Below are positions 1-64,000 of a stretch of DNA of 64,000 nucleotides, in pieces. The stretch spans positions 63,225 to 127,224 of the forward strand of contig NZ_LMQS01000001.1 of assembly GCF_001424665.1 (NCBI RefSeq), written 5' to 3'. Positions within the stretch are counted from its first letter, which is position 1, and each line of letters opens with the position of its first letter. The position numbers and the translations under genes are program-made. This stretch comes from Methylophilus sp. Leaf416. GTDB taxonomy: Bacteria > Pseudomonadota > Gammaproteobacteria > Burkholderiales > Methylophilaceae. A model generated the notes under the pieces. That model saw only the letters and a list, made by a program, of their open reading frames with translations. It had not been told where the DNA came from and searched no databases.

Positions 1-387
1 GCCATTGCGGGAATGGGACTATTTCTTTTCAATGGCGAGTTTATTCCAACCCAATCACTGAAATACCCTCCCTCGATTTACTATTTTTCATATGCGGTTT
101 TTGTTTCAAGCTTGCTGTGGATTTACAGCGATAAGATTGAGTATTTTTTTGAGAAGATTAATATAAAAAATGTTGTGCTGTTTATTGCCAGTAATTCTAT
201 TTGGATTTACTTATGGCATATTCCCTTGATTAAGAATATCCATACACAATACGTGCTCAAATTTTTCATTGTTTTCTTCACAGCTGTTGTGATCACTTAT
301 TTACAAACTTTGCTGATAAGCCATTTGCTTGAGCGTATCGATCGTGTCGAGCTAAAGAAAAACATCAAAATTTTATTTACTGGCTAA
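1..387 (+). CDS. Acyltransferase-3 family membrane protein, C-terminal fragment
   Basis: The open frame is already running at base 1, so this is the C-terminal ~128 residues of a longer protein whose 5' part lies outside the window. It is rich in hydrophobic stretches consistent with three or four membrane segments, and contains a SNSIWIYLWHIPL segment typical of the last helices of acyltransferase-3 (OafA/NodX-like) proteins, which transfer acyl groups to surface sugars. The very short basic tail after the last helix fits a natural C-terminus. The catalytic His of the family lies near the N-terminus and cannot be checked here, so the substrate is unknown. Confidence 0.65.
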   Translation, partial: AIAGMGLFLFNGEFIPTQSLKYPPSIYYFSYAVFVSSLLWIYSDKIEYFFEKINIKNVVLFIASNSIWIYLWHIPLIKNIHTQYVLKFFIVFFTAVVITYLQTLLISHLLERIDRVELKKNIKILFTG

Positions 388-708
388 ATTCGGCTAGACA
401 CAGTATTTTGGATATTGTTAATTAAACGAAGAGTAATGCATCACTGCGGATTAAACCCAGTGATTAAAAATAAACGGTTTGAACTAGCCAATTAACAATC
501 CACGCCTATTGTTTCATTACCATTTCTTATCTGCATTTTCAGCTTTTTTTTCAAAGAGCTCCCTGGTTATTATTTTTGCAGCTAGCTTTAAGCATAATCG
601 CCTTCGTTAGCCATTAAACTCTATTGATTGTCACGCAACTGCGGAAATAAAACCTTTTATTAAAAGCTCTGATCAAGAGTACTTAAGATCAGACAAGAAG
701 TCGAAAAC
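388..708. other. Non-coding gap, no gene seen
   Basis: Together with the terminator that follows, this leaves about 370 bases between the acyltransferase fragment and ppiD. It is AT-rich, with no open frame that has a ribosome-binding site, and no tRNA or recognisable structured RNA. The two flanking genes converge, so no promoter is required here. Confidence 0.6.
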
Positions 709-734
709 AAAAAAGGAGGGCAACTGCCCTCCTT
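709..734 (-). terminator. Intrinsic terminator of ppiD
   Basis: A perfect stem (aaggaggg, 713-720, with ccctcctt, 727-734, extendable by two pairs) is followed on the minus strand by a run of six T. It lies 20 bases after the ppiD stop codon. Confidence 0.85.
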
Positions 735-754
735 CTTCACTGGTATCCAATTAA

Positions 755-2653
755 TTAATTGTTACTGTTAGACAACAATACTTTCGTGTTGTACTGAATA
801 TCTTTTTTAGCTTTCAGCGATGACACATAAGCATATGACATTTCAGACCCAAGTGCCGCTTGATACGCTTTATAAGCCTTGTCAGCGACCTCCGGGCTGT
901 CTTTAAGCTTCTGGTTCACGGCGATCACTTTAATCACGGTATAACCCTTATTAGGCTCGTTAAAACCATAATAGGCTGGCAGAGTATGAGTATTCACTTT
1001 GAATACATTTCTCATCACTGCATCAGTTAAGCCCTGCGCATTTCTACGGTCAATGGTAACAGGCGGAATCCAGTCGGCATTCACTGCTTTGCCAGCTTTT
1101 AACTCGGCAAGAAGCGCCTCGCCTTTTTGCTTGGCCAATTTAGTCGCAGCTTCAGCTTTCAGTAAAGACTCAATACCGCTTTTGACTTCATCAAAAGTAC
1201 GCGGTGCTTCTGGTGTGTACTCAACTGCCCTCGCGGCAACCAAGTTGTTTGGAGAAATTTCTACAGCTTCAGTATTACGTTTTTCTTTTAACACTTCGTC
1301 AGAAAACACCATAGAGGCCAGACGGTCACTCTTAAAGAATTTGGCAATTTCATCTTTAGTCATTGCCGGTGAAGTTTGTACTTGCAAATTAAACTTCTTG
1401 GCGACTGGCTCTAAACTGCCTGATTGCTCGTAAACAGTATTGCCGAAGTCATCTGCTAGTTCAGCATATTTAGCCTGTGCTTTCTGGAACAGTAATTCGG
1501 CTTTGATTTTGAGCTTCATAGAATCAAAATCTGAAGACTGGCCAGTAATACCGGTCAATTTGATAATGTGATAACCAAACTCTGATTCCACCAGGTCACT
1601 AATCTCGCCAACTTTCATTGAAAATGCAGCATTTTCAAATGGCTTCACCATGGCACCACGTCCAAAACTGCCCAGATCGCCGCCTTTACTGGCAGAACCC
1701 GTGTCTTGCGAAAATTCAATTGCCAGCTTCTCGAAGTTTTTAGGATTTTCTTTTACCTGCTTAAGAATGGACTCAGCTTTTTGCTTAGCGGCCGCTTTTT
1801 CTTCAGCGCTAGCTGTACTGTTAAACCCAATCAGGATATGGCTGGCCTGGCGCTGCTCATCCCCTTGGTATTTAGCAGCATTTTCTTCGTAATCTTGCTT
1901 TACTTCTTCATCACTAACGCTGGCATCACCAACTAAGCCGGCAGCAGATAACAACGTGAATTGCAGCTTCACCTTGGCTGGCGCGATAAATTTAGTTTTA
2001 TGTTGATTGTAGTACGCTTGTACTTGTTCAGGCGTGACGGTCACTTGATTAATAAAATCAACGACCTTGATGTCTGCAACAGACACTTCACGCTGTTCGA
2101 ACTCAGACATCAATGACTGCTCTGCAACTTTTTGCGGCATAAATACCAAGTTGGTTAAGCCATCACGCACTTGCTGTACGGTTAAGTCCTTGCGGATATT
2201 CTGCTCGAACTTTGCGGGAGTTAATTTATTCTGCGATAACAGTTGGTTATAAGTATCTTCAGAAAACTTACCATTGCTTTGAAATTCAGGCATACCCACC
2301 ACATGCTGGCTCAATTGGTCATCACTGATTTTAAAACGGTAATCCTGAATGGCGCCCTCGACTAAACGGCGAGTAATAATGCTATCCAGTACGGATTGTT
2401 TAAACGCTGGGCTTTCCAACAAAGCAGCATCTACTTTTTGCCCTTGAGATTGCAGGTAATTACGCGCATTCTCCACAGCGTTTGAATACTCTTGCAGTGA
2501 TATTTTCTGGCCATCTACTTTCGCAACCGCGACCTGGCCGCCTGCGTTGTTTAAATATGAATCAATACCGAACAATGCAAATGGTACAACAATCAGTGCC
2601 AAAATGATTTTTGCCATCCACCCTTGTGTATGTTTTCTTAATGCTTCTAACAT
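755..2653 (-). CDS. ppiD: Periplasmic folding chaperone PpiD (SurA N-domain / PpiC rotamase)
   Basis: 632 residues, the size of E. coli PpiD (623). A short basic N-terminus is followed by one membrane anchor (about residues 12-32), a SurA-like N-terminal chaperone region, and a parvulin PpiC domain at about 265-367 (QASHILIGF, then GGDLGSFGRG and FGYHIIKL). It is expected to sit in the inner membrane with the bulk in the periplasm, near the Sec translocon, assisting newly exported proteins. PpiD parvulin domains often have little prolyl-isomerase activity, so chaperoning is the safer call. It closes the conserved tig-clpP-clpX-lon-hupB-ppiD order, here separated from hupB by two tRNA genes. 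The upstream gap and an own terminator suggest a separate transcript. Confidence 0.93.
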   Translation of the reverse strand: MLEALRKHTQGWMAKIILALIVVPFALFGIDSYLNNAGGQVAVAKVDGQKISLQEYSNAVENARNYLQSQGQKVDAALLESPAFKQSVLDSIITRRLVEGAIQDYRFKISDDQLSQHVVGMPEFQSNGKFSEDTYNQLLSQNKLTPAKFEQNIRKDLTVQQVRDGLTNLVFMPQKVAEQSLMSEFEQREVSVADIKVVDFINQVTVTPEQVQAYYNQHKTKFIAPAKVKLQFTLLSAAGLVGDASVSDEEVKQDYEENAAKYQGDEQRQASHILIGFNSTASAEEKAAAKQKAESILKQVKENPKNFEKLAIEFSQDTGSASKGGDLGSFGRGAMVKPFENAAFSMKVGEISDLVESEFGYHIIKLTGITGQSSDFDSMKLKIKAELLFQKAQAKYAELADDFGNTVYEQSGSLEPVAKKFNLQVQTSPAMTKDEIAKFFKSDRLASMVFSDEVLKEKRNTEAVEISPNNLVAARAVEYTPEAPRTFDEVKSGIESLLKAEAATKLAKQKGEALLAELKAGKAVNADWIPPVTIDRRNAQGLTDAVMRNVFKVNTHTLPAYYGFNEPNKGYTVIKVIAVNQKLKDSPEVADKAYKAYQAALGSEMSYAYVSSLKAKKDIQYNTKVLLSNSNN

Positions 2654-3030
2654 TTTTTAATTTCCATTACCTGATTTTTTTGCAACAGCAAACTATACCA
2701 TAAACCGATACAAATCGCCCCAATCCAGCAGTTGCAATCGCTTTAAAAGCATATGGTTAAGAAGCTTGCGGAGCCTAAACTAATGACGAAAGTATCGAAC
2801 GTGAAATCACTCGCTAATACTTGAACACGGGCACAGAAAATAGATTAGCAAATGCCATGGAGCATTTGTTGTTGAGAACATGTTTGGTGGGAAACGCATG
2901 ATGCTTATGAAAAAGATTTCTAAACACAGATCATGATTAAAATTTTGCAGACTCAAGCTCAATTGACTAACTTATACATTAAAAGTTAAGCAATAGATCA
3001 ACACAACATAAAAAAAAATGTTTACAAAAG
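2654..3030. other. Non-coding gap upstream of ppiD
   Basis: About 380 bases without a credible gene. The only structure noticed is a small hairpin at 2849-2868 (caaatgc / gcatttg, 6-base loop). It presumably contains the ppiD promoter, but no hexamer pair was convincing. Confidence 0.5.
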
Positions 3031-3032
3031 AC

Positions 3033-3069
3033 GAAAAAAAACGAGTTAGGGATTAACCTAACTCGTTTT
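3033..3069 (-). terminator. Intrinsic terminator after tRNA-Asp
   Basis: A 13-bp perfect stem (aaaacgagttagg, 3038-3050, with cctaactcgtttt, 3057-3069) around a 6-base loop, followed on the minus strand by T residues. It lies six bases after the CCA end of tRNA-Asp. Confidence 0.85.
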
Positions 3070-3074
3070 AATAT

Positions 3075-3151
3075 TGGCGGAGCGGACGGGGCTCGAACCC
3101 GCGACCCCCGGCGTGACAGGCCGGTATTCTAACCAACTGAACTACCGCTCC
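3075..3151 (-). tRNA. tRNA-Asp (anticodon GTC)
   Basis: The 77-nt cloverleaf is visible on the minus strand: acceptor GGAGCGG/CCGCTCC, D-loop with AGTTGGTTAGA, anticodon loop CTGTCAC reading GTC, and T-loop GTTCGAG. Discriminator G and an encoded CCA end are present. It lies downstream of tRNA-Val on the same strand and is followed by a strong terminator, so the two tRNAs are probably co-transcribed with or after hupB. Confidence 0.96.
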
Positions 3152-3318
3152 AGTACTCGTCAAAAATGAAATTATAGCACGATATTTTTTATAATTTCAA
3201 CAACTATTTTATAACTATTTACCGCCACTTATTGCTACTTATTAAAGTAACTTATTAAGTGTGGCAAGACTCAAAAAATTAAGAGCGCAGACATCGCACT
3301 CTTGATTTTTAAATTGTC

Positions 3319-3394
3319 TGGTGGGTGCTAACGGGGTCGAACCGCTGACATTCGCCTTGTAAGGGCGACGCTCTACCAACTGAGCTAAGCACCC
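3319..3394 (-). tRNA. tRNA-Val (anticodon TAC)
   Basis: A 76-nt cloverleaf on the minus strand: acceptor GGGTGCT/AGCACCC, TAGCTCAGTTGG D-arm, anticodon loop CTTACAA reading TAC, and T-loop GTTCGAC. The encoded end is ACCA. The 5' end lies 58 bases after the hupB stop with no terminator between, so read-through from hupB is plausible. Confidence 0.96.
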
Positions 3395-3452
3395 GTAACA
3401 ACCCAAGTGTTGCTACAGTTGGCCGAGCATGTTAGCGCTCAACCAAAGCACG

Positions 3453-3725
3453 CTAGTTTACAGCATCTTTCAGACCTTTACCAGCCCTAAATTTAGGAGA
3501 TTTAGCAGCCTTGATGTTGATTGTCGCACCAGTACGAGGATTGCGGCCGGAACGGGCTGAACGCTCACCTACATAGAATGTACCAAAACCAATTAATGTT
3601 ACCAAATCACCTTTTTTCAGTGCACCAGAGATTGCCTCTGTTGTTGCATCCAGAGCACGAGCGGCTGCGGCTTTAGAAATACCGGCTGCATTAGCAATAT
3701 GATCTATCAATTCTGATTTATTCAC
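3453..3725 (-). CDS. hupB: HU-family DNA-binding protein, beta type
   Basis: 90 residues, full HU length. It begins [11 protein letters not shown], carries the GFGTF core and the GRNPRTG arm that inserts into the minor groove, and ends in the [12 protein letters not shown] helix. HU bends and compacts DNA non-specifically as a dimer in the nucleoid. The start codon is GTG, chosen because AGGGGAAA lies just upstream and because the HU N-terminus aligns from it. It sits downstream of lon, as in most proteobacteria, but has its own good promoter (3772-3801). Confidence 0.96.
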
Positions 3726-3771
3726 GTGTTTCCCCTATCTAGTTAAAAAAACAGGTACATCCTGTATTGCC

Positions 3772-3801
3772 TTTATATCAAGCCGCAAAACGAGCTGTCA
3801 A
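3772..3801 (-). promoter_or_regulatory. Sigma70-type promoter of hupB
   Basis: On the minus strand, TTGACA (3796-3801) and TATAAA (3772-3777) are separated by 18 bases, about 45 bases upstream of the GTG start. The -35 is perfect and the -10 matches five of six consensus bases. Confidence 0.7.
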
Positions 3802-3842
3802 GCGCTAATCCCGCGTTTTGACAATAATTCGCATCAATTTGC

Positions 3843-6278
3843 CTAATGCGTGACTGCTTGTTCTGGATTTGCGTCTCCAGCAGCAACAATTTCAACGGCT
3901 TCAGTATTTACCGCAAGTGGTTTTGGCGCGCTTTCCAATGCCAAATCCAGCACCTGATCTATCCATTTTACCGGGTGAATTTCCAGGTCTTTTTTGATAT
4001 TTCCAGGAATATCTACCAGATCTTTTTCATTCGCTGAAGGAATCAATACGGTTTTAATACCACCACGATGCGCTGCCAATAATTTCTCTTTTAACCCACC
4101 AATCGGCAATACTTCACCGCGCAGGGTAATTTCACCAGTCATTGCCACATCAGCACGCGCAGGAATGCCCGTCAGAACCGATACAAGCGCAGTTGTTAAT
4201 GCAATACCTGCACTTGGACCATCTTTTGGCGTAGCGCCCTCAGGAAGGTGGATATGAATGTCCTTTTTCTCATAGAAATCAGGACTGATGCCCAGTCCTT
4301 CGGCACGGCTACGCACGACGCTCATTGCAGCAGCTACAGACTCTTGCATCACATCGCCCAATTTACCGGTCGTAATGGTTTTACCTTTGCCTAGCAAGGT
4401 TACAGCTTCAATCGTCAGCAATTCACCGCCCACTGAGGTCCACGCAAGACCAGTCACCTGCCCTACCTGGTTATCCTTGGCGGCAACACCGAAGTCATAT
4501 CGTTTCACACCAAGATATTGCTCAAGGTTTTTGCTGGTGACGTTAATTTTTTTAACAGTTTTAGTTTTACCTTTAGCCAGCAACTGCTCTTTAACCGCTT
4601 TGCGGCAAATTTTGGCGACTTCCTGCTCAAGGCGACGCACCCCGGCTTCACGCGTGTAGTAACGTACGATATCGCGTAAAACACTTTCTGCAACGGATAT
4701 ATCCGTGGTTTTCAATGCGTGTGCTTTAAGCTGTTTAGGCAACAGGTAGCGCTGGGCAATATTGATTTTTTCATCTTCGGTATAACCTGAAAGACGAATA
4801 ATCTCCATACGGTCCAATAATGGCTCCGGAATGTTCATGCTGTTCGCGGTGGCAACAAACATTACATCGCTTAAATCATAGTCAACTTCGACATAGTGAT
4901 CAGCAAATGTATGATTTTGCTCAGGATCAAGCACCTCTAGCAAGGCAGAGGACGGATCTCCACGCATGTCTTGCCCCATCTTGTCGACTTCATCGAGCAA
5001 GAATAACGGGTTTTTCACGCCAACCTTAGTCATGCTTTGGAGTACTTTTCCTGGCATGGAGCCAATATAAGTACGGCGGTGACCGCGAATCTCCGCTTCA
5101 TCACGCACACCACCCAAGGCCATGCGCACAAACTTGCGATTGACTGCTTTGGCAATACTTTGTCCAAGCGATGTCTTACCGACACCTGGAGGGCCTACCA
5201 GGCATAAAATTGGGGCTTTTAACTTACCAACACGTTGCTGCACGGCAAGATATTCAACAATGCGCTCTTTAACCTTATCCAGGCCATAGTGATCGGCATC
5301 CAGGATATCTTCGGCTATTTGCAGATCCTTGCTGATCTTGGTTTTTTTCTTCCAAGGCAAATTGAGCAAAGTATCTATGTAGTTACGGACAACAGAAGCT
5401 TCTGCCGACATAGGTGACATCAATTTAAGCTTTTTGAATTCTGCTGTGACTTTGGTTAAAGCTTCTTTCGGCATGGCAGCGTTTTTAATACGCTGCTCAA
5501 GCTCATCCATCTCGGCATTTTCATCTTGTTCGCCGAGTTCTTTCTGAATAGCTTTAACTTGTTCGTTCAAATAGTATTCGCGCTGGCTTTTTTCCATTTG
5601 CCGCTTCACACGGCCACGAATGCGTTTTTCAACTTGCAGGATATCAATCTCTGATTCCATCAGGTATAGCAAATGCTCCAGGCGTTCAATCACGCTGAGC
5701 ATTTCCAGCACTTTTTGCTTCTCTTCCAGTTTCAATGTCAGGTGGGCAGAAATAGTATCCGCCAGGCGACCTGGTTCATTAATTGTTGAAAGTGACGTGA
5801 GGATTTCAGGAGGAATCTTTTTGTTCAATTTGACGTATTGATCAAATTGGGTCATGACTGTACGCATCAAAGCTTCCGCTTCTTTATCGCTTTGGTCAGT
5901 TTGCTCGACTTCTTCGCCCAATGCCATAAAGCATTCGTCGGTTTCTGTGAAATCAGTCACACGCACACGATGCAAGCCTTCCACCAGCACTTTTACCGTG
6001 CCATCGGGCAGCTTGAGCATTTGTAATACCGTAGCCAAAGTACCAATTTCATAGAGGTCTTCAGCCACAGGATCGTCTTTATTTGCAGACTTTTGCGCAA
6101 CCAGTAAGATTTTTTTATCACCTTCGGAAGCACGCTCCAAGGCTTTAACTGATTTGGCACGGCCAACAAACAGAGGGATGACTAAATGGGGATATACCAC
6201 GACATCGCGTAAGGGCAGCAATGGGATTAAGGTGGCTTCTTCTGGAGTCTCAACGTCAAACAAAGTGTGTTCAGTCAT
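3843..6278 (-). CDS. lon: ATP-dependent protease Lon
   Basis: 811 residues from the ATG at 6278. A longer frame opens with TTG four codons earlier, but MTEH follows the family N-terminus. Order of domains: LON substrate-binding region (about 15-205), coiled-coil middle, AAA+ module with Walker A GPPGVGKT at 362-369 and Walker [10 protein letters not shown] at about 425-433, then the C-terminal peptidase with the Ser-Lys dyad Ser689 (KDGPSAG) and Lys732 (GGLKEKLL). It degrades misfolded and regulatory proteins in the cytosol as a hexamer. The start is preceded by a sigma32-like promoter and a 5'-terminal hairpin, so heat-shock induction is likely. Confidence 0.96.
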
Positions 6279-6297
6279 AGCTTCTTTCAAAAAGTGT

Positions 6298-6315
6298 CAA
6301 AGGCTTGTGCCTTTG
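6298..6315 (-). other. Hairpin at the predicted 5' end of the lon mRNA
   Basis: A perfect 7-bp stem (caaaggc / gcctttg) with a 4-base loop. The start predicted from the sigma32-like promoter (near 6313) would place it at the very 5' end of the message, about 20 bases before the lon ATG. A mRNA-stabilising role is inference. Confidence 0.5.
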
Positions 6316-6319
6316 CATT

Positions 6320-6348
6320 TAGATGGGAACGTACTTTGAAAAATCAAG
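6320..6348 (-). promoter_or_regulatory. Candidate sigma32 (heat-shock) promoter of lon
   Basis: On the minus strand, CTTGATT (6342-6348) and TCCCATCTA (6320-6328) are 13 bases apart. The sigma32 consensus is CTTGAAA and CCCCATnTA with 13-17 bases between. The -35 lies in the descending arm of the hairpin behind clpX. Lon is a classic heat-shock gene, which supports the reading. Confidence 0.6.
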
Positions 6349-6364
6349 AGAACGGATTCTCTTG
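6339..6364 (-). terminator. Terminator-like hairpin between clpX and lon
   Basis: A perfect 8-bp stem (caagagaa, 6345-6352, with ttctcttg, 6357-6364) with a 4-base loop. On the minus strand it is followed by ATTTTTC. It would stop or attenuate clpX read-through into lon. Confidence 0.6.
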
Positions 6365-6379
6365 TGACATAGATGGTAT

Positions 6380-6407
6380 CTTGCAATAGCCCGAAGGCTA
6401 TTGCAAG
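6380..6407 (-). other. UUCG-capped hairpin downstream of clpX
   Basis: A perfect 12-bp stem (cttgcaatagcc / ggctattgcaag). On the minus-strand RNA the loop is C(UUCG)G, an exceptionally stable tetraloop. It begins seven bases after the clpX stop codon and lacks a T run, so it is more likely a 3'-end stabiliser or processing element than a terminator. Confidence 0.65.
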
Positions 6408-6413
6408 CATGAT

Positions 6414-7703
6414 TTAACTTGCGTTTTCAACGCGTTTTTGGGCATCCTGATAAATCAAGATGGGTTCAGAGGTATGCTCGATCACACCTGCATCGACAAT
6501 GACTTTGGACAAATCTTTGAGCGATGGCAGTTCATACATCAGGTCAAGCAATGAATGCTCCAGGATAGAACGCAGGCCTCGGGCACCGGTTTTTCTTTCC
6601 AATGCTTTTTTGGCGATCAACCGCAGTGCAGAGTCCTCAAACTCAAGCTCAACGCCTTCCATCTTGAACAATTTCATATATTGCTTGGTCAGCGCATTTC
6701 TTGGCTCAACCAGAATTGTCATCAATGCGGCTTCATCCAGCGATTCAAGCGTCGCCACGACTGGCAACCGACCAATGAACTCCGGAATCAAACCAAATTT
6801 GATTAAATCTTCTGGTTCCACATCACGCAATACTTCACCTACAGCGCGGATATCTTCTTTGCTTTTTACTTCAGCACCGAACCCAATACCACCTTTTTCT
6901 GAACGGTGGCGAATGACTTTATCCAGCCCGTCAAATGCACCACCGCAAATAAACAGAATATTGGTGGTATCTAACTGCACGAACTCTTGATTCGGATGTT
7001 TACGCCCACCTTGTGGTGGCACTGAGGCAATCGTGCCCTCAATCAGTTTAAGCAAAGCTTGTTGTACACCCTCACCCGATACATCGCGAGTTATGGAGGG
7101 ATTGTCAGATTTACGGGAAATCTTGTCGACTTCATCAATATAAACAATCCCGCGCTGCGCTTTTTCAACATCGTAATCACACTTTTGCAGCAATTTCTGC
7201 ATGATGTTTTCTACGTCTTCACCCACATAGCCTGCTTCAGTCAAGGTAGTGGCATCAGCCATGACAAACGGCACATCCAGCATTCTTGCCAGAGACTGTG
7301 CTAGCAGTGTTTTACCTGAACCTGTAGGCCCGATCAGTAGAATATTACTTTTCTGGACTTCTACATCATCTTTATTGTTTTGACCACCGTCAGAAAGCGG
7401 GTTGTAACCCAAACGCTTATAGTGGTTGTAAACCGCTACAGACAAATTCTTTTTAGCTTGCACCTGACCGATGACGTACTGATCAAGAATGGCGCAAATT
7501 TCTTGTGGTGTAGGCAGCTTTTTATCTGCTGACTTGATCTCGTTCAGACTTTGAATTTCTTCACGAATAATGTCATTGCATAAATCTACGCATTCATCAC
7601 AAATAAATACAGAAGGGCCTGCGATCAGCTTTTTAACTTCATGCTGACTTTTGCCACAAAACGAGCAATATAAAAGCTTTTCGCTATCTGACTTATTGGC
7701 CAT
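6414..7703 (-). CDS. clpX: ClpX, AAA+ unfoldase of the ClpXP protease
   Basis: 429 residues. The N-terminal zinc-binding domain has the four cysteines at 13, 16, 35 and 38 (CSFC...CDEC), which bind adaptors and substrates. Walker A GPTGSGKT lies at about 125-132, Walker [10 protein letters not shown] follows, and the C-terminal small AAA+ domain includes the GARGLRSI sensor-2 motif. ClpX recognises tagged substrates such as SsrA-marked chains, unfolds them with ATP and feeds them to ClpP. It lies 33 bases downstream of clpP in the same orientation, as in most proteobacteria, and the pair is very probably one transcript with tig. Confidence 0.97.
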
Positions 7704-7736
7704 ATTTATTCCCCTGCTGGTCGTCCTGCACTGATA

Positions 7737-8381
7737 TTAAACAGTACGTGCGGCAATTACCTGATCTACCAATCCATAATCTTTGGCAGCATCAGCACTC
7801 ATAAAGTTATCACGGTCTGTATCGGCAGCAATCCTGTCGACCGGCTGGCCGGTATGATGCGCCATGATGCCATTCAACTTGTCTTTTAAATACAGAATTT
7901 CTTTAGCATGAATGGCAATATCTGAGGCCTGGCCCTGGAAACCACCCAATGGCTGGTGAATCATTACACGTGAGTTTGGCAGGCAAAAACGTTTACCTTT
8001 TGAGCCAGCTGTCAACAGGAAGGCGCCCATACTAGCGGCCTGACCAATACATAAAGTACTTACATCAGGCTTGATAAACTGCATGGTGTCATAAATAGAC
8101 ATACCAGCAGTGACCGAACCGCCTGGTGAGTTAATGTACAAAGAAATATCCTTGTCAGGATTTTCAGCTTCCAGAAACAGCAACTGCGCTACAACGAGGT
8201 TGGCGGTCATATCATTCACCGGGCCAATCAGGAAAATAACGCGCTCTTTAAGCAAACGTGAGTAGATGTCATATGAACGCTCACCTCTACCACTTTGCTC
8301 AATGACCATTGGGATATACCCAAGACCTTGCGGCTCCATTCTTTCTTGCATCATGCCATCATGTGCGTTCATATAATTCAT
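7737..8381 (-). CDS. clpP: ClpP, proteolytic subunit of Clp proteases
   Basis: 214 residues. The serine-protease triad is visible as Ser117 (GQAASMGA), His142 ([10 protein letters not shown]) and Asp191 (DTDRDNFMS). The fold motif YINSPGGSV precedes them. The first ~15 residues are Met-rich and fit the processed propeptide of ClpP. ClpP forms the double heptamer chamber in the cytosol that degrades chains delivered by ClpX or ClpA. It starts three bases after the tig stop codon, which suggests translational coupling with trigger factor and matches the widespread tig-clpP-clpX operon. Confidence 0.97.
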
Positions 8382-8384
8382 GGT

Positions 8385-9692
8385 TTAAGCACCCATCATC
8401 AATTCATCAAATTTAATTTTTTTGTTGGAGACTTTTGCTTTTTCAAGCACCCAAGCCACTACATTTTCTTCAGTCGCCAACGCTGCTGGCTCATCCAGAC
8501 GTTTAACATCCGCGTAATACCAGGTCACCAATTCAGCCGGTTTCTCAAAGCTCAATGCAAAAGTATCTACCATTGCACGCACTTGATCCGCATTGGCTTG
8601 CAAATTATGGCTATTCACCACTTCAGTCAAAATCAGGCGCAGTTTAGCATTGCGTTGCGCTTGGGCTTCAAATAGTGAAGGATCCATGGGCACTGTTTGC
8701 GGGTCGACACCACGCTCACGCAAGTTTTGTGCTGCAACCTGCATCAATCGGTTGGTTTCAGCTGCAATGATAGATTTTGGCAGCTCAAAAGTAGTTTCGT
8801 TCACCAGCGCTTCAAATACGCTCTCTTTTAAACGTGCTGCTATGCGTTTGGCTACTTCTTGTTCCAGGCTTTGTTTGATTTCAGACTTCATCGTTTCCAG
8901 ATTGCCATCTTCAACACCCAGGTTTTTAGCAAATTCCGCATCCACCGCAGGGTAAACCGGCTGCGAAACTGAAATGAACTTCACAGCATAACTTACTGTT
9001 TTACCAGCCAGTTGCGCTGGATTATGGTCAGCAGGATAAGTGATATCGAATGTTTTTTCAGTACCGGCTTTACCACCCACCAAAGCATCATCAAACTCGC
9101 TGACACGGCCAGGCTCACCAATCACCAGGTCAATACCACGGTCGCCAGTGCTCTCAACCTGCTCGCCATCGATGGAAGCGCTCAATGTAATGTTAATACG
9201 GTCAGCTTTTTTGGACGCGCGTTTTACAGGCTCGTAAGTAACACGCTGCTTAACCAATACATCCAGTGTTTTTTCAACATCGGCGTCAGTAACTTCTAAC
9301 GTTGGGCGTTCGATTTTGACTTTGCTCAAATCGCCTACGGTGACTTCAGGAAAAATCTCAAAAGTCGCTACATACTCTAATTCTTCAGCCGCTTCTTTAA
9401 ATGGAAGATGCTCAATGTTCGGGAAGCCGGCAACACGCAGTTTGTTTTGCTCGACAGCATCACCAAAGCTGGTTTCAACCGCTTTGGAATAGACTTCATC
9501 ACGCACCTGGTTACCGTAGTGCTGATTTACCAGACCAACCGGCGCTTTGCCTGGACGGAAACCTGAAAATTTGGCGGTGCGCGAAATTTGTTGCAAACGT
9601 TGTCTGATTTGCCCTTCCAGCGGAGCTAAAGGGACTTTAATTGTCATGCGACGTTCCAAGTTGCTGACTGTTTCAACAGATACTGCTGCCAT
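8385..9692 (-). CDS. tig: Trigger factor, ribosome-associated chaperone
   Basis: 435 residues, close to E. coli TF (432). The N-terminal ribosome-binding region contains FSGFRPGKAP (equivalent to the TF signature that docks on L23). A central FKBP-type prolyl isomerase domain (about 160-245) and the C-terminal helical substrate cradle follow. It meets nascent chains at the ribosome exit. As first gene of tig-clpP-clpX it couples folding and degradation. The ATG is preceded by ACAGGAAGTGC, a good ribosome-binding site. The upstream ~270 bases probably hold the promoter. Confidence 0.96.
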   Translation of the reverse strand: MAAVSVETVSNLERRMTIKVPLAPLEGQIRQRLQQISRTAKFSGFRPGKAPVGLVNQHYGNQVRDEVYSKAVETSFGDAVEQNKLRVAGFPNIEHLPFKEAAEELEYVATFEIFPEVTVGDLSKVKIERPTLEVTDADVEKTLDVLVKQRVTYEPVKRASKKADRINITLSASIDGEQVESTGDRGIDLVIGEPGRVSEFDDALVGGKAGTEKTFDITYPADHNPAQLAGKTVSYAVKFISVSQPVYPAVDAEFAKNLGVEDGNLETMKSEIKQSLEQEVAKRIAARLKESVFEALVNETTFELPKSIIAAETNRLMQVAAQNLRERGVDPQTVPMDPSLFEAQAQRNAKLRLILTEVVNSHNLQANADQVRAMVDTFALSFEKPAELVTWYYADVKRLDEPAALATEENVVAWVLEKAKVSNKKIKFDELMMGA

Positions 9693-9966
9693 GCTGCACT
9701 TCCTGTAAAAATCGTTTGATAACGATGGGTTATGTGAATGGGCGCGCCATTGCGCGTCTCAATGAATGTTTAGCATAACCTGACCATACTCTATAAGCTT
9801 TACAAAGTGATCAAATCATGAAAAAAGAGCATAAAAATATAACACAAGTCTCAATTGAAATAAACTTCAAAACAGCACTCAACCCAGATGCAGGTTGCAG
9901 AGGCGATGTTGCGCGTTTCGATTAGATAAAACAATAGACCCGCAAGGATTTGAAGAGTCTTAGCCT

Positions 9967-10347
9967 TTAAATCTCGCCTAATGCCACAATGGCTTCAATT
10001 TCAACCAGTACATCGCGCGGCAATTTAGCCACTTGTACAGTAGAACGTGCCGGAGTATGGGTGCCAAAGGCCTCGCCATACACCTGGTTCATCGCCACAA
10101 AATCATCCAGGTTTTTCAAAAAAACAGTGGTTTTAACCACTTGATGCAAATTACCACCTGCTGCTTCAATAATCGCCTGCAGATTTGCCAGCACTTGCTG
10201 GGTTTGCGCCACCACATCGCCGTCATTCAAGCTGCCATCAGGGCGCAAAGCGATTTGTCCTGAGGTATACAGCGTGTTACCGACGATTACGCCTTGCGCA
10301 TAAGGACCTATTGCTGCCGGTGCATTTGGAGTTTGTACGATTTTCAT
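9967..10347 (-). CDS. ridA: RidA family enamine/imine deaminase
   Basis: 126 residues, the full length of RidA/YjgF proteins. It shows the family features IGPYAQGV near the N-terminus, TSGQIAL, and the catalytic-pocket Arg in the PARSTVQV motif near residue 105. RidA hydrolyses reactive 2-aminoacrylate and related imines made by PLP enzymes such as threonine dehydratase, protecting other PLP enzymes. It forms a cytosolic trimer. It stands alone on the minus strand between the clp operon and tRNA-Leu, downstream of the tRNA terminator, so it likely has its own promoter. Confidence 0.93.
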   Translation of the reverse strand: MKIVQTPNAPAAIGPYAQGVIVGNTLYTSGQIALRPDGSLNDGDVVAQTQQVLANLQAIIEAAGGNLHQVVKTTVFLKNLDDFVAMNQVYGEAFGTHTPARSTVQVAKLPRDVLVEIEAIVALGEI

Positions 10348-10397
10348 GATTTATTCCATTATGATTAAGTCAACAACCAATTAAGGCAGTGCCCAAA

Positions 10398-10425
10398 CAA
10401 TAAAGGCCTCCTAGGAAGGAAGCCT
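10398..10425 (-). terminator. Terminator-like hairpin between tRNA-Leu and ridA
   Basis: An 8-bp stem with one G-U pair (aggcctcc, 10404-10411, and ggaagcct, 10418-10425), followed on the minus strand by TTTATTG. It lies about 90 bases after the tRNA-Leu 3' end. Confidence 0.55.
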
Positions 10426-10516
10426 GATTGATCGTAATACAATTTAAATTTGATAAATTTTAAAATGCCGCCTTAAAACTTATGCCATACTTTTTTTTCA
10501 TATGGCTTTAAATGTA

Positions 10517-10601
10517 TGGTGCGAAAGGAGAGACTCGAACTCTCACGCCTCGCGGCGCTGGAACCTAAATCCAGTGCGTCTACCAATTCCGCCACTTTCG
10601 C
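10517..10601 (-). tRNA. tRNA-Leu (anticodon TAG)
   Basis: An 85-nt class II tRNA on the minus strand: acceptor GCGAAAG/CTTTCGC, GGCGGAATTGGTAGAC D-arm, anticodon loop TTTAGGT reading TAG, long variable arm, and T-loop GTTCGAG. Discriminator A and encoded CCA are present. Confidence 0.96.
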
Positions 10602-10765
10602 ATTGCCAGTCATACATGCAAGCATTCATGCGTGTACTACCGACTTCGCCATTATAGCGCATTCCAACTGCGCTCACAATCTACCTGACATCACATTGAC
10701 AAGCCGAGCATTCAACTGCAAGATGCGGAATTGATTATCGTAAATAGTTAGTGTCAGGACAGGAT

Positions 10766-11002
10766 ATGCATTCAGCCGAAGAAAATATGCTCAGAGCAGA
10801 ACTTGAGCTTTTAATGAGAGAACGTGAAGTGTTGCTCAAAATTGCAGGCGTTGCTGCAGGATTGATTGCAGAATTAAATTCGGCAGACCTTCCTATCCGT
10901 ACTGTAGAGGCCGCTGATTTGCTGGCAACCAGCATTAACCAGTTACCAGAAGACCTGCTCCAGGATGCACTGGATGCTGTCAACGCGACTATCGTCGAAT
11001 AA
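10766..11002 (+). CDS. Small acidic helical protein of unknown function
   Basis: 78 residues from the ATG at 10766, which has AGGACAGGA just upstream. A GTG five codons earlier has no ribosome-binding site. The composition is balanced and protein-like. An N-terminal amphipathic stretch (AEENMLRAELELLMREREVLL) looks coiled-coil, followed by an Ala-rich helix and an acidic C-terminus. There is no signal peptide and no Cys. I do not recognise a family. It lies between tRNA-Leu (opposite strand) and the efflux operon. A 6-bp hairpin (gttgaa / ttcaac, 11006-11023) follows its stop. Confidence 0.6.
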   Translation: MHSAEENMLRAELELLMREREVLLKIAGVAAGLIAELNSADLPIRTVEAADLLATSINQLPEDLLQDALDAVNATIVE

Positions 11003-11094
11003 ATTGTTGAATAGTGCTTCAACGTTGAGCATTTCGATCAGCCGGCTAGATTTCACCGCCAATACGCGCGCTATTTTTAAATACTGTTGACAAT

Positions 11095-12513
11095 ATGCGT
11101 TACCTAGCCTGCTTTTGCCCGCTATTACTCGCAGCATGCGGCATTGCATACCAGGCCCAACCAATACAACAGCAGCAAAATATTGAAAACATTCAGCAAG
11201 CCTCGCCTACACAGGAAGGTTTCAAAGAGTTTGTCCGCACACAATACCCGCAAACTGTTTGGCCGATTACTTCATGGGATATAGACAGGCTGACATTATC
11301 AGCCCTCTACTTCCACCCTGCCCTTAAAGTAGCCAAGTCTGATTATGCCGTTGCACTCGCAGGCATTACCAGCGCGGGCCTGCGCCCAATGGTCGGTTTG
11401 AATGGCCAGCTTTCGCATAGTAACCAGGCCAACGGCGATATCAATCCGTGGGCTTATGGCTTGCAAGTCGATATTCCATTTATCACTGCCAATAAACGCC
11501 AGATCAATATTGACATTGCGCAGTACCAGGCAGATATTGCCAAAATATTTATTTCAGAGAGTGCCTGGATGCTCAGGCAGCAACTGAGTCTGGATTTGAT
11601 CACGCTGGCAGAACAGCAGGCCTTGCATTCCAGCCTGACGAAACTGCAAAAGTCGCAGGCGGATTTATTGAATGCCTATCAAAAAAGGCTGGACCTTGGT
11701 GTGGCGGGTAAGTCTGATGTGCTGCCGATACGCCTGCAGCATGATCAAGCGGCCTGGCAGCTACAACAGCTGACATTGCAGATCAAGCAAACCCAGCAAA
11801 AAATCATGCATGATGCAGGCCTGACCGACCAGCAAAATGTATCCCTGAATATTGCACAGCTGAACATTTCTCAAATTCTTAAGGCCAGATTTGACCAACC
11901 GCAAACCTATCAGGACGCAAAAACAATCCAGCATTACGCATTAACCAACCGCATGGATATTCAGCGCGGGCTGGCACAATATGCCAAGGCAGAATCACAA
12001 CTGAGGTTGGAAATGGCAAAACGCTACCCTGATATCTCATTAAGCCCGGGTATCTTGTATGAATATGGTGACAGGATCTGGGCGCTGGGTATTGGCGGCA
12101 TGCTGAATCTGCTAAATAAATCATCAGACCTGTGGGCATATGCCGAGCAGGTGCGGCAGAACGAGGCGACACGCTTTTATGCCCTGCAACACCACATTAT
12201 CCAGTTATCTGAACAAACCTATTTAAAATATCGTGATACAGCCAATCTGCTGATTACAATGACGCAGGAATACACCCAGCAATCCAGCCGCAAGCAGCAG
12301 TTGGAAAGCCAGTGGCGTAAAGGTCTGATTGATAAAACGGAATACCTGCAAACTGAAATCCAGTTTTATGCCGCACAGCAACGACTGGTCATACAACAGG
12401 CCAATGTGCTGCGCGCACTGCAGGAAATTGAGAATGTCATGCAAAAACCATTGCTTTTATCAGAGCAATCGATGACATTTGCCATAAAGACACAAGAGGC
12501 GCCATTAAAATGA
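11095..12513 (+). CDS. TolC-like outer-membrane efflux lipoprotein
   Basis: 472 residues with a lipoprotein signal peptide ending in LLLAAC (Cys15 the lipidated residue). Two long Gln/Leu-rich helical repeats typical of the outer membrane efflux protein fold follow (SYxYxKRLDLG-like turn at ~200 and the second copy near 400). It would form the trimeric channel for the adaptor and RND pump encoded immediately downstream. The adaptor start overlaps its stop (ATGA), so translation is coupled. Its overall arrangement is like CusC/NodT channels. The exported substrate cannot be told from this gene. Confidence 0.85.
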   Translation: MRYLACFCPLLLAACGIAYQAQPIQQQQNIENIQQASPTQEGFKEFVRTQYPQTVWPITSWDIDRLTLSALYFHPALKVAKSDYAVALAGITSAGLRPMVGLNGQLSHSNQANGDINPWAYGLQVDIPFITANKRQINIDIAQYQADIAKIFISESAWMLRQQLSLDLITLAEQQALHSSLTKLQKSQADLLNAYQKRLDLGVAGKSDVLPIRLQHDQAAWQLQQLTLQIKQTQQKIMHDAGLTDQQNVSLNIAQLNISQILKARFDQPQTYQDAKTIQHYALTNRMDIQRGLAQYAKAESQLRLEMAKRYPDISLSPGILYEYGDRIWALGIGGMLNLLNKSSDLWAYAEQVRQNEATRFYALQHHIIQLSEQTYLKYRDTANLLITMTQEYTQQSSRKQQLESQWRKGLIDKTEYLQTEIQFYAAQQRLVIQQANVLRALQEIENVMQKPLLLSEQSMTFAIKTQEAPLK

Positions 12514-13574
12514 ATAAAAAAGCACTCTGGATTATCGGGGCTCAGATTGCACTTATTATCCTGCTGATTTGGGCGGTTGTCCTGGTTGGCCGCGATGAAT
12601 ACGAGACCATGCAGGATGACAATGAAGAAGAAATTGAAGGCCCATTGCATGTAGTCGAGCAACACGGACTGCAGCTCGTGCAGTTAAACCTGGCCACCCA
12701 GCAAAATAGTGGCATCCATGCAGAACCGCTGCAACCTTATGACTATCATGGCAATATCAAGGTTCTTGGCACTGTGGTGTCCATTCAGACACTGGTGGAT
12801 TACAACAGCCAGTATCAGCAGTTAAAAACCCAATTAGCCATTGCCGAAAGCATATTGCCTAACCACCAATTGCAATATCAGCGTTATAAACAATTAAATG
12901 AAGACGATAAAAACGTCTCTGACAAAGCGGTTCAAGAGGCGCAGGCACTGGTGATTAATGACCAGACCCAAATCAAGTCTGCGCAGGCACAATTAAAAGC
13001 GTTGACGGATACCATAGTCGCACAATGGGGTAAACCGTTGGCGACATTGATTACACAGCATCCTGCAACTGGCTCGCTGCATGATTTACTGACGCAAAAA
13101 AAAGTACTGGTACAAGTCAGCTTCCCGCTTAATTTCAAAGAGCCTGAAGCAAACTCGACTATTTTTATTTCGCCAATCCAGGATGAAATCAAACCTGTGC
13201 GTGCCGACTATGTTTCCCAGTCTATCCAGACTGATATCAGCAATATCGGTAAAACCTACTTCTATAGTGCGCCGGCAGAGTTCCTGCGCGTAGGAATGCG
13301 CGTCAATGTGGTGCCTGCCCAGTCGGCATCCTCTATGCTGAAAGGCGTGATTGTGCCCAACCAAGCCATTGTATGGCATGGCGGTATGGCCTGGATTTAT
13401 GTCAAAACCAAAGCAGATACGTTTTTGCGTAAACCAGTGGCTTCTGATGTAGAGCTTGACAATGGCTGGTTTGATAATAGCCTGCGCCCGGGTACTGAAG
13501 TCGTCACCCATGGGGCGCAATTGCTGCTCTCGGAAGAATTTAAATTCCAGATTAAAAATGAGAATGACGATTAA
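12510..13574 (+). CDS. Periplasmic adaptor (membrane fusion protein) of the RND pump
   Basis: 354 residues. One N-terminal membrane segment (about 5-27) is followed by an acidic linker (DDNEEEIEG), a helical hairpin around residues 105-155 and a beta-barrel region. It has no His-rich or Met-rich metal-binding extension, unlike CusB. Adaptors of this type bridge the inner-membrane pump and outer-membrane channel. It overlaps the channel gene by four bases and precedes the pump by 36. It is more divergent than its neighbours, and assignment rests partly on position. Confidence 0.8.
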   Translation: MNKKALWIIGAQIALIILLIWAVVLVGRDEYETMQDDNEEEIEGPLHVVEQHGLQLVQLNLATQQNSGIHAEPLQPYDYHGNIKVLGTVVSIQTLVDYNSQYQQLKTQLAIAESILPNHQLQYQRYKQLNEDDKNVSDKAVQEAQALVINDQTQIKSAQAQLKALTDTIVAQWGKPLATLITQHPATGSLHDLLTQKKVLVQVSFPLNFKEPEANSTIFISPIQDEIKPVRADYVSQSIQTDISNIGKTYFYSAPAEFLRVGMRVNVVPAQSASSMLKGVIVPNQAIVWHGGMAWIYVKTKADTFLRKPVASDVELDNGWFDNSLRPGTEVVTHGAQLLLSEEFKFQIKNENDD

Positions 13575-13610
13575 GCCGCGCCAACTTAAGAGCCGGAAAG
13601 AGCCACAGGC

Positions 13611-16600
13611 ATGATGTCAGCACTGGTCAGATTCGCGATTCGATTTTATGGCGTGATTATCGGCCTCGCACTGCTGGTGTTGGGTTATGGTACTTATAGC
13701 CTGACTCAAAGTGATTTAAACGTCTTCCCTGAGTTCGCCCCTACCCAAATCGTTATCCAGACTGAATCTCCTGGCCTGTCAGCCAGCCTGGTAGAAAAAC
13801 TGGTCACCCAACCGATTGAAAATATCATCGCCGGTGCCATTGGCATTAAAAGCCTGCGTTCACAGTCCATTCCGGGATTGTCTGTCATCACGGTTATTTT
13901 TCAGGATAAATCGGATATCTACCGAAACCGGCAAATCATCGCCGAACATCTGAATATGCTTGGCAACCAGCTACCGCCAGGCATCACCCCCAATATTACC
14001 CCGCTCACTTCTTCTGCCAGTACGGTGCTGGGTCTAGGCGTCACCTCGGACAAACTCACCCTGATGCAGTTGCGTACCTTGGTTGATTGGCACCTGACGC
14101 CACATCTTATGGCGATTCCAGGCGTCGCGGATATCAATGTCTTCGGTGGCGAAGTCCGCCAGTTCCAGATAAAAATTGATCCGCGCAAGCTGATGCTATA
14201 CCAGTTGAATGTACAGGATGTGGTGAATGCCGCAAGCCGCGCCACCGGAGTGCGCGGAGCCGGTTACATCCAAAATGATAACCAGCGCATTATTTTGAAT
14301 AGCCAAGGCCAAACTACTACGCCGCAGCAGTTAGGTAATATCACGTTAATACGCAAGCTGGGGCGCACTATCCGCATCAACGACGTGGCAGAAGTTGCTG
14401 AAGGTGCAGCACCATCGATCAGCGCTGCCGCCATTAACGGTAAACCTGCGGTGTATCTGTCTGTGCAGGGCCAGCTGGGTGCCAACACCTATGCGCTTAC
14501 CAAATTACTGGAAACCAAGCTGCGGGATATCAAGCCCAGTCTGACAAGTCAGCAAGTCACTTTGCATGAAGGGCTGTTCCGTCCGGCAAACTTTATTGAA
14601 ACCGCGATTCAAAGCTTGCGCTCCGATATCCTGATTGGCTCAACGCTGGTCATAGCCGTGCTATTCCTGTTTTTGTTTAATGTCCGCACGGCAGTGATTT
14701 CTGCCACGGCCATCCCGCTTTCACTGCTTTCTGCCATTGTTGTGCTGCATCAATATGGCGTGGGCCTTAATATCATGGTGTTGGGTGGACTGGCGATTGC
14801 ATTGGGCGAAGTGGTTGATGATGCCATTATCGATACGGAAAATATTTTTCGGCGCTTGCGCGAAAACCGTCAACTTGCGCAGCCTTTGCCGATTCCACAA
14901 GTGGTTTTCCAGGCCTCCATGGAAGTGCGCGGCTCTGTTGTCTATGCCACCATTATTGTCGCACTGGTATTTTTACCACTAATCACACTGACTGGTGTAG
15001 CAGGTAAATTGTTTGCACCTCTTGCCTATGCTTATATTTCAGCCATCATGGCCTCACTCGCGGTCGCACTTACTTTGACGCCAGCGCTATGTTACGCCCT
15101 TCTCGGCAACGCGCGGCTGGACAATCAGGAATCACCGTTACTGCGCTGGTTGAAGCAAAAATATGTGAAAGTGTTGCACCACATAGAACATCGTTATCAG
15201 CTGATCCTGGTCACCAGCTTTGTCTGTATTGCTATTGGGCTGGTGTTATTGCCGCTGTTCAGGAGCCAGTTTATTCCGGCCTTGCATGAGGGCCACTACA
15301 TCCTGCATATGACAACCGTGCCGGGCACTTCAGAAGTGCAGTCCCTGAAACTTGGCAACCAGGTGACCAAGGTGTTACTGGAAATCCCGGGCGTAAAAAG
15401 CGTTGCCCAGTGGGTTGGTCGTGCGCCTAATGCTGCCGATACTTTCGGCACACATTACAGCGAGTTTGAGGTTGAAATCGGCACCGTTTCAGGTGCCGAT
15501 CAGGAACGTATCTATCGCGCTATCCGAGAAGAACTCTCGGGAGAAACTGAAGATGACGATGACGACGGCAAAATAGAATTAGGGTTTCTAGGCGCAAACT
15601 TTGCAATTAATACTTTTTTAAGCGAGCGTATTGAAGAAACCATTTCAGGCTATGCTGCTGGCTTGGTGATTAATATCTATGGACTTGACCTGGATGCACT
15701 CGACCGCGATGCGCAAAGAGTAGCGAATGTTCTAGGCAGCATACGCGGTGTGCGCGATGTGATGGTGCAATCGCCACCGGAAACGCCCGAAATTGCGATA
15801 AGGCTCAAGCAGGAAAAACTTTCATTATGGGGTTTGCAGTCTGTGGATGTACTGGACACGGTTAAAGCAAGTTATGAAGGTGTGCCGGTCAATCACGTGT
15901 TCATGGGTAACCGTTCTATTGGCGTCAGCGTATTGCTAAACGACGCCAACCGGGATGATATTGCTGATATGCGCAACATCCCGATTTTTAATGCTGAAGG
16001 TCAAATGCTGAAACTGTCCGATGTGGCTTATATCGCACAGGAAGGTGGCCGCTCCAAAATTTTACACTCTGGAGCAAAACGTATTCAAACCATTACTGCC
16101 AATATTGCAGGCCGCGACCAGGAGGTTGTGCTCAGTGAAATACAGAAAGCCTTACACCAGAAAGTGACCCTCCATACCGGAAATTATATGGAATTTTCAG
16201 GCGAAGCTGAGGCCAATGCCGAGTCCCGTCGCGATTTAATCGTCCATTCAATGGTAGCCGGCGTCGCTATTTTCCTCATGCTTTATATCGCTTTTGGCAG
16301 TTTGCGTAACCTGTTATTGACTTTCGCCAACCTGCCCTTCGCGTTGATCGGCGGCATCGTGGCAACATTCTTTGCGGGTGGGTGGATTTCAGTCGGCACG
16401 CTGGTTGGCTTTGTAACGCTGTTTGGTATCACACTGCGCAATTCGATTATGATGGTTTCGCATTTCCAGCATCTGGTCGATAAGGAAGGTTGCGAATGGA
16501 ACATGGAAACCTGCATCCGTGGTGCGACTGAACGCTTGCCATCAGTTTTAATGACTGCCTTGGTGACAGCACTTGGTTTATTGCCGCTGGCGATTGGTAG

Positions 16601-16766
16601 CGGCGAACCGGGACGTGAGATTGAAGGTCCGATGGCGACCATTATTGTGGGCGGTCTGATTTCTTCCACCATCCTCAATTTGCTGATCTTGCCGACCATC
16701 ATGCTGCATTTTGGCAGGTTTGAGAAAACAAGCCAGTTTGAGACTACAGAATCAGGCGCCCGTTAA
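13611..16766 (+). CDS. RND efflux pump, CzcA/CusA-like permease
   Basis: 1051 residues, full RND length, with the repeated architecture of TM1, a large periplasmic loop, TM2-6 and the same again. The N-terminus (SDLNVFPEFAPTQIVIQTE) and the SPGLSASLVEKLVTQPIE segment are of the heavy-metal-efflux subgroup. In TM4 the proton-relay region reads ALGEVVDDAIIDTEN: the Asp of the IVDG motif and the Glu of VEN are kept, but the upstream Asp of the CzcA DFG motif is Ala. The periplasmic loop has an acidic run (EDDDDDGK). Function as a proton-driven exporter is likely, and the substrate (metal or organic) is open. Its 3' end overlaps convergent mfnE by 23 bases. Confidence 0.88.
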   Translation: MMSALVRFAIRFYGVIIGLALLVLGYGTYSLTQSDLNVFPEFAPTQIVIQTESPGLSASLVEKLVTQPIENIIAGAIGIKSLRSQSIPGLSVITVIFQDKSDIYRNRQIIAEHLNMLGNQLPPGITPNITPLTSSASTVLGLGVTSDKLTLMQLRTLVDWHLTPHLMAIPGVADINVFGGEVRQFQIKIDPRKLMLYQLNVQDVVNAASRATGVRGAGYIQNDNQRIILNSQGQTTTPQQLGNITLIRKLGRTIRINDVAEVAEGAAPSISAAAINGKPAVYLSVQGQLGANTYALTKLLETKLRDIKPSLTSQQVTLHEGLFRPANFIETAIQSLRSDILIGSTLVIAVLFLFLFNVRTAVISATAIPLSLLSAIVVLHQYGVGLNIMVLGGLAIALGEVVDDAIIDTENIFRRLRENRQLAQPLPIPQVVFQASMEVRGSVVYATIIVALVFLPLITLTGVAGKLFAPLAYAYISAIMASLAVALTLTPALCYALLGNARLDNQESPLLRWLKQKYVKVLHHIEHRYQLILVTSFVCIAIGLVLLPLFRSQFIPALHEGHYILHMTTVPGTSEVQSLKLGNQVTKVLLEIPGVKSVAQWVGRAPNAADTFGTHYSEFEVEIGTVSGADQERIYRAIREELSGETEDDDDDGKIELGFLGANFAINTFLSERIEETISGYAAGLVINIYGLDLDALDRDAQRVANVLGSIRGVRDVMVQSPPETPEIAIRLKQEKLSLWGLQSVDVLDTVKASYEGVPVNHVFMGNRSIGVSVLLNDANRDDIADMRNIPIFNAEGQMLKLSDVAYIAQEGGRSKILHSGAKRIQTITANIAGRDQEVVLSEIQKALHQKVTLHTGNYMEFSGEAEANAESRRDLIVHSMVAGVAIFLMLYIAFGSLRNLLLTFANLPFALIGGIVATFFAGGWISVGTLVGFVTLFGITLRNSIMMVSHFQHLVDKEGCEWNMETCIRGATERLPSVLMTALVTALGLLPLAIGSGEPGREIEGPMATIIVGGLISSTILNLLILPTIMLHFGRFEKTSQFETTESGAR

Positions 16767-17394
16767 GCACTTTGGTATCCAGCCCTTGCTGAAACAAATC
16801 AAATTCGCTTTGATGCACTATCCAGGATTTGAATGCTGATTGCGGCAGGATTTTAGATAATCCGGCATCCACAATGCCCATGGCTTGCAAATCAGCCAGC
16901 GCAAAAGAAGTTTCTGGCTGCTGCACCCTGTCATCCGATTTAACTAGCAGTAAATGGCTGGCTTCAAGCTGGCAGGCCAGCCAGGCAGCCAAGCTGTCGG
17001 AAGTCGTTTCCCAGTTTTCCGGTAACGCTGTGTCACCCCATAGTTCCGGGTTCAATGCCATTTCACTAGGCAACCAGACCAGCCCCCGGTGCTGCCAGCC
17101 GCGCTCAGCGATTTCAAGTGGATTTCTAGCCAAAGCAAGTTCCGGCAGCATGGCTACCAGGCTGCGCGCCATTTGGTCCATGGCATAAATAGCCAGCGCA
17201 TGCGCATGCAAGTCACTGATATGGCCATCGGGCAGCTCGGCACGTATTTGCTGAAATTGACGCACCGCATCGGCATACACACCGCCGCCCGGCACAATAA
17301 TGATTTTCCCATCGCCCCAACGGACAACCAGCTCCAGCCATTTGAGCAGACTGTCATGGTGTGTCACGCTTCCTCCAAGCTTGATCACCCACAT
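16744..17394 (-). CDS. mfnE: MfnE-like amino-acid-kinase-fold phosphotransferase, methylofuran pathway
   Basis: 216 residues of the aspartate/glutamate/uridylate kinase fold: KLGGS at the N-terminus, VPGGG for phosphate binding, and LLLVKSDD in the ATP half. In methanogens MfnE phosphorylates aminomethyl-furanmethanol phosphate to a diphosphate before coupling to the tyramine-glutamate unit. Methylotroph clusters carry the homologue with the tetrahydromethanopterin genes. Here it ends the operon mfnD-mfnF-pabB-mfnE, starting 18 bases after pabB. The family and neighbours support the call; the precise substrate in bacteria is inferred. Its tail overlaps the convergent RND gene. Confidence 0.75.
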   Translation of the reverse strand: MWVIKLGGSVTHHDSLLKWLELVVRWGDGKIIIVPGGGVYADAVRQFQQIRAELPDGHISDLHAHALAIYAMDQMARSLVAMLPELALARNPLEIAERGWQHRGLVWLPSEMALNPELWGDTALPENWETTSDSLAAWLACQLEASHLLLVKSDDRVQQPETSFALADLQAMGIVDAGLSKILPQSAFKSWIVHQSEFDLFQQGLDTKVLNGRLIL

Positions 17395-17412
17395 GATGTT
17401 TTCCCGAAAAAA

Positions 17413-18840
17413 TTAAGAATGTGTTTTAAATTGCGCCACCAGTTTAAGAAACTGCGAAGCTTTATCCAGTGTTTCCTGGTATTCCTTATCGCAATCAGAG
17501 TCAGCAACTACTCCACCACCGGCATAAAACGTCATGGTCTGGTTGCAGATAACCGCTGTGCGTATGGATATATTGGTGTCCATACTACCATCAAATCCAA
17601 CATAACCGATGCTGCCACAATAAATGCCGCGCCGGTGCGGTTCCAGCTCTTCTATAATTTCCATCGCCCGCAATTTGGGGGCGCCGGTAATGGAACCACC
17701 GGGGAAACAGCCGCGTAGCAAATCCATTGCATGATAGCCACTGGCAAGCACACCGCGCACAATGCTGACTAGATGATGCACATTGGTAAAACGCTGCAAA
17801 CGAAACAGAGCATCTACCTTGACCGAGCCAATTTCGCATACCTTGCCGATATCATTGCGCAATAAATCGACAATCATCAGGTTTTCGGCTCTGTCCTTGA
17901 TACTGCCAGCCAGCGACTCTGCTTCCTGCTTATCCATTGCTGCATCTGCATGCCGGGGGCGCGTGCCTTTTATCGGACGTGTTTCCACTTTATTATCAGT
18001 CACTTGCAAAAAACGCTCCGGCGACATAGAAAGCACTTCAAACGGCATCCCCTGCCCGTCATCCACCTGCAAATAAGCCATAAACGGTGCTTTGCTCAAT
18101 TGGCGGAACTGGTCATACGCTTGCCACGCATCGCCTTGCACTTTGACAGCCAGCCGTTGTGCCAGGTTAATCTGGTAGCAATCTCCCGCCAGAATATAGT
18201 CTTTTACTTTCCGGAAAGCTTTTGCATAAGTAGGCTTGTCCATATTATGCGCAATGTCGCCCACTACGCTGAATGCCTGTTTCTCAGGCTGCTCTTTGGG
18301 CTGCAATAGGCTAAGCTGCAATGCATGGAGTGAGTCAGTAGTGTTAAAGCGGGCATGTGAAACCAGTTGGCAACAGCGTTTATGATGATCGACCACAATC
18401 GCCCAGTCATATATGCCGACCAGCAACTCAGGCAAAGGCATATCCTGTGCGGCCAGTTCAGGCATAGGTTCGATGCTGCGCCCCAGGTCATAAGAAAAAT
18501 AACCTAGCGCGCCACCGGCAAAAGGTATATCGGTCACCCGGTCAACCTTGTGTGGTGCCAAGAAACGCTTGATGACTGCAAAAGGATCTTCTTCATACTG
18601 TTGCAGTGCATGTTTAACATGCACCTCTGTGACCGGGCGACGATGAATAATTCTGGCAACCGGTTCAGCAACCACGATATCAAACCTGGCGCCGAGGCTG
18701 ATCTCTTCATCGACTGAAAACTGCTTTTCAACGGCATCAACACGCCCACTTTCCAGCAACATGGGCCACACCAAATGTCTGACCTGTGTTAGCCAATAAG
18801 CACCTTCGTGATAAGGTAATTCCAGCTGAATCAATGCCAT
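17413..18840 (-). CDS. pabB: Aminodeoxychorismate synthase component I (PabB)
   Basis: About 475 residues from the ATG at 18840. Upstream in-frame ATG/GTG codons exist inside mfnF, with ATG 18849 the main alternative. The chorismate-binding C-terminal domain is complete. PIKGT (rather than PIAGT) carries the Lys used by PabB and marks it as aminodeoxychorismate rather than anthranilate synthase. DLLRNDIG, GCFPGGSITGAPK and YCGSIGY are all present. It makes 4-amino-4-deoxychorismate for pABA, needed for folate and for the pABA-derived part of tetrahydromethanopterin. The start overlaps the mfnF stop by 10 bases. No pabA or pabC lies nearby. Confidence 0.9.
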   Translation of the reverse strand: MALIQLELPYHEGAYWLTQVRHLVWPMLLESGRVDAVEKQFSVDEEISLGARFDIVVAEPVARIIHRRPVTEVHVKHALQQYEEDPFAVIKRFLAPHKVDRVTDIPFAGGALGYFSYDLGRSIEPMPELAAQDMPLPELLVGIYDWAIVVDHHKRCCQLVSHARFNTTDSLHALQLSLLQPKEQPEKQAFSVVGDIAHNMDKPTYAKAFRKVKDYILAGDCYQINLAQRLAVKVQGDAWQAYDQFRQLSKAPFMAYLQVDDGQGMPFEVLSMSPERFLQVTDNKVETRPIKGTRPRHADAAMDKQEAESLAGSIKDRAENLMIVDLLRNDIGKVCEIGSVKVDALFRLQRFTNVHHLVSIVRGVLASGYHAMDLLRGCFPGGSITGAPKLRAMEIIEELEPHRRGIYCGSIGYVGFDGSMDTNISIRTAVICNQTMTFYAGGGVVADSDCDKEYQETLDKASQFLKLVAQFKTHS

Positions 18841-19883
18841 GCCTGCCATAACCTCGCAACGGCATACGCCGGAAAACACACTTCTGCGTCGTTCTTTAAT
18901 TGAGGATCATCAGCCAATATTGATGCCGATGCCGGTTTGTAAATCATGCCTAAGCGATGCGCAATCTCAGGCAACAAGAAACTGCCTGCTCCTAGCCCTG
19001 TTAAGGTTTGCGGTTGCATGGCTGACTTTTTTGTACAAGATTGAATCGCATTGACCAGTATGTTCAATTGTTTATCCCTGAATGCTTGCGCCAGCGAGCG
19101 CCAATGGATTGTATCGCCATCTTCCAGGTCATGACCTACCATGCGTGCCAGGCGCCGCGTGCTAGCATACAAAGAGCGATCCTGACCATCTGCTGTATCC
19201 GCCAGATCATGCTTAGAAGGTAATTCTTGCAGCACGCGGTAAACATCGGCAGTGGTAGCAAAATACTCGGCGGCAATATGACGCGCCTGTTGCTGCCACT
19301 CGATATAAGGTCCTAATGCCATCAAAGGGGTACGGACCACACCAGTGTAGAGCAAACCCTGGCTGGCCATGCGTTCGGCGTCTGTCCAGCCATTAGCCAG
19401 CACCTGCTGTGCATTGCAAACCGTAATATCGCAGGTGGTACTACCGATATCTACAATCAGCATACTTAAATCTGCATATATTTCTGCGAGGCATTGCGCT
19501 GAAGCATGCCAGTTCATAGAGGCGATACCAGATTCCTTGCCATCAACTAAAGCAACAAACGCAGATTTATCAGCTTGTGAAGCCATATAGAACATGGCTT
19601 GGGGCAAGTATTTTTTCACAGTGTCTGCAATAGCGCGTACGCCTTGAGCACGGTTCTCGAATAAATCCACCAGTTCGCCAGTCATGGTCACCACATGCAT
19701 GGATTGATTTGGTTCCAAAGACCATAAATCCAGCACTTTTTGCAATGAGTCTTCGAGCCGGTCCAGACCCTTCCATAAAGCACACGCCTGCTGTGATACT
19801 CGCAAGACGCGCCCTTGCGCATCCAGCATCACCGCTTTCACATGCGCGCCGCCTATATCCCAACCAATGACCACATTACTCAT
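18831..19883 (-). CDS. mfnF: MfnF-like H4MPT-linked C1-transfer pathway protein
   Basis: 350 residues of the ASKHA/hydantoinase-like fold: VIGWDIGGAHVK at the N-terminus and LIVDIGSTTCDITV near the middle are the two phosphate loops. This matches the protein annotated in methylotrophs as a 'hydantoinase/H4MPT-linked C1 transfer' protein and the archaeal MfnF, which joins the furan diphosphate to the glutamyl-tyramine unit in methanofuran synthesis. ATG overlaps the mfnD stop (ATGA), and pabB starts inside its 3' end, so the three are tightly coupled. Required with mfnD and mfnE for the formyl-carrying cofactor of the formaldehyde oxidation route. Confidence 0.82.
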   Translation of the reverse strand: MSNVVIGWDIGGAHVKAVMLDAQGRVLRVSQQACALWKGLDRLEDSLQKVLDLWSLEPNQSMHVVTMTGELVDLFENRAQGVRAIADTVKKYLPQAMFYMASQADKSAFVALVDGKESGIASMNWHASAQCLAEIYADLSMLIVDIGSTTCDITVCNAQQVLANGWTDAERMASQGLLYTGVVRTPLMALGPYIEWQQQARHIAAEYFATTADVYRVLQELPSKHDLADTADGQDRSLYASTRRLARMVGHDLEDGDTIHWRSLAQAFRDKQLNILVNAIQSCTKKSAMQPQTLTGLGAGSFLLPEIAHRLGMIYKPASASILADDPQLKNDAEVCFPAYAVARLWQAWH

Positions 19884-20983
19884 ACAGTAAAACTTTCATT
19901 CGACACAGCCTTGTACTCTGTATCAAACTCCACTGCAACAGACGGCAGTTCCAGCGAAACCGACGATTGCGCTACACACTCTGACAGCCTGTTATGTAAA
20001 ACCGCATCCAGTATGCATTTGGCTGGATTCTCAGTAACTAACTTGGAGAGTTCAATATAGGGAGTTGTCAATCGAGGATTAATCTCAACCAAGGTTAACG
20101 CATTGCTATCAGTCAATATCATGTCCGCACCCCAATAACCAATCAATCCCGGAATAGCTTTTTTAATGCGTTCAGCCAGCGCTTGCATCAAAGGTAAATA
20201 CTGCGCTGCCTGATTCACACCCGCACCCTCAAAGCTGAATTTTCCCTGGTTAATAGTGATCCTTTGCTGATGACCTGCAATTACTTTTACCTGGTCCTTG
20301 GTTGATAAAACAGACATGCTTAAAGCTTGACCGGCGATATAAGGTTGTAACAGTAATTTATCATAAGGTAATGAAGAATTATTTTTTATATTATTATTAA
20401 ATTCAGTGACTTCTGAATCATTTTTAAAGTGAAAAGTATGTTCGCAACCAGCCCCATCATCGGGTTTAATTACCCAACCAGCCATGGTATTTTCATACCA
20501 GGTCAAGGATTGTAATGGTATTGACTCTTTTAAATAGCGACCAGGAATAACTGAAATCCCTGACTGATCGCAAATGTCGGTCATTAACGATTTGGAAGTT
20601 GTTTTCCGGATGGCATCTGCGCTACACCCAATCCAGCATTTTCCTGCCTCTTGCACCAACTGATACATGCGTTCAAGGATGCAATCCGTCTCTGGCGCGA
20701 TTACCCAGCAGGCATCTACATCGTTGGTAGCCAATTGTTTACGCCAGAGTGCAAAAATATCATCTGCAGGCTGTATAGCCACGCTAGATACGCTGACTGG
20801 AGGCATCACCCTGACATCATGGCTGGTGATACAATTCACATCCAGCTCAGACAAGTCAGCCAGCAGAGCGTCGCGCATCAGCAGACCTTCCTGTAGCAGG
20901 CTGGCTGGCATTGATTCAGATGCCAGGCCACCGGCACTGACATACTCACAAACCCAGATGTTCAAACGAGATTTATTTTGCAT
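19880..20983 (-). CDS. mfnD: MfnD-like ATP-grasp ligase, methylofuran pathway
   Basis: 367 residues from the ATG at 20983 (MQNKSRLNIW). The longer frame to 21064 runs into the divergent HisA-like gene and looks non-coding. ATP-grasp features: WVIKPDDGAGCEH (nucleotide-binding Lys and Gly-rich loop) and the metal-binding LVEINPRLTTPYIEL at about residue 320. Archaeal MfnD ligates glutamate to tyramine; methylofuran in Methylorubrum is reported to carry tyrosine instead, so the amine substrate here is uncertain. First gene of mfnD-mfnF-pabB-mfnE. A local AT-rich patch encodes an Asn-rich turn near residue 200. The start overlaps the divergent gene by six bases. Confidence 0.8.
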   Translation of the reverse strand: MQNKSRLNIWVCEYVSAGGLASESMPASLLQEGLLMRDALLADLSELDVNCITSHDVRVMPPVSVSSVAIQPADDIFALWRKQLATNDVDACWVIAPETDCILERMYQLVQEAGKCWIGCSADAIRKTTSKSLMTDICDQSGISVIPGRYLKESIPLQSLTWYENTMAGWVIKPDDGAGCEHTFHFKNDSEVTEFNNNIKNNSSLPYDKLLLQPYIAGQALSMSVLSTKDQVKVIAGHQQRITINQGKFSFEGAGVNQAAQYLPLMQALAERIKKAIPGLIGYWGADMILTDSNALTLVEINPRLTTPYIELSKLVTENPAKCILDAVLHNRLSECVAQSSVSLELPSVAVEFDTEYKAVSNESFTV

Positions 20984-21673
20984 ATTATTCCCGTCATCGA
21001 TTTGATGCATGGCCAGGTAGTACAAGCCATTCAGGGGCAACGCCAATCTTACCGTCCCATACAATCAAAATTGACAGACAGTCACGCCCTGCTCGATGTC
21101 GTGAATGCTATTTTACAAGTTTATGCATTTGACTGTGTGTATATTGCCGATTTAAATGCCATTACCGGTGATACCACATTGCCAAACCATAGAGACTACA
21201 TTGCCGAAGCCATGCAGGTATTCCCACAGATTCAGTGGTGGGTGGATGCCGGCTTTAAAAGCACTGCAAACCTTGTACCCTGGCTAAATAACGCTATCAG
21301 GCCGGTACTCGCTAGTGAATCTCTATCGGATATTCACACTTATGAAAAGCTGCGTGAAATGGCAGAAAACAGTGTGCTGTCACTGGATTACTTCCAGGAT
21401 GGTTTTCATGGTCCGGAGATACTTGAAAAAGATCACGCATATTGGTCGCAACCGACTATTGTGATGAGCTTGCCAAAAGTCGGTGCCAATCAGGGCCCGG
21501 ATCTGGAAAAACTACACGCAATCAAACAGCCTACGCATACAGGGTTATATGCGGCAGGTGGTGTGAGAAATATGCACGATATCTACGCGCTGGAAAGCAC
21601 TGGTGCGGAGGGAGTACTGATCGCCAGCGCCTTGCACCAGAAAAAAATCACGGCGGTAGACTTAAAGGGTTAG
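20978..21673 (+). CDS. HisA/HisF-related TIM-barrel protein of unknown reaction
   Basis: 231 residues. It begins with the HisA-like strand IIPVIDLMHGQVV, and the only start that keeps it is TTG at 20978. A second Asp lies in LSLDYFQDG (equivalent to the HisA general-base region), and a phosphate loop AAGGVRNMHDIYAL lies near the C-terminus. The first phosphate loop of true HisA (GGIR) is replaced by VDAGFKS, so it is probably not the histidine enzyme. Related HisA/HisF-like proteins of unknown function occur in methanogens and methylotrophs. The position back-to-back with mfnD suggests a step in methylofuran or tetrahydromethanopterin synthesis. Confidence 0.8.
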   Translation: MHIIPVIDLMHGQVVQAIQGQRQSYRPIQSKLTDSHALLDVVNAILQVYAFDCVYIADLNAITGDTTLPNHRDYIAEAMQVFPQIQWWVDAGFKSTANLVPWLNNAIRPVLASESLSDIHTYEKLREMAENSVLSLDYFQDGFHGPEILEKDHAYWSQPTIVMSLPKVGANQGPDLEKLHAIKQPTHTGLYAAGGVRNMHDIYALESTGAEGVLIASALHQKKITAVDLKG

Positions 21674-21679
21674 GTCAAT

Positions 21680-21706
21680 AAAAAACCGGCCAAGGCCGGT
21701 TTTTTT
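21680..21706. terminator. Bidirectional terminator between the HisA-like gene and hxlB
   Basis: aaaaaaccggcc - aa - ggccggttttttt: a perfect GC core flanked by A and T runs, serving the convergent genes on both sides. Confidence 0.92.
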
Positions 21707-21722
21707 ACTGCGGGAATAAGCT

Positions 21723-22259
21723 TTATTCCAGGTTTGCGTGCAATGCGCGCATACCTTCTTCAGTCAGGCCTTTAGCGTGAATCAACTCTGAGATTGCGCC
21801 TTCCAGGAATACCAGGGTAGACAATTCAAATTGACCGCCCATTGGCATCCCTTTGACCAATGGGAAGCTGTCGTCCTGACCGATTTGAACAACCAGGTCA
21901 GCCACATCTGCCATGGCAGAAGATTTCTTCATGGAAATAACCACTAGTTTAGCGCCAACTTCTTTGGCTTTTTTCACGAATGGCAACAGGGTTGCAGTAC
22001 CGCCAGAACCTGAAACCAGAATCAGCAGGTCGCCTTTTTTGATGGCAGGAGTCACTACTTCGCCAATCATGAAAACGCTGTAGCCAGAATGTACCAAACG
22101 CATTGCAAAGAAACGTGAGACCAACAGCGAGCGACCTGCGCCACCGATAAATGTTGAGCCTGCTTCTTCAACTAATTTGAGTAATTCAGCCGCTTTTGAC
22201 TTGTCAGTCACGTCTAAAATACGTTTTAAATTGTCCAAAATAAACTGTTGATGATCCAT
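21723..22259 (-). CDS. hxlB: 6-phospho-3-hexuloisomerase (RuMP pathway)
   Basis: 178 residues of a single SIS domain (about 28-160), the normal length for PHI. Sugar-phosphate binding is seen in GGAGRSLLVSRFFAMRL and in LVSGSGGTATL, and the PMGGQFELSTLVFLE C-terminal segment is typical. It converts D-arabino-3-hexulose 6-phosphate, the HxlA product, to fructose 6-phosphate in the cytosol. The gene lies downstream of hxlA on the same strand, but an intrinsic terminator (22292-22325) stands between, so its expression may depend on partial read-through. AGGA precedes the ATG by eight bases. Confidence 0.95.
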   Translation of the reverse strand: MDHQQFILDNLKRILDVTDKSKAAELLKLVEEAGSTFIGGAGRSLLVSRFFAMRLVHSGYSVFMIGEVVTPAIKKGDLLILVSGSGGTATLLPFVKKAKEVGAKLVVISMKKSSAMADVADLVVQIGQDDSFPLVKGMPMGGQFELSTLVFLEGAISELIHAKGLTEEGMRALHANLE

Positions 22260-22291
22260 GTTTTTGTCCTGTTGTAGTCAAAATATCAAAT

Positions 22292-22325
22292 AAAAAACCC
22301 GACACATTGCTGAGTCGGGTTTTTA
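22292..22325 (-). terminator. Intrinsic terminator between hxlA and hxlB
   Basis: aaaacccgac (22294-22303) pairs with gtcgggtttt (22314-22323) around a 10-base loop, followed on the minus strand by T residues. It would end most hxlA transcripts before hxlB. Confidence 0.85.
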
Positions 22326-22364
22326 TAATCGCTGATCAATAATTACTTATTGATAGTTAAAAAA

Positions 22365-22997
22365 TTAACCGTGAGCGATAGCAGTGATTTCAGCAGCAGA
22401 AGCAGCTGGATCAGCAGCGCCGTAGATAGCAGCACCAGCAACGATGATAGTCGCGCCAGCGTCACGTACTTGAGCAGCTGTAGCAGCTTTAACGCCACCA
22501 GCAACAGAGATGTCAACACCCAGGTTCAAACCTGCGATCGCTGCCAAGTCAGCGAAAGGAGTTTGACCAGCAGCTTGTTGGTCCAAACCAGTGTGGATAC
22601 CGATGATGTGAGCACCAGCAGCAACAACTTCTTTAGTTGTAGCAACTTTGTCTTCAACGCTGATCAGGTCAACTTGAGCTTTTTTGCCGTATTTGTTAGC
22701 AGCTTTGATTACGCCTTTGATTGTACCGATGTCAGATACGCCCAAAACTACGCAGATGTCAGCACCAGCTTTGTAGAATGGCTCAGATTCGTACTCACCA
22801 GCATCCATAGTTTTCAAGTCAACCAGGATTTTGTTGTTTGGGAATTTAGCGCGCAGAGTTTCCAGCAATTTGATACCGTTGTGCTTGATGCATGGTGTAC
22901 CGATTTCCAGAATATCAACGTGCGGAGCAACTTTTTCTGCCAAAGCGATAGTTGCGTCAAAATCCAATGAGTCTAATGCCATTTGAGTTAATGCCAT
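22365..22997 (-). CDS. hxlA: 3-hexulose-6-phosphate synthase (RuMP pathway)
   Basis: 210 residues from the ATG at 22997, which has GGAG seven bases upstream. An in-frame TTG four codons earlier is part of that site. OMP-decarboxylase-fold motifs: EIGTPCI, VDLKTMDAG (about 59-67, catalytic Asp-Lys-Asp), GIHTGLD and VAGGVK. It condenses formaldehyde with ribulose 5-phosphate to D-arabino-3-hexulose 6-phosphate, the key assimilation step in RuMP methylotrophs. Codon use is strongly biased (repeated GCA, GTT, AAC, GGT choices), as expected for a very highly expressed gene. It has a good promoter and terminators on both sides. Confidence 0.97.
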   Translation of the reverse strand: MALTQMALDSLDFDATIALAEKVAPHVDILEIGTPCIKHNGIKLLETLRAKFPNNKILVDLKTMDAGEYESEPFYKAGADICVVLGVSDIGTIKGVIKAANKYGKKAQVDLISVEDKVATTKEVVAAGAHIIGIHTGLDQQAAGQTPFADLAAIAGLNLGVDISVAGGVKAATAAQVRDAGATIIVAGAAIYGAADPAASAAEITAIAHG

Positions 22998-23066
22998 GTT
23001 TTTCTCCAAATATTTAAAGTTTCTAAATGCTATTTCTAGCGTACTACCAATTCAAGCTGGTCGCTA

Positions 23067-23095
23067 ATAGTAAGCCGGCAGCCAAAATAAGTCAA
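23067..23095 (-). promoter_or_regulatory. Sigma70-type promoter of hxlA
   Basis: TTGACT (23090-23095) and TACTAT (23067-23072) with the optimal 17-base spacer on the minus strand. The predicted start leaves a leader of about 60 bases before hxlA. Confidence 0.65.
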
Positions 23096-23125
23096 TGTTA
23101 CAGGCCAATTTATGCCTGAGTGTAA

Positions 23126-23153
23126 AAATCAAAAACGGGCAGGTCCTGCCCGT
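23126..23153 (-). terminator. Intrinsic terminator of tal
   Basis: acgggcag (23135-23142), 3-base loop, ctgcccgt (23146-23153), followed on the minus strand by TTTTTGATTTTT. It separates tal from hxlA. Confidence 0.88.
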
Positions 23154-23176
23154 TTTCTTATGTTCTCACACAGATA

Positions 23177-24130
23177 TTACAGTTTTGCGGCTAATGCTGT
23201 TTCCAGTTTGTTCTGGTCAGCTACGAAACCACGGATACCTTCAGCCAGCTTCTCGGTCGCCATTGGATCCTGGTTCAATTCAAAACGGAACTGTTCCTCT
23301 GTCAATTTTGCAGGAGCTTCTTTGGTTTTGCCGCCATCTTTCAGCACTTGTACCAATGTACCTTCAGTTGCTGCCAGATCTTGCAACAGGTTAGGAGAAA
23401 CAGTCAGGCGGTCACAACCGGCCAATGCAATCAGCTCGCCGGTATTACGGAAGGAAGCACCCATCACTACTGTTTTGTAACCATGTTCTTTGTAGTACTG
23501 GTAGATAGCACGCACAGAAACCACACCCGGGTCAGTTTCCTGTGTGTACTCGGTACCTGGGTTTTTCGCTTTGTACCAGTCAAGGATACGGCCAACGAAT
23601 GGGGAAATCAGGAATACGCCAGCTTCAGCACAAGCACGTGCCTGGCCAAAACCGAACAACAATGTCAGGTTACACTGAATGCCTTCTTTTTCCAGTTGCT
23701 CACCGGCTTTGATGCCTTCCCAGGTAGAAGCCAGTTTGATCAGTACGCGATCTTTGGAAATGCCTGAATCTTCGTACAGTTTGATCAGTTTGCGGCCTTT
23801 GGCAATCATCGCATCAATGTTGAAAGACAAACGTGCATCTACTTCAGTAGAAATACGGCCTGGAACCACTTTAGTGATTTCAGCGCCAATCAACACAGCC
23901 AGTTTGTCAGCTGCATTTTCAATTTGTTGTTCCTTTGAACCACCTTGTGCTTTTGCATAGGCAATTGCTGTCTCGATCAGAGGTGCGTATTCAGGAATCT
24001 GACTCGCTTTCAATACCAGTGACGGGTTGGTAGTTGCGTCTACCGGTTTAACGCTTTTAATCGCTTCAACATCACCTGTGTCAGCCACAATAGTGGTGAT
24101 TGCTTTCAACTGATCTAATAAATTTGCCAT
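23177..24130 (-). CDS. tal: Transaldolase
   Basis: 317 residues from the ATG at 24130, which has AGGAG nine bases upstream. A longer frame from 24151 lacks a site. The Schiff-base Lys is Lys132 in [11 protein letters not shown], at the same position as in E. coli Tal[10 protein letters not shown] and CNLTLLFGF are the other family signatures. It moves a dihydroxyacetone unit between sugar phosphates and regenerates ribulose 5-phosphate acceptors in the RuMP cycle. It lies upstream of hxlA on the same strand with a separate promoter and terminator, so the three RuMP genes are neighbours but probably not a simple operon. Confidence 0.96.
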
Positions 24131-24188
24131 TCGCTTGCTCCTAAAATGCAATTATCGTTACGTATAGTTATACATAGAAACCTCTAAT

Positions 24189-24218
24189 ATTATAACTGAA
24201 TTTAATTGAGATAGTTAA
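24189..24218 (-). promoter_or_regulatory. Candidate promoter of tal
   Basis: A perfect TATAAT (24189-24194) with TTAACT (24213-24218) 18 bases upstream on the minus strand, about 50 bases before the tal leader's end. Confidence 0.6.
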
Positions 24219-24265
24219 GGGCTGTTACAATAACTGCTTGTGTACGTGTTGCTCAAAACAGGCAC

Positions 24266-24297
24266 ATTAACCACTGCTGCCATCAATTAACCACTGC
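24266..24297 (+). repeat. 12-bp direct repeat with 20-bp period
   Basis: attaaccactgc occurs at 24266-24277 and again at 24286-24297, two helical turns apart, in the divergent gap between tal and the Rieske gene. The spacing suggests binding of a regulator to the same face of the DNA. A weaker third copy (ataacca) follows at about 24299. Confidence 0.6.
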
Positions 24298-24392
24298 ATA
24301 TAACCATAGGCATCACTCCGGCCTTGGCTTTTCATCCAGCCCCTTTTCGGGCACAATTATTGTTTTTTGCAAGTGTTCATTCAGTTTGGAAT

Positions 24393-25544
24393 ATGGGTTC
24401 TGTCACCTCTTTAAATAAAGAACAAAACAAGACTCGCTTCGCACAATTACCTGTTGACTGGTATCTCAATCCGGAAATTTATGCATTAGAGCAAGCACAC
24501 TTGTTCTCGCTACATCCTCAATACATCGGTCACGCATGCATGACACCAAAAGCGGGTGATTACCGTACGCTGGATTGGATGCATAATGCGATGGCGCTGG
24601 TAAATAACCAGGGCGAGCAGCAATTGGTGAGCAATATCTGCCGTCACCGCCAGGCAGTCATGCTGTCCGGCCAGGGAAACACCCAGCATATCGTATGCCC
24701 GCTCCATCGCTGGACTTATGACTTGAATGGCCAGCTACTTGGTGCCCCCCACTTCGAGAAAAATCCTTGTTTGCATCTTGAGAACCAGCCACTGAGTAAC
24801 TGGCAAGGTTTGTTATTTAAAGCCACCCAGCCCGCAACTAAAAGCAAATCATTACAGATTGCTGACACGCTTAAAAAATTAGGCTGCAAGCAGGACTTTG
24901 ATTTCACCGGCTACTACTTTGACCAGGCGGTCGTTGATCACTATGACTTCAACTGGAAAACCTTTATTGAAGTTTATCTTGAAGATTATCACGTAGGCCC
25001 GTTCCACCCCGGCCTGAATCAATTCGTTGATTGCGGTGAGCTGAACTGGGAGTTTGGCGAACACTACAGCGTACAAACCGTCGGTTACAAACCATTGCCG
25101 GATTATAGCTTGTCTCCGACTTACAAAGCCTGGCAACAAGCAGTTACCGATTACCAGTCAGGTAAAAATCCGAAATATGGTGCGATCTGGTTTGTACTTT
25201 ATCCATTCCTGATGATCGAGTGGTACCCCAATGTACTAGTAGTGTCGCATATCATCCCGACCGGCGTCGACTCATGTAAAAACGTAGTTGAATTTTATTA
25301 TCCGGAAGATATTGCCTTGTTTGAGCGGGAATATATAAAAGCGCAACAAGCTGCCTATTTCGAAACTGCAATCGAAGACAACGAAATCTGCCAACGCATG
25401 CACGATGGCCGCAAAGCGCTTTACCTGACCGGAAAAGATGAGCGCGGTCCTTATCAACATCCGATGGAAACGGGCCTGGAACATTTTCATCACTGGTATC
25501 GCAAACAAATAGAGCCGCACCTACCAGCGCAAGCAGTAAGCTAG
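24393..25544 (+). CDS. Rieske non-haem iron oxygenase, alpha-subunit type
   Basis: 383 residues from ATG 24393. The in-frame TTG at 24324 gives a non-conserved extension. The Rieske [2Fe-2S] ligands are Cys83-x-His85 (CRH) and Cys102-x2-His105 (CPLH). The mononuclear iron site is recognisable in the C-terminal half as EDYHVGPFH, with an Asp later in the chain. Such enzymes hydroxylate or demethylate aromatic or quaternary-amine substrates and need a separate reductase, which is not encoded nearby. A DMT permease follows after nine bases, so transport and oxidation of one compound is possible. Substrate unknown. Confidence 0.85.
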   Translation: MGSVTSLNKEQNKTRFAQLPVDWYLNPEIYALEQAHLFSLHPQYIGHACMTPKAGDYRTLDWMHNAMALVNNQGEQQLVSNICRHRQAVMLSGQGNTQHIVCPLHRWTYDLNGQLLGAPHFEKNPCLHLENQPLSNWQGLLFKATQPATKSKSLQIADTLKKLGCKQDFDFTGYYFDQAVVDHYDFNWKTFIEVYLEDYHVGPFHPGLNQFVDCGELNWEFGEHYSVQTVGYKPLPDYSLSPTYKAWQQAVTDYQSGKNPKYGAIWFVLYPFLMIEWYPNVLVVSHIIPTGVDSCKNVVEFYYPEDIALFEREYIKAQQAAYFETAIEDNEICQRMHDGRKALYLTGKDERGPYQHPMETGLEHFHHWYRKQIEPHLPAQAVS

Positions 25545-25553
25545 ACTCACATT

Positions 25554-26453
25554 TTGCCAACCTTTTCACACCCCAGACATTGGAAATTAGGCAGCCTCTG
25601 GATGCTGGTCGCCGGATTAGGCTTTGCCATCATGGGCGCATTTGTAAAAACCGGCGCCGAACGCTTCAGCAGTACAGAGTTAGTGTTTTACCGGTCTGTA
25701 TTTAGCTTTATTACGATTGCCTGCATGGTTTACTGGCAAGGTAAACCGCTGAAAAGTCCTATGCTGCGCAAGCAGATGAGCCGCGCTTTGATTGGCTTTA
25801 CTGCCCTGTTACTGTTTTTTTATGCGATCGCGCATTTGCCGCTGGCAACGGCCATTACCCTTAACTACACCTCTCCCATGTTTCTGGCATTGTTTTCACC
25901 GTGGTTGCTTAACGCAGAGCAACCGTTGTCACGCTGGCAGCAAAACACGTTGAATTTTTGTGTGATTGGCGGATTTGTAGGTGTGACATTGTTGCTGCAA
26001 CCAAGATGGGAACCTGACCTTTGGCTGACTGCCGGTGTAGGCTTGCTGTCCGGAATAGGTGCTGCCCTGGCATATGTGCACGTCAAACAATTGGGCGTCA
26101 GTGGCGAACCGGACTGGCGCACGGTGTTTTATTTCACGCTGGTGTGTAGTGTTGCCAGTGGTGCTCTGATGTTGAATACCAAGATCACGACTTTACACTG
26201 GCAGGATATACCGTTGTTACTTGGGTTAGGCATCTCGGCAACTATCAGCCAGCTCGCCCTGACACGGGCTTACCGTACAGGCCATACATTGACTGTGGCA
26301 AGCCTGGCCTACAGCACAGTGGTATTCGCGACCTTGATCGGCGTGTTCTGGTGGGGCGAGCATTTATCCTGGCTTGAATATGCCGGTATGCTGCTGATTA
26401 TGCTGAGCGGGGTTATCAGCTCCCGCGCCAGTAGCCCCAGACCATCAGCTTAA
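25554..26453 (+). CDS. EamA/DMT-superfamily transporter
   Basis: 299 residues with about ten hydrophobic helices in two EamA repeats, the standard size of RhaT/YdcZ-like drug/metabolite transporters of the inner membrane. The assigned start is TTG, nine bases after the Rieske stop. An ATG at 25605 would begin inside the first helix and is the alternative. Position suggests it moves the substrate or product of the Rieske enzyme, but nothing in the sequence identifies it. Its stop codon overlaps the stop of the convergent response regulator by four bases. Confidence 0.82.
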   Translation: MPTFSHPRHWKLGSLWMLVAGLGFAIMGAFVKTGAERFSSTELVFYRSVFSFITIACMVYWQGKPLKSPMLRKQMSRALIGFTALLLFFYAIAHLPLATAITLNYTSPMFLALFSPWLLNAEQPLSRWQQNTLNFCVIGGFVGVTLLLQPRWEPDLWLTAGVGLLSGIGAALAYVHVKQLGVSGEPDWRTVFYFTLVCSVASGALMLNTKITTLHWQDIPLLLGLGISATISQLALTRAYRTGHTLTVASLAYSTVVFATLIGVFWWGEHLSWLEYAGMLLIMLSGVISSRASSPRPSA

Positions 26454-27082
26454 GGCTCAAGCAGGCCACAACGCATGGCAATCAGCGCAATTTCTGCTGA
26501 ATTCTGTGCGTTCAGTTTCTGCTTGATGTTGTATAAATGCGTCCCCACCGTGCGCGGACTCAGAAATAATGTTTCCGCAATTTCATTAGTGGATTTACCG
26601 CGCGCCAGCGACATAAACACCTCAAACTCACGTTCACTCAATACATCGACCGGGTTCTGTTCACCTGACAATTGCTGAATTGCCATCTGTTGTGCCACGC
26701 TGGCTTCAATATATTTTTTACCATTAGCCACACTGCGGATCGCTTTAATCAACTCTTCCGCCGCGCTGCGTTTGGTGACATAGCCCATCGCGCCAGCATT
26801 TAGCACGCGTTTGGGATGTACCGAATCTTCATGCGCTGACAACACCAGAATACGCGCATGATTGTCCTTGGCAAGAATACGCTCAATCGCTTCCATGCCG
26901 CCAATACCGGGCATTGTGATGTCCATCACCACCACTTGCGGATGATGTTCAACATAGGCACGAATGGCCGCTTCACCACTTTCGGCCTCGGCAATGACCT
27001 TGATATCCTGATCGGATTCAAGCAGCATTTTAAAACCCATCCTCACAACTGCATGGTCATCTACCAGCATCACGCTAATCAT
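26450..27082 (-). CDS. NarL/LuxR-family response regulator
   Basis: 210 residues. The receiver domain has the acidic pair at Asp8-Asp9, phosphoacceptor Asp54 (VVMDITMPG) and the Lys of YVTKRSA. A LuxR-type helix-turn-helix (about 145-205; LSEREFEVFMSLARGKSTNEIAE...SPRTVGTHLYNIKQKL) ends the protein. It should be phosphorylated by the histidine kinase encoded 20 bases upstream and bind DNA as a dimer. It resembles UvrY/UhpA regulators. The target genes are not evident from the window. Confidence 0.93.
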   Translation of the reverse strand: MISVMLVDDHAVVRMGFKMLLESDQDIKVIAEAESGEAAIRAYVEHHPQVVVMDITMPGIGGMEAIERILAKDNHARILVLSAHEDSVHPKRVLNAGAMGYVTKRSAAEELIKAIRSVANGKKYIEASVAQQMAIQQLSGEQNPVDVLSEREFEVFMSLARGKSTNEIAETLFLSPRTVGTHLYNIKQKLNAQNSAEIALIAMRCGLLEP

Positions 27083-27102
27083 ACTTAGTCTTCCCTCTTG
27101 TT

Positions 27103-28440
27103 TTAGGCCGATTGTATAGGCAATCGGATTTCTAGTGCAGTTCCAGCACCGGCTTCTGTTTCGGAAACGATTTTAAACTGGCCATGCAAGGCTTGCACCC
27201 GCTCACGCATGCCTAGCAGGCCAAAATGGCGGGTTTGGTCGATGGCTTCTAGCGGCATACCGACGCCATCATCATTAATCGTCAGTAACAGGTCATCTTC
27301 ACTGGAAACGATGTGCACATTGATCGACTGGGCGTGCGCATGCTTAATTGCATTGTTAACCGCTTCTTGCACTATCCGGTAAATATTGATATTCACATTT
27401 TCGCCCATAGGCTGGAATCGACCAGAAACATGTAACTGGATATTCAACCCCGCATGTTGCGCCTGGTAGCCAGCCACCATATCGCGCAAAGTTTCTATCA
27501 GCCCCATGTTATCCATCGCCGCGGGGCGCAACTGGCGGATGATATTGTGCATGCCGTCGTAGATGTGATTGGCGGCTGCCACGATGGTTTGCGCGCTGGC
27601 AGCGATATCCGGAGTTTTATCCTTGGTTTTGTTTACAATGGCCACTGCAAAGGTCTTAATTGCCGTTACGTACTGGCCCAATTCATCGTGCAGTTCACGG
27701 GCTAAACTGCGTCGCTCATCTTCAATATGCTGCTGAATCAGCTGTGTCAGTTGACGGTTCTGTTCCAATTGCCGCTCGGCATCCAGTGAAACCGCCATTT
27801 GATTCAGGCTGGCGCCTATACGATCAAACTCTGGCAGTGAAAAGCGTGGCAACCTGGTGGTCAAATCCCCCTGCTCTATCTGGTTGATGCCGCGCAAAAT
27901 ATGATGTACCGGGCGCAAAGCATGACTTAACAAGCCGTAAACCAGCAAATTTAGCAGCACAAAAAAACCGGTTCCCATGACAATCAGTTGCAGAAAACCT
28001 GACCAAGCTTCACGAATCGAACCTTCCGCACTTGAAGTGATGATCAGGATGCCATAGCGCACACGGCGTGTAACCGTTTCTACTTTGGGTGAAACCAGCT
28101 TCACAAACCATTGCGGCGGATCAATTTCGGTTTTAAAGGTGGAGTCAGGGGAAATATACAGCGGCGTATTTGAATAATCGTAGAGCTCGATCCGGCTGCT
28201 GCGCACATAGCCCAAAGACTTAAGAAAGTCCTGTAGAACATAATGGGTGGGACCCAGGCTGGGGTTCATGGCAGAGCTGACAATGACGGTATCCAGCAAT
28301 TGCACTGTTACCCGCATGGCCGCTTCGACACGTTCGCGTATGCTGTCTCGCGTATCCCGCACCAATACCACACCGGCAGCCACCAAAAAGGCCAATGAGA
28401 GCATGGTTACCAGGAGATTTAATCGAAAACGTAAACTCAT
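27103..28440 (-). CDS. NarX/UhpB-type sensor histidine kinase
   Basis: 445 residues. TM1 (about 8-27), an extracytoplasmic sensor of about 120 residues, TM2 (about 148-171), a HAMP linker, then a HisKA_3 dimerisation domain with phosphoacceptor His251 (LARELHDELGQ) and a HATPase domain (EAVNNAIKHAHA, DDGVGM, GLLGMRERV). It senses an unknown periplasmic signal and phosphorylates the adjacent response regulator. The two genes are likely co-transcribed, kinase first. The sensor domain has no recognisable ligand-binding motif. Confidence 0.92.
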   Translation of the reverse strand: MSLRFRLNLLVTMLSLAFLVAAGVVLVRDTRDSIRERVEAAMRVTVQLLDTVIVSSAMNPSLGPTHYVLQDFLKSLGYVRSSRIELYDYSNTPLYISPDSTFKTEIDPPQWFVKLVSPKVETVTRRVRYGILIITSSAEGSIREAWSGFLQLIVMGTGFFVLLNLLVYGLLSHALRPVHHILRGINQIEQGDLTTRLPRFSLPEFDRIGASLNQMAVSLDAERQLEQNRQLTQLIQQHIEDERRSLARELHDELGQYVTAIKTFAVAIVNKTKDKTPDIAASAQTIVAAANHIYDGMHNIIRQLRPAAMDNMGLIETLRDMVAGYQAQHAGLNIQLHVSGRFQPMGENVNINIYRIVQEAVNNAIKHAHAQSINVHIVSSEDDLLLTINDDGVGMPLEAIDQTRHFGLLGMRERVQALHGQFKIVSETEAGAGTALEIRLPIQSA

Positions 28441-28518
28441 TTTTAAGCTAGCTAGTGTTAGGCGCTATTTAACCGTGATTAGCTGATTTAGGACAGCGTA
28501 AAATCATTAAATCCTACC

Positions 28519-29331
28519 TCAGTCTTCAATCACTAACTTATTCCACTCCTTGGGTTTTTCAGGATACGCCAAGGGCAAATCTTCCAGCGCCTGCAACAAA
28601 ATCCGCGATATCAACAAATTTCGGTTGGTTTTTGAATCTGCCGGAATGACATACCATGGTGCATGTTCGGTAGATGTTTCCTGCAGCGCGATCTCATAGG
28701 CTTTCATATATTTATCCCATAACGCCCGCTCATTAAGATCGTTGGGATTAAATTTCCAGCCTTTGGTCGGATCATCCAGCCGCTCCTGCAAACGCTCTTT
28801 TTGCTCTTCTTTGGAAATATGAAGGAAACACTTAATGATGGTTGTGCCTGTTTCGGTTAACATTCGCTCGAAATCATTGATCTGCTGATAGCGACGTTTG
28901 GCTTCCGCGTCATTAATCCAGTCATGCACTTTGACGATCAACACATCTTCATAGTGGCTACGGTTGAAAATCACCAACTCGCCTTTACGTGGCACTTGCG
29001 CATGCACACGCCACAAATAGTCATGCGCCAGCTCGTCCTCACTAGGCCCTTTGAAACTGGCCAGTCGTATGCCTAACGGGTCGCAGGCACTAAATACCTG
29101 CTTGACTGTGCCATCCTTGCCACTGGTGTCCATGCCTTGAAGAATGAGTAACACCTTATGCTCACCTTGCGCATGCAGAATATCCTGCCGCTCGTTAATG
29201 GCTTCAGTCAGCTGCATTAATATCGCTGCATCTTCGGCTTTGTCGCCTGACCTGGCGGATTTATCGTCCGCTTTAATCTGTTTAAGGGAGAATTTTTTAG
29301 GGTTAACGCGATAGCTGCTTAATTTATCCAT
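28519..29331 (-). CDS. ppk2: Polyphosphate kinase 2 (polyphosphate:nucleotide phosphotransferase)
   Basis: 270 residues, a single-domain PPK2. Walker A is GMDTSGKDG (about 66-74), followed by the family motif SFKGPSEDELAHDYLWR and the lid region FNRSHYEDVL. It transfers phosphate from polyphosphate to a nucleoside mono- or diphosphate (AMP, ADP or GDP), or the reverse. Which subclass cannot be settled by eye, although one-domain enzymes of this length commonly serve AMP/ADP. It stands as a single gene downstream of typA, behind a terminator, on the minus strand. Confidence 0.9.
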   Translation of the reverse strand: MDKLSSYRVNPKKFSLKQIKADDKSARSGDKAEDAAILMQLTEAINERQDILHAQGEHKVLLILQGMDTSGKDGTVKQVFSACDPLGIRLASFKGPSEDELAHDYLWRVHAQVPRKGELVIFNRSHYEDVLIVKVHDWINDAEAKRRYQQINDFERMLTETGTTIIKCFLHISKEEQKERLQERLDDPTKGWKFNPNDLNERALWDKYMKAYEIALQETSTEHAPWYVIPADSKTNRNLLISRILLQALEDLPLAYPEKPKEWNKLVIED

Positions 29332-29474
29332 GCAATATATACCAACTCATTATCAGAAAATATCAAAGAGTGTATCGCAGTTTATTCAGCCAGGCATGCC
29401 TTCAGGCAAAAGAACCTCTGTCTAGACAAAACTAAGGCTGACTATTAAATACTTCATCAGCTAGAACCAGCAAT

Positions 29475-29495
29475 AAAAAAGCCGGCATAGCCGGC
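29475..29495 (-). terminator. Intrinsic terminator of typA
   Basis: gccggc - ata - gccggc, followed on the minus strand by six T, 17 bases after the typA stop. Confidence 0.85.
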
Positions 29496-29511
29496 AATTT
29501 TATTTAAAGTA

Positions 29512-31317
29512 TTACTTGGAAGACCGTTTACGCTCATGCTCAAGCAAGAAGCGCTTGCGCAGGCGAATGGTTTTAGGTGTGATTTCGACCAACTCGTCGT
29601 CATCAATAAATTCCACAGCACTTTCCAGGCTGATAGAGATAGGCGGCACCAAACGCACAGCTTCATCAGTACCGGATGCACGTACGTTGGTCAACTGCTT
29701 GCCTTTGATCGGGTTAACCACCAGGTCATTATCACGGCTATGGATACCGATAATCATGCCTTCGTATAATCTGTCGCCTGGGCTGGAGAACATTTTGCCG
29801 CGGTCTTGCAGTTTCCATAAAGCGTAAGCCACCGCTTCGCCTTGTTCAGCAGAGATCAGCACGCCATTACGGCGGCCTGGCATATCTGCTTTCAATGGCG
29901 CATATTCGTCAAAAATGTGTGCCATCAAACCGGTACCACGGGTCAGTGTTAAAAACTCACCCTGGAAGCCAATCAGGCCACGGGCTGGAATGCGGTATTC
30001 CAGGCGTGTACGGCCATTACCGTCAGACTCCATATTGCTCATTTCACCACGGCGACGACCCAATTCCTCCATCACCGCACCCTGGTGCTCGTCTTCCAGA
30101 TCGACGGTAAGTATCTCGTATGGCTCACATTTTTCACCATTGATTTCCCGGAAAACTACGCGTGGTTTACCCACTGCAATTTCAAAACCTTCGCGGCGCA
30201 TGTTTTCCAGCAAAATAGTCAGGTGCAACTCGCCACGACCAGATACGCGGAACACATCGGTGTCTTCAGTATCTTCAACACGCAAAGCCACGTTAACCAG
30301 CAATTCTTTGGTTAAACGGTCACGGATCTGGCGGGAAGTAATGAATTTACCTTCAGTACCTGCCAATGGTGAAGTGTTCACCATAAAGTCCATGGTTAGT
30401 GTTGGTTCATCTACGCCAAGATGCGGTAAACCTACTGGCTTGTCACGGTCACAGATGGTGAAGCCGATACCGATTTCTTCGATACCTGAAATAATCACGA
30501 TGTCACCTGCCTCAGCTTCATCAACCGGTACGCGCTCGAGGCCTTTAAAGCCAAGCACCTGGTTAATACGGCCTTGTGCTACTTGTTCATCTTCACGCAT
30601 CACTGCTACAACCTGACCTGGTTTGATACGGCCATTAGTCACACGGCCAACTCCCAAGCGACCAGTATATGTAGAGTAATCCAATGCTGAAATCTGCAAC
30701 TGCAATGGTGCATTGCTATCACCTTTAGGGGCTTCAACATGGCTTAAAATCGTTTCAAACAAGGCACGCATATTGTCTGAAGGTACCTTCATGTCCAGCG
30801 TTGCGAAGCCGTTTAAAGCAGAAGCGTAAACCACCGGGAAATCCAGTTGCTCATCGGTAGCGCCCAGGTTTGCAAACAAATCAAACGTATGATTGATCAC
30901 CCAGTCAGGGCGCGCGCTTGGGCGGTCAACTTTGTTGATGACGACGATTGGCTTTAATCCCAGCGCCAATGCTTTTTTGGTTACGAAACGTGTTTGCGGC
31001 ATTGGGCCATCAACAGCATCTACTAACAGTAAAACGCCATCCACCATACCCAATACACGCTCTACCTCACCACCAAAGTCAGCATGGCCCGGTGTGTCGA
31101 CGATATTAATATGTGTGCCTTCATAAGTTAAGGCTGTATTTTTTGCCAGAATAGTAATGCCACGTTCTTTTTCCAGATCGTTACTATCCATCACACGTTC
31201 AGTCACTGCCTGGTGTGAGGCAAAAGTACCTGACTGTTGAAGTAACTTATCAACCATGGTGGTTTTACCGTGGTCAACGTGGGCGATAATTGCGATATTT
31301 CTAAGGTTGCGTGCCAT
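29512..31317 (-). CDS. typA: TypA/BipA ribosome-associated GTPase
   Basis: 601 residues from ATG 31317 ([20 protein letters not shown]), which matches the family N-terminus. In-frame starts at 31329 and 31365 are less likely. G1 is AHVDHGKT (12-19), followed by DTPGHADF (G3) and NKVDR (G4), then EF-G-like domains and the C-terminal BipA-specific domain. TypA binds ribosomes and aids late 50S assembly, particularly at low temperature and under stress. It sits head-to-head with the tandem DEAD-box helicases, which act in the same process, with about 400 bases between. Confidence 0.95.
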
Positions 31318-31374
31318 GTGAACTGCCATCTGTTTTGGAAAGGGCGCGATTTTAGCATAAATCACGTTAAATAT

Positions 31375-31402
31375 TTGACTTTTAAAATAAAATGGCTATA
31401 CT
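31375..31402 (+). promoter_or_regulatory. Strong sigma70-type promoter for the helicase pair
   Basis: TTGACT (31375-31380) and TATACT (31397-31402) with a 16-base spacer. The predicted start is near 31409, more than 300 bases before the rhlE start codon. Confidence 0.65.
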
Positions 31403-31408
31403 GCGCTC

Positions 31409-31717
31409 AACTTAAAACGCACTGGGTTGAAATTAATGCCCGACTGTTTTAAATTCATCGCCCTGACCCATCGATAACTCGTGAAATTTTGAGGCTATCA
31501 TCTTTAGAAGTTGTTTTCATGACAACCTCTTCTTTTATCGGTTAGTGGCTATGCCTAGCGCCGGTAAAAGCGATTCATCTCCATATTTGCTTTGGCTTAC
31601 TTTAATGATTTAGCACACGACTTTTCTTTGTGCTGACATTGGTTAGCTTTGCTTTTTTGCTTTGCTTTAATTTGCTTTACTTGCGCCCTTTTTAATTGTT
31701 TATGAAAGGGACATTCC
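31409..31717 (+). other. Long untranslated leader of the rhlE operon
   Basis: About 310 bases with no credible gene. The first half can form an interrupted hairpin at about 31506-31535 (agaag/cttct and ttgt/acaa). The second half is pyrimidine-rich, with repeated gcttt units at 31641-31680. Long structured leaders are known for cold-induced RNA helicase and cold-shock genes; applying this here is inference. Confidence 0.5.
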
Positions 31718-33361
31718 TTGTCTTTTGCAGATTTAAATCTAGACCCATCCATTTTGCGTGCATTGACCGATGCAGGCTATGAGAATCCAACACCTATCCA
31801 GGCTCAATCTATTCCTGAAGCCTTGCAAGGCCGTGACATTATGGCCTCTGCCCAAACCGGTACCGGTAAAACAGCAGCTTTTACATTGCCAGCATTAAAT
31901 TTATTAGCAACCCAACATCCGGTTCGCAGCCGTGGCCCACGCATTCTGGTCTTAACTCCTACCCGCGAATTAGCTGCGCAAGTAAACGAAGCAGCCCGTA
32001 AATACGGTAAATTCCTGCGCGCACGTTGCGTCAGTATCGTCGGTGGCATGCCTTATCCATTGCAAAACAAATTGCTGTCACAACCATTAGATATTCTTGT
32101 GGCAACGCCTGGCCGTTTTATTGACCACCTTGAGCGTGGCCGTATTGATTTGAGCCGTTTGCAAATGCTGGTACTGGACGAAGCAGACCGAATGCTGGAC
32201 ATGGGTTTTATGCCTGATGTTGAGAAAATTTGTGCCGCTTTGCCTGCCGAGCGTCAAACTTTGCTGTTCTCTGCCACCTTAGATGGTATTAAGGATATCG
32301 GCAAACGCTTCCTGAACAATCCACTGACGATTCAAGTGGCTGGTCAAAGAGAACAACATGCCAATATCGAACAGCGTCTGCATTTTGTAGATGACATGAA
32401 CCACAAAAACAAACTGCTCGAGCATTTGCTGATTGCTCCAGATGTAAACCAGGCGATTATTTTCACCAGCACCAAACGTCATGCCGATTTACTGGCGGAA
32501 GATTTATATGCAGCTGGTCACAGCACCGCGGCATTACATGGTGATATGACCCAAGGTGCACGTAACCGTACCCTCACTAAACTGCGTCATGGCGATGTCA
32601 AAGTACTGGTCGCCACCGACGTAGCAGCGCGTGGTATTGATGTGCATGGCATAACACACGTCATTAACTATGACCTGCCAAAATTCGCTGAAGATTACGT
32701 ACACCGCATTGGTCGTACCGGCCGTGCCAACAACTCCGGCATTGCGATTTCTTTTGCTTCTAACACTGATCGTCACCTGTTGCGTAAAATTGAGCAATAC
32801 ACTGGTCATAAATTCCAGCCAGCAGTCATTGCCGGTTTCGAGCCTAAACGCGCTATCCGCATGGATGATGGTGGTGGTGAAAAACGCGGTAATGGTGGTA
32901 AACGTCCTGGTAGCAGCAATGGTCGCCCGCAAAATAAAGGTGGCTTTCGTGGTAACAGCCGTGATGGCGGTGGACGCGAAAACCGCGAATTCCGTGGCAA
33001 CCGTGAAAACAGCTCTTTTGGTGACCGTGTGATGCGTGATGGCCAGCCAAGCAAACCACGTGAGCAACGTGCAACTACCGGCGTAAGCGAACCACGTCAT
33101 GCTGAACAAAGAACAGACCGCGAAGTAAATGGCAACAGCAAAAGCTACACCAAAGATACTGATTTTCAGTTCGCCCGTGCATTGACCGAAGAGTTTGGTC
33201 AACGCCGCCCACGTTCAACTTCGGGCAGCCCATCTGCAAAGCCGCAAGAGCGCTTCGGCAATCCTAACGGTGGCAATCGTGGTGCAAACAAACCACGCAC
33301 TGGTGGTAGCAAACCATTTGGTGAAGCTGGTGGTATCAAACGTCCCCGTTCATTTGCATAA
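31718..33361 (+). CDS. rhlE: RhlE-like DEAD-box RNA helicase with Gly/Arg/Asn-rich tail
   Basis: 547 residues. It opens MSFADLNLDPSILRAL, like E. coli RhlE, from a TTG codon with AAAGGGA seven bases upstream. Motif I AQTGTGKT (45-52), DEAD (154-157), SAT (185-187) and HRIGRTGR (329-336) are intact. From about residue 383 the tail is low-complexity, rich in Gly, Arg, Asn and Ser with RGN/RGG-like units, likely an RNA-binding disordered region. It unwinds short RNA duplexes during ribosome assembly and RNA decay. A second helicase follows after eight bases. Confidence 0.92.
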   Translation: MSFADLNLDPSILRALTDAGYENPTPIQAQSIPEALQGRDIMASAQTGTGKTAAFTLPALNLLATQHPVRSRGPRILVLTPTRELAAQVNEAARKYGKFLRARCVSIVGGMPYPLQNKLLSQPLDILVATPGRFIDHLERGRIDLSRLQMLVLDEADRMLDMGFMPDVEKICAALPAERQTLLFSATLDGIKDIGKRFLNNPLTIQVAGQREQHANIEQRLHFVDDMNHKNKLLEHLLIAPDVNQAIIFTSTKRHADLLAEDLYAAGHSTAALHGDMTQGARNRTLTKLRHGDVKVLVATDVAARGIDVHGITHVINYDLPKFAEDYVHRIGRTGRANNSGIAISFASNTDRHLLRKIEQYTGHKFQPAVIAGFEPKRAIRMDDGGGEKRGNGGKRPGSSNGRPQNKGGFRGNSRDGGGRENREFRGNRENSSFGDRVMRDGQPSKPREQRATTGVSEPRHAEQRTDREVNGNSKSYTKDTDFQFARALTEEFGQRRPRSTSGSPSAKPQERFGNPNGGNRGANKPRTGGSKPFGEAGGIKRPRSFA

Positions 33362-33369
33362 GCAGACAT

Positions 33370-34911
33370 ATGTCAGAGCAAAATACTGTAGATTTAAGTG
33401 CACCTTCAGATGCTCCGCCATCCTTAGATTTTAGGTCTTTGGGCTTGGCTGAGCCGTTGTTAAAAGCCATTGAAGAATCAGGCTACACAACGCCAACGCC
33501 AATCCAGGCCCAGGCTATTCCTTTAGCGCTTGAGCGCAAAGACTTGATGGCAGGTGCACAAACTGGTACAGGGAAAACGGCAGCATTTTCGTTACCGATT
33601 TTGCATACATTGCTTCCTCATGCGAGTACCAGCACCTCCCCGGCAAAACATCCGATCCGGGCACTGGTGCTGGCACCTACGCGTGAGCTGGCAATCCAGG
33701 TGTATGACAACATTAAAACTTACGCCAAACATACCTCCTTGCGTAGCCTGGTGGTATACGGCGGTGTAGATATCAAGACACAGACACCGATACTCAAAAC
33801 CGGTGTCGAAATTCTGGTCGCTACGCCTGGTCGCCTGTTGGACCACGTTGAGCAAAAAACACTGTCTTTAAGCCAGGTGCAATTTCTGGTGCTGGATGAA
33901 GCCGACCGTATGCTGGATATGGGCTTTATGCCTGACCTCAAGCGTATATTGGCGTTACTCCCAAAACAGCGCCAGAACCTGATGTTCTCAGCCACGTTTT
34001 CGGATGAGATTAAAAGATTGGCCGATGCCTTCTTGAACCAGCCAACATTGATCGAAGTGGCACGCAGCAATGCCACCAATGACAATGTGGAGCAAAAAGC
34101 CTTTCTGGTGAATACAGATAAAAAAGAACGTTTCCTGGTGCAGCTACTGAAACAATATGCCAGCCAGCAAGTGATTATTTTTACCAAGACCAAATTGTCT
34201 GCCAGCAAACTGGCACGTGCTTTGGAACGCGCTGAAGTTCCTTGTAGCGCGATTCACGGTGATAAGTCGCAGAAAGAACGTATTGAAGCACTGGATGCAT
34301 TCAAGGCAGGTAGTATTCATGCCCTGGTAGCCACCGATGTAGCTGCGCGTGGCCTGGACATCAGTGACTTACCATTGGTAATCAATTACGAAATTTCTAC
34401 TTCACCTGAAGACTATGTGCACAGGATTGGCCGTACAGGCCGCGCTGGAGCCAAAGGTATCGCTATCTCGTTGATAGATGAGGAAGAAACCAAGTACTTT
34501 GATGACATTGAAAAGCTGATTAAAAAACAGATTCCGAAAGAGAAAGCGGTAACCAGCACGCCTGATTACAAGTCTAGTCAATCATCGAGTCCACGTACAC
34601 CTGGTTCACGCGCAACTGGCCAACGATCATCTAAAGCCAAAACAGCTGATGACGCCTGGTTTTACCAGCCTTATGAATCGACTGGTTTTGTTGAATCTAC
34701 CAAACCAACGGTGGCGCCAACTACCAAACCATCATCAGCCAAACGTAAAGTGGTTGCTGCGCTATTAGGTGGCTTTGGTTTCAAGGCAACGCCAAAAGCT
34801 AAAGCACGCCCTGCCGAAAATAAACGGCAGAATACAAGCAAAGCCCGTCAGAAAGAGGGCTTAGAGCAACCGGCATCCCCAGAAGTAGAAGTCGAAAGCT
34901 CGCAATCATAA
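33370..34911 (+). CDS. Second DEAD-box RNA helicase (RhlE-like)
   Basis: 513 residues with the same core as the preceding gene: Q-motif TPTPIQAQAIP, GTGKT (66-70), DEAD (176-179), SAT and HRIGRTGR. Its C-terminal tail (from about 395) is different, rich in Ser, Pro, Lys and Ala and basic rather than Gly/Arg-rich, with a small YQPYESTGFV segment and a GGFGFKATPKAKA element. It starts eight bases after rhlE and shares its promoter and final terminator, so the two are a tandem pair with probably different partners. Confidence 0.92.
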   Translation: MSEQNTVDLSAPSDAPPSLDFRSLGLAEPLLKAIEESGYTTPTPIQAQAIPLALERKDLMAGAQTGTGKTAAFSLPILHTLLPHASTSTSPAKHPIRALVLAPTRELAIQVYDNIKTYAKHTSLRSLVVYGGVDIKTQTPILKTGVEILVATPGRLLDHVEQKTLSLSQVQFLVLDEADRMLDMGFMPDLKRILALLPKQRQNLMFSATFSDEIKRLADAFLNQPTLIEVARSNATNDNVEQKAFLVNTDKKERFLVQLLKQYASQQVIIFTKTKLSASKLARALERAEVPCSAIHGDKSQKERIEALDAFKAGSIHALVATDVAARGLDISDLPLVINYEISTSPEDYVHRIGRTGRAGAKGIAISLIDEEETKYFDDIEKLIKKQIPKEKAVTSTPDYKSSQSSSPRTPGSRATGQRSSKAKTADDAWFYQPYESTGFVESTKPTVAPTTKPSSAKRKVVAALLGGFGFKATPKAKARPAENKRQNTSKARQKEGLEQPASPEVEVESSQS

Positions 34912-34912
34912 T

Positions 34913-34940
34913 AAAAAGCCCCGTTTCAACGGGGCTTTTT
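34913..34940. terminator. Bidirectional terminator after the helicases
   Basis: aaaaagccccgt - ttca - acggggcttttt, a perfect 12-bp stem. It serves the helicase operon on plus and the globin gene on minus. Confidence 0.93.
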
Positions 34941-34964
34941 ATGTATTTTTAAATCAGTTGGACT

Positions 34965-35393
34965 TTAACCTTCGCGATTCCGCATAAAGTCAGCCACTCC
35001 ATATAACTGATTAGCCATATGCCGGATAAGGCTCTCCTCAAACTGGCATTGGTGCATGGCTTTGATCATGCAATACATCCACTGATCCCGCTCGGATTCA
35101 CCAATCGTGAACGGCATATGACGGGCGCGCAAGCGCGGATGACCATATCGCTCAATATAAAGCTGGGGTCCCCCGGTCCAGCCCATAAAAAACATGAATA
35201 ACTTTTCACGGGTTTCAGTCAGATCTTGCGGATGTAGAGCAAGTAAACCTGATGCTTTGGGATCAGTTTCCATGATGTCATAGAAAGTCTCGACCAGCAG
35301 CCGAATATTCTCTGTGCCCTTCTCCGCACCGCCCAGCCACTCATACAAAGATTGCTTTGCTGAATTTGACTCTTGAATATCAGTGAATGCCAT
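34965..35393 (-). CDS. Group II truncated haemoglobin
   Basis: 142 residues. The group II signature is clear: GHPRLRARHMPF with proximal His92, and TrpG8 at position 105 (ERDQWMYCM). Phe/Tyr at B10-CD1 positions fall in the ETFYDIM segment. Such globins bind oxygen or nitric oxide tightly and are usually linked to NO or peroxide detoxification rather than transport. It lies five bases after the purT stop with no strong ribosome-binding site of its own, so it is probably translated by coupling to purT. Confidence 0.9.
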   Translation of the reverse strand: MAFTDIQESNSAKQSLYEWLGGAEKGTENIRLLVETFYDIMETDPKASGLLALHPQDLTETREKLFMFFMGWTGGPQLYIERYGHPRLRARHMPFTIGESERDQWMYCMIKAMHQCQFEESLIRHMANQLYGVADFMRNREG

Positions 35394-35398
35394 GTTTA

Positions 35399-36595
35399 TT
35401 AATCAGCTACTTTTGGTGTGACAAGTGCTGCTGCCTGTTTGGCATGTTCACGCGCTAATTCAGTATTCTCTGCGGTAGCCAATGCCACGCCCATGCGACG
35501 TCGGACAAAAGATTCTGGCTTGCCAAATAAACGAATTTCGCTATTAGCCACTGACATTGCTGCTTCCAGCCCATGAAACTCAAGAATACTAGCATCTGCG
35601 CCACCATAAATCACGGCACTGGCGCCCGCTTCCCGTTGTGCGACATCGACTGGCAGGCCCAGGATTGCTCTTGCATGCAGCTCAAACTCATTCAAACGCT
35701 GGGTGCACATGGTAACCATGCCGGTATCATGCGGGCGCGGGCTAACTTCAGAAAACCATACCTGCTCGCCTTTGACAAATAGCTCAACCCCAAACAAACC
35801 CTGGCCACCCAAAGCATCGGTGACTTTCCTAGCAACTTCCTGCGCGTTTTCCAGCGCTTTAGGATGCATGGCTTGAGGTTGCCAGCTTTCCACATAATCA
35901 CCCTGCTTCTGCACATGCCCGATTGGGGCACAGAAATAGGTTTTAACCTGCCCTGCTACATCTTTTGCACGCACGGTAAGCAAGGTAATTTCATAATCAA
36001 AATCAATCTGGCCTTCTACAATCACAACCCCTTGGTTGACACGCCCGCCGCTGGCAGCATATTCCCAGGCAGTTTTGACTTCACTGGCCTGGGTAATGCG
36101 TGATTGACCCTTCCCTGAAGAAGACATGGTAGGTTTTATAAAACAAGGATAACCAATACCTGCATCAATAGCCGCCTGCAACTCTGCCTCGGAACGCGCG
36201 AACGCATACGGAGAAGTTGGCAAACCTAATTCTTCAGCGGCCAGGCGACGGATGCCTTCGCGGTTCATGGTCAGTTGTACTGCGCGTACTGTTGGTACGA
36301 CGGTCACACCAGAAGCTTCAATTTCTGCCAGCGCGTCTGTATTCAATGCTTCAATCTCAGGCACGATAAAATGTGGTTTTACTTTATTGACAAGCGCTTT
36401 TAACGCGTCTGCATCTGTCATATCAATCGTATAAGCATGATGCGCCACCTGATGACCAGGCGCATGCTCATAACGATCTACAGCGATCACTTCTACCCCT
36501 AAACGCTGCAAGGCAATCACGACCTCTTTACCCAGCTCGCCGCTGCCTAACAGCATGACTTTGGTCGCGTTTGCGCTTAATGGGGTCCCGATCAT
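35399..36595 (-). CDS. purT: Formate-dependent phosphoribosylglycinamide formyltransferase PurT
   Basis: 398 residues, an ATP-grasp enzyme with the N-terminal [12 protein letters not shown] phosphate loop, [15 protein letters not shown] nucleotide loop and [14 protein letters not shown] metal site. It activates free formate with ATP and formylates GAR in the third step of purine synthesis, bypassing 10-formyl-tetrahydrofolate. For a methylotroph this puts formate made by C1 oxidation straight into purines. It is the first gene of a two-gene unit with a truncated haemoglobin. Confidence 0.95.
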
Positions 36596-36703
36596 TGTTG
36601 CACTCCGATATAAAAGTGCAATTCTACCATGTGCGATTTACATGACAGCTTATCGGCATTGATTTAACGCAAAAGCCACGTGGTATTTTAAAAGATGTTA
36701 AAT

Positions 36704-36732
36704 AAAAAAAGACCTCGCTTTCGCAAGGTCTT
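36704..36732 (-). terminator. Intrinsic terminator of the NtrC-type regulator
   Basis: aagacct (36709-36715) and aggtctt (36726-36732), with an inner GC pair set closing a GAAA loop on the minus-strand RNA, followed by seven T. Confidence 0.88.
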
Positions 36733-36789
36733 AAAACTGTAGTGACTTTGGATAAAGTCTCAAAAAATTTAAGAAGATCTAGCAATGCA

Positions 36790-38205
36790 TCAAACAGAAA
36801 TCCCGTGCTTATCCATACGGTAACGCATAGTCATACGGGTGATGCCCAATATACGGGCAGCTTTGGAGACGTTATTGCGTGCTTGCTCCAGTGCATTTAA
36901 CAACATAGCTTTTTCAGCATCGTCCAGCGTTAACTGCGCTTCATTGCTAGCTGATGGACTCACTGATTGATGACCGATCTGGGGTAGTCCCAAATCATGC
37001 TCCGAAATTACCGGTTGCGTGCACATCAGAACTGCACGGCTGATCTGGTGGCGCATTTCGCGCACATTTCCTGGCCAGCGGTATTGCTGAATGGCAATTA
37101 ATGCGGTCGAACTAAACTCATGGTAAGGCAATGCATAGCGCTTTTCGGTCATTTGTCTGAAATAGTTGGCTAGCAGCATCACGTCCTGGCCCCGGTCTCG
37201 TAACGGCGGCATCTGCATGGTGATCACATTCAGCCGGTAGTAAAGGTCTGAACGGAAACGGCCTTCGTTAGACATCTGGTATAAATCGCGATTGGTCGCT
37301 GCGATAATACGTGCATGTACCGGCCGTTCTTTGTTTGAACCAAGACGGCGGACCATGCGCCTTTCAAGTACATTAAGCAGCTTGGCCTGTAAGCCTAGTG
37401 GCAACTCACCGATTTCATCCAGAAACAAGGTGCCATCTTCGGCAGATTCAATCAGGCCCGGGCGGGAAGTCACCGCATTGGTAAATGCGCCCTTTTCATT
37501 ACCGAACAACTCGCTTTCAATCAGCTCTGCCGGTAACGAAGCGCAATCCACATGCACGAAAGGTTTGTCATGGTTCACGCAACTCGCATGCAGATAACGC
37601 GCCACCACATCTTTACCAGTGCCGGTTTCACCAGTGATTAACACGGTCGGTTGCACGGCATCGCTTAGCGAGCTCAGTTGGGCAATGCGTGTGATTTGCT
37701 GGCGCACGCTTTGCATAGCAGCACTCTCGCCAATCAGCTGCACTGATTCATTGGCAATCGTGTCACGTTGACGTGAATAATCAAGGCTGGTCTGCAAGTC
37801 AGTTGTTTTCTCATTCTTTTGAATGATTAACAGCAACTCTTCAAGATCAATTGGTTTTTTCAGGTAATCAATCGCGCCTAATTTAATGGCATTCACTGCA
37901 TCCGTCACATCACCGAACGCAGTCATCACGATGGTATTGATATTTTTTGCTACGAAGTCAGACAATAAATCCAGGCCATTGCCATCTGGCAATCGCATAT
38001 CAAGCAATACGATATCCGGCTCAAACTGCTTAACAAGCAACCTGGCATCATGCAGGGATTCTGCATGCTCACACTCAAACCCGGCTTTTTGCAAACGCTT
38101 GACTACCGCGCGTGCAAAAAGCACTTCATCTTCCACCAACAAAATTTTCTTTTTGAAAGGTAAAAGTATCGATTTATCCGTAGATGATGAAATTTGTGAA
38201 AGCAC
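36790..38205 (-). CDS. NtrC-family sigma54-dependent response regulator
   Basis: 471 residues. Receiver with phosphoacceptor Asp69 (VLLDMRLPDG), AAA+ domain with Walker A GETGTGKD (192-199) and Walker B TLFLDEIGE (about 259), and a Fis-type helix-turn-helix at the C-terminus (NNVSKAARILGITRMTMRYRM). The sigma54-contacting loop reads GAFTNA (239-244) instead of the usual GAFTGA. The start is GTG with GGAGG four bases upstream; an out-of-frame ATG overlaps it. It follows the TonB-receptor gene by 23 bases, and no partner histidine kinase is adjacent. Confidence 0.92.
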   Translation of the reverse strand: MLSQISSSTDKSILLPFKKKILLVEDEVLFARAVVKRLQKAGFECEHAESLHDARLLVKQFEPDIVLLDMRLPDGNGLDLLSDFVAKNINTIVMTAFGDVTDAVNAIKLGAIDYLKKPIDLEELLLIIQKNEKTTDLQTSLDYSRQRDTIANESVQLIGESAAMQSVRQQITRIAQLSSLSDAVQPTVLITGETGTGKDVVARYLHASCVNHDKPFVHVDCASLPAELIESELFGNEKGAFTNAVTSRPGLIESAEDGTLFLDEIGELPLGLQAKLLNVLERRMVRRLGSNKERPVHARIIAATNRDLYQMSNEGRFRSDLYYRLNVITMQMPPLRDRGQDVMLLANYFRQMTEKRYALPYHEFSSTALIAIQQYRWPGNVREMRHQISRAVLMCTQPVISEHDLGLPQIGHQSVSPSASNEAQLTLDDAEKAMLLNALEQARNNVSKAARILGITRMTMRYRMDKHGISV

Positions 38206-38228
38206 GCATCCTCCTTTTTATTTTATTT

Positions 38229-40703
38229 TTAGTCTTTATCGTAACTTGCCAAAGATTGCTTAGGTTTGAACTCATAGCGCAAACCAATCCAGCCAGCACG
38301 TGGTGCACCTGGTAACAAACTCAACGTTTTGCTTTCAGCCCCAAAAGTACCACTAGCGTCAAACAAGCTTTCAGCTAAGCGGCCGGCAAGGTTATATTCC
38401 TTGTCAAAAATATTGGTAGCTTTAGCGAATAATTTCCAGCCATTGCCAAAGTTATACTGGCTATCCAGATTTACAATAAAGTAACCGCCAATTTTGCCAC
38501 GGCCTGTGGCGCAGTCATCGCCATTACTACAAATCGCGGCATTTGATTGATGACTATTATTCTCGTTACCATAAACATACTGGTTAGAGTATCCAATTAC
38601 GTTGGTACCCACATTCCAGCTAGGTGTGACTGAGTATTGCCCACGTAACTTCAACTGATGCTGTGGAATGGCTGGAATTCTGTCGCCAGACCGCGCCGTG
38701 TAAATTCCGTCATTGGTTTCACCTGAAGAGTTAGACCCGTTCACAAATTCAACATCAGTATCGTAGGTTGCATGAACGAAGCTGTAAGACGCGCTCCATT
38801 TAAACTTCTCAATAAAACCGTTAACACCCATATCGATACCCTGGCGTTTTGTTCTGCCGATGTTTTTGAAGTAACCGGCACCTGTTTGAGTGTTTGCAGC
38901 GGTAAACTGAATGTCATCATGGTTGATGGCATGATAAATGCCGGCGTTCCAGAACATATTGTCTGTCAGTTGACCACGGCCACCAAACTCATAAGTCTTG
39001 GCAACTACCTGATTTAAAGGTGGGTCATCCGCCAATGCCGCAGGCAGTAAGCAAGGTGCAGCTGGGTTAGAACAACCCAGTTCAATCGCTGTCGGTGCAC
39101 GGCTGGACTCGCTGTAAGACGTATAAACGGTCAGCGCTTTAGTAGGTGTGTAAGTTAAACCTACAGTTGGATTCAAACGTGTGTAGCTGTCTTTTGCCGT
39201 TAAGCTATTGAAGTTATTGGCAGCTGAAGCCGGGCCACGCAATGTGTCAGTGTTATCTACACGCGTGAAATTCCAGCTGGCACCTGCATTCAAATGCCAA
39301 AACTCGTTGAGTGACAAAGTATCAGTGGCGAATAAACGGGCTGTGTATTGCTTGCCTGTTAGGCCTACAGTCTGACGCTGACCCAATGCACCGTCGCCGG
39401 AGGTCACAGGTGCCCTGCTTGGATCAAATACTGTACCGCTACCTGGGGTACCAGTAATGTCACCATCATCTATCGACTCACTCAAAGAAGACAAATTTAT
39501 TTCTTCGTTTTGTTTAAAACGAATCAAGCTGTAGTCATATCCTGCACCCACTACAAACTGATTTTCCTTACCCATAAAATCTTGATTGAAAGTAGCCTGT
39601 CCTGTAGCACCATAAGTATTTTGGCTGGTATGCGTTCTATTAAACACAGAACCAATCACTTCACAGTCATCCGCAGGATTTGCGCATGTAATTCCTGGAT
39701 AGCCAGTAAGGAAACTGCCGCCCAAACCATCATCAGTAAATGAACCTTCGTAGCCGTCGCCATTTAAGGTGCTACGGTTGGATTTTTTGTAATAAACGTT
39801 TCCTGACAGCAGAGTGTCATTACTTAACCAATGACTACCATTCAGGGCCAAGAAGTGTGAGTAATTATTCGTCGCGTCAGGACGCGTATGGATCTGGTCG
39901 CGATCTCCGCTCAGAAGAAATTCTGGCGTTAAACCATTACCAATTAATTTGTTATCTGCACCGATGTAAGTCAACTCAAGCTTGCTAGTTTCACTTTGCC
40001 AACCTGTTTTAGCAAATAGCTGGTTTACATGTGACGGCGAGTATTTTCTCCAGCCATCTTCAGTAGTGTGCTGAAACCCTATCAAGAAATCGACTGAGCC
40101 ATCTTTAGAAACGCCACCATATTCAGCTAAGGTGCGTTGACGTCCCCATGAGCCCGCTTCGTATTCAATAGCAGCGCCTTGGTTATCGCGTCCGTTTTTA
40201 GTTTGCACGGCAATCGCACCGCCTAATGTGTTCAAGCCATACAAAGGATTTGAACCCGGGACAAGTTGCATATCACCGATAGCGAAATTTGGAATCTTGT
40301 CCCATGAAGTCACATCACCAAACGGTTCATTGACGCGCACGCCATCGACATAAGTGGATAAGCCTTGTGGGTTGCCTAGCAATGAAGAAGCAGAATAACC
40401 CCTGAAATTAATTTCCGGCTGCCATGGGTTACCACCCAGTTCTGTCACCGTCACGCCTTGCATATTACTGTTCATGTAATCTGCAATCGATACACCAGTC
40501 TGATTGTTTAAAGCAGCTGGATTTGCCATCTGGATATTGGCTGGCACTTTGTGCAGAGGCAAACCAATGCCTTTTAGCGGCGTGGCACTGAACACTTCAA
40601 CGTTTTGAAGATTGAATGATTCATCCGCTTTCACGATGGTGGTTTGTGCTGCATATGCAGACACTATGGCAAGCAATAGCGGCTTGACAGTAGTTTTATT
40701 CAT
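38229..40703 (-). CDS. TonB-dependent outer-membrane receptor
   Basis: 824 residues. A signal peptide (about 1-26), plug domain (about 55-170; VTELGGNPWQPEINFRGYS, STYVDGVRVNEPFGD, NPLYGLNTLGGAIAV) and a 22-strand barrel ending in a C-terminal aromatic strand (GWIGLRYEF, followed by a basic extension of about ten residues). It imports a scarce ligand across the outer membrane using TonB energy. No FecR/FecI-like signalling domain or genes are present; instead an NtrC-type regulator follows. The ligand cannot be deduced. The promoter region carries an inverted repeat. Confidence 0.92.
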   Translation of the reverse strand: MNKTTVKPLLLAIVSAYAAQTTIVKADESFNLQNVEVFSATPLKGIGLPLHKVPANIQMANPAALNNQTGVSIADYMNSNMQGVTVTELGGNPWQPEINFRGYSASSLLGNPQGLSTYVDGVRVNEPFGDVTSWDKIPNFAIGDMQLVPGSNPLYGLNTLGGAIAVQTKNGRDNQGAAIEYEAGSWGRQRTLAEYGGVSKDGSVDFLIGFQHTTEDGWRKYSPSHVNQLFAKTGWQSETSKLELTYIGADNKLIGNGLTPEFLLSGDRDQIHTRPDATNNYSHFLALNGSHWLSNDTLLSGNVYYKKSNRSTLNGDGYEGSFTDDGLGGSFLTGYPGITCANPADDCEVIGSVFNRTHTSQNTYGATGQATFNQDFMGKENQFVVGAGYDYSLIRFKQNEEINLSSLSESIDDGDITGTPGSGTVFDPSRAPVTSGDGALGQRQTVGLTGKQYTARLFATDTLSLNEFWHLNAGASWNFTRVDNTDTLRGPASAANNFNSLTAKDSYTRLNPTVGLTYTPTKALTVYTSYSESSRAPTAIELGCSNPAAPCLLPAALADDPPLNQVVAKTYEFGGRGQLTDNMFWNAGIYHAINHDDIQFTAANTQTGAGYFKNIGRTKRQGIDMGVNGFIEKFKWSASYSFVHATYDTDVEFVNGSNSSGETNDGIYTARSGDRIPAIPQHQLKLRGQYSVTPSWNVGTNVIGYSNQYVYGNENNSHQSNAAICSNGDDCATGRGKIGGYFIVNLDSQYNFGNGWKLFAKATNIFDKEYNLAGRLAESLFDASGTFGAESKTLSLLPGAPRAGWIGLRYEFKPKQSLASYDKD

Positions 40704-40740
40704 AAAGGTATCCTTTTCCCGAGAATATTAATTTTTAACT

Positions 40741-40788
40741 TTTATAAAAAAGCATATTCCCAAATGCAATTACTGTTCCGCAATTGCA
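40741..40788 (-). promoter_or_regulatory. Promoter of the TonB receptor with overlapping inverted repeat
   Basis: On the minus strand, TATAAA (40741-40746) and TTGCAT (40764-40769) are 17 bases apart. A perfect inverted repeat TGCAATT - 10 bases - AATTGCA (40765-40788) covers the -35, as an operator would. It does not resemble a Fur box. Confidence 0.5.
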
Positions 40789-40840
40789 GTAAAGAAAAAG
40801 ACGTTTAAAATCAATAGAGTTAAAATCAGATGGTGTATAA

Positions 40841-40880
40841 CAACCATTAAATTGGCTGTAGATAACCAATTTTATGGTTG
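40841..40880 (-). other. Long imperfect hairpin downstream of tilS
   Basis: Two 7-bp stem segments (caaccat/atggttg and aaattgg/ccaattt) with a single T-T mismatch and a 10-base loop. It lies between the tilS stop and the TonB-receptor promoter. It may be the 3' end of the dnaE-accA-tilS message. A second small hairpin (40885-40900) followed by six T on the plus strand adjoins it and would stop antisense transcription into tilS. Confidence 0.55.
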
Positions 40881-40907
40881 TTGTTGGTTGCAAGCAACCA
40901 TTTTTTA

Positions 40908-42374
40908 TCAGGTAGGTAGTGGTTGCAGTGTGATTTCCAGGCCATAAGCATTGCGGCCAGGTTGCCAGGCGGCATCGACTGCGAGCGAGGTGAGTGAAAC
41001 AAGGGTTGGGGAATCTGATTCTGACGAACTGACATGAACGACTGGATAAAATGCACGTTGCCATGGCGGAATTGCCAGCATTTGGAAAATAACTTTTAAT
41101 TCCCTGCGTGGTCGCTTGGCGTCCGGCTGTAAAGTCTCACCGCCAGATCTGGGCAGCAACATTAATTCAAGTTTTTCAAACTTAGGTAACACTTGCCCAT
41201 AGCGCCGGTGCAACGTGATAGCTGCAGGATTTACGCCCAAACGTGCAAGGGCAATTCCCCGCCCTTTACTGACTTTGAAATGCACTTGCCAGTCACCCCA
41301 AATTTGATTTTTGCCACCCTGCCACACCAATGGCGTTTTAGGTAATGCGCTAGGCTTGCCAACACAATAAAGGCGCTGCTGATAATGATGCAAATAGGCC
41401 AGGCCTCTACCGGCTTGCCCGTGTAAAGGCAGATGCAGATAGCGATGCGGTTTTACCGTAGATAGTTGTTGCCAGTAATCCTGCAATTGTTCGGTATTAG
41501 GCATGCGCAAATCAAACTGCTGAAACCAGTACCGCAACATGTTTTTTGCACGCACATCGCCCAACAACCGCAGGCGCTGGATATCTACAGACTGACCTAA
41601 CCACTCCTCCCGCACATCGCATGCAGAAATATCCTGACTGGCTAACGTATCGAGCAAGATTTGCGCCTCAGCCATATGATGAGCACTACGTGACAAAGCG
41701 CTATCTAACTGTGGATAACGTTCGCGCAGAACAGGCATTGCTGTTTGACGCATAAAATTACGGTCATAACTGGTGTCTGTGTTACTTTCGTCCTCTACCC
41801 ACTGGCACTGTAACTTATGCGCGAGCTCTAAGATATCTGCCTTTTTAACTTGTAATAATGGTCTTAACAGATGGCGATCCGCATCCCACTCACTCATGGC
41901 TGAAAGCCCCTTGACGCCGGCGCCACGCACAAGTTGTAAAAGCAAGGTTTCGCTTTGATCGTGCAAATGATGCGCAGTGACTATGGCATGCGCGGCAAGC
42001 TTTTGCCGCTGCTGCTCAAGCGCCTCATAACGCGCCTCGCGTGCGGTAGCTTCGACGCCTAGCCCACTGCGAGAATCGACATGTACTTTCTCAGCATAAA
42101 ACGGTACACCTATTTCTCTACACACGCGTTCACACAAGCTTAGCCAATCATCTGCATGTGGGCTCAACCCGTGATGAATATGCATGGCAGAAAGCGTAAA
42201 TGGCAACTCGGCAGAAAGCTTTGCCAGCCTATGCAGTAAAACAATAGAGTCGACACCGCCACTTAGCGCAAGAAGCAGGTGCGAAGGTGATGTGAGGTTT
42301 TTTTGTGCAGCCAGAAAAGAGGCAATGCTCTTTTCCAGCTTTGCAGATACAACGGATGCAGCGTTATTTGTCAC
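40908..42374 (-). CDS. tilS: tRNA(Ile)-lysidine synthetase TilS
   Basis: 488 residues. PP-loop SGGVDS (38-43) of the N-type ATP pyrophosphatases, then HIHHGLS, ATAHH-like HAIVTAHHLHDQSET and a C-terminal TilS substrate domain (GETLQPDAKRPRRELKVIFQ). It attaches lysine to C34 of the CAU anticodon of tRNA-Ile so that AUA is read as isoleucine. It starts with GTG only two bases after the accA stop, without a clear ribosome-binding site, so translation is probably coupled. A short duplication covers the junction. Confidence 0.95.
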   Translation of the reverse strand: MTNNAASVVSAKLEKSIASFLAAQKNLTSPSHLLLALSGGVDSIVLLHRLAKLSAELPFTLSAMHIHHGLSPHADDWLSLCERVCREIGVPFYAEKVHVDSRSGLGVEATAREARYEALEQQRQKLAAHAIVTAHHLHDQSETLLLQLVRGAGVKGLSAMSEWDADRHLLRPLLQVKKADILELAHKLQCQWVEDESNTDTSYDRNFMRQTAMPVLRERYPQLDSALSRSAHHMAEAQILLDTLASQDISACDVREEWLGQSVDIQRLRLLGDVRAKNMLRYWFQQFDLRMPNTEQLQDYWQQLSTVKPHRYLHLPLHGQAGRGLAYLHHYQQRLYCVGKPSALPKTPLVWQGGKNQIWGDWQVHFKVSKGRGIALARLGVNPAAITLHRRYGQVLPKFEKLELMLLPRSGGETLQPDAKRPRRELKVIFQMLAIPPWQRAFYPVVHVSSSESDSPTLVSLTSLAVDAAWQPGRNAYGLEITLQPLPT

Positions 42375-42386
42375 TGTTATTTGTCA
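42363..42386 (-). repeat. 11-bp tandem repeat across the accA stop / tilS start
   Basis: gttatttgtca occurs at 42363-42373 and 42376-42386, a 13-base period. One copy holds the accA stop codon, the other the tilS GTG, so the two ends look like a small duplication. Confidence 0.7.
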
Positions 42387-43372
42387 GTGGCAGCTTTAAA
42401 CTTACCGTAGCTCATCAAACGCTGGTAACGAGTTTCCAGCAGCTGCGGTATTTTTTTGGATTGCAAGGTTTTAAGTTGCTGGGCGATAGTCTGGCCAATA
42501 CGCTCCATCACCTCTTCATAGTTGCGATGCGCGCCGCCTAATGGTTCACTCACAATCGTATCAATCAAACCGAGTGACTTCAGGCGGTCAGCGGTAATAC
42601 CTAATGTTTCGGCTGCGTCTGAAGCTTTGCTGGCACTTTTCCAAAGTATTGAAGCACAACCTTCAGGTGAAATGACTGAGTAAGTTGAATACTGCAACAT
42701 ATTTAAGTGATCGACTACGCCTAAGGCCAGCGCACCACCAGAACCACCCTCGCCGATCACAATGCCGATAATTGGGGTTTTGAGTTCTGCCATCACATAC
42801 AAGTTACGCGCAATCGCTTCGGATTGACCACGCTCTTCTGCGCCTATACCCGGGTAAGCCCCTGGAGTATCTATTAGCGTGATGATAGGCATATGAAATT
42901 TTTCGGCTAAGCGGAACAAGCGCAAGGCCTTACGGTAACCTTCTGGACGCGGCATACCAAAATTACGGTATTGGCGCTCTTTAATATCGCGGCCTTTTTG
43001 ATGACCGATCACCATCACCGGGATACCTTTAAAGCGGGCGATGCCACCGACGATTGCCGGGTCATCGGCAAAGGCGCGATCACCATGTAACTCCTGGAAA
43101 TCAGTGAACAGGGCGTTGATATAATCCATGGTATAAGGTCGCTGGGGATGGCGGGCGACCTGTGAAATTTGCCATGCAGTTAAATTCTGGTAGGTGTCCT
43201 GCAGCAGCTTGTTATTTTTCTTTTGCAACAGATCCAGCTCTTTGGAAATATCCAGCGAATCATGCTCGTCATGAGATGACTGCAGCGCTTCAATGCGCTT
43301 TTCAAGTCCGGCAATGGGTTGCTCGAAATCAAGATAAGTCAGTTTACTAGGCGTCAAACGTTTGGCACTCAT
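42377..43372 (-). CDS. accA: Acetyl-CoA carboxylase carboxyltransferase subunit alpha
   Basis: 331 residues, of typical AccA length (E. coli 319). It has an N-terminal coiled segment, then the crotonase-type carboxyltransferase core with [23 protein letters not shown] and [12 protein letters not shown]. With AccD it transfers carboxyl from biotin-carrier protein to acetyl-CoA, making malonyl-CoA for fatty acids. It lies between dnaE and tilS, a common proteobacterial order, 23 bases after dnaE. The other Acc subunits are not in the window. Confidence 0.96.
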
Positions 43373-43395
43373 TATGAATTCTTTAGTTAAAAAGT

Positions 43396-46300
43396 TCAGG
43401 CATTATAAAGGATTTTGACATTTTCTTTTGACAACCAGCCCTGTAAATTCAGTAGCAGGTCATCGTGTAACACCACTTGCCAGTCATCGCCCAGCATCAG
43501 GCTAACCTGGGCTGACTGGTTATGGTAATCCACTTTGATCGGACAGCGTTTTTGCTCTTCATTGGCATAGCGATAAGGCGTCAGCACTGTCATCAATCGT
43601 TGCAGGTCGGATTGGCCGTTGCAACTCAGGGTTAACATCTGCGCAAAGCGGTTGCGCACGGCAGCAAGATCATATAATTTTCTGGCACTGACGCGAATAC
43701 CGCCGGAAAACTCGTCATTGGAAATACGCCCCTCGACAATCAATAACTGGTCTTCCTTGATCCACTGTGCGTGTTGCATCAGCAATTCAGAGCCCACAAC
43801 CACATCTGCTCTACCGACCGCATCATCCAGGGTGACGATGGCCATTTTGCCACGCTGGGTCATGCGTACCCGCACGCCCATCACCACACCCGCGAGCAGC
43901 TTAGGCTCATTTTGCGGTGCGAGCTCTCCCAGGTTGCCTTTGATAAACGGCCCCAACTGTGATTTATAGCTCAGGTAAGGATGCCCGCTGAGGTAGAAAC
44001 CCAGCGCTGCCTTTTCTTCCTGTAACGCCTGCTCAGGGCTCCAGGGCGTGACTTCAGGCAGTTGATGCTGTGTCTCTACCACACCGCCAAACAGGCAATC
44101 TTGCCCGGCATGCGCGGCTCTTTGCTCAGCCGCACTGATAGCCCCATCCAAACCTGCCAGCAACGCAGCACGATTTGGCTCAAGCTTATCAAAAGCACCC
44201 GCCCTAATCAGTGATTCCATCACACGCCGGTTCACTTTGCGCAAATCCAGGCGCTGGCAAAAATCAAAGATATCCTTGAATGGTCCGTCGGCTTCGCGCG
44301 CAGCGACGATCAAATCAATCGCCGCGCCGCCTGTTCCCTTGATTGCACCCAAACCATACAAAATCTGCTGGGCACTCATAGGCTTGAATTGATAAATGCT
44401 GGCGTTCACATCCGGTGGCAATACTTCCACATGGTTGCCGGCACAATCATCAAAAAACGTATGCACGTTATCGGTGTTATTCATGTCCGCAGACATGGTC
44501 GCGGCAAGAAATGCGGCCGGATAATGTGCTTTCAGGTAAGCGGTATGGTAAGCCACCAACGCGTAAGCCGCGGCGTGCGACTTGTTAAAGCCGTAACCGG
44601 CAAACTTTTCCAGCAAGTCAAACAGGTCGTTCGATTGCTGCAAGGTCAATCCATTTTTAAGCGCGCCTTCATTAAAAATTTCACGCTGTATAACCATCTC
44701 TTCAGGTTTTTTCTTACCCATGGCGCGTCGCAACAAGTCAGCACCGCCGAGACTAAACCCAGCCACTACCTGCGCAATTTGCATCACCTGTTCTTGGTAA
44801 ACGGCAATACCATAGGTTTCTTTCAGGATAGATTCTGTAGATGCATGCGGATACTCAACTCGCTGAGTACCATGTTTACGACGGCAGAAGTCTGGAATGA
44901 GGTCCATAGGGCCAGGTCGATACAGCGCTACCAGCGCGATAATATCTTCAAACAGGTCTGGCTTGGCCTGCTTCAACATATCCTTCATGCCGCGCGATTC
45001 CAGCTGGAATACCGCAGTGGTATTGGCTGTTTTCAGCAGATGGTAACTGCGCTTGTCATCCAGCGGAATGGTTTCAAAGCTTAATGGCGGTAACTGCTCT
45101 TGCGCGCGCTGCGCATTGGCATTTTCTAAAGCCATATTGAGGATAGTCAGTGTGCGTAAACCTAAAAAGTCGAACTTGACCAGACCGACTGCTTCGACGT
45201 CATCTTTATCGTACTGGCTAACCAGGCTGTCGCCATTAGGCTGGCAATAAACCGGGGAAAAGTCTGAAATCTTGCCTGGCGCAATTAGCACGCCACCGGC
45301 ATGCATACCGATATTTCTTACCAAACCCTCCAACCGCAAAGCCAAAGAAAGTAATTCTGCGACCTCTTCTTCTTTTTCGCGGCGTTCCTGAAGTTGCGGT
45401 TCTTTTTCAAGTGCGGATTCAAGAGTAATGCCCAGCTCAAGCGGAATAAGTTTGGCGATGCCGTCTACAAAATTAAATGGCAGATCCAGTACGCGGCCAA
45501 CGTCGCGGATCACCGCCTTGGCGGCCATGGTACCGAAGGTGGCGATTTGGGATACCGATGCCAGGCCATATTTGTTTTTAACGTAATCGATGACGCGATC
45601 ACGCCCTTCCTGGCAGAAGTCAATGTCGAAGTCCGGCATCGAAACCCGCTCAGGATTGAGGAAACGCTCAAACAGCAGGTTATATTTCAGAGGATCAAGG
45701 TCAGTAATACCAAGGCTGTAGGCGACTAAAGAGCCTGCACCAGAACCCCGGCCAGGCCCCACCGGCACGCCATTATTTTTAGACCAATTGATAAAATCGG
45801 CCACGATAAGGAAGTAGCCAGGGAAACCCATCTGGATGATAATGCCGCACTCAAACTGCAGGCGCTCTTCATATTCAGTGCGCTTCTGCTCGCGTTTTTC
45901 CTCATCGGGGTACAGGTAAAGCAGCCTCTTTTCCAATCCCTGTTTTGACTGGTCAATTAAGAAAGCTTCCAGACTTTCACCGTTCGGTGTGGGGAAGTCA
46001 GGCAAATAACTCTTGCCCAAAGTCAGTGCCAAGTTGCAGCGTTTGGCAATTTCCACTGCGTTTTGCAGAACAATCGGCATGTCTGCAAACAAGGCCTGCA
46101 TCTCTTCCTGGGTTTTGACATATTGGGATGCGACGAAGCGCTTGGGCCTGCGCTTGTCTGCCAGCACATACCCTTCAGCAATACAGGTACGCGCTTCGTG
46201 CGCCATAAAATCATCAGGTGTTTGAAACTGGATCGGATGTGTCGCCACCAAAGGTAAATCGAGTTGCTGGGCAATGAAGGCTGTTTGCTGTATTAATTGC

Positions 46301-46875
46301 TCCTGGGCACGCGACTCGGGGCTCCCGGCATCGTGCACACGTTGCACTTCCAGATAATACCGCCCCTGGAACACTTCTGCCCAATGCTGCGCGGATTGCA
46401 ATGCCAGTGCCTGGTTACCAGCTTGTAAAAGCTGGCCGATATCCCCGGCATTAAAGCCTGACAACATCAACAGGCCGGCATTTTTCTCTTCCAGCCACTC
46501 TGGTTTTAATTCTGCCCGTTCACGGTATTGGTTTTCAAGATAAGCGCGGCTCAACAGCTCACATAAATTGCGATAACCCTGCTGGTTTTGCACCAGCAAT
46601 AACATGCGGTGTGGCTGGTCGCGCTGTATGGTGTTTTCTACCCAAACATCGCAACCCACTATTGGTTTCAGGCCTTTGCCACGTGCAGAATTATAGAATT
46701 TGACCGCGCCAAAAAGGTTGGCAAGATCGGTCAAAGCAAGCGCCGGCATGCCATCCTGCTTGGCCGCTTTGACGTAATCGCCAATGCGCACGGTGCCGTC
46801 CACAATGGAATATTCACTGTGACAACGCAGGTGAATAAATGCGGGTGATAACGGTGGAGTTTGTGGCGATTCCAT
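43396..46875 (-). CDS. dnaE: DNA polymerase III alpha subunit
   Basis: 1159 residues, nearly identical in length to E. coli DnaE (1160). N-terminal PHP domain ([19 protein letters not shown]), the C-family polymerase core with [14 protein letters not shown] and the catalytic aspartates in [10 protein letters not shown] near residue 410, a helix-hairpin-helix region (AGAFDKL) and C-terminal OB-fold plus tau-binding region. It is the replicative polymerase. First gene of dnaE-accA-tilS, divergent from the thiol-peroxidase pair. Confidence 0.97.
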
Positions 46876-47059
46876 AGGGTTATTTTACCCGCCATCGACT
46901 TTTTTGTACCCATCCGAAATATAAATAATCTGGTTGACAGCGCTGAATCGCCGCCCAATCAAGGCTTAATCCATGGTCTTAACATATGCAAAAAGGACTT
47001 AAGTCCATCATGAATATGCACTATGATGTCAGGCTTGTTGATAATTAGGCTTGTTTGAT

Positions 47060-47566
47060 ATGTCGCACGCTATTTCATTACTTGATGAGCCTATTCTGAT
47101 AGAAGACAATTTGCCGAGTGTGGGCGATATTTTGCCGTTCTTCCAGCTCGTGAATCACTTACTGGAAGACATTACCCTGGAATCCTTTCAGGGCAAACGC
47201 AAGATCCTGCATTTCTTCCCTGGTATTGATATCCCAACCAGCGCGCACAGCGTGCGTACATTGGATAAGCTTGGGAAAAGCTTATCCAATACAGTGATCC
47301 TGAATATTTCACCAGATCTGCCATTTACAATGACACGCTTTGCCGAAGCCGAAAATTTAACGCATAGCATCAACCTGTCTACCCTGCGTGGACGCGATAT
47401 GTTTAAAAACTATGGTGTACTGATTATGTCCAGCAAACTGGCGGGCTTACCGGCGCGGGCACTGATGGTGGCGGATGAGAATGACAAGATCTTGCATGTG
47501 GAATTAGTAAATGACTTGACCACTGAGCCAGACTTTGGCGCTGCCCTTAACCTGCTTGCGCGTTGA
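47060..47566 (+). CDS. Cysteine-less Tpx-like (thiol peroxidase fold) protein
   Basis: 168 residues from ATG 47060, with an AGG about eight bases upstream. It aligns along its whole length with the tpx product encoded next door, but has no cysteine at all. The peroxidatic Cys of PTCATS is Ser61 (IPTSAHS), and the resolving Cys is Ala95 (RFAEAE). The core FPGID and Arg of SVRTLD are kept, and the frame is intact, so this is a maintained paralogue rather than a decayed gene. It cannot reduce peroxides by the Tpx mechanism. Possible roles: partner or regulator of Tpx, or a chaperone or sensor. Gap to tpx is 86 bases. Confidence 0.85.
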   Translation: MSHAISLLDEPILIEDNLPSVGDILPFFQLVNHLLEDITLESFQGKRKILHFFPGIDIPTSAHSVRTLDKLGKSLSNTVILNISPDLPFTMTRFAEAENLTHSINLSTLRGRDMFKNYGVLIMSSKLAGLPARALMVADENDKILHVELVNDLTTEPDFGAALNLLAR

Positions 47567-47652
47567 TTACCTTATTTTTTATAAGGTTGATTGCCACCGC
47601 ATGAAGCGCTACAGTAGCTACTTTTAACACTTAACCCGTTTTGGAGAACACT

Positions 47653-48153
47653 ATGGCAAGCGTAACGCTTAAAGGTAACCCGGTCGCTGTTGGCGGAAAA
47701 TTTCTGGCAGTAGGTGATACCGCACCTGACTTTCAATTGGCGGATGCTAAGCGCAACCTGGTAGGCCTGGATGCCTATGCTGGTAAACGTAAAGTGCTGA
47801 ATATTTTCCCTAGCATTGATACGCCGACTTGTGCTACTTCTGTGCGCACCTTCAATAAAGAAGCCAGTAAAGCCAGCAATACCGCCGTATTGTGCATTTC
47901 TGCAGATTTGCCATTTGCACAAAGCCGTTTCTGCGGCGCAGAAGGTTTGGAAAATGTAGTGACTTTGTCGACTTTCCGTGACACAGAAAAATTTGCCACC
48001 GACTATGGTGTTTTTATCACTGACAGTAGTCTGGCTGGCTTAACAGCCCGTGCTGTGGTTGTGCTGGATGAAAACAATAAAGTACTTCATAGCGAGTTAG
48101 TAAGCGAAATCGCTAACGAGCCTAATTATGAGGCTGCCTTGGCCGTTCTGTAA
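47653..48153 (+). CDS. tpx: Thiol peroxidase Tpx (atypical 2-Cys peroxiredoxin)
   Basis: 166 residues from ATG 47653, which has GGAG six bases upstream. The in-frame TTG four codons earlier is part of that site. Peroxidatic Cys60 ([14 protein letters not shown]) and resolving Cys94 (SRFCGAEG) are both present, with an extra Cys81. It reduces hydroperoxides with thioredoxin in the cytosol or periplasm. It follows a Cys-less paralogue on the same strand and is ended by a strong terminator. Confidence 0.95.
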
Positions 48154-48218
48154 CTGTTAAATTATTTAGTAGGCCGGCTTTCATAGCCGCCTGCTGGGGA
48201 CTGAAATTCGCTTAGTTT

Positions 48219-48262
48219 CAACAAATAAAAAAGCCAGCAATAGCTGGCTTTTTTATTTGTTG
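48219..48262. terminator. Bidirectional terminator between tpx and fabF
   Basis: A perfect 20-bp stem (48219-48238 with 48243-48262), aata loop, GC core gccagc/gctggc with A and T runs on either side. Confidence 0.94.
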
Positions 48263-48275
48263 ATATCAGGTGAAT

Positions 48276-49508
48276 TTAAACACGCTTAAACAACAAGCTA
48301 CCATTAGTTCCACCAAAGCCAAAGTTGTTTTTCAAGGCATATTCAATCTTCAAATCACGTGCTGTGTTGGCACAATAATCCAGATCACATTCGGGATCCT
48401 GATTGAAAATGTTAATGGTTGGTGGCGATACCTGATGGTAGATTGATAACACCGTAAATACCGACTCCAAGCCACCTGCACCACCCAGTAAGTGACCAGT
48501 CATTGATTTAGTAGAGTTAACGACCAAATTATAAGCATGGTCGCCAAAAGTAGCTTTAATCGCATTGGTTTCGTTGGCATCACCCAAAGGTGTTGAAGTG
48601 CCATGCGCATTCATGAACTGTACCTGGTCAGGGCTCACGCCTGCATTTTTCAGTGCATTGACCATGGAGCGGCGTGGGCCGTCCATATTGGGTGCAGTCA
48701 TGTGATATGCATCGGCACTCAAACCATAGCCTGACACTTCAGCATAAATTCTTGCGCCACGTGCTTTGGCATGCTCGTACTCTTCCAGCACCAATACTCC
48801 AGCGCCTTCCCCTATGACAAAGCCGTCACGGTCTTTATCCCAGGGACGACTTGCCGTCGCCGGATCATCATTGCGGCCAGATAAGGCGCGCGCAGAGGCA
48901 AAGCCCCCTACGCTCAGCTCTGTAATGGCTGCTTCTGCACCGCCAGCAACCATGACATCCGCATCACCATATTCAATCATACGTGCTGCTTCACCAATGC
49001 TATGCGTGCCAGTTGTACAGGCAGTCACAATCGCAATATTTGGCCCTTTCAGGCCCAACATGATCGACAGGTTACCGGAAATCATATTGATAATAGTGCC
49101 AGGAATGAAGAATGGCGAGATTTTGCGCGGGCCACCATCGTCGTAATTGTCGTTGGTTGACTCGATCAAACCCAAGCCACCAATACCCGAACCAATGGTG
49201 ACACCGATGCGCTCGGCATTGGCTTCTGTCACTTCAAGACCGGAATCCTTGAAAGCTTCCAGGCCAGCTGCCAGGCCATACTGGATAAATGTATCCATGC
49301 GGCGGGCATCTTTGGCCGGGATAAAGTCTTCAGCATTAAAGCCTTTGACTTCACCGGCAATTTGCGATGCAAATGGCGTTGGATCAAATTTGGTTATACG
49401 GGCAATGCCTGATTGACCAGCGATAAGATTGTCCCAGGCGTTCTGGTAACCAATCCCTACTGGAGACACCACGCCTAAGCCAGTTACTACTACTCTGCGT
49501 TTGGTCAT
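48276..49508 (-). CDS. fabF: 3-oxoacyl-ACP synthase II (FabF)
   Basis: 410 residues. Thiolase-fold condensing enzyme with nucleophile Cys164 ([10 protein letters not shown]), the two histidines in [11 protein letters not shown] and [10 protein letters not shown], and the C-terminal [12 protein letters not shown]. It elongates acyl-ACP with malonyl-ACP, including the palmitoleate to vaccenate step. Last gene of the fatty-acid cluster, 51 bases after acpP. A hairpin (49515-49540) covers its likely ribosome-binding site. Confidence 0.96.
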
Positions 49509-49514
49509 AATAGA

Positions 49515-49540
49515 AATCAGCCCTCTTGCGAGGGCTGATT
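49515..49540 (-). promoter_or_regulatory. Hairpin covering the fabF ribosome-binding region
   Basis: aatcagccct (49515-49524) and agggctgatt (49531-49540) form a perfect 10-bp stem with a 6-base loop. On the minus-strand RNA the only purine-rich site upstream of fabF (AGGG) lies in the 3' arm, 12 bases from the ATG. No T run follows, so it is not a terminator. Confidence 0.55.
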
Positions 49541-49559
49541 AAAGAATTAAGTCAAAGAA

Positions 49560-49796
49560 TTACTTAAGGTTGGCGCTGACGTAGTCAATCGCTTGCTGAA
49601 CGGTTGTGATTTTTTCAGCTTCTTCGTCAGGAATTTCGCAATCGAACTCTTCTTCCAAAGCCATTACCAATTCTACCGTGTCCAGAGAATCTGCACCCAG
49701 ATCATCCACGAAAGATGATGTGTTTTTAACGTCAGCTTCGTTTGCACCTAATTGTTCACAAACGATTTTCTTTACGCGTTGTTCGATGTCGGACAT
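49560..49796 (-). CDS. acpP: Acyl carrier protein
   Basis: 78 residues, acidic and helical. The phosphopantetheine-bearing Ser37 lies in [10 protein letters not shown]. It carries growing acyl chains for fatty-acid synthesis and supplies acyl-ACP to PlsX. The position between fabG and fabF is the standard one. The 118-base gap before it holds a perfect inverted repeat, so it may have its own promoter or control. Confidence 0.97.
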
Positions 49797-49837
49797 CTAA
49801 AATACCCCTTATTGATAAGTGTCGTGTTCAGTAAACC

Positions 49838-49867
49838 GGTATTCTAACAAATGTTGCCTAGAATACC
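49838..49867. promoter_or_regulatory. Perfect 9-bp inverted repeat upstream of acpP
   Basis: ggtattcta (49838-49846), 12 bases, tagaatacc (49859-49867), about 42 bases before the acpP start. Symmetry and spacing fit an operator for a dimeric regulator or an RNA hairpin; there is no T run. Confidence 0.6.
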
Positions 49868-49914
49868 AAAAAACTATTGTTAAAAAGATATGGCAATAGA
49901 CTTACCATATCAAA

Positions 49915-50655
49915 CTATGCGCAGTACATGCCGCCATTTACATGTATGGTTTCACCGGTAATGTAAGCAGCAGCTGGTGAAGCCAGAAAAGCCACGGTCG
50001 CTGCAATTTCATAAACCTGCCCCAGACGGCCAGCGGCGATACGCTCAAGCATTTTTGTCTTGATGTCATCTGACAACTCGGCGGTCATATCGGTTTCAAT
50101 AAAACCAGGCGCCACACAGTTTACAGTAATGTTGCGGCTACCTACCTCTTGCGCCAATGACTTGGTAAAGCCGGTCATGCCTGCTTTAGCCGCAGCATAA
50201 TTGGTTTGGCCCGCATTACCCATGTGCCCGACCACGCTTGAAATATTAATGATGCGGCCCTGACGTGCTTTCATCATCGGGCGCAACACTGCCTGACTCA
50301 TACGGAATACTGATTTCAGGTTGGTGTTCAGCACAGCATCCCAATCATCATCTTTCATACGCATCAATAATGTATCTTTGGTAATGCCTGCATTGTTTAC
50401 TAGGATAGTCACATCACCATAGAGCTCGGCAATTTTCTTAAGCACAGCATCGATCTGTTCCGGCTGCGTCACATCCAGCGCCATGCCTATACCATTTACG
50501 CCCGCAGCTTTGAGGGAGGTGGTAATCGCATCTGCGCCACTGGCGGATGTGGCCGTTCCAACGACGATTGCACCCTGCTTACCTAACTCTTGCGCAATGG
50601 CAGCGCCAATGCCGCGACTAGCGCCGGTCACTAAAACTACTTGTTGATTCAGCAT
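49915..50655 (-). CDS. fabG: 3-oxoacyl-ACP reductase FabG
   Basis: 246 residues from the second of two adjacent ATG codons (50655), because GGAG lies five bases before it but only two before the first (50658). Rossmann-fold TGASRGIGAAIA, NNAG, catalytic Ser in NISSVVG, and YAAAKAGM with the Tyr-Lys pair. It reduces 3-oxoacyl-ACP with NADPH. It lies 28 bases after fabD and upstream of acpP. Confidence 0.96.
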   Translation of the reverse strand: MLNQQVVLVTGASRGIGAAIAQELGKQGAIVVGTATSASGADAITTSLKAAGVNGIGMALDVTQPEQIDAVLKKIAELYGDVTILVNNAGITKDTLLMRMKDDDWDAVLNTNLKSVFRMSQAVLRPMMKARQGRIINISSVVGHMGNAGQTNYAAAKAGMTGFTKSLAQEVGSRNITVNCVAPGFIETDMTAELSDDIKTKMLERIAAGRLGQVYEIAATVAFLASPAAAYITGETIHVNGGMYCA

Positions 50656-50683
50656 CATTACTCCTTCACACAGCGTTTTTTTA

Positions 50684-51607
50684 TTATTGGTTTATAAAGG
50701 TTTGTATGGACTCTTCGTTCACCAAAGCCACACAACTCATTTCAGCCACTATACGTTTTGCAAGACCGGTCAACACTTTGCCGGGACCAGCTTCAGCACT
50801 GCTTAAAACTTGTTGCGCAGCCAGTTGCTGCACTGTCTCTACCCAACGTACTGGGCTATATAACTGGCGCACCAAAGCATCTTTGATCTGTGCTGCATCG
50901 CTGTAAGCCGCGACATCCGCATTGTGCAAAACCGTCACTTGCGGTGACTGCACAGCGACATTCTGTAAATAATCATGTAATTTTTCAGCGGCAGGCTTCA
51001 TTAATTCGCAGTGTGACGGCACGCTGACTGGCAATGGCAGTGCACGTTTGGCACCCTTGGCTTTAGCCAGCTCCATTCCACGTTCAACCGCCGCTTTATC
51101 CCCTGCAATAACCACTTGCCCAGGAGAATTAAAGTTTACAGCCTGCACTACCTGGCCTTGCGCAGCTTCGCTACAGACCGCACGCACAGTCTCATCGTCC
51201 AAACCTAAGATAGCTGCCATGGCGCCCTGCCCTTCAGGCACGGCTTGCTGCATGACTTCTGCACGGAATTTAACCAAAGGCAATGCCTCCGCAAAGCTTA
51301 GCGCGCCAGCGGCGACTAAAGCTGTGTATTCGCCTAAACTGTGTCCAGCCATCGCTACCGGTTGCTTGCCACCAAGGCTTTGATAGACTCGCCAGGTTGC
51401 AATACCCGCAGTCAGCATGATTGGCTGCGTATTCTGGGTCAGGTTGATTTCATCATTGGCTTCAGTCGCCATTTTCCAGAAATCTACCCCTAATACCGAG
51501 GAAGCCTCTTCAAATGTTTGCTTAACAATAGCATGAGACTCAAGCCCTTGCATCATGCCCACAGATTGTGAGCCCTGGCCTGGAAAGAAAAAAGCAAATG
51601 TAGACAT
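50684..51607 (-). CDS. fabD: Malonyl-CoA:ACP transacylase FabD
   Basis: 307 residues. FPGQGSQSVGM at the N-terminus, nucleophile Ser90 in GHSLGEYTAL, and the His of VPSHCELM. It loads malonyl groups onto AcpP for chain elongation. The gene sits between fabH and fabG with an 82-base leader. Confidence 0.96.
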   Translation of the reverse strand: MSTFAFFFPGQGSQSVGMMQGLESHAIVKQTFEEASSVLGVDFWKMATEANDEINLTQNTQPIMLTAGIATWRVYQSLGGKQPVAMAGHSLGEYTALVAAGALSFAEALPLVKFRAEVMQQAVPEGQGAMAAILGLDDETVRAVCSEAAQGQVVQAVNFNSPGQVVIAGDKAAVERGMELAKAKGAKRALPLPVSVPSHCELMKPAAEKLHDYLQNVAVQSPQVTVLHNADVAAYSDAAQIKDALVRQLYSPVRWVETVQQLAAQQVLSSAEAGPGKVLTGLAKRIVAEMSCVALVNEESIQTFINQ

Positions 51608-51689
51608 AAGAGTAAGAATATTAAATTAATTATTTAAAAACAGATAGTTGGCTAAGAGTTAAGTTTTAGTGAACAACTTCCATCTTCAC

Positions 51690-52631
51690 TTAAAATTTAA
51701 CGAGTGCAGAGCCCCAGGTAAATCCACCACCAAATGCTTCCATTAACAGAATATGCCCGCGCTGGATACGGCCATCCCGGACGGCGGTATCTAATGCGAG
51801 TGGGATGGAAGCTGCAGAAGTGTTGCCATGGCGATCAACCGTTACGATCACTTTGTCCATGGACATATCGAGTTTTTTGGCAGTGGCTTGCAGAATACGG
51901 ATATTGGCCTGGTGCGGAACCAGCCAATCAATATCGGATTTCTGCATGTCATTCGCTTTGAGCGTTTCGTCGACAATCTGGTCTAGTGTGTTGACTGCAA
52001 TTTTGAATACCGCATTGCCTTCCATGACGACCGTATCTGGCCCATCTGGATTTCGTGGCACATGTAGCTGGTTTTCGTAACTGCCATCGGCGTGAATATG
52101 GGTAGACAACACGCCAGGCTGGTCACTGGCCTGCAGGATCACGGCGCCAGCGCCATCACCCCATAAAATACAGTTACTACGATCTGTGTAATCGCAAATA
52201 CGGGTAAAGGTATCAGCCCCAATCACCAATACATTTTTATGCTGGCCTGAGCGCATAAAATGCGTGGCGGTGGCCAAAGCATAGATAAAACCGCTGCATA
52301 CTGCCTGCACATCAAAGGCCGGACAGCCAGCAATTCCCAGCTTGCGCTGCACCATAGTGGCTACACTGGGGAAAATTTTATCTGGAGTAGTCGTCGCAAC
52401 GATAATCAGGTCGATGTCCTGTGCCTGAATGCCTGCAGCCTCAATCGCGTTCTGCGCAGCTTTGGTTGCCAGGTCACTGGTGAGCTCATCTGTGACACGG
52501 TGACGCTGTTTAATACCTGTCCGGGAAAATATCCACTCATCGGTGGTATCGACCAATTTTTCCAAATCCACATTGGTCAATATATTGGGTGGCAGATAGC
52601 TGCCGGTCCCTGCAATTCGTGCGTAAATCAT
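51690..52631 (-). CDS. fabH: 3-oxoacyl-ACP synthase III (FabH)
   Basis: 313 residues. Catalytic Cys112 in [12 protein letters not shown], His in [11 protein letters not shown], Asn in [10 protein letters not shown], and the N-terminal [11 protein letters not shown]. It begins fatty-acid synthesis by condensing acetyl-CoA with malonyl-ACP. It lies 58 bases after plsX, in the conserved plsX-fabH-fabD-fabG order. Confidence 0.96.
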
Positions 52632-52689
52632 GGGTGCGATTATGCCTTAAATGGGTAAAAACGCCTAACAGAACAAAGGCATGAGCGCG

Positions 52690-53739
52690 CTACGGCTCTT
52701 CCGCCGTCGCCAGATGTTCGATTTCAAGCTGGGATTGAATGCGCTTCAAAACACCACTTTGCGCTTCTTCCATTGCCACGTGAATAGCATGGTAAAAACC
52801 AACCTTGTCTGCGCCGCCATGGCTCTTCACCACAATGCCACGCAAACCCAGAAAGCTGGCGCCATTGTAAAGGCGAGGGTCTACACGTTTTTTAAATGCC
52901 TTTAATACCGGAAAAGCACCAAGTGCCATTAACTTAGTCAGCCAGTTGCGTTTGAATTCCTGGGTAAGGAATTTACCCATCATATGTGCCAAGCCTTCAG
53001 TGGTTTTGAGGGAGACGTTGCCGACAAAACCATCACAGACCACCACATCAGTAGTGCCCTTGAAAATATCGTCACCTTCAACGTTGCCATAGAAATTCAG
53101 ATGGCTACCACGCAATAACTCTGCCGCCTGCTTGGCCACTTCATTACCTTTAATATCTTCCGAACCAATATTGAGCAAGCCGATGGTCGGGTTAGGTTTA
53201 TTGTTCACACAACTGACCACCATGGCACCCATAATTGCAAACTGGTATAAATGCTCAGGCGTACAATCCGCATTTGCACCCAAATCCAGCATAAAGGTGC
53301 TGCCTTTTTCAGAAGGCAAAGTAGAAGCAATCGCCGGACGGTCAATCCCGGGCAGGGTTTTGAGGACAAAACGTGCCGTCGCCATCAAGGCACCGGTATT
53401 GCCTGCACTGACACAAGCCTGGGCCTCACCGGTTTTCACCATGTTAATAGCCACCCGCATTGAAGAATCTTTTTTATTCTTCATAGCGCTTTGTGGTGAC
53501 TCATTCATCAATACCACTTCAGACGCATGATGCACGCGCAGGCGCGGGCCAGCGGAAAGATGCAGGACTTTCAGTTCTGCCTCGATGGCATCCTGCAGGC
53601 CGACCAGAATAATATTGAGATTAGGATTTTCGTTCAGGATACGAACTGCCGCAGGCACAGTCACATGTGGACCGTAATCTCCTCCCATGGCATCAATTGC
53701 AATCACAACTTCCTGAGATTGCCCGTGTTGACTTGTACT
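52690..53739 (-). CDS. plsX: Phosphate acyltransferase PlsX
   Basis: 349 residues from ATG 53739, which has GGGA just upstream. An earlier in-frame start at 53766 adds nine unconserved residues. The family N-terminus [16 protein letters not shown] and [10 protein letters not shown] are clear. It makes acyl-phosphate from acyl-ACP for PlsY in phospholipid synthesis, at the inner face of the membrane. It follows rpmF, as in most Gram-negative bacteria. Confidence 0.96.
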
Positions 53740-53908
53740 CATGTTATTTCCCAAGTTTACTAACACACGATTTAGTTTATGCGCTGTATTACTGACACAA
53801 TCATTATCTGTACACTAGTTCATTCATTCGCCAGTATCTGAGCACTCTTAAATCTACGCATGCCTTGCAGGGCATAGGAAAAGTAGTCGCTTGCGCCAGA
53901 TACACAAA

Positions 53909-53931
53909 CGCCGCGCATTTTGTGCGCGGCG
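53909..53931 (-). other. GC-rich hairpin between rpmF and plsX
   Basis: cgccgcgca and tgcgcggcg form a perfect 9-bp stem with a 5-base loop. Only TTTGTGT follows on the minus strand, so termination may be partial, giving more rpmF than plsX message. Confidence 0.6.
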
Positions 53932-53962
53932 CAGTTTAATACCTTAATGCTTTAGCAGCGAT

Positions 53963-54142
53963 TTACTCGCCTTTTGCAGGCATCACTTTACGGCCACGGT
54001 AAAAACCGTTAGGGCTTACGTGATGACGCAAATGTACTTCACCAGTCGTTGGCTCGATTGCCAAAGGTGGGTTTGTCAAAAAGTCGTGTGAACGGTGCAT
54101 ACCACGCTTGGACGGTGTCTTTTTGTTTTGCTGAACTGCCAT
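53963..54142 (-). CDS. rpmF: 50S ribosomal protein L32
   Basis: 59 residues, too short for usual length cut-offs but unmistakable: it starts [20 protein letters not shown] and has the [10 protein letters not shown]-terminal motif. The zinc-binding Cys residues of some L32 proteins are absent, as in the Cys-free form. It is a structural protein of the large subunit. It lies between yceD and plsX in the conserved arrangement. Confidence 0.95.
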
Positions 54143-54302
54143 TTTAAATTACTCCAAAATTAACCGCCGCAATTTGCAAATGGGCAGTTTAAAAACCAGA
54201 ATTGCTACCTAATCCAGCATTATAAAATATTCCAGAGACAACTGCAAACAAATAGTGCAAACGTCGCTTTTCATTGGATATTTTATCGTCAAGTTTAAAT
54301 TT

Positions 54303-54815
54303 TTACTTATTCAACTTCAGATTTTTAAGCGCTGCGAAAGGATTAGGTTTTTCACCAGCGGTCTTTTGCAAAGGCGCGCACTCTTCTTCGTGCATCACTG
54401 CAATAGGCAAAGCCATTAGCAACTCATCTTCCACCAGAGATTCAAAAGTGGATTCAGCGTTCGATTCCAACCAGTCAACATCTTCATCTTCAAGCAGCGC
54501 TTCAGGCGGCTCGTCACAAACCGCAAATTCAAATTGCACATCTAAGGCTTGGGGCATTGGCGCAAAACACCGTTGGCAAATAAGGGGCAGATTTGTTTGC
54601 AACATGAGAGACAGCATGGGTAATTGCGTATCACCAAAATAGCGCGGTGGCAGGCCTTGTAGCTGATAGGCCACCGAAACTGCTGACAACGCTTTCGTAT
54701 CATCCACACCGAGCTCCCGCAAGGCCTGCTCCAAACGGTTAAGCGATGCCATCTCCAGCACACCTTCGGTATGTTTTTGCTGCCTGGCTAATTCCAGATA
54801 ACGCGCATTCGACAA
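54303..54815 (-). CDS. yceD: YceD/DUF177 family protein (23S rRNA accumulation)
   Basis: 170 residues. The DUF177 signature CxxC (ICQRC) lies mid-protein, followed by an acidic stretch and the PNPFAALKNLK C-terminal end typical of YceD. In E. coli and plants the family is needed for normal 23S rRNA levels; the mechanism is not settled. It heads the yceD-rpmF-plsX-fab run, linking ribosome and lipid synthesis genes. Confidence 0.93.
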   Translation of the reverse strand: MSNARYLELARQQKHTEGVLEMASLNRLEQALRELGVDDTKALSAVSVAYQLQGLPPRYFGDTQLPMLSLMLQTNLPLICQRCFAPMPQALDVQFEFAVCDEPPEALLEDEDVDWLESNAESTFESLVEDELLMALPIAVMHEEECAPLQKTAGEKPNPFAALKNLKLNK

Positions 54816-55138
54816 AGAAAACTCCTTTTATTTACAGGCTATTTAATATAGCAAACTATACAGTGATTGACGAATTCTTCCATACAGACACTCGCGCCCT
54901 GTTTACTTCATACTATTTAAGGCGCAGGTTTTTTGTTATAATGGCGTCGCTTCACGCAGTGCTCTTTATCAAGAGCGCAACTATGGTGCGGTATGTATTA
55001 TCAACCCAATTTTTTGTGGTCAAGATAGTACAAAGCTACAGCCTAACTAGCCCAAACAGTCTTGATACAAGGTTTTAAACCGCGTAAAAGCTGGTGCTAC
55101 TAAAACTCTGTCCTTTTTTCTTGCTTTAAGGGTAATGT
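54816..55138. other. Divergent promoter region, yceD / pyruvate carboxylase
   Basis: About 320 bases without a gene. It holds the extended -10 promoter at 54934-54942 and a 6-bp hairpin (gctctt / aagagc, 54961-54976) inside the resulting ~190-base leader. The yceD promoter should lie near 54840-54900 but was not resolved. Confidence 0.5.
54934..54942 (+). promoter_or_regulatory. Extended -10 promoter before pycA
   Basis: TG-T-TATAAT, a perfect -10 with the TGn extension, and no good -35. Transcription from it would start near 54949. Confidence 0.55.
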
Positions 55139-56557
55139 GTGTTTAAGAAAATTTTAGTCGCGAATCGCGGTGAAATTGCGGTGCGCATTGTGCGCGCGTG
55201 TTCGGAAATGGGCATTAAATCCGTGGCCATTTATTCCGACGCCGATCGCCATGCATTGCATGTCAAAAAAGCTGACGAGGCCTACAACATCGGCTCTGAC
55301 CCGGTTGCGGGTTACCTGAATGCACATAATATAGTGAATATCGCCGTGGCTGCGGGCTGTGATGCCTTGCATCCAGGCTATGGTTTTCTTTCCGAAAATC
55401 CTGAACTGGCTGAAGTCTGTGACCGCCGCGGCATCAAGTTTATTGGCCCGGAAGCACATGTGATTCGCCAGATGGGCGATAAGATTCAAGCGCGTAATGC
55501 CATGATCGATGCAGGCATTCCATGTGTACCAGGTAGTGATGGCAACCTGGAATCGCTGGATGCAGCCGTCGCATTAGCGAAAAAAATTGGTTACCCGATC
55601 ATGTTAAAAGCCACTAACGGTGGTGGTGGTCGCGGTATTCGCCGTTGCGACAGTGAAAAAGACTTACTAAGTAACTATGACCGCGTGATTTCCGAGGCCA
55701 GCAAGGCGTTTGGCAAGCCAGAAGTGTTCCTGGAAAAATGTGTCGTACATCCGCGTCATATTGAAGTACAGATTTTGGCTGACTCGCATGGCAATGTTAT
55801 TCATTTGTTTGAGCGCGATTGCTCTATCCAGCGCCGCAACCAGAAGCTGATTGAAATTGCACCATCCCCTCAGCTTTCCCAAGCGCAGCGTGACTACATC
55901 GGTGGTTTAGGCGTAAAAGCAGCCAAAGCGGTTGGTTACGAAAATGCCGGTACCGTCGAATTCCTGCTGGATTCCGATAACAATTTCTACTTCATGGAAA
56001 TGAACACCCGTTTGCAGGTGGAGCATACCGTGACTGAAACCATTACCGGTGTGGATATCGTTCAGCAACAGATTCGCGTTGCTGCCGGTTTGCCATTGCA
56101 ATACAAGCAAAGCGAGATTGCTTTCCGTGGTTTTGCCATGGAATATCGTGTCAATGCAGAAGATCCGCAAAAAGACTTCCTGCCCAGCTTTGGTAAAATC
56201 ACCCGTTACTATGCACCTGGTGGTCCGGGCGTGCGTATGGATGCCGCGATTTATAGTGGCTATGTGATTCCGCCCTACTATGACTCCATGTGCGCCAAAC
56301 TGACTGTTTGGGCTTTGGACTGGGAAGGCGTGATTGAGCGCGGTCGCCGGGCATTGAATGACATGGTGGTGTACGGCGTGAAAACCACGATTCCTTACTA
56401 CCAGCAAATTATGTTGCACCCGGATTTCCGTGCCGCCAATTTCAATACCAGCTTTGTAGAGCAACACCCCGAGCTGACTGAATATGACGTCGGGTTACCG
56501 AAAGAATTGATGGCCGCAGCGATCGCTGCCGCGATTGCCGCCCACGAAGGCATTTAA
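55139..56557 (+). CDS. pycA: Pyruvate carboxylase subunit A (biotin carboxylase)
   Basis: 472 residues, biotin carboxylase fold: ILVANRGEIAVRI at the N-terminus, ATP-grasp loop LKATNGGGGRGIRRC, and FMEMNTRLQVEHTVTE. Start is GTG with AAGGG about eight bases before. It carboxylates a biotin carrier with bicarbonate and ATP. It resembles AccC, but pairing with a carboxyltransferase-biotin subunit 34 bases downstream points to pyruvate as acceptor. AccA in this window is encoded elsewhere. It gives oxaloacetate for anaplerosis, which RuMP growth requires. Confidence 0.85.
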   Translation: MFKKILVANRGEIAVRIVRACSEMGIKSVAIYSDADRHALHVKKADEAYNIGSDPVAGYLNAHNIVNIAVAAGCDALHPGYGFLSENPELAEVCDRRGIKFIGPEAHVIRQMGDKIQARNAMIDAGIPCVPGSDGNLESLDAAVALAKKIGYPIMLKATNGGGGRGIRRCDSEKDLLSNYDRVISEASKAFGKPEVFLEKCVVHPRHIEVQILADSHGNVIHLFERDCSIQRRNQKLIEIAPSPQLSQAQRDYIGGLGVKAAKAVGYENAGTVEFLLDSDNNFYFMEMNTRLQVEHTVTETITGVDIVQQQIRVAAGLPLQYKQSEIAFRGFAMEYRVNAEDPQKDFLPSFGKITRYYAPGGPGVRMDAAIYSGYVIPPYYDSMCAKLTVWALDWEGVIERGRRALNDMVVYGVKTTIPYYQQIMLHPDFRAANFNTSFVEQHPELTEYDVGLPKELMAAAIAAAIAAHEGI

Positions 56558-56591
56558 TTAACGTATCGCAGATTATTAGATCGACAAGATT

Positions 56592-58442
56592 ATGAGCAAA
56601 ATACATATCACCGAACTCGTTTTAAGAGATGGTCACCAATCCCTGATTGCGACGCGCATGCGTACCGAAGACATGCTGCCTATCGCCAGCAAACTGGATG
56701 ATATTGGTTTCTGGTCTCTTGAAGCCTGGGGCGGGGCAACTTTTGACGCCTGCGTGCGCTTTCTGAAAGAAGATCCGTGGGAGCGCCTGAGCAAGCTGCG
56801 TAAAGCTTTGCCTAACACGCCTATCAATATGTTGCTACGTGGCCAGAACCTGCTTGGCTACCGCCATTATTCAGATGATGTGGTACATGCCTTTGTAAAA
56901 CAGGCGGCTGACACCGGCGTCGATGTGTTCCGTATCTTTGATGCAATGAACGATATCCGCAACCTGAAAACTGCGATTGAAGCAGTCAAAAACATTAAAA
57001 AACATGCGATTGGTACCTTGTCGTTCACAACCAGTCCGGTGCATGACGTCGCCTACTTCGTCAATATGGCCAGAGAGTTGGAAGCCTTAGGTTGCGACAG
57101 TATTGGCGTTAAAGATATGGCCGGTTTACTCACACCAACATTGGCCGGCGAACTGGTAAGGGAATTGAAAGCCGCAGTCAGCGTGCCAGTGCATATGCAC
57201 AGCCACGCCACCTCTGGTTTAGCCAGCATGGTCATGCTAAAAAGTGTAGAAAACGGCGTAGATATTATCGACACCTGCAACTCTTCTTTCTCCGAAGGTG
57301 CCAGCCATCCGACGACCGAGAGCCTGGTCGCTGCTTTGCGCGGGACTGAATACGATACCGGCCTGGATCTGGGCAAATTACAGGAAATCACTGCCTACTT
57401 CAAAGACGTACGCAAAAAATACTGGCAGTTTGAAAGCGAATTCACTGGCGTAGATACCCGTGTACTGGTTAACCAGGTGCCGGGTGGCATGATCTCCAAC
57501 CTGTCCAACCAGTTGAAAGAACAAGGCGCGCTCAACCGCATGGATGAAGTACTGGCTGAAATCCCGCGTGTACGTGAAGACTTGGGTTTTCCTCCATTAG
57601 TGACGCCTACTTCACAAATCGTAGGCACACAGGCAGTGTTGAACGTATTGACCGGTGGCCGTTACAAATCCATCACTAACGAAGTAAAGAACTACCTGCT
57701 AGGTCAATACGGTAAAGCGCCAGCGCCTGTGAATGCAGAAGTTCGTCAGAAAGCAGTTGGCGATGCAGAACTGATTACCTGCCGCCCTGCTGACCTGTTG
57801 CAACCAGAAATGACCAAGTTGCAAGGTGAAGCCGAACGCTTTGCTAACAATGAAAAAGATGTGCTGACGTATGCCATGTTCCCTGATATCGGCCAGACTT
57901 TCTTGCAAGAGCGTAATGCCGGTTCACTGCAACCTGAGCAATTACTGAGCAAAGAAGCAGTGACGCAGCAAACCGCTGCTGCACGCTACGCACCGAATGA
58001 ATTCAATATCACATTGCACGGTGAAACCTACCATATCAAACTGACTGGTAGCGGCCATGCTGGTGAAGAGCGCCGTCCTTACTACGTAAAAGTAGATGGT
58101 ATCTCTGAAGAAGTCTTCGTTGAAACCCTGGACGAAATGGAAATCAGTGATGGTGGCAATTCCAACGGTGGCAAGAAAAAAGCGGCTGCCGTGACTTCCA
58201 GCGGTCGCCCTCGCCCTACCCATCCAGGCTGCGTGACTACTGCCATGCCCGGCACTATTGTGACCGTTAAAGTCAACGTTGGTGACAAAGTGAATGCCGG
58301 TGATGGCGTACTGGTGATCGAAGCCATGAAGATGGAAAACGAAATCCAGTCCAGTAAAGCAGGTACAGTGGTCGCAATACACGTAGCCAAAGGCGATAGC
58401 GTAACGCCAGACGAAACATTGATTGAAATTCAACCTGATTAA
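56592..58442 (+). CDS. pycB: Pyruvate carboxylase subunit B (carboxyltransferase + biotin carrier)
   Basis: 616 residues. N-terminal HMGL-like carboxyltransferase domain (VLRDGHQSLIATRMR, GGATFDACVRFL), a conserved central region, a Gly/Lys-rich linker and a C-terminal biotinyl domain with biotin-Lys580 in EAMKMENE. Closely related to oxaloacetate decarboxylase alpha. No beta or gamma membrane subunits follow, which favours a two-part pyruvate carboxylase over a sodium pump. It ends in a strong terminator. Confidence 0.87.
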   Translation: MSKIHITELVLRDGHQSLIATRMRTEDMLPIASKLDDIGFWSLEAWGGATFDACVRFLKEDPWERLSKLRKALPNTPINMLLRGQNLLGYRHYSDDVVHAFVKQAADTGVDVFRIFDAMNDIRNLKTAIEAVKNIKKHAIGTLSFTTSPVHDVAYFVNMARELEALGCDSIGVKDMAGLLTPTLAGELVRELKAAVSVPVHMHSHATSGLASMVMLKSVENGVDIIDTCNSSFSEGASHPTTESLVAALRGTEYDTGLDLGKLQEITAYFKDVRKKYWQFESEFTGVDTRVLVNQVPGGMISNLSNQLKEQGALNRMDEVLAEIPRVREDLGFPPLVTPTSQIVGTQAVLNVLTGGRYKSITNEVKNYLLGQYGKAPAPVNAEVRQKAVGDAELITCRPADLLQPEMTKLQGEAERFANNEKDVLTYAMFPDIGQTFLQERNAGSLQPEQLLSKEAVTQQTAAARYAPNEFNITLHGETYHIKLTGSGHAGEERRPYYVKVDGISEEVFVETLDEMEISDGGNSNGGKKKAAAVTSSGRPRPTHPGCVTTAMPGTIVTVKVNVGDKVNAGDGVLVIEAMKMENEIQSSKAGTVVAIHVAKGDSVTPDETLIEIQPD

Positions 58443-58477
58443 TAACCAGAGTAATCTACCGGTTTCATCACAATGCT

Positions 58478-58508
58478 AAAATCCCCGAATATCCTTCGGG
58501 GATTTTTT
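58478..58508 (+). terminator. Intrinsic terminator of pycAB
   Basis: aaatccccgaa and ttcggggattt stem with a 5-base loop and seven T, ending eight bases before the maf start codon. Confidence 0.9.
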
Positions 58509-58515
58509 TATCCTA

Positions 58516-59115
58516 ATGACTAAGCCAACCCTAATTCTTGCTTCTTCCTCCCGCTACCGTCGCGAAGTCCTGGAAAAACTGCACCTGCCATTTGAATGCG
58601 TGTCGCCTGGTATCGACGAAACGCCACTAGCGAGCGAAAGTCCGGAACACACTTCTTTAAGACTAGCTGAAAGCAAGGCGCTAAAAGTGGCAGAGAGTTA
58701 CGCAAATGCCCTGATCATCGGCTGCGACCAGGTAGCCACGGTGGATGGTTTGCAAATAGGCAAACCAGGAAATCATGAAAATGCAGTCAAACAACTCACC
58801 ATGCTCAGTGGCAGAGAAGTGGTTTTTCATAGTGCTTTATCTTTGTATGACAGCGCCAGCCAGCAGATGCAATCGACTATCGTGCCCTATTACGTTAAAT
58901 TCAAGACACTGACGCCGCTGCAAATCGAAACCTATTTACGCCTGGAACAGCCTTACGATTGCGCGGGCAGCGCCAAGTCGGAAGGCATGGGCATAGCGTT
59001 ATTAGACTATATGCGTGGCGATGACCCCAACGCTTTGATCGGCCTGCCTGTGATTGCACTGGTCGATATGTTGCAGCAAGTCGGCATTGATGTCTTATCG
59101 CTCACGCGAAAATAG
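58516..59115 (+). CDS. Maf/YceF-type nucleotide pyrophosphatase
   Basis: 199 residues. Starts LILASSSRYRREVLEKL and carries the Maf motifs GCDQVA, GKPG and the Glu/Asp-containing CAGSAKSEGMG. Proteins of this subgroup hydrolyse 7-methyl-GTP; others act on modified dTTP or UTP. The ATG lies just after the pycB terminator and no clear ribosome-binding site is seen in between, so how it is transcribed and translated is not obvious. In E. coli yceF is next to yceD-rpmF, here about 4 kb away. Confidence 0.9.
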   Translation: MTKPTLILASSSRYRREVLEKLHLPFECVSPGIDETPLASESPEHTSLRLAESKALKVAESYANALIIGCDQVATVDGLQIGKPGNHENAVKQLTMLSGREVVFHSALSLYDSASQQMQSTIVPYYVKFKTLTPLQIETYLRLEQPYDCAGSAKSEGMGIALLDYMRGDDPNALIGLPVIALVDMLQQVGIDVLSLTRK

Positions 59116-59225
59116 TTCACGAACATAGCCTATGATTAGTTCTAAATTGCTTCTTTTAACTTTTGAACGGCTACTGCGTTAACACAGTCTCAAGCATACA
59201 AATACACAACAACGAGAGGATATTC

Positions 59226-60653
59226 ATGCGACTTAGCTCCCTGCTATTGCTATCACTTGGCACTTTTTCAATCGCACATGCAGAAACCGCCATCATCAGC
59301 CCGCAATCAGACCAAACCGGCGTCGCTGTGACTATTTATAACGAAGATCTCGCCCTGGTCAAAGATAGTCGCAAACTCAAACTGAATAATGGCTTATCCG
59401 CTTTGTCATTCCGTGATGTCAGCGCTCAGATCAAGCCGGAAACAGCCCTGCTACGCAGCCTGTTGCCGAATACCAGCCTGCAAGTGCTGGAACAAAACTT
59501 TGATTTTGACCTGCTTAGCCCGCAAACCTTGTTAGAGAAATTTGTTGGCCAGCAAGTCAGTGTCATTAAAACCAATCCAACCACCGGTGCCGAGACTGAA
59601 GAAACAGCGACCGTCCTCTCAGCACAAAACGGCATCGTGCTTAAAATCGGCAATCGTATCGAAACCGGCTTTCCAGGCCGCATCGCCTATCCGAATGTGC
59701 CTGGTCAGCTGAGAGATCGCCCAACCTTGACCACGCAGGTGCAATATAAGGGTGCTGAACAAGCCAGTGTGGAATTAAGCTACCTCACCGGCGGCCTGAA
59801 CTGGAAAGCCGATTACGTCGCTGAACTCAGCAGTAAGGAAGACACTATAGACCTGTCAGGCTGGGTCACACTAAACAACACCAGCGGTACTTCCTACCCG
59901 AATGCCAAAGTGCAATTAGTGGCCGGCGATGTCAATCGCGTGCGCGAAGCCATCCGCCCGAAAACCATGATGATGCGCTCGGAAGCCATGGCGGCAGATG
60001 CGCCAATGCCAACTGAGCAAGGCTTGCTGGAATACCATCTCTATACGTTGCCACGCACAACCAGTATTGCCGAAAATCAGACCAAGCAGGTGGCACTGCT
60101 CACCGCCCAGCAGATTCCTGCGCGTAAAGAGCTGGTGTTAACCGGCGCTGATTACTACTATCAAGGCCAATACCGTGACGTAGAGAAAAAGCAGAAGGTG
60201 CAGGTCTATGTCGAGTTTGAAAACAAGGAAAGCAGCAAACTGGGCATTCCATTACCCAAAGGCACCATGCGCGTTTACAAAAAGGATAGCGATGGCACTG
60301 CACAGTTTGTCGGTGAAGACCAGATTGATCACACCGCTAAAAACGATAACGTGCGCCTCAAATTGGGCAATGCGTTTGATGTCACCGCAGAACGCGTGCA
60401 AACCGATTTTAAAAACCTGAGCAAAAGCAATAACCAGGTGCCGCTGTATGAAAGCGCCTATGCCATCACCCTGCACAATGCCAAAAAAGAAGCGGTCACG
60501 GTCAACGTGCAAGAGCCGATCAATGGCGACTGGAAGATCCTGAATGAATCGCAGCCGCACAAAAAAACCAGTGCGCATCAGGCCACCTGGAAAATCAACG
60601 TTCCCGCTGAAAGCGATGTGACGCTTAAATATCGCGTACAAGTGAAGTATTAA
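59226..60653 (+). CDS. Secreted DUF4139-domain protein
   Basis: 475 residues from ATG 59226, which has GAGAGGA upstream. A frame from 59163 lacks a site and adds an unconserved stretch. A signal peptide ends SIAHA-ETA. The body is beta-rich, without Cys, and contains LTGGLNWKADYVAEL and the C-terminal WKINVPAESDVTLKYRVQVKY typical of DUF4139 proteins. The family is widespread with no settled function. It stands alone between terminators and is predicted to be periplasmic. Confidence 0.85.
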   Translation: MRLSSLLLLSLGTFSIAHAETAIISPQSDQTGVAVTIYNEDLALVKDSRKLKLNNGLSALSFRDVSAQIKPETALLRSLLPNTSLQVLEQNFDFDLLSPQTLLEKFVGQQVSVIKTNPTTGAETEETATVLSAQNGIVLKIGNRIETGFPGRIAYPNVPGQLRDRPTLTTQVQYKGAEQASVELSYLTGGLNWKADYVAELSSKEDTIDLSGWVTLNNTSGTSYPNAKVQLVAGDVNRVREAIRPKTMMMRSEAMAADAPMPTEQGLLEYHLYTLPRTTSIAENQTKQVALLTAQQIPARKELVLTGADYYYQGQYRDVEKKQKVQVYVEFENKESSKLGIPLPKGTMRVYKKDSDGTAQFVGEDQIDHTAKNDNVRLKLGNAFDVTAERVQTDFKNLSKSNNQVPLYESAYAITLHNAKKEAVTVNVQEPINGDWKILNESQPHKKTSAHQATWKINVPAESDVTLKYRVQVKY

Positions 60654-60700
60654 ATGATTTGCCGTTTCCATCTAATGGAAAACGGTGATCTATCAAGCTA

Positions 60701-60732
60701 AAAAAGCATCCTTTCACAAGGATGCTTTTTTT
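60701..60732. terminator. Bidirectional-looking terminator after the DUF4139 gene
   Basis: aaaaagcatcctt - tcac - aaggatgcttttttt: a perfect 13-bp stem with a T run on plus and A run before it. Confidence 0.9.
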
Positions 60733-60779
60733 ATGTCCGTCGTGGGATAATTCAGCTTAATCAATCAAACACCATACCT

Positions 60780-61493
60780 ATGACAACCGGCACGCTTTAT
60801 TTCATTCCCGTTCCCCTGGCAGAAGATACTTCGCCGCAACAAGTCGTGCCGCCAGAAGTGATCAGCCGCATGCATAGCTTGCAGCACTTTATTGTCGAGA
60901 ACGAAAAAACCGCCCGCCAGTTTCTGGCCGCCAGCGGCCATCCGACGCCGATTCGAGAGTTGACGTTTAGTCTGCTGAATAAAGATACTCAGCCAAAAGA
61001 ATTACCCGCCCTATTACAGCCCCTGCAACAAGGGACTGATGTCGGCCTGATGAGTGAAGCAGGCTGTCCCGGTATCGCAGACCCCGGCGCTGCCCTGGCA
61101 GCCGTGGCGCATCAAAAAGGCATACGCGTAACGCCGTTAATTGGCCCCAGCAGTTTGTTATTAGGCTTAATGGCAAGTGGGTTAAATGGCCAACGGTTTA
61201 CGTTTCTGGGCTATTTGCCAAGTGACAAAGCTGAACGCATTAAAGCGATCAAAGGGATTGAGTTTGATTCCAAGAAACAGCAGGCAACGCAATTGTTTAT
61301 AGAAACGCCCTACCGCAATCAGCATATGCTGGAAGACTTGATTGCAAACTTGCAGCCACAAACAAGATTTTGTGTAGCCTGCAATATCACGGCAGAAAAT
61401 GAATTGATTGTGACTAAGACTACTGCAGAGTGGAAGAAAACACCATTACCGGATGTGCATAAAAAACCGACGGTATTTTTGTTACTGGCATAA
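60780..61493 (+). CDS. Tetrapyrrole-methylase-fold SAM methyltransferase (RsmI-like)
   Basis: 237 residues. It starts GTLYFIPVPLAED and has the SEAGCPGIADPGA loop and LIGPSSLLLGLMASGL, the pattern of the TP-methylase family. It is close to RsmI (16S rRNA 2'-O-methyl C1402), but RsmI has about 285 residues and NTPIGNL near the start, so this is probably the shorter paralogue of unknown substrate. It converges with the HxlR gene, six bases apart. Confidence 0.82.
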   Translation: MTTGTLYFIPVPLAEDTSPQQVVPPEVISRMHSLQHFIVENEKTARQFLAASGHPTPIRELTFSLLNKDTQPKELPALLQPLQQGTDVGLMSEAGCPGIADPGAALAAVAHQKGIRVTPLIGPSSLLLGLMASGLNGQRFTFLGYLPSDKAERIKAIKGIEFDSKKQQATQLFIETPYRNQHMLEDLIANLQPQTRFCVACNITAENELIVTKTTAEWKKTPLPDVHKKPTVFLLLA

Positions 61494-61498
61494 AGCAT

Positions 61499-61942
61499 CT
61501 AAAAGCGGACTGTTCTCACGCCTGGTGCTTCCGAGTTAAGGGTTTCCTGAGCAGCCTTGTCATAATCGCTTTGCGCTTTCAGCACTTCCTCAATATGCGT
61601 TTCTGACCATACGCGTACCGCAGCCAGCAAACCCACCAGTGTTTTACCCAATGGCGTAATGGTGTACTCCACTTTAGGCGGCACGGTGGGGAAAATGGTC
61701 CGCGCTATCAACCCATCCCGCTCTAAACCACGCAATGTTTGCGTTAGCATCTTTTGTGAGATCCCACCAATCTCGCGCTGCAAAATACTAAAACGTTTGG
61801 TTTCTGTCTCCAGCAAACCAAGCACCAACACTGCCCATTTATCCGCAATTCTATTTAATACCAGCCGCGTCGGACATTCAGTGTGATACGCATCCCAGCT
61901 ACTCGATATCTGCAAAACCCGGTCACTGTTTTCAATCATCAT
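61499..61942 (-). CDS. HxlR-family transcriptional regulator
   Basis: 147 residues. CPTRLVLNRIADKWAVLVLGLL with Cys23, a winged helix with GGISQKMLTQTLRGLERDGLI, and PPKVEYTITPLG (wing). The conserved Cys can act as a redox or aldehyde sensor in this family. It is divergent from a SnoaL-like gene with inverted repeats in the shared 129-base gap, so it most likely controls that gene. It is far from hxlAB despite the family name. Confidence 0.9.
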   Translation of the reverse strand: MMIENSDRVLQISSSWDAYHTECPTRLVLNRIADKWAVLVLGLLETETKRFSILQREIGGISQKMLTQTLRGLERDGLIARTIFPTVPPKVEYTITPLGKTLVGLLAAVRVWSETHIEEVLKAQSDYDKAAQETLNSEAPGVRTVRF

Positions 61943-61962
61943 CGTCTACTTTCAGTTAATTT

Positions 61963-62010
61963 TAGGTGCCTAAGTCACTTTTAAGTTCCTACTTACTAAT
62001 AGTGACTATT
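61963..62010. promoter_or_regulatory. Inverted repeats in the hxlR / SnoaL divergent promoter
   Basis: taggtgccta (61963-61972), agtcact (61973-61979) paired with agtgact (62001-62007), and aatagtgactatt (61998-62010). These are candidates for the HxlR operator. Confidence 0.5.
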
Positions 62011-62071
62011 GGCATTATGATGCGCAACTCCATCACACACAAGTGTTATGCAACCGTAGCAAGGAGATTTG

Positions 62072-62557
62072 ATGAAACTTATCAAACGCATATTGAATGC
62101 ATTGATTTTGACAACACTGTTAACGAAAGGAACCACCCTCATGGCGCAAGATATCACTCAACAAAACAAGCAACTATTGGCAGATTTCTCCGATGTCGTT
62201 TTTGTGAAAAAAGACTTCACTCAACTGCCGAAGTTTATGCAGCAAAACTATATTCAACATAACCCACTGGTGCCACAAGGATTAAGCGGATTTCAAGCTT
62301 TTTTTGCGGATTGGTTTAAAGCAGCCCCGGACTGGCACTATCAGCTGGAAAAACTGGTCGCAGAAGGTGATATGGTATGGGCGTATGGTACATATTCAGG
62401 AACGCAGCAAGGTGACTGGTTAGGCATCCCAGCTACCGGTAAGCATTACAGCATCCACGCAGTGGATATTTTCAGAATCGAGAATGGCAAACTGGCAGAA
62501 CATTGGGATGTGCTGGATACCTATGGGCTATTTAAACAACTAGGGGTTATTCAATAG
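62072..62557 (+). CDS. Secreted SnoaL-like (NTF2-fold) protein
   Basis: 161 residues from ATG 62072 with AAGGAGA upstream. A signal peptide of about 25 residues precedes a SnoaL-like polyketide-cyclase/NTF2 fold (FMQQNYIQHNPLVPQG, WHYQLEKLVAEGDMVWAYGTYSGTQ, EHWDVLDTYGLFKQLG). Such proteins are often linked to stress or aldehyde/quinone clearance. It is divergent from the HxlR regulator and probably repressed by it. Exact reaction unknown. Confidence 0.85.
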   Translation: MKLIKRILNALILTTLLTKGTTLMAQDITQQNKQLLADFSDVVFVKKDFTQLPKFMQQNYIQHNPLVPQGLSGFQAFFADWFKAAPDWHYQLEKLVAEGDMVWAYGTYSGTQQGDWLGIPATGKHYSIHAVDIFRIENGKLAEHWDVLDTYGLFKQLGVIQ

Positions 62558-62578
62558 TCACTATTTGACGCTAGATAG

Positions 62579-62605
62579 ATGAAGCCTGTTAATGACAGGC
62601 TTCAT
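62579..62605. terminator. Hairpin between the SnoaL-like gene and the methyltransferase
   Basis: atgaagcctgt and acaggcttcat form an 11-bp stem with a 5-base loop. T residues after it are few, so it is a moderate terminator candidate for the two convergent genes. Confidence 0.6.
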
Positions 62606-62621
62606 CATTTTAGATCAGCGA

Positions 62622-63386
62622 TTAAACATTATTACCTTTACTAATCTTCCGGCAAACAAGCATAACCTCATCCACTCCTTTGGTGTCTATCATGCCAGTA
62701 ACAAGGTCGAGCTTCTTCTGGAAACGTACACCAATCGGCATGAATACATTGTTATACCACCACAGTGCGCGTTCACGTCTATGGGTGAGAAACCACATGC
62801 CGAGATCAAGCAGGCGTGACGATTTCGGCTGCATACCGTAAATAGCACTTTGCTCGATTTCAAAATCATATTTGGCAAGCTTGGCGACGAGAGATTCTGG
62901 TTCGTAACGGCGACAGTGCCCGACAAAGTCGTCAAAAGCTGTCCACTGCGATGGATGCAGCGGCACCGAGAGCAGCAATGTCGCACCGGTGGCAGCCACA
63001 CGCGAAAGCTCGGACAAAGCGCCATCGTCGTCATCAACATGCTCGACAATATCGAAAGCGCATACCAGGCCGAATATGCCATCCTCAAACGGCAGTGCCG
63101 AGACCAGGCCCTGCATCGCATTTGCTCCATGCGCCTGCAGTTTGGCAACTGCGGGTGCGCTGATATCCACGAAATGTGTGCCCTCAATAGGTAATCGCGG
63201 TCTTAAACCCGGAGCGATTTCAAGACGAGTTTGAGATTGGTAGATTAAGGATGAGACTAGCGGCCAGGTATTGAAGCGCTCAGGGCTGACTAGCCGCGCA
63301 TCCGTCCATAGCGGGTCGTAGAATTGCCGGTTTGCTTCAATGAGTTCGAGGTCTTTACTGACAGTGGATGTCGCTGGATTTTTCAT
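62622..63386 (-). CDS. Class I SAM-dependent methyltransferase
   Basis: 254 residues. The SAM-binding region reads LEIAPGLRPRLP, with VDIS at strand 2, ALPFEDGIFGLVCAFDIVEHV (motif II) and LLLSVPLHPSQW. It is of the ubiquinone-methyltransferase-like UbiE/COQ5 type. The C-terminal half is hydrophobic and basic (WFLTHRRERALWWYNN), suggesting a lipid or membrane-bound substrate, which I cannot name. Confidence 0.8.
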   Translation of the reverse strand: MKNPATSTVSKDLELIEANRQFYDPLWTDARLVSPERFNTWPLVSSLIYQSQTRLEIAPGLRPRLPIEGTHFVDISAPAVAKLQAHGANAMQGLVSALPFEDGIFGLVCAFDIVEHVDDDDGALSELSRVAATGATLLLSVPLHPSQWTAFDDFVGHCRRYEPESLVAKLAKYDFEIEQSAIYGMQPKSSRLLDLGMWFLTHRRERALWWYNNVFMPIGVRFQKKLDLVTGMIDTKGVDEVMLVCRKISKGNNV

Positions 63387-63461
63387 GCAGGCATACTAAC
63401 AGCAGATTTGAAATAGCAGGAAAAAACATGCATCACCAATCGCTGCCATCCCACCAAGCAT

Positions 63462-64000
63462 CTACTTAGCTTTTTTATTAGCCACTCCAAACGGAATATG
63501 CACCATCGGAATATCGCCAGCAGAGGACTTCAAATGACTCCTCTGGTCATCAAAGAACATATGCGGCTTTAAGACGGAGAGAATTCTGGCTTTTTCCATC
63601 CCGCCCAGGAAAAACGACTCATCCGCAGAAACGCCCCATTCTTTTAATGTTGTCACCACACGTTCGTGAGCAGGTGCACTCCTGGCTGTAATAATGGCGA
63701 TTTTCAAAATCTTTTTGTACTCGGGATTCTCGCTCAGCAGTTTGTCTTCCAGCTTTTGCATTAAAGATAGTTTTTTAAATAAATCAGCCAAAGGCCCTGC
63801 CTGGTGAGGGATAGATTGCTTGGCAACCTCATGCGCTTCAAATTCGGTTAGATCATTATTCGTTTTAAAAACAGCTTCAGCTTCGTCATCCGCAATCACG
63901 CCATCAAAGTCAAAGGCGATCCTCAACTCCGTATCAGTCTCATCATCATAGACTTTTGAGGGTAAAACTACGCCTGCGGGATAATCTAAATCTATCGCAC
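63462..64000 (-). CDS. 5'-nucleotidase family protein, C-terminal part
   Basis: Open to the end of the window with no start, so the N-terminal portion is missing. The visible ~179 residues contain a DDETDTELRIAFDFDGVIADDEAE segment, then HEVAKQSIPHQAGPLADLFKKL and IAIITARSAPAHERVVTTL, matching the bacterial cytosolic 5'-nucleotidase (PF06189) family of HAD-like fold. The family would give purine or pyrimidine nucleosides from nucleotides. The first ATG-like codon in the visible part is only an internal TTG. Confidence 0.72.
   Translation of the reverse strand, partial: AIDLDYPAGVVLPSKVYDDETDTELRIAFDFDGVIADDEAEAVFKTNNDLTEFEAHEVAKQSIPHQAGPLADLFKKLSLMQKLEDKLLSENPEYKKILKIAIITARSAPAHERVVTTLKEWGVSADESFFLGGMEKARILSVLKPHMFFDDQRSHLKSSAGDIPMVHIPFGVANKKAK

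Follow-up and report, generated by a model that had tools for sequence, protein, structure and literature searches.

Trees of the sequences indicate that the peroxidatic cysteine of the thiol peroxidase Tpx is lost in two independent origins, and the copies that lost it are found directly beside a live tpx in 41 of 42 loci (16 of 16 in one clade and 25 of 26 in the other). One of the two cases is in Methylophilus, where the upstream gene of a tandem pair has serine at the peroxidatic position. We tentatively propose that at least two bacterial lineages have independently made an old Tpx isoform a dedicated non-catalytic subunit of the adjacent live Tpx. For the Methylophilus gene, we consider it a real possibility, just short of an even balance, that the product is a non-catalytic Tpx subunit that pairs with and tunes the live Tpx. 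The gene is called tpxS here, a name coined in this analysis for the Ser-type upstream gene; CP and CR denote the peroxidatic and resolving Cys positions, and copies without the peroxidatic Cys are referred to as dead.

The window, which is the whole 64,000-nucleotide stretch of DNA that was analyzed, carries the pair on its plus strand with tpxS upstream and a gap of 86 nt. The pair, its neighbors and the tpxS codons considered in this work are as follows, the two dead clades being the Ser-type of Methylophilus and a Gly-type clade described further on.

43396-46875, minus strand: dnaE, DNA polymerase III alpha, the divergent neighbor, which adjoins the pair in all 16 Ser-type genomes
47022-47027, plus strand: TATGAT, -10-like by eye, inside a block conserved across the 13 Ser-type upstream regions aligned (of 16)
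47060-47566, plus strand: tpxS, Tpx-like gene without the peroxidatic Cys; 168 aa from an ATG start, Cys-free, and above the thiol peroxidase equivalog cut-off
47228-47230, plus strand: tpxS codon 57, Asp, which in oxidised Yersinia Tpx forms a salt bridge between the subunits; invariant throughout the two dead clades
47231-47233, plus strand: tpxS codon 58, ATC, Ile; the residue is Thr in 15 of the 16 Ser-type genes and in all 150 live sequences
47240-47242, plus strand: tpxS codon 61, AGC, Ser, in the peroxidatic Cys column
47336-47338, plus strand: tpxS codon 93, Arg, cross-dimer partner of Asp57; invariant in both dead clades
47342-47344, plus strand: tpxS codon 95, GCC, Ala, in the resolving Cys column (Cys 10, Tyr 2, Lys 2, Ala 1 and Leu 1 among the 16 Ser-type)
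47387-47389, plus strand: tpxS codon 110, Arg, which in Yersinia Tpx bonds the main chain of the partner subunit at 125/126/128; invariant throughout the two dead clades
47456-47458, plus strand: tpxS codon 133, the active-site Arg; retained in 16 of 16 Ser-type genes
47587-47615, plus strand: TTGATT-17-TACAGT in the tpxS-tpx gap, a possible tpx promoter by eye, inside a block conserved across those 13 species
47653-48153, plus strand: canonical tpx, 166 aa, with Cys60, Cys81 and Cys94 and the Shine-Dalgarno sequence GGAG
48276-49508, minus strand: beta-ketoacyl synthase (fabF type), the convergent neighbor, matched beside 13 of 16 Ser-type pairs

A preliminary description of this DNA had noted two adjacent frames that align along their length, and the two proteins share 45% identity over 165 aligned positions, far beyond chance. 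The alignment also bore out its placement of Ser61 and Ala95 of the upstream product in the peroxidatic and resolving columns and its canonical tpx directly downstream, in which Cys60 and Cys94 are present. Both products scored above the Pfam Redoxin cut-off, and on the NCBIfam thiol peroxidase profile (NF001808, cut-off 123) they reached 157.6 bits for tpxS, in a match spanning residues 4-166, and 241.9 bits for tpx. The "Arg/Thr core" that had been called retained is kept as far as Arg133 is concerned (Pro54 is also retained), but Thr58 is replaced by Ile in the window protein, within the stretch PGIDIPTS. Thr58 is part of PxxxTxxC, which we take to be the active-site motif. The label "cysteine-less" proved to suit the window protein but not the clade, since just 4 of the 16 Ser-type proteins have no Cys at all; ten have Cys95, and the other two have only Cys3 or Cys163. 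By this alignment, the trait that defines the Ser-type clade is the change of the peroxidatic Cys to Ser and not the absence of all Cys. Residual 1-Cys peroxidase activity through Cys95 or another Cys would have a basis in the ten Cys95-bearing proteins, three of which additionally have Cys103, but with no Cys in the window protein and three others, only Cys3 or Cys163 in two more and Cys95 missing on several separate branches, we find it scarcely credible.

We searched 187 genomes of the family, of which 22, the window's included, belong to genus group g1, taken as Methylophilus. The two Tpx genes lie side by side in 21 of the 22 genomes, so that the order proposed for checking, tpx-like followed by tpx, is kept in every genome having the genes; no Tpx was found in the remaining genome, G070, which is 88% complete. 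CP and CR are both present in the downstream tpx of all 21 tandem genomes, and CP of the upstream gene is Ser in 16 and Cys in 5. Orthologues with Ser at CP thus occur in 16 genomes of the genus, and the gene extends beyond a single strain.

A tree built from 75 Tpx joined the 16 Ser-type proteins in one group (100/99) with a stem of 0.56 changes per column; one member, G076, has a long branch of 1.68. Because the Ser-type proteins form a single long-stemmed group, the peroxidatic Cys was lost once in Methylophilus, and the variation at position 95 shows that the resolving Cys was lost later on several branches. Related to the Ser-type in the tree are the Cys-type upstream genes, together with the Tpx from genera g7 and g19; the downstream tpx is on another branch. 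In g7 and most g19 genomes, the Cys-bearing relative of the Ser-type is the only Tpx match. On this tree, the upstream gene is an old Tpx isoform with Cys-bearing relatives in other genera. We rejected a fresh tandem duplication of the neighboring tpx, because the upstream genes cluster with the Cys-bearing Tpx of those other genera. All 16 Ser-type pairs are located beside dnaE and all five Cys-type pairs beside one gene family, the tested member of which is a FIST protein; with a dnaE context in one type and a FIST-type context in the other, the pair has stayed together while its surroundings differ.

The second case came from two Deefgea records among loci retrieved by similarity, L058 (2256-2798) and L065 (2258-2800), in which a Tpx-like gene with Gly at CP lies upstream of a normal tpx. 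Searching 399 genomes from the order, we recovered Gly-type relatives in families f5, f22 and f32, so that this form is present in at least three other families; of the genomes listed with a match, 10 of 12, 10 of 10 and 4 of 5, respectively, carry them. We read 26 Gly-type loci, made up of 24 from these three families (L139-L162) and the two from Deefgea. Gly is at CP and Cys is absent from CR in all 26, Arg133 is lost in all 26 and Thr58 in 24, and D57, R93 and R110 are retained in every one. The live tpx is directly downstream in 25 loci, with a gap of 16-17 nt in three f32 loci and of 90-193 nt elsewhere, except for 33 and 451 nt. The exception is genome G341 (L161, 1501-2010), where the dead Gly-type gene runs directly into a DUF3025-like gene; no live Tpx was found in this draft (95% complete, 680 contigs). 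In 25 of 25 loci examined the Gly-type pair comes after a gene of a single family, whose one tested member is DUF3426, and in 12 of 25 a DUF3025-type gene (one member tested) follows it. The f14 orthologues have both Cys, are solitary and, with likeness judged by eye, stand after a DUF3426-like gene and before a DUF3025-like gene; Cys-bearing relatives of both dead clades therefore also occur as the sole Tpx match (g7 and most g19; f14). It appears that a second tpx came to lie beside the old one and that the old one then lost its chemistry. In the tree, the Ser-type and Gly-type dead groups stand apart, each at 100/100. A single origin of all dead Tpx was rejected (one joint clade, p-AU 0.0003).

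We looked for other copies of this kind. Among the best 30 loci from 21 other genomes with more than one Tpx-like match, none was a CP-less copy. Distant second Tpx-like copies from other families of the order (L196, L197 and L198) keep CP and have Ala at CR, and a tandem Tpx pair in G881 (L195, 1501-1995 and 2025-2519) has CP and CR in both genes, with His54 in the first. A class-level search returned a Tpx match in 179 of 369 genomes, and sequences were read from five genomes with two matches; further CP-less Tpx may exist elsewhere in the class.

The supposition that tpxS is maintained and not decaying agrees with what we found in the Ser-type genes. All 16 frames are open and about full length (166-175 aa), and none of the scattered frameshifts that would speak for decay was found among the 16. 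By the NG86 method, which is unreliable for distant pairs and was therefore applied only to pairs with dS of 0.05-1.5, median dN/dS was 0.064 for the Ser-type genes (11 of 120 pairs usable) and 0.032 for their tpx (60 of 120 pairs). The corresponding values were 0.039 for the Cys-type upstream genes (1 of 10 pairs) and 0.033 for their tpx (3 of 10), and 0.23 for the Gly-type (145 of 325) and 0.18 for their tpx (141 of 300). We rejected the view of tpxS as a strain-specific oddity or pseudogene, since 16 genomes carry open Ser-type genes under purifying selection. At codon 61, 11 of the Ser-type genes use AGC and 5 use AGT, a silent change only, and Ser61 is invariant in all 16 while positions 59, 60 and 95 drift. 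The net charge of the Ser-type proteins is -6 to -10, that of the Cys-type upstream proteins 0 to -2 and that of tpx -2 to -4.

Expression signals differ between the genes. A Shine-Dalgarno sequence stands before 2 of the 16 Ser-type genes, all 5 Cys-type upstream genes and all 21 tpx, and as the Ser-type genes are mostly without one, the tpxS product may be made at a low level. Binding to the anti-Shine-Dalgarno was good for the Gly-type leaders, with a median of -9.05 kcal/mol compared to -2.85 kcal/mol for the Ser-type. In the 13 of 16 Ser-type species aligned, tpxS and tpx are each preceded by a conserved block of their own, and from these alignments they seem to have separate upstream blocks rather than to form one operon. 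A consensus promoter scan of the window did not return the conserved upstream blocks and gave two promoter-like sites elsewhere, against 2.4 expected; the promoters of tpxS and tpx are for this reason by-eye assignments.

We considered whether the old copy lost its chemistry through redundancy once a second tpx was adjacent, and is now a vestige in slow decay. The Ser-type proteins evolve faster than tpx (median dN 0.193 compared to 0.049; 54 of 168 invariant columns compared to 119 of 166), 14 of the 16 genes are without a Shine-Dalgarno sequence, G076 has its long branch, and catalytic loss is seen in tandem arrangements in all but one of the dead loci, all of which would fit such a course. 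However, the open full-length frames, a dN/dS of about 0.06, the silent-only change at codon 61 and the same outcome reached twice, in one case across three further families, make slow decay improbable. Maintenance under selection, together with the separate origin in another bacterial group, suggests instead that the dead copies have a job of their own.

To see what the dead copies kept and lost, we compared both dead groups at the 69 columns whose conservation reaches 95% or more among 150 live Tpx. Twenty-six columns are kept in both dead groups, 20 are lost in both, 9 are lost in the Ser-type only and 14 in the Gly-type only. Those lost in both include C61, C95 (in part in the Ser group) and many columns around them, and those kept in both include D57, R93, R110, Y118, G119 and G129; D57, R93 and R110 do not vary in any of the 16 Ser-type or 26 Gly-type sequences, nor in any of the 150 live rows. 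Pairwise identity within the CR helix (88-103) averaged 0.59 and 0.58 in the Ser and Gly groups, compared to 0.87, 0.96 and 0.85 in the Cys-bearing relatives, the downstream tpx and all live sequences. In the same order, segment 104-121 gave 0.87 and 0.91 compared to 0.81, 0.86 and 0.63, and segment 122-133 gave 0.90 and 0.85 compared to 0.80, 0.93 and 0.65, so that in these two segments the dead groups fall inside or above the span of the live sets. Overall divergence is not equal among the sets, which are therefore best compared by how identity shifts from one segment to the next; by this measure both dead clades have relaxed the CR helix and kept the dimer-loop segment tight. Three columns nearly fixed in live Tpx have changed alike in the dead clades: F68 to Leu (15 of 15 Ser, 25 of 26 Gly), N69 to an acidic residue (14 of 15 and 22 of 26) and V135 to Leu (14 of 15 and 22 of 26).

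The retained residues can be placed on the structures of Yersinia Tpx, for which, as for the other sources below, we draw on excerpts of the paper. R110 bonds main chain 125/126/128 of the other subunit, D57 and R93 bridge the subunits in the oxidised protein, the reduced dimer is without salt bridges, and the active-site cleft is formed by loops of both subunits (PMC3288085, excerpt). The D57-R93 bridges belong to the oxidised state; the dead protein cannot itself be oxidised. Retention of D57, R93 and R110 could instead reflect a need in a dead homodimer or in folding.

The preliminary description had supposed that the fold is retained, and a predicted model of the window protein (pLDDT 92.5) matches solved Tpx structures closely, the top match having a Z of 29.9 with 167 aligned residues and an rmsd of 1.2. 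An earlier model built from 9 sequences had a pLDDT of 58 and was discarded. The five top-scoring structures, at Z 28.4-29.9, are reduced Tpx and Cys61Ser mutants, and oxidised E. coli and Yersinia Tpx match at a lower Z of 22.8-24.8. The model fits a protein locked in the reduced-like form, with a preference for reduced forms that is partly built in because the model has no disulfide.

The engineered Cys61Ser Tpx proteins (PDB 2yjh, 3hvv and 4af2) have the same substitution at the same position as the tpxS protein; they are laboratory point mutants, whereas the change in tpxS is natural, old and followed by further changes around the site. The Yersinia Cys61Ser protein is described as inactive and reduced-like, dimeric in solution and in the crystal, and monomeric on a gel, which its authors ascribed to the loss of two salt bridges (PMC3288085, excerpt). 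Since it ran only as a monomer on the gel, a Ser61 subunit may pair less firmly. These mutants also bear on the idea that Ser61 is itself catalytic and that tpxS encodes a new enzyme with serine or other chemistry on the peroxiredoxin (Prx) fold. The invariance of Ser61 amid drifting positions and the retention of R133 and mostly of T58 are in line with it, but the mutant is described as catalytically inactive (PMC3288085, excerpt), the window species has Ile58, the parallel clade has Gly at position 61, and no acid-base partner was noticed in an unsystematic look, so that we regard catalysis by Ser61 as highly improbable.

The arrangement that we propose is a mixed dimer. The tpxS protein, presumably devoid of peroxidase activity given its missing Cys, would keep the Tpx fold and dimer surface and pair with the Tpx encoded next door. 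Only the live subunit would turn over, and the dead subunit would supply the partner-side wall of the live subunit's peroxide pocket. It might tune substrate choice, rate or resistance to over-oxidation, or it might cap active Tpx. We infer this mixed complex and its effect on Tpx from the two origins, the adjacency to live tpx and the retained contacts of the oxidised dimer, which are the strongest points in its favor; a non-catalytic partner of Tpx was among the readings offered in the preliminary description, and we prefer it mainly because of the independent second case. Against it stand the dead gene of G341, with no live Tpx found, the scarcity of Shine-Dalgarno sequences before tpxS and the separate upstream blocks in place of one operon. 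Hetero-oligomers of Prx are also judged likely restricted to the Prx1/AhpC types (PMC13038412, excerpt), which counts against pairing of this kind.

The main rival is a dead Tpx homodimer with a new job, such as a chaperone, a scaffold or a small-molecule sensor in the old peroxide pocket, for which contact with Tpx is unneeded. The Ser-type gene is under selection of its own, G341 keeps a dead gene in the apparent absence of a live one, the Ser-type proteins are more acidic than the Cys-type upstream proteins, their pocket remains in that P54, R133 and mostly T58 are kept, and some peroxiredoxins act as chaperones apart from their peroxidase action (PMC7435893, excerpt). However, a free-standing function would have no need of the live tpx found next to nearly every dead gene, and a pocket function common to both clades is unlikely because the Gly clade lost R133 and mostly T58. 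We consider the homodimer unlikely overall, though worth keeping in view beside the mixed dimer.

The tpxS protein has the fold, the length and R133, P54, D57, R93 and R110 in common with Tpx, the atypical 2-Cys thiol peroxidase (NF001808/PRK00522; Yersinia and E. coli structures). Unlike Tpx, the window protein is without the peroxidatic Cys, the resolving Cys and Thr58 and, on these grounds, would be unable to run the known Tpx cycle. With its catalytic residue lost, its frame intact, its purifying selection and its presence beyond one strain, tpxS is by its sequence a pseudoenzyme. Among the papers listed by searches of the open-licence PMC literature we recognised no report of a natural bacterial peroxiredoxin pseudoenzyme or of a natural Tpx of the tpxS sort, and found no paper on Methylophilus and thiol peroxidase. 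Two candidate precedents were rejected: PMC6617597 (excerpt) concerns an engineered nematode mutant, and PMC7435893 (excerpt) names pseudoenzymes and peroxiredoxins separately. In the yeast Tsa1-Tsa2 hetero-oligomer, two paralogous Prx of one cell assemble, as we propose for tpxS and tpx, but they are of the Prx1/AhpC type and eukaryotic, and both natural subunits are catalytic (PMC13038412, excerpt). The excerpt of that source mentions no Tpx hetero-dimer. Dead paralogues that regulate live enzymes are already a known kind: the trypanosome AdoMetDC prozyme, itself catalytically dead, pairs with its live paralogue and regulates it, though it belongs to an unrelated enzyme, and its complex has been solved and its effect explained (PMC5201418, excerpt).

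The window protein and all four Gly-type proteins tested pass the thiol peroxidase equivalog cut-off, so the annotation names dead proteins as enzymes, and a half-dead Tpx dimer would escape notice in databases, since its dead subunit continues to be labelled "thiol peroxidase" by the profile. If the proposal is true, the asymmetric, half-dead dimer would be the first hetero-dimeric Tpx within the literature searched. The dead clades would be a natural system, ready to hand, for testing partner control in Prx dimers, and the repeated natural loss of CP with the dimer residues retained would demonstrate a selectable role of the Tpx fold beyond peroxide chemistry.
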